From a virus, in IMG/VR virus record IMGVR_UViG_3300013102_000079, positions 1-22,126 of that record: a DNA stretch of 22,126 bases; one strand, given 5' to 3'. The translations under genes and the position numbers were made by a program. Below the pieces are notes generated by a model, which was not told the origin of the DNA, did not search any database, and saw only the letters and a list, made by a program, of their open reading frames with translations. The number at the start of each line of letters is the position of its first letter. Within the stretch, counting starts at the first letter, position 1. Below, one piece after another: positions 1 through 22,126 of this stretch.

Positions 1-11
1 CCACCCCATTT

Positions 12-43
12 GGCCCCTAGAACACGCGGAAGTTCTAGGGGCC
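12..43. terminator. Hairpin, probable terminator at the left edge
   Basis: A perfect 12-bp inverted repeat (12-23 pairing with 32-43) encloses an 8-nt loop. No strong T-run follows on either strand, so it may be a factor-assisted or bidirectional terminator. It lies just before a promoter-like sequence and the first rightward gene, so it would insulate that gene from transcription coming from beyond the left edge. Confidence 0.55.
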
Positions 44-59
44 TGTTCCCTTAAATCGT

Positions 60-95
60 TAGACTGTTCCCAAAATAACTGTTAAAATTAGAGTG
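60..95 (+). promoter_or_regulatory. Candidate sigma70-type promoter, leaderless start
   Basis: TAGACT at 60-65 (4 of 6 matches to TTGACA) is separated by 17 bp from TAAAAT at 83-88 (5 of 6 matches to TATAAT). The adjacent GTG (93) and ATG (96) fall 4 and 7 nt after the hexamer, where transcription would be expected to start. No ribosome-binding site precedes them. This fits a leaderless mRNA, which is common in Actinobacteria. Confidence 0.5.
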
Positions 96-428
96 ATGCA
101 ACAAAACACTCTGAACGGGGACAACTTGAGCCGGTCTATCTGGAAGTACGACGTGCCCATAGACGACGGCTGGCATGAGGTGCTGATCCCCTCGCCGGGG
201 AAGGTGCTGCATGTTGATAGCCAAGGTGCGCACGGAACGGTTCACGTCTGGGCTGAGGTCGCCCCGGACAGTGGCGAGCTAGTTCCTCAGAGGTTTCGCG
301 CATTCGGCACTGGTCATTCCATCCCGGCGCGATCTGAGTATGTCGGCACCGCACTGGCGGGGCCTTTCGTGTGGCACGTCTACTCCGAATACCCCGGCGC
401 TTTTGGTAAGTACGGAGACTCGGAATGA
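96..428 (+). CDS. DUF7352-like small phage protein
   Basis: A 110-aa protein (one residue longer if the adjacent GTG at 93 is used). The Ile-Trp-Lys-Tyr motif near residue 15, a 'VLHVDSQGAHGTVHVWAEV' strand pair and a C-terminal 'GTALAGPFVWHVYSEY' strand resemble the small all-beta DUF7352 family of actinobacterial phages, whose function is unknown. That assignment is from memory of the family pattern. ATG 96 is preferred if the message is leaderless. A TTG at 126, just after GGGGA, is a plausible alternative start and would place the Ile-Trp-Lys-Tyr motif at the N-terminus. The stop overlaps the next start (ATGA at 425-428), so the two genes are translationally coupled. It is the first gene of the rightward arm leading to the integrase. 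Confidence 0.7.
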   Translation: MQQNTLNGDNLSRSIWKYDVPIDDGWHEVLIPSPGKVLHVDSQGAHGTVHVWAEVAPDSGELVPQRFRAFGTGHSIPARSEYVGTALAGPFVWHVYSEYPGAFGKYGDSE

Positions 429-751
429 GAATCACTGACTTTCTGGAAGCCAGGATTGCTGAGGATGAGGAGCGCGCCGAGTACGTCCTTAAATGGGGCG
501 ACTGGGGCGGGCTATTCAAACCACCCCGCGTCCTTGCTGAGTGCGCGGCGAAACGGGCGGTCCTGACTTTGCACCGCGATAATGGTGCGTCACAGGGTGA
601 CACGGATACGGGGTATGGTGTGCTGGACCATGCCTGCGCGACCTGCGGATCCTTCGGGGAGTATGGCGAAGAGTTCCCATGCGGGACGGTGACAGCCCTA
701 GCCTCCGTGTACGCTGACCACCCGGACTACCAGCAGAAGTGGGCTTCCTAG
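425..751 (+). CDS. DUF6221 family protein (copy 1)
   Basis: A 108-aa protein with both ends of the DUF6221 family: an N-terminal 'FLEARIAEDE' helix and a C-terminal 'YADHPDY..W' signature. The family is widespread in actinobacteria and their phages and has no known function. Between these ends lie a 'VLAECAAKRAVL' helix and three cysteines (CATC and a later Cys). The ATG overlaps the previous stop as ATGA, with GGAGA upstream. The TAG stop (749-751) overlaps the preferred GTG start of the integrase by one base. A second DUF6221 gene lies just beyond the integrase. Confidence 0.8.
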   Translation: MRITDFLEARIAEDEERAEYVLKWGDWGGLFKPPRVLAECAAKRAVLTLHRDNGASQGDTDTGYGVLDHACATCGSFGEYGEEFPCGTVTALASVYADHPDYQQKWAS

Positions 752-1896
752 TGGCTAGTATTGTTGAGCGTCCGCGTAAGAACGGGACCGTCAGTTATCA
801 GGTCAAGTGGCGTGAACCTGACGGGTCGTGGGGGTCCGAAACGTGGGGTACCCAATCCGAAGCGGAAATGTGGGTTCGTTTGCTCGACTCGTGCGACGGG
901 TCCAGTGCCGAAGCCCGCAAACGTTTCGATGAAGCCCGTAAAGGTGGCGTCACGTTGGGTGAAGTGTTCGACCAGCACCTAGCACAACTCACCAACGTCG
1001 GCCCGTACCAGCTCAAAAGGTACAGGTCCGCCATGGATGAGCACTTCGCAACCATGACAGGCCGCACAATTGCCGGCATCACCCGCACAGACATCACCTC
1101 CTGGGTCAACCAGATGCGGAAGAAACCCGGACGGTACGGGCAACCCATGGCGGCGAAAACAATAGCCAACCACCACGGGTTACTGTCCGCGTGCATGACC
1201 ACCGCTGTCATTCTCGGATACCGCCCAGACAATCCCTGCAAAGGTGTGAAGCTGCCCAAGTCAGCGCACACTGAGGAAATCATCCGGTTCATCACTCCTG
1301 CCGAGTGGGCAAGGATTATGGAGCACATGGACCCGCACTTCCGCCCGTTCTTCCAATTCCTTGTAGGGACAGGGCTGAGGTTCGGGTAAGCAACAGCACT
1401 CAGCGCACGGGACTTCGTTCTTGACGGGCCAACACCATCCGTGACCGTCAGTAAGGCGTGGAAAGAAGACGACTCCCGCGGGTTTTATATCGGCCCGCCT
1501 AAGACTAAGAAGTCGCGCCGCACTGTTTCCCTCGCGCCATCCACCGTTGAGGCTGTACGGCCCCTTGTGGAGGCTGCCGGGACCGGGTACGTGTTCAAGC
1601 TCAAGCGCGGCGGGGTCATGCGCTCAGGGTCCACCTATAACCGCGGGTGGGAGCCGGCGCTACTCAAAGCCGGGTATATGAAGACCACCAAAGACGAACC
1701 GGGGAACATGCCACGCATCCATGACTGTCGCCACACGCACGCCTCGTGGATGATCCAGGCGGGCATGGAAATCTTCCCGTTGTCACGCAGGTTAGGCCAT
1801 GAGTCGATAACAACTTCGCTCGACCGCTACTCGCACCTCATGCCGGACGCCTCATTCGCAGCCGCACAAATCGCACAAAAAGCCCTCGAAGGATAG
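751..1896 (+). pseudogene. int: Tyrosine-family site-specific integrase, interrupted by in-frame TAA
   Basis: Read through the stop, this is a 381-codon tyrosine recombinase of normal phage length, which would integrate and excise the phage at an att site. Residues 1-60 form the arm-binding domain ('RPRKNGTVSYQVKWREPDGSW'), about 65-165 the core-binding SAM-like domain, and about 175-370 the catalytic domain. Catalytic residues are visible: Arg210 (GTGLRFG), a Lys near 253 (KTKKSRR), His324 and Arg327 (HDCR), His350 (LGH) and the nucleophile Tyr360 (DRYSHL). A TAA at 1387-1389 falls two codons after Arg210 (GLRFG-stop-ATAL), where the family usually has Glu; GAA to TAA is one substitution. 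Both halves are in the same frame, so no frameshift is involved. The truncated product lacks every other catalytic residue. GTG 751 is preferred because it gives the family-typical N-terminus; GTG 739 is an alternative. Confidence 0.88.
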
Positions 1897-1906
1897 TTGC
1901 CCAAAG

Positions 1907-1938
1907 TTGGTGACTCTCTACACCAAGAGTAGTAGAAT
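1907..1938 (+). promoter_or_regulatory. Candidate promoter with interleaved inverted repeats
   Basis: GTGACT at 1910-1915 (4 of 6 matches to TTGACA) and TAGAAT at 1933-1938 (5 of 6 matches to TATAAT) are 17 bp apart. Two short inverted repeats interleave across the element: TTGGTG (1907-1912) with CACCAA (1921-1926), and ACTCT (1913-1917) with AGAGT (1926-1930). These could be an operator, or a pseudoknot in integrase read-through RNA. An ATG begins 6 nt after the -10 hexamer. The element is 11 bp past the integrase stop and would drive the genes from 1945 to 2895. Confidence 0.5.
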
Positions 1939-1940
1939 TG

Positions 1941-1976
1941 GCTCATGTCTTTAGCCCGACTAGGAGCTTCATGAGC
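1941..1976 (+). promoter_or_regulatory. Hairpin pairing two successive start codons
   Basis: GCTCATG (1941-1947) is perfectly complementary to CATGAGC (1970-1976) with a 22-nt loop between. Each arm contains the ATG of one mini-ORF (1945 and 1971), so folding would sequester both start codons. If transcription starts at 1945, only the last three bases of the left arm are transcribed, which would weaken the structure. With read-through from the integrase the whole stem would form. Confidence 0.3.
1945..1974 (+). CDS. Possible leaderless 9-aa leader peptide
   Basis: ATG 1945 is 6 nt downstream of the TAGAAT hexamer and would be the 5' end of the transcript. It opens a 9-codon ORF (MSLARLGAS) containing the rare high-GC codon TTA. 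Its TGA overlaps the next ATG (ATGA, 1971-1974). An AGGAG (1962-1966) inside it could serve that next start. It has no coding statistics of its own; support is purely positional. Confidence 0.3.
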   Translation: MSLARLGAS

Positions 1977-1997
1977 GAGCCAGGAGAACCAGAATGA
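1971..1997 (+). CDS. Possible 8-aa coupling peptide
   Basis: This tiny ORF (MSEPGEPE) starts in the ATGA overlap with the preceding mini-ORF and ends in another ATGA overlap with the DUF6221 gene at 1994. AGGAG at 1962-1966 lies 4 nt upstream. It contains the AGGAG (1982-1986) used by the next gene. It may exist only to carry ribosomes into that gene, or may be chance. Confidence 0.25.
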   Translation: MSEPGEPE

Positions 1998-2269
1998 GTG
2001 GATTGGTAGGCTTCCTCGAAGCTAGAATCGCTGAGGATGAATCGTACATCCTCAATGGGGAGCTAGGAAGTTTTGACATGGAACGGCTACTAGCTGATTG
2101 CCGTTCTAGGCGTGACATCATCGAGCTTGCCGATGAGGTCCAGTTTCTGGACGGTAGCCTTACACAGCAGATGGGCGGCGAGGATGAAGGCACGGCGGAT
2201 AAGATCCTTCACGCGCTGGCAAGAAAGTACGCCGACCACCCTGACTATGATCCCAAGATGACGTCATGA
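1994..2269 (+). CDS. DUF6221 family protein (copy 2)
   Basis: A 91-aa protein with the same signature ends as the gene at 425: 'FLEARIAEDE' near residue 7 and 'YADHPDY' near the C-terminus. Between them is an acidic, mostly helical middle ('ERLLADCRSRRDIIELADEV'). Function is unknown. The start has an AGGAG ribosome site 7 nt upstream and sits in an ATGA overlap. The stop overlaps the ATG of the lipoprotein gene (ATGA, 2266-2269). It is shorter than copy 1 and lacks the CATC cysteines, so the copies are diverged paralogues, not a recent duplication. Confidence 0.8.
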   Translation: MSGLVGFLEARIAEDESYILNGELGSFDMERLLADCRSRRDIIELADEVQFLDGSLTQQMGGEDEGTADKILHALARKYADHPDYDPKMTS

Positions 2270-2454
2270 GGCGCTGGGGCGTGGTGCTGGTGGCTGTTCT
2301 TGCGCTTAGCCTCGCTGGCTGTAGGGAGCCTCAGACGTTGGAGGATGTGCAGCGGGAAGCGGAGTTCGTTAAGACGTGCCGTGATGGTGGCGGCAAAACC
2401 ACTTATGACGGCACGGGCAACCTTAGATGCGAGTTTTGGGGAGACGGAAAGTGA
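2266..2454 (+). CDS. Small predicted lipoprotein
   Basis: A 62-aa protein with a signal peptide: Arg-Arg start, hydrophobic core (VVLVAVLALSLAG) and a lipobox 'SLAGC' with the modified Cys at residue 19. The mature part is about 44 residues and contains two further cysteines (KTC and LRC) that could form a disulphide. It would be anchored to the outer face of the membrane. Overlaps of ATGA at the start and GTGA at the end place it in the same coupled operon. Phage-encoded small lipoproteins sometimes block DNA entry of related phages; that role is a possibility only. Confidence 0.7.
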   Translation: MRRWGVVLVAVLALSLAGCREPQTLEDVQREAEFVKTCRDGGGKTTYDGTGNLRCEFWGDGK

Positions 2455-2612
2455 GTGGCCCGACGTGGCTCGCAAAGCTCAAGCGTTACGGTGGCGGCGA
2501 GTCTGTGATGTCGCGGCACTCAACGCACCTCGCAGCGCAGGAGGTTGTCCACGACTGGAACACCCGCTACCAAAGCGACATGGCCTACGTTGAACTCTGG
2601 GAAGAAGGATGA
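2451..2612 (+). CDS. Hypothetical 53-aa protein
   Basis: The protein starts at GTG 2451 within the GTGA overlap with the lipoprotein stop, with GGGGAGA upstream. It is basic at the N-terminus (WLAKLKRYGGG) and ends in an acidic helix (YVELWEEG). No family is recognised. The coupled position and good ribosome site support expression. Its TGA is part of an ATGA that opens a 5-codon ORF before the zinc-finger gene. Confidence 0.55.
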   Translation: MSGPTWLAKLKRYGGGESVMSRHSTHLAAQEVVHDWNTRYQSDMAYVELWEEG

Positions 2613-2626
2613 GGCAAGAGAAGTGA
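2609..2626 (+). CDS. Possible 5-aa coupling mini-ORF
   Basis: ATG 2609 overlaps the previous stop (ATGA). The ORF runs five codons (MRQEK) to a TGA that overlaps the GTG start at 2623 (GTGA). It resembles the chain at 1945-1997 and may pass ribosomes between genes. Chance is also possible. Confidence 0.2.
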   Translation: MRQEK

Positions 2627-2895
2627 GGGCGAAGTCGTACATTGCCGAGCCGAACCACTACTGGATCCCGATAGACAACGGTGAGTGGTTCTGTAGTTGC
2701 CGATGGCGCCCAAACTACTGGGGCGACATGCTCATAGATGAACAGGTTGCAGAGCATGTTCGATCGGTCGAGTCGGGCGAGAACACTTTTGTCGCCTTTC
2801 CATGCAAAGAGTGCAAGGGAAAGGGACTACTAGGGCCCGCCAAGGGGCGTCAATCGTATTGCTTTTCTTGTCAAGGTACTGGGGTTGAGAGGTAG
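2623..2895 (+). CDS. Small DnaJ-type zinc-finger protein
   Basis: A 90-aa protein whose C-terminal third has two CxxCxGxG modules (CKECKGKG and CFSCQGTG), the paired zinc-binding motif of DnaJ central domains and related small zinc proteins. The N-terminal part has 'WFCSCRW' and a downstream His (EHV), which might form a second metal site. There is no J domain, so it is not a DnaJ chaperone. GTG 2623 is chosen because it lies in a GTGA overlap; longer upstream reading would run through the previous gene in another frame. It is the last gene of the rightward operon, directly before the bidirectional terminator. Role unknown. Confidence 0.65.
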   Translation: MRAKSYIAEPNHYWIPIDNGEWFCSCRWRPNYWGDMLIDEQVAEHVRSVESGENTFVAFPCKECKGKGLLGPAKGRQSYCFSCQGTGVER

Positions 2896-2909
2896 CCCAA
2901 AACGACGAA

Positions 2910-2937
2910 AAGCCCCCACCTCGTAAGGTGGGGGCTT
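2910..2937. terminator. Bidirectional intrinsic terminator between convergent operons
   Basis: An 11-bp perfect stem (2910-2920 with 2927-2937) has a 6-nt loop. On the minus strand it is followed by TTTTCGTCGTTTTG; on the plus strand by TCGTTGTGT. It lies between the last rightward gene (ends 2895) and the end of the leftward late operon (2972), so it can stop transcription from both sides. Confidence 0.8.
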
Positions 2938-2949
2938 CGTTGTGTCAGG

Positions 2950-2971
2950 ACCATACCGTTAGCGGTATGGT
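2950..2971 (-). terminator. Second hairpin after the late operon
   Basis: A 9-bp stem (2950-2958 with 2963-2971) with a TTAG loop directly abuts the holin stop codon. It has no T-run of its own. Together with the hairpin at 2910-2937 it forms a tandem end-of-operon structure, and may protect the late mRNA 3' end. Confidence 0.5.
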
Positions 2972-3223
2972 TCAGGCAGGTTCCTTGGGTGTGACTTTGA
3001 TCCTCAGCAGGTAGGACCCGAGCGAGGTGAGCAGGGACTTGCCGATGAGGATCCCGAACGTCACCCAGAACGCTTCCGTGGTGATGTCATGCTCAGTCAG
3101 CAACGAGGTCAGCCCGGTGCCGATGAGGACCAGGGCGTCAAGGATGATGCCAGTGTACAGGGTCCGCCACGCACGATTGAGCGCGTCAGTACGGACACTA
3201 ACCGGGGCCAAGTGGTCCGCCAT
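2972..3223 (-). CDS. Holin (putative, two transmembrane helices)
   Basis: An 83-aa protein with two hydrophobic helices: about 22-42 (TLYTGIILDALVLIGTGLTS) and about 51-73 (AFWVTFGILIGKSLLTSLG). The ends are charged. The size and layout match class II holins, which form membrane lesions that release the endolysin at lysis. Its ATG overlaps the endolysin TAA by one base (TAATG at 3221-3225), so the two are coupled. It is the last gene of the late operon. The holin role is inferred from topology and neighbourhood. Confidence 0.75.
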   Translation of the reverse strand: MADHLAPVSVRTDALNRAWRTLYTGIILDALVLIGTGLTSLLTEHDITTEAFWVTFGILIGKSLLTSLGSYLLRIKVTPKEPA

Positions 3224-3927
3224 TACGCACCCGCCTTGGGAGTGATCTTCGCGATGTCGGACTTGACCTGCGTGAAGTTGTCGTGGATCAGGTCCTTGAG
3301 GGGCTTACCCTCAGGCATGGAAGTTCCACCGTTGAAAATGGCGTCATAGACGGCCTTGAGCATGCGTCGGTCTTCGGGAGTCATATCGTCCTCAATTTCG
3401 GTTGTTTCGGTGATGTTGCCGGCAGGTCCAACGGATGCCGAGCCAAGGTAGGGGAGTGGGTTGACTCGCCCGTAGAAGCGGGCGTTGAGGTTGTAGCCGT
3501 CAGGCAGGACCTCGAAGTGGAGGTGATCGCCGGTGGATCCGCCTGTGTTGCCGGACAGGATGAACACTTGCCCTTCACGGACACGTGAGCCTTTGGCGAC
3601 TTTCGCGGATCCGTCCTTGCAGTGCCCGTAAATTCCGATGAAGCTGCCATGGTCGATGACGGCGCAGTACCCGGCGAAGTCAGGCGCAACCCACCAGGGG
3701 TTAGATGCGTAGGTGCCCCCCATCCACCCGATGTGCAGCACGGTCCCATCAGACACGGCACGAACCTCGGTCCCTGCCTTGCAGCTAAAGTCGATGCCCG
3801 TGTGCCCGTCCGGCTGGTAGTTCCCGAACTGTTGGATGATCCAGTAGTCAGGGTTGCCGGGGCGAATGTTAGCGGTGGGGTTCTCCCCGAAGTTTTGCGA
3901 GATGCTGGCCTTGACCGGATAAGTCAT
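3223..3927 (-). CDS. Endolysin, M23 peptidase
   Basis: A 234-aa phage lysin with an M23 (LytM-type) zinc metallopeptidase domain over about residues 5-165, which cuts peptidoglycan cross-links. Zinc ligands are visible: His42 and Asp46 (HTGID) and His137 of the HLH motif (H135-L-H137), with a further supporting His102 (YGHC). The remaining 70 residues carry 'MTPEDRRMLKAVYDAIFNGG', an acidic helical tail seen on many actinophage lysins. ATG 3927 is chosen because AGGAC lies just upstream and it follows the previous stop by 11 bp; the frame is open 12 codons further but without a better site. No signal peptide, so export depends on the neighbouring holin. Confidence 0.9.
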   Translation of the reverse strand: MTYPVKASISQNFGENPTANIRPGNPDYWIIQQFGNYQPDGHTGIDFSCKAGTEVRAVSDGTVLHIGWMGGTYASNPWWVAPDFAGYCAVIDHGSFIGIYGHCKDGSAKVAKGSRVREGQVFILSGNTGGSTGDHLHFEVLPDGYNLNARFYGRVNPLPYLGSASVGPAGNITETTEIEDDMTPEDRRMLKAVYDAIFNGGTSMPEGKPLKDLIHDNFTQVKSDIAKITPKAGA

Positions 3928-3938
3928 GGGGGGGTGTC

Positions 3939-4235
3939 CTATTCGTACAGGCCCTCGGGCCATTCGGGGGGCGGGGGCGGGTTGCCGGCGTTGATGTGGT
4001 CGCGCAACCGGTTGATGTAGTTGTCTCGGATCATTTCGCGGCGGCGGGCTTTGTTCTGCTCAGTTTTGAGGGCCGAGATGTCGCCGCGCATCGCGGTCAT
4101 TTCCTCTTGGAGCTGGTCGATCAAAGCGTTCTCAGGTCGGCCCTTGTGCTGAATCTTCGCGGTAAACCACAAGCCAACGAGGCTGATCAACGCGACAATC
4201 CAGGGGGACGCTACAGCCCAGTTAATTTCACCCAT
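3939..4235 (-). CDS. Membrane-anchored coiled-coil protein of the lysis region
   Basis: A 98-aa protein with one N-terminal transmembrane helix (about 10-26, SPWIVALISLVGLWFTA), a long charged helix likely to coil (about 35-80, 'QLQEEMTAMRGDISALKTEQNKARR'), and a proline-rich tail (PPPPPEWPEG). The layout recalls anchored lysis accessory proteins, but no family is firmly recognised. It overlaps the upstream gene by 8 bp and precedes the endolysin by 11 bp, so it belongs to the lysis cassette. Confidence 0.65.
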   Translation of the reverse strand: MGEINWAVASPWIVALISLVGLWFTAKIQHKGRPENALIDQLQEEMTAMRGDISALKTEQNKARRREMIRDNYINRLRDHINAGNPPPPPEWPEGLYE

Positions 4236-4707
4236 CCGTGCCGCCCAGAGGTCGCTGTCTGAGCATGTCTTGAAGGGCTGTCACTTTGATGAGGAACCCG
4301 AACACGAGGCCTGCGGGGGTGAGCCAACCAATCGCCGCGGAAATCAAGGTGAATTGGGTGAATCCGGTGAATCCCCACATGACTGCGTAACCAAGACCCC
4401 AGCCGGCAGCCAAACCAACCACGGCGCTGAGACCGTAGCGTGTGTGGCGGTTGATCATGTCAGCCACGCAGAGCACCGCTGTCATGGCCCACACCGCAGC
4501 CCAAGCACCCAACAGGCGCCCGTCAGTGGTGATGATGTTCTGAGCCTCAGACAACGACTCAGGCGAAACTGTGCCGTAGTACAAGGCGCGGGTCAGGGCG
4601 TACACCGCGCCCGAGGTGAGAGTGATATTCCTGCCGATCACGACACGTCTATACGAACTGGCTTTCACGGGTGGCCCCCCAATGGGCGTAGAGTTTGTGT
4701 CACCCAT
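4228..4707 (-). CDS. Multi-spanning membrane protein (holin-like candidate)
   Basis: A 159-aa protein with three clear hydrophobic helices (about 63-83 'LLGAWAAVWAMTAVLCVADMI', 90-111 'GLSAVVGLAAGWGLGYAVMWG', 116-138 'TLISAAIGWLTPAGLVFGFLI') and a weaker one near 28-45. ATG 4707 is preferred over the longer frame because AAGGAGG lies 9 nt upstream. It follows a strong hairpin (4748-4779) and overlaps the next gene by 8 bp. A second holin or antiholin is possible. Confidence 0.65.
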   Translation of the reverse strand: MGDTNSTPIGGPPVKASSYRRVVIGRNITLTSGAVYALTRALYYGTVSPESLSEAQNIITTDGRLLGAWAAVWAMTAVLCVADMINRHTRYGLSAVVGLAAGWGLGYAVMWGFTGFTQFTLISAAIGWLTPAGLVFGFLIKVTALQDMLRQRPLGGTDG

Positions 4708-4747
4708 CCGGGCGAGCCTCCTTAACAGGCTGGTCATGTGTGGGGAA

Positions 4748-4779
4748 GTGTGGCCCCTGAGTAGAAGCAGGGGCCACAC
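4748..4779 (-). terminator. Hairpin between tail and lysis genes
   Basis: A perfect 12-bp stem (4748-4759 with 4768-4779) with an 8-nt loop begins 3 bp past the deacetylase-tail stop. There is no clear T-run on the minus strand (TTCCCCAC follows). It probably attenuates or processes the late transcript between the tail and lysis modules. Confidence 0.6.
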
Positions 4780-4781
4780 GC

Positions 4782-6500
4782 CTAGACTGCGTACAGGTGC
4801 GCGTTAGTTGTGTTCGCGTTGATGCTCACGACCAAGCCGGAATTGCTGGCGAACGTCACATCCGTGGGGATAGTTACCGGGTGCCGCAGGTTCAACGTCC
4901 CGCCTGCGGGGATGGTGTGCGTCCGGGTGGACGTCCCAACCGTAGAGGTCACCGTTGCGCCCGCCGTGCCTGTTACAGTCGCGGTGAGTTCCCTTGTTGA
5001 TCCGGGGATGTTCTGCCGGTACTGCGGGAAAGTGATCGTCTCTGAGAACGGGTTGCCTGTGCGGGTGGCGAGGATGTCATCCCGTGTGTTACTCCCAAGG
5101 TCGGCCACGCCCAGCCCAGACTTCGTAAGGACAACAATGTTTCCGGCATCCCTCTGCGCCACAATGTAGTCCAGAGTTGCGGTGAAGTCCGCGAGGGACT
5201 GCTTACCCGAAGCGCCGATGTTGTTTGCGTGCCACATCATCACGACGCCGGTCTTCCAGTCGCGGGCACGGTCCACGAGCACGGTAGCTTGCGAAAGGCT
5301 GGTGTAGGCGTCCACGCTGTAGTGGGTTTGCCCGTCGCGCAGCAGCCCGTCCAACGGGCGGTAGTAGCTGTTCTGGAAGTACCCAGACACAAGCGCGTAG
5401 TTGGCTTCCAGCGTCCGCCCCGCATAGGTTGTGGGCCACGCTTCAAGATCCTTCATCAACCACCCGTAGATGGTCTCCGAGCCGCCAGGAGGGGCGAAGC
5501 AGTCAATAGGCAGCTTCGGCATCGCAGTTCGCAGAGCACTGAGAGAACCAACAATCTCTGCGTAAATGTTCGTGTCGCCAGCAGCGTCAAGGTGTGTGGC
5601 TCCGTGGTTCCACACCTCACCGCCCGAGTCCAAGCAGTACGTCTGCATCGTCGGGAACTCTGAAGGGTCGATTGCCGTTCCGCTGATCGACTGTGACGTG
5701 CTCACCCTCGTGAACGGAAGGCGCCGCTCCACCAGCAAAGGCAAGATCGTTGTCCGAAACTCGACAGGGGCGTCATCAAACCGAAGCGCGATAACACCCT
5801 TGCCATTGGTGCCGATCCTGCCGCCCTTACGGGAAGTCAAGCCCTGTTGCAGGAGTTCGCGACGCACGGGGCCGGCAGAGTCAGATGCTGCCCCCGACCC
5901 TGCCAATGGGCTCCACGCCACATCAACACCGAGCACGGAACGCGAGCGTTTGAACGCTTGCATCGGCTGGCCGACGCCCTCTTCACTTGAATAGAAGAGC
6001 TGAATCTTGGCCGTCGCACCAATGGAGTAGGTGATAAAGACGCCAGGTCGCTCACTTGGCAAGCCCAAGGCCCGTGCCGTGATAACGTTGGGCACCTGGT
6101 ACGAGCCGGGCTTAAGTGCCCACAGATCCGTGGTCGAAGAGATGACAACTCCCGGCTTCCAGAAGGAATCCGTGGAAATTTCGGCCCAAGACGGGGACCA
6201 CGTATTGCTGATGCGGTGCCGGACAAACAGGCGCGATTCGACCGCCGTGTCCTCGATGGAATGCGCGAAGTAAGTCCTCGCGCCGGCCGTTCCGACAGGG
6301 ACGACCAGTAGCGAGTAGGGGCGTGCGCTAGGCAGACCCAACGCCGTGGCAATCGTGCCGTTTGTGATCGTATGCGCCCCGGCTGACAGAGTTGTGAGGT
6401 CGGAGGTTGATGTCAGCGGAATCGGGTTGAACCCAGCCCCGGGAATGCCTTGGGGCCCGCGGAGGTTAGCGACGTAGACCCATGCCCAGTTTGCGGCCAT
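4782..6500 (-). CDS. Minor tail protein with NodB polysaccharide deacetylase domain
   Basis: A 572-aa modular tail protein. Residues 13-22 hold a short collagen-like piece (LRGPQGIPGA). Residues about 27-110 and 117-200 are two similar knob-like repeats (each with 'ALGLPS.RP'), resembling pyocin-knob domains of tail fibres. Residues about 235-470 form a NodB-type deacetylase with metal and catalytic motifs: FDD (241-243), His299 and His303 (HGATH), PPGG (337-340) and WHA (423-425). The usual Arg of the third motif is not obvious. Residues about 475-572 form a beta-rich tail domain. It probably deacetylates cell-wall or surface glycan during attachment. The ATG overlaps the upstream stop by one base, with TAGGAG upstream. 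Confidence 0.85.
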   Translation of the reverse strand: MAANWAWVYVANLRGPQGIPGAGFNPIPLTSTSDLTTLSAGAHTITNGTIATALGLPSARPYSLLVVPVGTAGARTYFAHSIEDTAVESRLFVRHRISNTWSPSWAEISTDSFWKPGVVISSTTDLWALKPGSYQVPNVITARALGLPSERPGVFITYSIGATAKIQLFYSSEEGVGQPMQAFKRSRSVLGVDVAWSPLAGSGAASDSAGPVRRELLQQGLTSRKGGRIGTNGKGVIALRFDDAPVEFRTTILPLLVERRLPFTRVSTSQSISGTAIDPSEFPTMQTYCLDSGGEVWNHGATHLDAAGDTNIYAEIVGSLSALRTAMPKLPIDCFAPPGGSETIYGWLMKDLEAWPTTYAGRTLEANYALVSGYFQNSYYRPLDGLLRDGQTHYSVDAYTSLSQATVLVDRARDWKTGVVMMWHANNIGASGKQSLADFTATLDYIVAQRDAGNIVVLTKSGLGVADLGSNTRDDILATRTGNPFSETITFPQYRQNIPGSTRELTATVTGTAGATVTSTVGTSTRTHTIPAGGTLNLRHPVTIPTDVTFASNSGLVVSINANTTNAHLYAV

Positions 6501-6970
6501 CAGACATCACTCCTAAGGAAGAGGTGGAGCTTCCCCGTGTTGAGTGGGTTAGCGGGGTCGGTTGGGTCGTCTTGCAGCCATGCAGAGTTCTTTCGCGGAT
6601 TGACTGGCGGCTCAAGCGACACGTAAAACATGAGCGGGTTCTTCGGCGGTCTGCCGAAAAGATCTGAAAATGAGCCCCCACCCGTTGGCACCTGCAGGGA
6701 CCAGTCAGGGAAGTCGGCTCGGACGTAGTTCCCCGCCGAATCCAGCCACTGAATCGAGACCGTGTACCAGGCGTCATCTAGCATGTCGACGGTGGACTGC
6801 AGGTTCGCCGTGAAGGTCCCGTCAGTTGCCGGTTGGACGGTGAGAGGCTCGGTCGGGAGCATCACTCCCGCCCTGGCGTTCGGAGCGTTTAGGGTGAAGT
6901 GAATCTCAGGGATCTTCCCCACAAGGTGCCCACCCCCAACATCCGTCAAGTTGCCGGTAACGTTTGGCAT
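6500..6970 (-). CDS. Minor tail protein (putative)
   Basis: A 156-aa protein, mostly beta-strand: 'VGKIPEIHFTLNAPNARAG', 'PATDGTFTANLQSTVDML', 'WYTVSIQWLDSAGNYVRADFP'. The last 45 residues are rich in Pro and Asn. The pattern fits the small beta-sandwich minor tail proteins encoded next to receptor-binding proteins in Arthrobacter-type phages. AGGAGG lies 5 nt before the ATG, and an intrinsic terminator lies just upstream, so expression needs read-through or a local promoter. It overlaps the deacetylase tail gene by one base. Confidence 0.6.
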   Translation of the reverse strand: MPNVTGNLTDVGGGHLVGKIPEIHFTLNAPNARAGVMLPTEPLTVQPATDGTFTANLQSTVDMLDDAWYTVSIQWLDSAGNYVRADFPDWSLQVPTGGGSFSDLFGRPPKNPLMFYVSLEPPVNPRKNSAWLQDDPTDPANPLNTGKLHLFLRSDV

Positions 6971-6987
6971 GTCGCCTCCTGGGCATG

Positions 6988-7010
6988 AAAAAACGCCCCA
7001 TAGAGGCGTT
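6988..7010 (-). terminator. Intrinsic terminator within the tail gene cluster
   Basis: On the minus strand a 6-bp stem (7010-7005 with 6997-6992) and 7-nt loop run straight into TTTTTTCAT, a proper T-run. It follows the 52-aa gene by 28 bp and precedes the ribosome site of the minor tail gene at 6970. It would divide the late transcript. Confidence 0.7.
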
Positions 7011-7038
7011 AGGAAGTATTAAGTTGGGGGAGTGTTGG

Positions 7039-7197
7039 TTACTCGGCGGGAGCGTTCAGTTCCGCAATGATGCGGTCCTTCACCTTGTTCTGCGCGTTCG
7101 CTGTAGCAAGAGCCAACTGGCAGTCCGCTAAAGCCTGCCGGAACTCGCCAAGCATCGAGTCATGCATGAGCTGAAAATCTTTGAGGTCCATGACCAT
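7039..7197 (-). CDS. Hypothetical 52-aa protein
   Basis: A short, largely helical protein (residues 4-46, 'LKDFQLMHDSMLGEFRQAL' then 'ANAQNKVKDRIIAELN') likely to form a coiled coil. No family is recognised. Starts at ATG 7197 or 7191; no strong ribosome site is visible. It reads in the late direction, is flanked downstream by an intrinsic terminator, and is divergent from the lipoprotein gene starting at 7240. It may be a small tail accessory protein, or part of the inserted cassette with the lipoprotein. Confidence 0.5.
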   Translation of the reverse strand: MVMDLKDFQLMHDSMLGEFRQALADCQLALATANAQNKVKDRIIAELNAPAE

Positions 7198-7204
7198 CCA
7201 AGTC

Positions 7205-7239
7205 TGTTAATTTGCGGGGCCGTCCAGTAAGATCAACCC
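7205..7239 (+). promoter_or_regulatory. Candidate promoter of the lipoprotein gene, leaderless start
   Basis: TAAGAT (7228-7233; 5 of 6 matches to TATAAT) lies 6 nt before ATG 7240, the spacing expected if the transcript begins at the start codon. The -35 region (around TGTTAA, 7205-7210) is a poor match. No ribosome-binding site precedes the ATG, supporting a leaderless message. Confidence 0.45.
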
Positions 7240-7614
7240 ATGAGGAAAATTGGGGGACTCGCACTAGTCGCTGTATTTGCGCTAGTCGGATGCGCGGCAC
7301 TAGCACCAGACGCCAGCACCACACCCGCACCAGACATGACACGGCACGCTGCTGACCAGAAATGGTTGAACAAAGCCGGCGAAACGTTCGACGTCTCAAC
7401 CGTCAAGTTCCAGGACTCAGCCGTCGCCAAGTTCACCGACGCCGCGCACGCAGTGAAGGGCTACGAGAACGCCAAGCCCGAATCCATGGCAGTCATCGGC
7501 AGGGACATCTGCGAACACTACGCGGCAGGCTTCACGACCGAAGACCTTCGCGACGCAGGCGGTGAATCACTCGCCAAACTGGGCGAAGAAGCAATATCAA
7601 CCGTCTGTGGCTAA
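7240..7614 (+). CDS. Lipoprotein encoded against the tail operon (moron candidate)
   Basis: A 124-aa lipoprotein: basic start (MRK), hydrophobic core, lipobox 'ALVGC' with the anchor Cys at 18, then a Pro/Thr/Ala linker. The C-terminal half, with 'DICEHYAAGFTTEDL' and a terminal 'AISTVCG', has the two spaced cysteines and helical pattern of the DUF732-like secreted proteins of actinobacteria. It is the only rightward gene between the tail genes here and has its own leaderless promoter. Its TAA (7612-7614) overlaps the TAG of the convergent tail gene (7611-7613). Such genes are often expressed in lysogens; superinfection exclusion is a plausible but unproven role. Confidence 0.75.
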   Translation: MRKIGGLALVAVFALVGCAALAPDASTTPAPDMTRHAADQKWLNKAGETFDVSTVKFQDSAVAKFTDAAHAVKGYENAKPESMAVIGRDICEHYAAGFTTEDLRDAGGESLAKLGEEAISTVCG

Positions 7615-8405
7615 GCCGTAGACTTGTAAACCCTGCCGCTATCGCTGACGTAGAGGTTCGCCGGTTCCGTTGTTGTTGGCAACCCGCTGAGGAACGTGCC
7701 TGTCGTGTTCACAATGATGGTGTTCCCGCCAACGCCCATATCAGCCTGACCGTTGCTGACAGTCACAGCTCCACTGCCTCGAATGAGCTGGGCGCCATTC
7801 GGTGTTGCTGCCAGATAAGACCCGTTAGAGAATCGCACACTGCCTGACAAGTAACCAGGGTCAACAGTCACCGCGCCAGCAATGATCTTGCCTGTAGTCA
7901 CGTTCAGGTCATTTTTGAGCGTCGTCACACCCTCAACGGAGAGTGTGCCCGTAGTTTTCATCGGGCCGTTAACGTCAAAGTTTCCGGTCACTGTTGTGTT
8001 GCCAGCGATGGTTGTTACGCCATTCAAATCCGTGGGGCCTGTCACCGTGAAGTCGCCAGTGACGGAAGTGTTCCCGCTAATCGTCGTGGTTCCATCGAGG
8101 TCAGTATCGCCAGTCACAATCAGCGGACCCCAAATGTCCGTCTGACCACTAAGACGCACAGTTCCCGTCGCCGTGAACGTGCCCTCCATGTTGATGCTGC
8201 CCGTAGCGTCCAGGATGCCCGAGATGGTAGCCGAGCCGCTGACAACAAGCCCGCCGTTCTCAATGGTGATCCCGCCGCCACCATGAACCCGGATCCCACC
8301 GCGACCCACAGCAGAACTATTCATGTTCGACGCGTGCTCAAGAGCGCGGAGCCTACGGAAAATATCACCGAGGTTACCTTGGGCCGTGTTATCAATCTGA
8401 CCCAC
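7611..8405 (-). CDS. Beta-repeat minor tail protein
   Basis: A 264-aa protein. Residues 8-28 are a short coiled coil (LGDIFRRLRALEHAS), then residues about 35-185 are Gly/Thr-rich repeats of the type 'TTISGNTSVTGDFTVTG', 'TTIAGNTTVTGNFDVNG', consistent with a stacked beta-strand or triple beta-helix fibre. The C-terminal 70 residues form a tip region. The layout fits a trimeric tail spike or fibre. It starts at GTG 8405, one base past the stop of the upstream tail gene. Its stop codon overlaps the stop of the convergent lipoprotein gene. Confidence 0.7.
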   Translation of the reverse strand: MGQIDNTAQGNLGDIFRRLRALEHASNMNSSAVGRGGIRVHGGGGITIENGGLVVSGSATISGILDATGSINMEGTFTATGTVRLSGQTDIWGPLIVTGDTDLDGTTTISGNTSVTGDFTVTGPTDLNGVTTIAGNTTVTGNFDVNGPMKTTGTLSVEGVTTLKNDLNVTTGKIIAGAVTVDPGYLSGSVRFSNGSYLAATPNGAQLIRGSGAVTVSNGQADMGVGGNTIIVNTTGTFLSGLPTTTEPANLYVSDSGRVYKSTA

Positions 8406-8406
8406 G

Positions 8407-9492
8407 TCAGCCGCCTATCTGCTGCATCTGCAACGTGATCCAGTCACGATCAAAATCGAATTGAATAAGGCGCCAGTTATTCCAGCCGGCTCCCAAAAAC
8501 AGAAGCCCGCTAGTCTTCACCCGGCACGTACCACCAAGGATCAAATCGCCAAGCTTCACAGTCCCACCAACGGGTATCCGGAAACTGAACTGCTTAGTCA
8601 CCTCGTTAGCGGCATTCAAGTCCGCGTTCGTCCGGCCCTGCAACTGCGCACCATCATGCATATCCTGGTAACTGTTCACCCGCTCCAAAGCCGGGAACGA
8701 TGACCCAGCAAAAGACTCAGCCGACCGGGCAATAAGGTCCTCGCCCTGCCCCTCACCAGTACCAATCACCCGATTAGCGACCTTCTCAGCATTCGACCTC
8801 AGCCGCGGCTGAAACACCTCAGACTTCTCAGCCGTAGCATCCCACTCCCAAAAACCCTGCGTAAGATCACCAGCACGCATCACCCACCGGAACGTCTCAG
8901 TCGCGTTATCCCACTGAGTATCAAAATCAACGTAAGGGCCACCGTCAGCCTTGATAACCTCCTGCAAGGCGTCCTCAACCGTGATGAACTTATAACCCTC
9001 ATACGTGCGCGAATGGGCGCCAGCAACGTCAGCGTTCATAATCAACGGCAGATCATAACGGGCAGCAGGATCACCACTCATCCCATTAGCGACAAGCCGG
9101 AACGCAATAGTCGCCAACGTCTTAGACGTAAGAGTCAACGGCGTCCCAGCCGGAGCCCCAGCACCGCGCACATTCAACACATACCGACGTGCCATGATCC
9201 ACCACGCCGCATCAAAATGGCTGACCGTCACAGTCCCAGAATCAAGATCCTCATCAACGTCATAGATGATCCCCGCGTAAACCGCGTTCCCATCTTCCTC
9301 AGCAACAAGCATCCGCTCCAAATGAGCAATGGATGTAGCGGTAACCACCTCAGCCACCCAAGGATCCCTGAGCTTGAACGTAGCCGAACCGCCCTGACCG
9401 CCATTCAAAGCCCTACCACCGCTGAACTCAAGCGCCGGCAACTCAATCTTGTCAGCCCAACTTGAAGTGCTCACGGAAAAAAACCGCAGCAT
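8407..9492 (-). CDS. Tail protein, ReqiPepy6 Gp37-like family
   Basis: A 361-aa protein whose N-terminal ~110 residues form a beta-rich domain ('GQGGSATFKLRDPWVAEVV', 'VYAGIIYDVDEDLDSGTVTV') and whose middle has 'TVEDALQEVIKADGGPYVDF'. This fits the Siphovirus ReqiPepy6 Gp37-like family, a baseplate or tail-hub protein related to Gp27-type hub folds. It follows the distal tail gene directly, as expected. AGGAGG lies 4 nt before ATG 9492 and includes the upstream stop. Confidence 0.8.
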   Translation of the reverse strand: MLRFFSVSTSSWADKIELPALEFSGGRALNGGQGGSATFKLRDPWVAEVVTATSIAHLERMLVAEEDGNAVYAGIIYDVDEDLDSGTVTVSHFDAAWWIMARRYVLNVRGAGAPAGTPLTLTSKTLATIAFRLVANGMSGDPAARYDLPLIMNADVAGAHSRTYEGYKFITVEDALQEVIKADGGPYVDFDTQWDNATETFRWVMRAGDLTQGFWEWDATAEKSEVFQPRLRSNAEKVANRVIGTGEGQGEDLIARSAESFAGSSFPALERVNSYQDMHDGAQLQGRTNADLNAANEVTKQFSFRIPVGGTVKLGDLILGGTCRVKTSGLLFLGAGWNNWRLIQFDFDRDWITLQMQQIGG

Positions 9493-9500
9493 CGGGCCTC

Positions 9501-10256
9501 CTAAATGTAAGTGTCAAGCAGCGTGAGAGTCGCCGTAGCAGTACCAGTAGTGACAGGTGCAATAGCAAGGGCAGTCGGTACGCCGGGGGTGACCAGCGGC
9601 GTAAACCCCCAGCCCAGCCCGCCATGAATAACAGACCCACCAATGCGCAACCTGCCGTCGCCGTAATCAATGCTGTGAGGCTGACCGGCCACAAGCGGCT
9701 TGGAAACCGTGAACACTTGGCCCTTGATGGTGAGTGTGTAACCGCCCGGCATGCTGCCCGCCACCACGAAACGAGGTGTCGCGTTGTAGTTGCCTCGGTG
9801 GAAGATGTTGCTAGCCGGCGCCCCAACAGACGCGGCCCAAGAACGCGTCTCCCCAAACTTCCGGGGATCCACAAACTTGAGCCGCACCTGCCACTGAGCC
9901 AACCTGTCAGTCACCGGCATAAACCGGACACTGCTATTCCTGCGCGCATCAGCCCACAGACTCGGGCCATGACCCTGCACCTTGAACCTGCCAAACATCG
10001 AAGACGACAAGTACGCCGCAGCCTCATGCATCTGATCGTGCGAATCCGTATGCAACATCCCCGACAACGTGAGCAACCTGGCCTGGTTATAGACCGGCAA
10101 ATCCAAATCACCATCAGCATCAGGACGAGAAACAACCTCACCCTTAATCTCCGGCGACCCCCACCAATCCTCCATACCATCGTTCACAGACCAGCGCCCG
10201 AACCTGTCAACCCCAGACAACGTGCGTGCACCCCAAGTGATATGCTCAACCGCCAA
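9501..10256 (-). CDS. Distal tail protein (Dit-like)
   Basis: A 251-aa protein following the tape measure gene. The N-terminal part 'AVEHITWGARTLSGVDRFGRW' and 'MLHTDSHDQMHEAAAYLSSS' are typical of actinophage distal tail/minor tail proteins that cap the tube. The C-terminal domain ('GGYTLTIKGQVFTVSKPL', 'IDYGDGRLRIGG') is beta-sandwich-like. The start is taken as TTG 10256, which has AGGGGGTG a few bases upstream and gives the family-typical N-terminus. It overlaps the tape measure stop by 11 bp. The longer frame to 10343 lies inside the tape measure gene and is unlikely. Confidence 0.75.
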   Translation of the reverse strand: MAVEHITWGARTLSGVDRFGRWSVNDGMEDWWGSPEIKGEVVSRPDADGDLDLPVYNQARLLTLSGMLHTDSHDQMHEAAAYLSSSMFGRFKVQGHGPSLWADARRNSSVRFMPVTDRLAQWQVRLKFVDPRKFGETRSWAASVGAPASNIFHRGNYNATPRFVVAGSMPGGYTLTIKGQVFTVSKPLVAGQPHSIDYGDGRLRIGGSVIHGGLGWGFTPLVTPGVPTALAIAPVTTGTATATLTLLDTYI

Positions 10257-13221
10257 GACGCACCCCCTGCTTCTGTAGTTCGAACTTGACCATGCCCAAC
10301 ACTTCGTCAGCCACCTCATGTGGCGCCGTAGAGCCATGCACATTCAACTCCAACGACACCGAAGCCCCAGCCGAAACAGGAGCCGGCGCATACCCGGCCT
10401 GAGCAGCCGAATACTCCTTCAACTTCGGGAACGTCCCCGCGTTGATAGCCGCCAACTCCGTGTTGTACTTGTCAGACGAGCGACCATTAACAACCCACTC
10501 CTGACCCTGCAACGCAATCGGACGACCACCATTCACGTAACCAATGAGGTTGTCCTTCGTCATGTCAGCAGGCCGCGCATAAGGCAACCTGCCACCAGAC
10601 CAGAACCCCAAAATGTCCGAAACCCGACCGCCCTTAGCGCCACCCAAAATTTGCTGCGGACCACCATTAGGAACCGCGCCAGGGTTATAGTTCGACTCGT
10701 AGTTCCGCTGGATCCGCTCAATCGTGTTGATCGTCACCGTGGACTGCTTGCCATCCAAGCTGTCAGCCTTGGACTTGATCGCATCCAACTTCGCCGTAGC
10801 GTTGTCGTTCACCCACGTAGCAATCGGGACTTCCTTAGGAATGCCCAACGCCTTACGCGCCATCGCATCAGCAGCGTCACCAGTGATCCCAAACTGACCA
10901 GCAGCAGCAACAAGATCGTCATACGAAGCCTGCAACGAAGCTTGCAACACACCCTGAGCAGCAGCCGAACCCTGACTAGCTAACGTCTCCGCAGCCTGCG
11001 CCTCAGCCGTCGCCATAGCCGCCTGAGCAAGACCATTGAAAGCAGACTGATTAGCGCGACCCTGCTCCGTGTTCAAATCAAGAGTCTTGCCGTTCTTCGT
11101 GATCGACTCAGTAACGGCATCAATCGTAGCCTCATACGCGATAGCCGAGTCAGATGCGGACAACGACAACAGCCCAGCGTTGAACAACGACTGCGTGAAC
11201 TTGTCAATGTCCGTGACCGAACCGTCAGCCGCAAGCCCAACATCCTCAAGGGCCTTAGCGATGTCCTCAGCAGAAGCCTTAGCGGCCTGAGCCGCCGCAT
11301 CCACCTTCGCAACAGACCCAGCAGCCTTATCACCAGACGCCGCAAGGCTCTTACTCTCAGCGTCAGCCTTCTGCAAAGCGTCCGCGTACTCCGGGAACTT
11401 CTTCTTGAGTTCGTCAACACTGATGCCCTGGCCCTCAGCCGAAGACTTGAGACGGTCAAACACCTTCGCCGCATCGGACGCGCTACCACCAGCCACAAGG
11501 GCAGCCATCTGCTCGTCAACGCGCTTGAACGAATCCCCAAGGATCTGGCTGGAACCCTTCACCCCAGTCATGGAGTTAATCAGGCCCTCGCCCCAGTCGT
11601 TGAACTGCCGCCCAGCATCAGGCTTGAACGTCCGCTTCAACGCCGAATCCAACGAATCAACATCATTGATAAGCTGCTTGCCGTCCTTGTCCTTGAACAA
11701 AGAATCAAGCCCCGACGCAGCATCAGGAGAGTTCCGCGAAACATCCGCAAGAACGTTCGCCACCCGGCCCATGCCCGTATCAATCTTCGACATGTAATCC
11801 GCTTCGGCAAGCTTCGCCAAAACCAGCGTCAAAGTGCCGATAGCCATAGCAGCGCCGGCACCCTTACCCACGCCCTCAAGCGCGGTCCGGGCCTTACCCC
11901 CAGCAGGGGCTAGCTTGTCGAACGCCTGCTTAGTTTCCAACACCTTAGGCGTCAGGTTCAACACCGCGCCGGCAGCCAACCCAGCCGTACCAACAATTGC
12001 CAAAAGGGTCGCGCCAATACCAAGCACAGGGCCAGGGATGTCACCAATCGCGTCAACCAGGTCCTCTGCCCTCTGGGTCAGGCCGCGCAAGAAATCATTC
12101 GCACCCGAACCAGACTTGAGGAACACCGAGTCCATGGACCCGCCAAGCTTCTCAATATCACCGGCAAGGTTGTCCTGCTTGATAGCCGCGGTCTCAGCAG
12201 CGAACCCAGCATCATTAACAGCGGCTTCCCACTTGTTAATCCCAGCAGCGCCCTGCTCGTAAAGGACGTTAGCGGCACGCACAGCATCAGAGCCGAACAG
12301 TGTTTTCAGTGTCGCGTTTCGCTGCTCATCGGACATATCCTTGAGCGCATTCTGCAAAATGCCGGCGTACTCTGACATGCCTACGAACTTGCCCTGAGCG
12401 TCATACGCCGAGATGCCCAGCTCGTTCATCAACGTGGCAGCAGCAGCGGAGTTCGGGTTGAGGCTCATGAGCATGGTCTTGAACGACGTGCCAGCATCCG
12501 AACCAGTCAAACCCGCCGCAGCGAACGCAGCCAAGGAACCCGTGGTTTCCTCAATCGTCAAACCTGTAGACGCAGCCACAAGGCCTGACTGATTCAACGC
12601 TGCACCCAAGTCACTAACGGAGCCCTGAGCCTTGCCAGCCCCAGCCGCCAACAGATCCGCGAGGTGAGGGATCTTATCGCCCGACAACTTGAACTGAGTC
12701 AACGCTGACGCCGAGATTTCCGCAGCCTCAGCAACACCCAAAGAACCAGCAGCAGCCAAATCCAGCGAACCCTTAAGCCCGCCGCCCATGATGTCCTTAG
12801 TTGAGACACCAGCCTTAGCCAATTCCTCAATGCCCTGAGCAGCCTCAACAGCAGAGAACGCAGTATCCGCGCCGGCCTTCACCGCAGCATCACGCAACTG
12901 GGCCATGTTCCCGGCAGTCTCATGCGTCGCCGCCTGGACCGAAGACATCTGCTTATCAAAGTCGGCGTAAGACTTCACAGCTAAACCAACCCCGGCAACC
13001 ATCGCAGCGCCAGCCGTAGCCGTCACCGCGCCAGTGCGCTCCCAGGCCTCACTGTTCTTCGTCGCAGACTGAACCATCCGACCAAGATGAGTAGTAGCAG
13101 CCTTATCAGCATCTTCCGAAGCCTTCTTAGTCTTCTGGGTAGCCTTAGCGGCCTCATCCATAGCCTGCTTGAAGCCCTGAATCTCCGCACTGAATATGAC
13201 TTTGACGCGGCGCTCAGCCAT
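10246..13221 (-). CDS. Tail tape measure protein
   Basis: A 991-aa protein, the longest in the window. Residues 1-60 are a helical start (MAERRVKVIFSAEIQGFKQA) and about 75-400 match the TP901-type tape measure core ('FDKQMSSVQAATHETAG', 'GIEELAKAGVST', 'AALNQSGLVAASTGLT'). A hydrophobic stretch lies near 405-430 (GPVLGIGATLLAIVGTAGLAAG). The rest is Ala-rich helix. The protein sets tail length; about 991 residues would suit a tail of roughly 150 nm by the usual 1.5 angstrom per residue. ATG 13221 has GGAGGAA upstream and is preferred over the longer frame. No lysozyme or peptidase domain is visible. Confidence 0.93.
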   Translation of the reverse strand: MAERRVKVIFSAEIQGFKQAMDEAAKATQKTKKASEDADKAATTHLGRMVQSATKNSEAWERTGAVTATAGAAMVAGVGLAVKSYADFDKQMSSVQAATHETAGNMAQLRDAAVKAGADTAFSAVEAAQGIEELAKAGVSTKDIMGGGLKGSLDLAAAGSLGVAEAAEISASALTQFKLSGDKIPHLADLLAAGAGKAQGSVSDLGAALNQSGLVAASTGLTIEETTGSLAAFAAAGLTGSDAGTSFKTMLMSLNPNSAAAATLMNELGISAYDAQGKFVGMSEYAGILQNALKDMSDEQRNATLKTLFGSDAVRAANVLYEQGAAGINKWEAAVNDAGFAAETAAIKQDNLAGDIEKLGGSMDSVFLKSGSGANDFLRGLTQRAEDLVDAIGDIPGPVLGIGATLLAIVGTAGLAAGAVLNLTPKVLETKQAFDKLAPAGGKARTALEGVGKGAGAAMAIGTLTLVLAKLAEADYMSKIDTGMGRVANVLADVSRNSPDAASGLDSLFKDKDGKQLINDVDSLDSALKRTFKPDAGRQFNDWGEGLINSMTGVKGSSQILGDSFKRVDEQMAALVAGGSASDAAKVFDRLKSSAEGQGISVDELKKKFPEYADALQKADAESKSLAASGDKAAGSVAKVDAAAQAAKASAEDIAKALEDVGLAADGSVTDIDKFTQSLFNAGLLSLSASDSAIAYEATIDAVTESITKNGKTLDLNTEQGRANQSAFNGLAQAAMATAEAQAAETLASQGSAAAQGVLQASLQASYDDLVAAAGQFGITGDAADAMARKALGIPKEVPIATWVNDNATAKLDAIKSKADSLDGKQSTVTINTIERIQRNYESNYNPGAVPNGGPQQILGGAKGGRVSDILGFWSGGRLPYARPADMTKDNLIGYVNGGRPIALQGQEWVVNGRSSDKYNTELAAINAGTFPKLKEYSAAQAGYAPAPVSAGASVSLELNVHGSTAPHEVADEVLGMVKFELQKQGVRLGG

Positions 13222-13239
13222 GACGTTCCTCCAAAAGGG

Positions 13240-13273
13240 GTGACAAAAGAAGCCGCCATGCGACAATTGCGGA
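13240..13273 (+). promoter_or_regulatory. Candidate promoter of the small membrane protein, leaderless start
   Basis: GTGACA (13240-13245; 5 of 6 matches to TTGACA) and GACAAT (13262-13267; 4 of 6 matches to TATAAT) are 16 bp apart. ATG 13274 follows the -10 by 6 nt, so the mRNA would begin at or next to the start codon. The element lies just upstream of the tape measure gene on the opposite strand. Confidence 0.5.
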
Positions 13274-13489
13274 ATGGATCAGGCCACGAAAGCGAACAAA
13301 CGCAAGGCAGCGAACATCATGAAAGTTGGCGCCGGAATGATCGTCTTCGGCGTCGCGGTCGCGCTGATAACAGCAGGGGAGAACGGCAACCCAGGGCTTA
13401 GCGGGTTCTCAGCGTTCGTCGCTTTTGCGGGGCTAATCGTCCTGATAATCGGTGCCGGCAAGTGGCGGGAACGGCCTACGAGTGATTAG
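13274..13489 (+). CDS. Small two-helix membrane protein against the tail operon (moron candidate)
   Basis: A 71-aa protein with a basic N-terminus (KANKRKAANIMK) and two strong hydrophobic helices, about 17-33 (VGAGMIVFGVAVALITA) and about 43-62 (GFSAFVAFAGLIVLIIGAG). No family is recognised. It is read rightwards inside a leftward operon, between tape measure and tail chaperone genes, and has its own promoter-like sequence. Its 3' end overlaps the predicted frameshifted chaperone by 57 bp on the other strand. A role in superinfection immunity or lysogen fitness is plausible only by analogy with small phage membrane proteins. Confidence 0.65.
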   Translation: MDQATKANKRKAANIMKVGAGMIVFGVAVALITAGENGNPGLSGFSAFVAFAGLIVLIIGAGKWRERPTSD

Positions 13490-14298
13490 CTCGTCGTCAA
13501 TCTCGGTAGCGTAGAAACGCTGCCCCGGTTCAGGCTTGAAATTCTTCTGCCCCGTATGTTCCTCAACCGCAGCCTGCCGGTAACAGGTTGTGTCCTGCAC
13601 CTCGTACAAGCCCTGGTTGGCTTCGTTCCTGCACTCCGAGCGGTTACCGCCACACGTGTCACAGATGCCATCTAGGTACAACGTGTAGGCGTACTCAAGC
13701 AGCCGGTCCTTGCGTTCCGTTAGCCGTCCAAGATAAGCAGAAGGCGGACGCTGAAACCGCTCACTCGTCTTAAGAGCCGCTACTACTCGTCCCCATCGCC
13801 CCGAGTGGAGGACTTCGGCAAAAAATCGGCGCTCACAACAGGCACCTCATTATTCGCCTGATGAAAAGCAGCAAGGATACCCAAGAACTGCGCCTCACCA
13901 ATACGCGCCTTCAACTTCTCAACCTGCGCCGGAGTCGCCCTCGGAGAAACCAAAGCCTCAGCCAGGATCTTGTACGTCAACGCACGACCCTCAAGCTTCG
14001 GGTCAGCCTCCTGGATAGCAAGCCGCTCATCCTCATCCAAACCCTGAACCCGGATCGTCAACGCCGAATCATGGAACTGCTGCGCAAGTTTCGCGTACTC
14101 GGCACGAAGCTTCTGCACACCGCCGCCCATCGACGGACCATCAACCTCATCATCGGGCTCGGCGTGCTCAATCTTGGCTGCGAGTTCGTCAAGGTCAGCG
14201 ATCAAACCGGCCTTCTGATACACCGTCACAGAACGTTGCGGCTTATCCGCACCATCCAACCAAGCATCAAAATCAAAATCCTGCGGGGGAACACTCAT
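13433..14298 (-). CDS. Tail assembly chaperone, -1 frameshift product (GT-like)
   Basis: If ribosomes slip back one base at T-TTT-TTG (13825-13819), the first 160 residues of the upstream chaperone continue into a second frame for 128 more, giving a 288-aa protein. The extension begins AEVLHSGRWGRVV and ends with a cysteine-containing part ('LDGICDTCGGNRSEC', 'VQDTTCYRQAA') and an acidic end (DYQDD). The second frame has no convincing start of its own, lies directly before the tape measure gene and follows the gpG/gpGT pattern of siphoviruses, where both forms help load tail tube protein on the tape measure. Its last 57 bp overlap a rightward gene. Confidence 0.75.
13783..14298 (-). CDS. Tail assembly chaperone, unshifted product (G-like)
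   Basis: A 171-aa acidic helical protein ('FDFDAWLDGADKPQRSVTVYQKAGLIADLDELAAKIE', later 'LTYKILAEALVSPRATPAQVEKLKARIG') in the position and with the character of actinophage tail assembly chaperones. ATG 14298 has GGAG about 8 nt upstream. It follows the hairpin after the major tail gene. The C-terminal 10 residues after the slip site are Ser/Asp-rich. Confidence 0.82.
   Translation of the reverse strand: MSVPPQDFDFDAWLDGADKPQRSVTVYQKAGLIADLDELAAKIEHAEPDDEVDGPSMGGGVQKLRAEYAKLAQQFHDSALTIRVQGLDEDERLAIQEADPKLEGRALTYKILAEALVSPRATPAQVEKLKARIGEAQFLGILAAFHQANNEVPVVSADFLPKSSTRGDGDE
13819..13825 (-). promoter_or_regulatory. Programmed -1 frameshift slippery site TTTTTTG
   Basis: On the minus strand the heptamer T-TTT-TTG has exactly the X-XXY-YYZ register relative to the upstream gene (codons TTT TTG). 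It lies 10 codons plus stop before the end of that gene. Slippage leads into the open frame that ends at 13433. Confidence 0.7.
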
Positions 14299-14343
14299 GG
14301 GTTAGGCTCCATTAGTTTGTGGGTAGGCTCAGGAAGGTTTTGA

Positions 14344-14378
14344 GGTTGGTGGCGCGGAGCCTAAACGCGCCACCAACC
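14344..14378 (-). terminator. Strong hairpin after the major tail protein gene
   Basis: A perfect 13-bp GC-rich stem (14344-14356 with 14366-14378) with a 9-nt loop begins 8 bp past the major tail protein stop. No T-run follows on the minus strand (TCAAAACC). The position, between abundant structural genes and low-copy chaperone and tape genes, suits a partial terminator or mRNA-stabilising hairpin. Confidence 0.65.
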
Positions 14379-14385
14379 AGTCAAA

Positions 14386-14898
14386 CTAGGCGCCGGCAGC
14401 CACAACAATGTTGTCGTACATGCGCTGCGGCTCCATCGGAATACGGCGCTTGATGAAGCCCGTACCATCCGTGCGCTGCGGGGTGTCTGTCGCGACCAGG
14501 CCACCAAGATAAATCTCGTCCGCAGCCGCCCACGCCTCAGTGGAATCCTTATCGGACTCGCGGGCGTAACCGTAAACCTCGGAACCCTTCTCCAAGACCG
14601 CGGCCCAGCCGGTTTCGTTGGCCTCATCCGGGCCGCCAGCCGTAGCGTACTTTCGCCACAACGTGATACCGGTGCTGTAGTTGCCCTTGCCGATCGCGTT
14701 CGAGTTGTTCGCGTCGCACAGGGCAGGCTCGGACACCTTGTCAGAGTCAGCAGCAGTCCATGTGAAGTCACTGGAAAGGATGTCGCACGACAGGTCAATG
14801 CCCGCGTTCAACTCAGTCGCAGTCGGAGCAGCAGGGTTCACGGGCTTCGTGACGAGGATAGTGAATTTGGTTTTGCCATCAGCAAGAACACGAGCCAT
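14386..14898 (-). CDS. Major tail protein (tail tube)
   Basis: A 170-aa beta-rich protein ('GKTKFTILVTKPVNPAAPTATELNAG', 'SGITLWRKY'-type strands, 'GFIKRRIPMEPQRMYDNIVVAAGA' end) with the N-terminus and length of actinophage tube proteins. It polymerises into the tail tube. The gene sits between the tail terminator/57-aa pair and the chaperones, the standard place. AAGGAGAGG precedes ATG 14898, which overlaps the stop of the 57-aa gene (TAATG). A hairpin follows. Confidence 0.88.
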   Translation of the reverse strand: MARVLADGKTKFTILVTKPVNPAAPTATELNAGIDLSCDILSSDFTWTAADSDKVSEPALCDANNSNAIGKGNYSTGITLWRKYATAGGPDEANETGWAAVLEKGSEVYGYARESDKDSTEAWAAADEIYLGGLVATDTPQRTDGTGFIKRRIPMEPQRMYDNIVVAAGA

Positions 14899-15071
14899 TA
14901 CTTGGCCTCTCCTTCAATTTCCGGCGAGGCCGGTCGGTTAGTTTCCCGCGCCTTCTGGCGGGGAGTCTTAGCAAGATCGTTGAAAGGGGCGTCCGTGCGT
15001 TCCAGCCACGCAGCAGGAACAACCTGCTTAGCCCCCGTCGTTTTGGAATAGGCATCAACAAACTGAGTCAT
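14898..15071 (-). CDS. Small conserved 57-aa protein upstream of the major tail gene
   Basis: The frame starts ATG 15069-15071 (MTQFVDAYSKTTGAKQVV) and contains 'PAAWLERTDAPFNDLAKTPRQKARE'. Short proteins with this layout ('SKTTG.KQ.VP..WL') commonly lie immediately before the major tail protein in actinobacterial siphoviruses. Their function is unknown. It is basic in the middle with an acidic end. Its TAA overlaps the next ATG (TAATG at 14896-14900), and its 3' end carries the ribosome site for the major tail gene. A shadow frame over the same bases is longer but lacks these features. Confidence 0.75.
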   Translation of the reverse strand: MTQFVDAYSKTTGAKQVVPAAWLERTDAPFNDLAKTPRQKARETNRPASPEIEGEAK

Positions 15072-15083
15072 CGAAACGCCCTT

Positions 15084-15500
15084 TCAGAGTTTGTTGGAGA
15101 CAAGCGAGAACTCGTCAACAGCGAAAATAGGGTGACCGATGTTCGGGATAGTCACATCGAAATCGGTTTGCGCATCCATCAACGTGGACTGCCTGAGCTT
15201 CGACGGGGACCAGCCAGCAACAGTTGGTGTTTTCCGGTTCAGAGCTGCGCGAACCTTATCCACAACAATCCCAAGAGCGTCACCAGTCAGGCCCGCATAC
15301 GTCGCCCGAATCCGCAACGTCAGGACATCAGGGACATCGCACAGGGACTCACCATCTGGACCGCCGCTGGACTCGCCGCCCATGTCACCCCAGAGACAGA
15401 CGTACGGGAACACTGGGGTAGTCGGCACGGACCACATGTAGATGGTTAGCCCAGTCGTCGGCAGGAGCGCCTTCACTGCGGCGTAATGCTCCCGGATCAC
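15084..15500 (-). CDS. Tail terminator protein (putative)
   Basis: A 138-aa protein located between the neck protein and the major tail gene, as tail terminators are. 'LTLRIRATYAGLTGDALGIVVDKVRAAL' fits the alpha/beta fold of this family, which closes the tail tube and joins it to the head. It starts at ATG 15500, overlapping the upstream gene by 4 bp (ATGA-type). Confidence 0.75.
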   Translation of the reverse strand: MIREHYAAVKALLPTTGLTIYMWSVPTTPVFPYVCLWGDMGGESSGGPDGESLCDVPDVLTLRIRATYAGLTGDALGIVVDKVRAALNRKTPTVAGWSPSKLRQSTLMDAQTDFDVTIPNIGHPIFAVDEFSLVSNKL

Positions 15501-15886
15501 AGAAGCCCCTCCGTCGCCTTGAACGCATACTCGTAGAAGTTGGGGGCCTCTTCCAGCATCGCATCCTCAGGATTACGCAACGTGCCACCACCAGGGCGAG
15601 ACGTGCCAAAATACGCGATGCCTGCCAGTGAAGCTGACCCGCCACCAGACGGCCCAACCTCACCCTCAATAACCCCATCGCCACCAAACGAATTCACCCG
15701 CACGTCATAACTGATCGTCCGCGCCAACTGCTTAAAGTGCTTCGATCCCGCAGCGTCCTTACGCATGATCTTCTTGGCATTAAGAGCAGACTTCGTGACA
15801 ACGCCCTTGAGCTTCGGCACCATCTCCACCGGGATCAGCCGGAAAGACCTTGCCAAGCCTTCCAGATCAGAAGCATCAACACTCAC
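15497..15886 (-). CDS. Neck/connector protein, HK97 gp10-like
   Basis: A 129-aa protein: an N-terminal helix (LEGLARSFRLIPVEMVPKLKGVVTKSALNAKKIMRKDA, residues about 8-45) followed by beta strands ('ARTISYDVRVNSFGG', 'GVIEGEVGPSGGG') and 'GIAYFGTSRPGGG'. This matches HK97-gp10-type tail-completion proteins that close the head-tail joint. It overlaps both neighbours by 4 bp. Confidence 0.8.
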   Translation of the reverse strand: MSVDASDLEGLARSFRLIPVEMVPKLKGVVTKSALNAKKIMRKDAAGSKHFKQLARTISYDVRVNSFGGDGVIEGEVGPSGGGSASLAGIAYFGTSRPGGGTLRNPEDAMLEEAPNFYEYAFKATEGLL

Positions 15887-16287
15887 GCCGTCACCGCCTC
15901 AACCCGTGTCCGCTGAGCAGTCGCACCCGTCTTATGGAACGGATCAGTCACCCGAAACACCCGCCCCGTCAACTGCGGATCCAACACAGCCTCAACAATG
16001 GTCACCACGTCATCCACTTGGAAAACCCCAGCAGCAACCGGCGTATCCCACCGCGTATCCTGCACCGTATATTGGTGCCCGCCAGCCTCAGGATTGCTCG
16101 ACTGCGCAAGAGTCTGCTGAATCTTGCACGGACCCGTATACAACAAAGTCAGACCCGCCGTTACGTTGCCGTCCGCATCCGTGATTGGCTCACCAGGACG
16201 ATGCACCGTACACGTATCCAACATCAACGCCTCCGCCTCAACGCGCCCCCGCAGGACCGCATCAACAGCACTCACAACGCCAACCAA
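15883..16287 (-). CDS. Head-tail connector, DUF6093 family
   Basis: A 134-aa protein: helix 'VDAVLRGRVEAEALMLDTCTVHRPGE' then strands ('LYTGPCKIQQT', 'QYTVQDTRWDTPVAAGVFQVDDVVTIVEA', 'LTGRVFRVTDPFHKTGATAQRTRVEAV'). The family is a head-closure type connector of actinobacterial siphoviruses. It starts at ATG 16287 and overlaps the upstream gene by 16 bp. Confidence 0.78.
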   Translation of the reverse strand: MVGVVSAVDAVLRGRVEAEALMLDTCTVHRPGEPITDADGNVTAGLTLLYTGPCKIQQTLAQSSNPEAGGHQYTVQDTRWDTPVAAGVFQVDDVVTIVEAVLDPQLTGRVFRVTDPFHKTGATAQRTRVEAVTA

Positions 16288-16691
16288 ACACTAGGATCCG
16301 ACGCGTACCCCGGAACCCCATAAGGGCGGATAGTGAACGACTCACCAGACACACCCGGCAACAGCAAATTCCACTCATCATCAGTCAGCCCAAGCCAACC
16401 AGCAGAGTTCGAAGAATCAACCGTCTCCGTAGTCGAATAGTCATCAATCGCGACCGTCCGAGTCCGCAAACCCTTCGGATTATCAAGCTTCCGAATCACC
16501 GCGGCACTCTCAACCCTTTTCAAAGTCGCCACAGTAGGGCGACCCAAAAGAATCAACTCAGGAAGATTCGGGATCCGCTCGAGTATCTCCGCCTCGAGGT
16601 CATCAATCCACGCAGTAACCTGCGCAGACTCAGCCGCCGAAAGCGACCGGCCATAGCGCACCTCAACATCAGCAACAGTTGCGTAAGCCAC
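16272..16691 (-). CDS. Head-tail adaptor (Gp19/Gp15-like)
   Basis: A 139-aa protein. The first 70 residues are helical (VADVEVRYGRSLSAAESAQVTAWIDDLEAEILERIPNL), as in the adaptor ring attached to the portal. The C-terminal half has 'TVAIDDYSTTETVDSSNSAGWLGLTDDEWNLLLPG', characteristic of the Gp19/Gp15/Gp42 group. Start is GTG 16691 with AAGGAGG 6-7 nt upstream. Confidence 0.8.
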   Translation of the reverse strand: MAYATVADVEVRYGRSLSAAESAQVTAWIDDLEAEILERIPNLPELILLGRPTVATLKRVESAAVIRKLDNPKGLRTRTVAIDDYSTTETVDSSNSAGWLGLTDDEWNLLLPGVSGESFTIRPYGVPGYASDPSVWLAL

Positions 16692-16702
16692 GGCCAGCCT
16701 CC

Positions 16703-16858
16703 TTACTTAGCTCGAGCAGAACGGCGTGCAGTCGCCGTGGAACGCTTAGGCTCCACGACTTCCGGTTCCTTCTTCTTGAAACCAGCACCAAGAAGCTGGT
16801 CAACGAACTCATCCGAGGCGTCAACCAGCTTCCCGGTAAAGGGATTCGTGAGAATCAT
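16703..16858 (-). CDS. Small conserved 51-aa protein (DUF7302-like)
   Basis: A short protein beginning MILTNPFTGKLVDASDEFVDQL, then a linker and a basic tail (KRSTATARRSARAK). Small proteins with 'NP.TG..V...E...L...GF' lie between the capsid and adaptor genes in many actinophages and are grouped as DUF7302 (assigned from memory of the pattern); role unknown. ATG 16858 overlaps the capsid TAA by one base (TAATG). The stop at 16703 overlaps the AAGGAGG of the adaptor gene. Confidence 0.7.
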   Translation of the reverse strand: MILTNPFTGKLVDASDEFVDQLLGAGFKKKEPEVVEPKRSTATARRSARAK

Positions 16859-17754
16859 TACGCGGACGTAGCGCCCGTGAGCTTCACGAAGTGTGCGCCG
16901 TTGCGAACAACGAAACCAACCTCAATCTCAGCGAGCACGGCGAACATGTTGCGCTGCCACAGGTTCAGCTGAGTGCCGCCCTTGTTCACGGTTGCCTGGT
17001 CAGAGATGCTGACCTTGATGCCCTCGACAGAACCCCAGATAGCGGAGTTCGCGAAGTCGCCGGCGAAGCCAACAACGTCCGGGCCGGTAGCCGGGTTGTC
17101 GTAGACCGAAGCGGACTTGAGAACGTCGCGACCGAAGATGGAGCCGATAGCGCCAGTGTCGGTGCGGGCGTCACGCAGGAACGCGTAGTTACCGGCGCCG
17201 TCCTTCGCGGTCATGATGGTGCCCTCAGCCTGCGGCGCGATCAGCCAGTGGCTAACGTCACCGCCCGCAGCACCAACCGTGGTCAGCGCGGTAGCGAGGT
17301 CACCGATGGTGTCAGTGGAATCCAGCGCAACAGCGGTGGAACCGGTCAGAACGTCGAAGTTCGAGCCCGGAGCGGTACCGTTGAAGATCGTGGAATCGAA
17401 CTTGCGGCCCAGCGCGTAGGGGAGCCGGCGGGCCAGCTCGGCGTACAGGCCCGGAAGGTCACGGCGGAACTCGTTCGAGAACGTCTCGATGACAGCCAGC
17501 TTGTACGGGGTGATCGACTTGTTAGAAATCGTCGCATCAGAAACGGGCTTCTCGTCCGTCTCATTGACCCAGTTAGCAGTGACATCGCCCGTGATAAGCG
17601 GGATAGTTACACCCGAACCCGGAAGGTTGATGCGGCGAGCGGTACGCATGATGAGCGAATCGCTGACAGCATTAGCCCAAATCTCAGAAGAGATTTCCTT
17701 GGGGAGCAGCGCGGATACGCCCGCGCTAGTGCGGTTAAGATCGATACCAGCCAT
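16858..17754 (-). CDS. Major capsid protein, HK97 fold
   Basis: A 298-aa capsid subunit. Visible are the N-arm ('SALLPKEISSEIWANAVSDSLIMRTARRINLPGSGVTIPL'), the E-loop and spine region ('NWVNETDEKPVSDATISNKSITPYKLAVIETFSNEFRRDLP'), the A-domain ('HWLIAPQAEGTIMTAKD') and the C-terminal 'ILAEIEVGFVVRNGAHFVKLT'-type strands. This matches HK97-like capsid proteins of actinophages and needs a separate scaffold, which is encoded just upstream. No protease gene is seen between portal and capsid. Confidence 0.93.
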   Translation of the reverse strand: MAGIDLNRTSAGVSALLPKEISSEIWANAVSDSLIMRTARRINLPGSGVTIPLITGDVTANWVNETDEKPVSDATISNKSITPYKLAVIETFSNEFRRDLPGLYAELARRLPYALGRKFDSTIFNGTAPGSNFDVLTGSTAVALDSTDTIGDLATALTTVGAAGGDVSHWLIAPQAEGTIMTAKDGAGNYAFLRDARTDTGAIGSIFGRDVLKSASVYDNPATGPDVVGFAGDFANSAIWGSVEGIKVSISDQATVNKGGTQLNLWQRNMFAVLAEIEVGFVVRNGAHFVKLTGATSA

Positions 17755-17778
17755 TGCGGGTATGTCCTTTCAAAAGGT

Positions 17779-18264
17779 TTAAGTAGTGAGGTTTTCGTTG
17801 AAGAAATCCGCGAACTGATCGCCAGTGGACTTCTTCTGCGTGCTGCCCTTCGCACCCTGGGAAGGGTCAGGCTTCGGCGTGCCGGAAGAACCAAGCCGGG
17901 ACAGGAGAACGTCAGCCTTCGCGGCAACTTCTTCCTCCGTAGAACCGGTCAGGAACTCGATAAGATCCGCAGGTACGCCCTTCTCGAGCGCAACCCTCGT
18001 GCGGGTGTTCTCAACCCGCAACTGAGCCAATTCAGTAGCGGATGCCTCCGCAGCTTTCTTGGCCCGCTCGAGTTCAGACAGGTTCGCGTCCTCAATGCTC
18101 TTGAGTTGCGCGGCCAGTTCAGCAGCGTTACGTTCGGCAGCTTTCCGAGCATCGCGCTCAGCCTTAATTGCCTTCTGTCCCGCATCGCCAAGATCAGGCG
18201 TTTCTGTCTCGTCAGTGTCAGCCGAAGCAGATTCGGCTTCCGTAGTGGTTGTGTCTTCCGACAT
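17779..18264 (-). CDS. Scaffolding protein
   Basis: A 161-aa highly charged protein: acidic Thr/Ser/Glu-rich N-terminus, a long coiled coil about residues 30-90 ('QKAIKAERDARKAAERNAAELAAQLKSIEDANLSELERAKKAAEASATELAQLR'), and a basic linker with a C-terminal helix ('STGDQFADFFNENLTT'), the usual capsid-binding end. It would guide capsid assembly. ATG 18264 follows GGAGGA by about 9 nt and is preferred over the longer frame. It is directly upstream of the capsid gene. Confidence 0.88.
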   Translation of the reverse strand: MSEDTTTTEAESASADTDETETPDLGDAGQKAIKAERDARKAAERNAAELAAQLKSIEDANLSELERAKKAAEASATELAQLRVENTRTRVALEKGVPADLIEFLTGSTEEEVAAKADVLLSRLGSSGTPKPDPSQGAKGSTQKKSTGDQFADFFNENLTT

Positions 18265-18334
18265 GGTGTTTGTCCTCCGTCGCGGATGGATAAACCCCCG
18301 AAGCATCGCGCATGGGGGAGAAAGTGGGGCGGAC

Positions 18335-19333
18335 CTAAACGATCCAGCCGTACAGTTTCAGGAGCCGCTTAGCATCAGCAGGATCCTTAGCCGTGGAATA
18401 AATGGTTTCGGGCATCAACCTTGGAGCCCGCAGCTTCTTGTACTTAGACCCATCACGGAACATGGACTGATCCTTGATGTACTGCGCCTGGGACATCTGC
18501 CAGTAAGCATGCCCGCGGCGGGTAGTGCCCTCACGGGTGAACTTGATGTTCTGCCCGTTGATCTGCGCCGGCCTAACAGCACCAGACTTCCGATACGCGT
18601 TGATCAACTGGTTCATGTCCGCGCCATCACGGAACGCCTGCCCGTTAGCAGCAGAACCAAGAACCTTGTCCTGCTCAGCGGCAGACAACCCATCAAGGTA
18701 TCCCTTAGGGTCAGTTCGGGCGTCATCATCGGTGTTCTCGCTCGAGGGCACATTCCGGCAATCGCAGCCCGGGTGGCGGTTGAACGCCTCCGACTGACGC
18801 GAAGTCTTACCCGCAAGAATCACGCAACGCCCACAAGACGGCGGATTCAACATACGAGTCCACAACTTCACCCTATGAGCGCCACCAGAAACCCTCTCAG
18901 CAGCACGCCCCGTATCAGAAAGCATCGTCCCAGCAGAAAGCGTCAAATGACGCCCACCCCTTGCAAGCGCCTCTGCAACATCAAGCCCCTGAGCCATCGC
19001 CTGCTTAGCCTGGATCACAGCCCCATACGCCATCGACGCGACAGACAACCCATCCCCAGCAACACCAACAAACCGTGAACCCTCAGACCGGTACAACGGC
19101 GCAGGTACGTCCTCGAGCACATCGGGCACATAACCCAACGCACCCTCAGCAACCCTCTCCTGAGCCGTGAACAACACAGCCAACAAAGACGGCTCGAGCC
19201 GCGCATACGAAGAATCAAAATCAGGCCCCATACGCCGCCACAAACGGGCAGCCGCAGAAGCCGCAGCCTGAATCTCAATACGCTGCTGACGCGAATACCT
19301 AAGCGCCGCCTCCGGCAACGTTTGCAACGCCAT
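18335..19333 (-). CDS. MuF-like minor capsid protein
   Basis: A 332-aa protein following the portal, as expected for a MuF-like/VG15-type head protein. Residues about 1-150 are helical ('RQQRIEIQAAASAAARLWRRMG'). About 160-200 contain a cysteine cluster (PPSCGRCVILAG...HPGCDC) suited to metal binding and conserved in this group. The C-terminal part (ITREGTT-like 'FTREGTTRRGHAYW') is short and no toxin domain is obvious. ATG 19333 (AAGGA about 8 nt upstream) is preferred over ATG 19342. It overlaps the portal stop by 35 bp. Confidence 0.82.
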   Translation of the reverse strand: MALQTLPEAALRYSRQQRIEIQAAASAAARLWRRMGPDFDSSYARLEPSLLAVLFTAQERVAEGALGYVPDVLEDVPAPLYRSEGSRFVGVAGDGLSVASMAYGAVIQAKQAMAQGLDVAEALARGGRHLTLSAGTMLSDTGRAAERVSGGAHRVKLWTRMLNPPSCGRCVILAGKTSRQSEAFNRHPGCDCRNVPSSENTDDDARTDPKGYLDGLSAAEQDKVLGSAANGQAFRDGADMNQLINAYRKSGAVRPAQINGQNIKFTREGTTRRGHAYWQMSQAQYIKDQSMFRDGSKYKKLRAPRLMPETIYSTAKDPADAKRLLKLYGWIV

Positions 19334-20672
19334 CAGCAGCATCCTTAGCGTCTAGTCGTGCAAGGTACGGGTCAGTGGACTCCCGAGCGAAATACTCCCG
19401 CTCACGATCCTTACGAGCCTCAGACCAATCAAGCTCATCCCAAACACCCTCACGGGAAAGGACTCCCTGACCATTCGCGTACAGCTTCGACATCGCATCA
19501 GCGGTCTGCGCACGCGTCGGAGTGCCAGCGTCATACCACTCAGTGACGATCCGGTTACCCTCAGGCCATTCGCCAGTACGGAAACGCTCATACAAAGCCA
19601 TGACCCAGCCCCAACCATCACCAAAGCTGGACTGCTTACGCTCAGCATTCAGGATCAGTCGGGACTCATCAGCCCGGATAGCGCCCTCGGCGGCAGGATT
19701 CACAGAGTTCTGACCCAAATACCGCAACGGCAGACCAGTGACAGACGAAACGAGCTGCCCGTAATGGTTCACCGTGTCGTGGAAGTTCTTAAGGTCCGAA
19801 GCGGCGAACTGCCCCATCTTCGCGTCCTTGTTCCCAGTCGCCCAAATAGCCGAGTAATACGACTCCCAAGCCGGGATAGGCTGACCATCAGCATCAACGA
19901 AGTCACCCTTAGACGCAGAAACAACCCACTTCTGCGGGACGGAATGCGTCTCCCCGGCAATCTGCAAGTTCGTCAAAGAACGAGCCGCAGCATCCACCAG
20001 AGGGATAACATCCTTCATCTCCGAAACACCAGTCCAAGAACCCAGCCGGCGCCGGTTCAAGAACATCACAATCGGCACACGCCCAAGCTTGTGACGGTCC
20101 TCATCAATGACAGTCCAGCCGCCCTTGCCGTCACGCTCGAGCCACTTAGTAGCATCCGGCGTGTACAACGTCGCAGCCCGCGGCAAAACCTCACCAGGCT
20201 CATAGTCATACAACCGCACAGCGCTACGGATCCGCCTATGCCGGCGATCAATATCAACAGACAACTCACGAGGCGACTCAACCGTAATCAACGGATGCTC
20301 AGAATCTTCCTCATTCGTGCCAACAGTCACGAACCCGCGACCAAGAATCATCGTCTCCTGATGATGCAAAACAGACTCGGAATCAAGGTTGTTAGCATCC
20401 CAACCCTCGCGCAAAGCCTCAGCCGCCTGCTCCTGCCCAGGCAAAAAGAACCGACGCATCTTCAACCGGTCAACAACCGAATCCACCGAAGTGCGATTCC
20501 AGTTAACCAACGTCTCAAACCGGCGCAACTCAGGAGGAACAGCCAACCCAATATGCTCAAGCCGCTGCGAACCCTCGTAATACCGGTCCAGACGGGTATC
20601 CTCAGTAGCCAAAACAGCCAACTCATTAGTAAGGCCTGAAACCAGGTCAGTCTCATCACGGCTTAAAGCCAC
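19299..20672 (-). CDS. Portal protein, SPP1 Gp6-like
   Basis: A 457-aa portal subunit, a dodecameric DNA channel at the head vertex. Recognisable parts are 'YYEGSQRLEHIGLAVPPELRRFETLVNWNRTSVDSVVDRL' near the N-terminus, the crown-stem region 'VDAAARSLTNLQIAGETHSVPQKWV' and 'VTGLPLRYLGQNSVNPAAEGAIRADESRL'. Starts at GTG 20672, 9 bp after the terminase stop, with AGGGGG upstream. Length is normal for the SPP1/HK97-type portal family of actinophages. Confidence 0.93.
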   Translation of the reverse strand: MALSRDETDLVSGLTNELAVLATEDTRLDRYYEGSQRLEHIGLAVPPELRRFETLVNWNRTSVDSVVDRLKMRRFFLPGQEQAAEALREGWDANNLDSESVLHHQETMILGRGFVTVGTNEEDSEHPLITVESPRELSVDIDRRHRRIRSAVRLYDYEPGEVLPRAATLYTPDATKWLERDGKGGWTVIDEDRHKLGRVPIVMFLNRRRLGSWTGVSEMKDVIPLVDAAARSLTNLQIAGETHSVPQKWVVSASKGDFVDADGQPIPAWESYYSAIWATGNKDAKMGQFAASDLKNFHDTVNHYGQLVSSVTGLPLRYLGQNSVNPAAEGAIRADESRLILNAERKQSSFGDGWGWVMALYERFRTGEWPEGNRIVTEWYDAGTPTRAQTADAMSKLYANGQGVLSREGVWDELDWSEARKDREREYFARESTDPYLARLDAKDAADGVANVAGGGA

Positions 20673-20681
20673 AATGGCCCC

Positions 20682-21311
20682 CTAACGGAACGAAAAAATA
20701 CGGTTGTCTTGTTCTTCATCGGACCAGCCAGCCTCACGGGCATCAGACGCAGCAGTATGCGCAAGGATCCGGGCCATAACAGCGTCGATCTTTTGGTGAT
20801 CAGCAGGCTTAATCAGCACATACTGTTGGTTCGGCTTCGCAGCCTTACGAGCATTCGCCATGTGAATAGCAGTAATCGGGCAACCATCGTGCGTGATGCG
20901 CTTCGTGGAAAGGTCAATCTCGAAACGCTTAATCTCCGCGTACATGGCTTTGATACGGTTCGTGGGCCACTCAAACACGTGCTCATCGCCGTGCTGCAAC
21001 GCCCAATCACCAATCTCCGAATACCAATCCTCCGGGTCACAGTAGAACCGCGCGACTTTGTACCGAGTGAACAGCTCATCAACCGCTGCGTGAACCTCAG
21101 ACCGGGGAATCTCACCATTCCACTCCTGCGGATTCCAGATCGCCGGCCTACTATCCGGTCCATACCGCGGAGTGAACGTAAACCCGTCAATGGTTTCCGC
21201 CTGAATCGCCGTCCAGTCGTTATTTAGCGACCCATCAAAACCCAGACAAACTCGAGTGCCATCAACCGGGTTAGGTAGCCACTCCTGAATACGCGGCATC
21301 CCAGGCACCAT
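20682..21311 (-). CDS. terL: Terminase large subunit, nuclease part (frameshifted)
   Basis: The frame encodes the RNase H-like nuclease domain that cuts packaged DNA. Acidic metal ligands are visible: GFDGS, YCDPEDW and the late QKIDAVMAR. It ends 'DEEQDNRIFSFR' near the portal gene. An internal ATG at 21311 begins the open frame, with 41 bp overlap with the upstream terminase frame, but the N-terminal residues (MVPGMPRIQEWLPN) show no sign of a real start. It is best read as the second half of one terL gene. A separate intact nuclease protein is unlikely. Confidence 0.85.
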   Translation of the reverse strand: MVPGMPRIQEWLPNPVDGTRVCLGFDGSLNNDWTAIQAETIDGFTFTPRYGPDSRPAIWNPQEWNGEIPRSEVHAAVDELFTRYKVARFYCDPEDWYSEIGDWALQHGDEHVFEWPTNRIKAMYAEIKRFEIDLSTKRITHDGCPITAIHMANARKAAKPNQQYVLIKPADHQKIDAVMARILAHTAASDAREAGWSDEEQDNRIFSFR

Positions 21312-22126
21312 CCTTCAACCAAGCACCAGAACCCGAAACAAGACGATTACCAAAGAACCGCTCAGCCTGAGCCCGATCCGTTTCCATCAACTCAGACGCT
21401 TCGCCCTCAATAGAGTTCAAATCAACCCAAGGCGAACCCTCATAGACGTACTTATGGATCGCAGCCCGGTCACGCTTATTCCCATACGACAGATGCGGCG
21501 GAGGCTGACGGAAGAACTTGAAAACATCCTGCGACTGAGACTCAAACGTCCGCTGCGCCGTACTATTCTCAGAAGGATCCCAAGCGTTCGTAGTCTCAAT
21601 CGTCCTGCCACCCATACCAGCAGCACCACGACGCTGAGTCTCAGCAACCTTGATCATCTTGTTCGTCTTCGTATACAGCCCAGACTCATCCTGAAACGCA
21701 AACGAAATCGGGTTACCAAGCTTCGACTGCGCATTAGACGTAACCGCATCAATACGGTCCATGTCCTCATCGCCACCCTCACCCACAATGCGGATGAAAT
21801 CCTCACGGATCAGCAACAAATCAGACAACGGACCAAGCCGGATCATCGCCTTCAACGGGCGAAGAATGTTATCCACCTGATCCTCAGACGTAGCAGTCAA
21901 CTGGATCAACGGCGACGGATGGCGAATAGCCATGGCCTCTCCGGGCAGGTACTCATGTTCCCAGCCGCACCCGCAGCCGTTATCGGAACACGCGTACCCA
22001 TCGCCTTTACCAGCCCAGCCACCAAATATCGCCGGCCCAACAGCTTCCACACAAGTAACACCAGCAGCCCACGGGCCCTTGCCGGTCTTCTGTGGAGCAA
22101 CGATCTGCGAACGCCGATACGTGAAA
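21271..22126 (-). pseudogene. terL: Terminase large subunit, ATPase part (frameshifted, cut by window edge)
   Basis: The frame is open to the right edge, so the true start lies beyond the window. Visible are a variant Walker A region (PQKTGKGP) and a Walker B (FAFQDES), with the coupling and linker region after it ('STAQRTFESQSQDVFKFFRQPPPHLSY'). It ends soon after 'LKDGAWDAAYSG' at a TAA where the gene should continue into the nuclease domain. The continuation is found in the next frame (20682-21311). A single-base indel near 21290-21315 would restore a normal terL. The four-cysteine block 'YACSDNGCGCGW' is present near the visible start. Confidence 0.82.

What the first reader, a model, noticed from the sequence alone, without database searches (positions are those of the whole stretch)
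13240..13489. Leaderless two-helix membrane gene inserted against the tail operon between chaperone and tape measure
A 71-aa membrane protein reads opposite to all its neighbours. GTGACA-16-GACAAT lies 6 nt before its ATG and no ribosome site is present. Its 3' end is antisense to the last 57 bp of the frameshifted chaperone frame. Chaperone and tape genes are usually adjacent with nothing between. An independently expressed lysogenic gene here is unusual and could modify the host surface or block superinfection.
Basis: partly seen in the sequence, partly recalled or inferred. Interest (0 to 1): 0.62.

Follow-up and report, generated by a model that had tools for sequence, protein, structure and literature searches.

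The report
Leaderless reverse membrane gene beside tape-measure
A temperate soil-bacterium (Arthrobacter-type) phage carries a small two-helix membrane protein gene that reads against its tail genes from its own start signal; relatives put different but similarly built envelope proteins in exactly this spot, which suggests an exchangeable gene for the dormant phage, most likely one that blocks rival phages.

Summary
ORF 13274-13489 (+, 71 aa, two TM helices) lies between the frameshifted tail chaperone (TAC) and the tape measure gene (TMP), against both. It is under protein-level purifying selection (dN/dS about 0.17 where it overlaps no other gene). All 17 family members compared keep a sigma-A-like -10 (.A...T) 6-7 nt before ATG and no Shine-Dalgarno: a conserved leaderless gene. 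Of 61 non-redundant junctions found by TMP similarity, 26 carry a reverse two-TM or lipoprotein ORF (0.2% in a null), in many unrelated families; others are cleanly empty, including close relative L089 (14-bp gap). Gordonia phage Pollux and contig L119 carry leaderless lipoproteins there. Carriers checked are temperate; the window itself has an integrase gene, broken by one stop. HK97's exclusion gene gp15 occupies the same slot but is unrelated, same-strand and single-TM. Best reading: a moron made in lysogens, most likely a superinfection-exclusion protein acting at DNA injection. Expression and function are inferred, not shown. A reverse gene here was already noted for Gordonia cluster DN (PMC9476921); the leaderless, interchangeable-envelope-protein pattern appears undescribed.

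The parts
13240..13245 (+). -35-like hexamer GTGACA
   Evidence: sequence; relatives mostly have TTTTA-type at about 17 nt from the -10
13259..13260 (+). extended -10 TG
   Evidence: most family members have TG one base before the -10 hexamer
13262..13267 (+). -10 hexamer GACAAT, 6 nt before ATG
   Evidence.A...T at 6-7 nt in 17/17 family members and 25/31 genes at this junction, against 8.3% of ATGs
13274..13489 (+). 71-aa two-TM membrane protein, leaderless start
   Evidence: dN/dS 0.17
13316..13372 (+). transmembrane helix 1 (about residues 15-33)
   Evidence: hydropathy, AF2 helix 3-33
13397..13453 (+). transmembrane helix 2 (about residues 42-60)
   Evidence: hydropathy, AF2 helix 40-65
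13433..13489 (.). 57-bp tail-to-tail overlap with the TAC extension; encodes the conserved C-terminal tail
   Evidence: the RERPA-type tail is shared by otherwise different junction proteins
13433..13681 (-). C-terminal part of the frameshifted tail assembly chaperone (listed from its first TTG)
   Evidence: homologous to joined TAC genes of Pitbull and Hum25
13783..14298 (-). tail assembly chaperone, short form
   Evidence: phrog_15960 E=2e-6
13228..13232 (-). Shine-Dalgarno (GGAGG) of the tape measure gene, beside the divergent promoter
   Evidence: sequence
10246..13221 (-). tape measure protein gene
   Evidence: PhageMin_Tail 8e-48, phrog_1533 4e-91
739..1896 (+). tyrosine integrase gene with one in-frame stop at 1387-1389
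   Evidence: phrog_1 on both halves, PF00589 on the second: temperate ancestry

Best explanation
The gene is a small moron of a temperate actinophage. In the prophage, while the tail operon is silent, host sigma-A RNA polymerase uses the extended -10 promoter at 13240-13267 and starts at or next to the ATG, giving a leaderless mRNA. The product is a 71-aa helical hairpin in the cytoplasmic membrane, predicted with both ends inside. It most likely protects the lysogen from superinfection by related siphophages at the DNA-injection step, by interfering with the incoming tape measure protein or its membrane partner, as proposed for HK97 gp15 and reported for the lipoprotein Ltp. Its place beside the tape gene keeps exclusion gene and target linked, and the slot takes exchangeable cassettes. 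Shown by sequence comparison: real protein-coding gene, conserved leaderless promoter geometry, temperate setting, cassette slot with empty sites and unrelated replacements. Inferred: transcription in lysogens, membrane topology, exclusion, tape measure as target.
For: Homologues at the identical junction and orientation in Pitbull, Hum25, 19 IMG/VR loci and six chromosomal prophages. Purifying selection outside overlaps. Leaderless -10 geometry in 17/17. In L008/L016 an HNH gene replaced the -35 side but left the extended -10 and ORF intact. Unrelated two-TM proteins, and lipoproteins in Pollux and L119, in the same slot, same strand, same promoter geometry. Null 0.2% against 26/61. Empty sites: L089 14 bp, L101, L105, L109, L122. 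Carriers temperate: Hum25, Judy, TripleJ, Footloose, Faja, Isolde, Pollux; phage Ajin, with no integrase in the part read, has a 2-bp gap. HK97 gp15, an exclusion protein whose block is escaped with HK022 tail tube and tape genes, sits between TAC and TMP (PMC10883804). Membrane-gene divergence tracks TMP 551-700 and 851-1000 (rho 0.67-0.70) better than the adjacent TMP N-terminus (0.33).
Against: No expression or phenotype data. No similarity to any known exclusion protein. The TMP correlation is confounded by phylogeny: the TAC extension correlates as well (0.72) and partial values fall to 0.11-0.47 (n=13). No terminator follows the gene on +. Some temperate phages lack any gene there (Bbif-1, phiGD20-1).
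Confidence: 0.5

Rival explanations
1. A lysogeny-expressed membrane protein with another benefit to host or prophage (stress, surface or physiology effect, membrane-depolarising abortive infection, or a block of a later step such as tail assembly, as Tab does), not exclusion at injection.
For: Same promoter and temperate evidence as above. Tab, an 83-residue prophage moron from a late operon, acts on the tape measure of other phages by blocking tail assembly (PMC10884400).
Against: Tab is described as recognising the tape measure made during infection, whereas products here are membrane proteins and even lipoproteins with signal peptides, which points to the envelope. No defence-family match.
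Confidence: 0.27
2. It works in the lytic cycle, for example as a holin-like, anti-holin or early membrane factor, or as an aid to tail assembly.
For: Two-TM size resembles actinophage holins; sub-threshold hits to Phage_holin_3_6 in two relatives (E 0.02-0.03).
Against: It is opposite to the late operon with its own host-type promoter; Hum25 and Pitbull have a separate holin next to endolysin; absent from many related phages.
Confidence: 0.1
3. The main product is an antisense RNA that silences tail chaperone or frameshift translation in lysogens.
For: The transcript would run into the chaperone frame (57-bp overlap and on, no terminator).
Against: Strong amino-acid conservation in the part that overlaps no other gene; unrelated proteins of the same topology replace it.
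Confidence: 0.05
4. A selfish insertion with no phage benefit, kept at a hot spot also used by HNH endonucleases.
For: HNH genes at the same junction in L016/L087, L090 and Footloose; HNH between TAC and tmp also in cluster O mycobacteriophages (PMC4351075).
Against: Purifying selection, ordinary GC (0.58 as the window), consistent envelope targeting.
Confidence: 0.08

Closest known systems
HK97 gp15 moron (superinfection exclusion)
   Same: Gene between TAC and tape measure of a temperate siphophage, small membrane protein; gp15 exclusion is escaped with HK022 tail tube and tape genes (PMC10883804).
   Different: No sequence similarity; gp15 has one hydrophobic segment and a soluble tail, matches YebO, is on the same strand with an SD and a terminator annotated after it.
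Ltp lipoprotein of TP-J34
   Same: Envelope protein made in lysogens that stops DNA injection and targets the tape measure protein (PMC3952083, PMC11480721); lipoproteins occur at this junction in Pollux and L119.
   Different: ltp lies in the lysogeny module; this protein is a two-TM hairpin, not a lipoprotein.
Reverse genes between TAC and tape measure in Gordonia cluster DN phages
   Different: The passage read gives no promoter, topology or function and does not link to other clusters.
Leaderless leftward gene in the structural operon of cluster O phages (Corndog 53)
   Same: SigA-like leaderless promoter on a reverse gene inside the structural operon (PMC4351075).
   Different: Relation to this protein or this exact junction not tested.
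Tab of JBD26
   Same: Small prophage moron in a late operon acting on the tape measure of other phages (PMC10884400).
   Different: Between the terminase genes, not this junction; blocks tail assembly, not entry.

Membership tests
Phage moron | extra gene present or absent among related genomes at a fixed junction | tested here: met
   L089 empty (14 bp) with TMP core 94% identical to the window; other empty pairs
Phage moron | own promoter | tested here: met
   conserved -10 geometry 17/17; sequence evidence only
Phage moron | own terminator | tested here: not met
   no + strand terminator-like site after the gene
Phage moron | expressed from the prophage | not testable with these tools
   no RNA data
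HK97 gp15 family (phrog_5031) | sequence similarity | tested here: not met
   no match up to E=10; blastp unlinked
HK97 gp15 family (phrog_5031) | position between TAC and tape measure | tested here: met
HK97 gp15 family (phrog_5031) | blocks DNA injection | not testable with these tools
   needs plaque and DNA-entry assays
Imm_superinfect (PF14373) | profile match | tested here: not met
   no match in the window up to E=10
Ltp-type lipoprotein | signal peptide with lipobox | tested here: not met
   two-TM hairpin here; lipobox only in Pollux gp17 and L119
Leaderless gene | -10 placed so that +1 is at the start codon, no SD | tested here: met
   transcription start itself not mapped
Holin | holin family match and lysis-cassette position | tested here: not met
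   only sub-threshold hits in relatives; separate holin annotated

The most novel reading that the evidence does not exclude
The chaperone/tape-measure junction of temperate actinophages is a dedicated exchange slot for leaderless, prophage-expressed envelope proteins (two-TM hairpins and lipoproteins of many unrelated families) that exclude other phages by acting on the tape measure encoded next door: a large, nearly unannotated reservoir of exclusion genes findable by position and promoter alone.
Probability: 0.4. Interest if true: 0.72.

Novelty: new variant of a known kind. Interest (0 to 1): 0.52.

Why it matters
Superinfection exclusion in Gram-positive hosts is known from few proteins. 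A fixed genomic address with a fixed promoter signature gives a simple rule for collecting candidates (26 of 61 junctions surveyed), many unannotated or with doubtful starts (Pitbull: not called; Hum25 gp16: start called late; Isolde: not called). If the products act on the neighbouring tape measure type, the locus makes the question of how tape measure and membrane protein meet during DNA entry directly testable in Arthrobacter and Gordonia.

Tried and rejected
Spurious ORF antisense to tail genes: rejected by dN/dS and same-length homologues. Known families: PHROGs (only weak phrog_31852 E=0.003, unknown), Pfam (sub-threshold DUF202 and DUF6249), NCBIfam (SLATT_1 E=0.07, far below cut-off), PADLOC (none), PDB sequences (none credible), BFVD folds (none with E<=0.001). 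DNA relatives in plasmids: none. Homology between the junction families: suggestive by profile (hhalign 93%) but inflated by hydrophobic composition; after removing the overlap-encoded tail they split into many clusters, so one superfamily is not claimed. Co-divergence with TMP: real correlation but not separable from phylogeny. Cumby 2012 is not held. The survey null was taken inside TMP genes, not at other intergenic gaps, and start codons were chosen with preference for a -10, so the 22 of 26 figure is somewhat generous.

Full report
Observation. The window is a virus record of 22,126 bp with head and tail genes on the - strand. ORF 13274-13489 reads on +, about 50 bp from the tape measure start (13221) and overlapping the end of the frameshifted chaperone by 57 bp (13433-13489). 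Its only promoter-like site is GTGACA-16-GACAAT with a TG before the -10, 6 nt from the ATG. No Shine-Dalgarno is present.

Relatives. tblastn finds Arthrobacter phages Pitbull (not annotated) and Hum25 (gp16 'membrane protein', start called 45 nt downstream of the conserved ATG) at the same junction and orientation. IMG/VR gives 19 loci, and genome contigs one prophage in Arthrobacter sp. cf158. A profile search of 395 genomes of that host family finds convincing copies in six, all beside TMP and TAC genes on the opposite strand; the G026 copy appears in two frames.

Selection and promoter. In codons 1-53, which overlap no other gene, mean dN/dS is about 0.17, and 0.07 for window against L012. 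All 17 aligned upstream regions have .A...T at 6 or 7 nt before ATG; information content peaks at -11 and -7, at a TG at -15/-14 and at a TTTTA block near -35. Such a hexamer precedes 8.3% of ATGs in the window. In L008/L016 an HNH gene with a hairpin before a T-rich run replaced everything upstream of the extended -10, which survives with the ORF. A leaderless start is thus conserved; the transcript itself is inferred.

The slot. TMP relatives in named phages show a reverse small gene at the same junction in EvePickles, Kukla, Faja, Seahorse, Judy, TripleJ, Phrank15 and Footloose, and unannotated in Isolde. Seahorse is an exception in having an SD-like stretch before its annotated start. L035/L036 carry an unrelated 69-aa membrane protein with the same 57-bp overlap. 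From 80 contigs chosen by TMP similarity, 61 non-redundant junctions were tested: 26 have a reverse two-TM or lipoprotein ORF, 22 of these with the -10 at 6-7 nt; the same search at 2,440 places inside TMP genes gives 0.2% and 0.08%. Without the tail encoded by the chaperone overlap, blastp leaves several clusters and many singletons. Gordonia phage Pollux gp17, read from the ATG at L078:2240, is a lipoprotein (MKKISMAVAACLSLAVSAGC) with TACGAT 6 nt upstream; L119 has another lipoprotein. Junctions with the gene mostly have TAC-TMP gaps of about 150-270 bp; many without it have 1-40 bp, including L089, a close relative in TMP. The gap measure is rough, since spurious open frames affect some loci.

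Life style. Hum25, Judy, TripleJ, Footloose, Faja, Isolde and Pollux have integrase and repressor or HTH genes. Ajin has no integrase in the 22-57 kb part read and a 2-bp gap. Bbif-1, D_HF5_3 and phiGD20-1 have short gaps and no gene, so the gene is optional in temperate phages. The window has a tyrosine integrase gene at 739-1896 with one in-frame stop at 1387-1389.

Mechanism. A membrane hairpin (AF2 helices 3-33 and 40-65, pLDDT 83) with basic ends fits an N-in, C-in cytoplasmic membrane protein (inference by the positive-inside rule). HK97 gp15 sits in the same slot and is an exclusion protein escaped by hybrids with HK022 tail tube and tape genes; Ltp, a lipoprotein, is overcome by tape measure changes (PMC10883804; PMC11480721). 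The present family is unrelated to gp15 in sequence and is not a lipoprotein. Divergence of the membrane protein tracks the TMP middle and C-terminal parts more than the adjacent TMP N-terminus, but also the TAC extension, so target choice stays open.

Known or new. A reverse gene at this junction is noted for Gordonia cluster DN (PMC9476921), and a leaderless reverse gene in the structural operon for cluster O (PMC4351075). In the papers found I saw no description of the joint pattern of leaderless start, envelope targeting and interchangeable families; the library holds open-licence papers only. It is filed as a new variant of a known kind (moron with probable exclusion function), not as a member of the gp15 or Ltp families.

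Noticed in passing
window 739-1896 (+): Tyrosine integrase gene interrupted by an in-frame stop at 1387-1389; both halves match phrog_1. Decayed prophage or assembly error.
   Followed up: partly
window 4782-6500 (-): Tail protein (phrog_11373) with a polysaccharide deacetylase domain (PF01522), possibly cell-wall acting.
   Followed up: no
L008/L016, L090, L052 (Footloose gp16): HNH endonuclease genes inserted at the same chaperone/tape junction; in L016 the insertion ends right at the extended -10.
   Followed up: partly
L078:1773-2240 (-), Gordonia phage Pollux gp17: Annotated start is late; the upstream ATG gives a lipoprotein signal peptide with a leaderless -10.
   Followed up: yes
L003:8501-8545, Hum25 gp16; L054:2778-2957, Isolde; L002:8501-8716, Pitbull: Hum25 gene start annotated 45 nt late; Isolde and Pitbull copies not annotated.
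   Followed up: yes
L066 (genome G026): Prophage copy of the membrane gene appears split between two frames (pseudogene or sequencing error).
   Followed up: no
L052 (Footloose), upstream of gp15: Inverted repeat ACCGCC...GGCGGT lies just before and into the -10, operator-like.
   Followed up: no
L134, L137 junctions: About 214-bp gaps with a reverse, non-hydrophobic ORF: possibly other cargo in the same slot.
   Followed up: no
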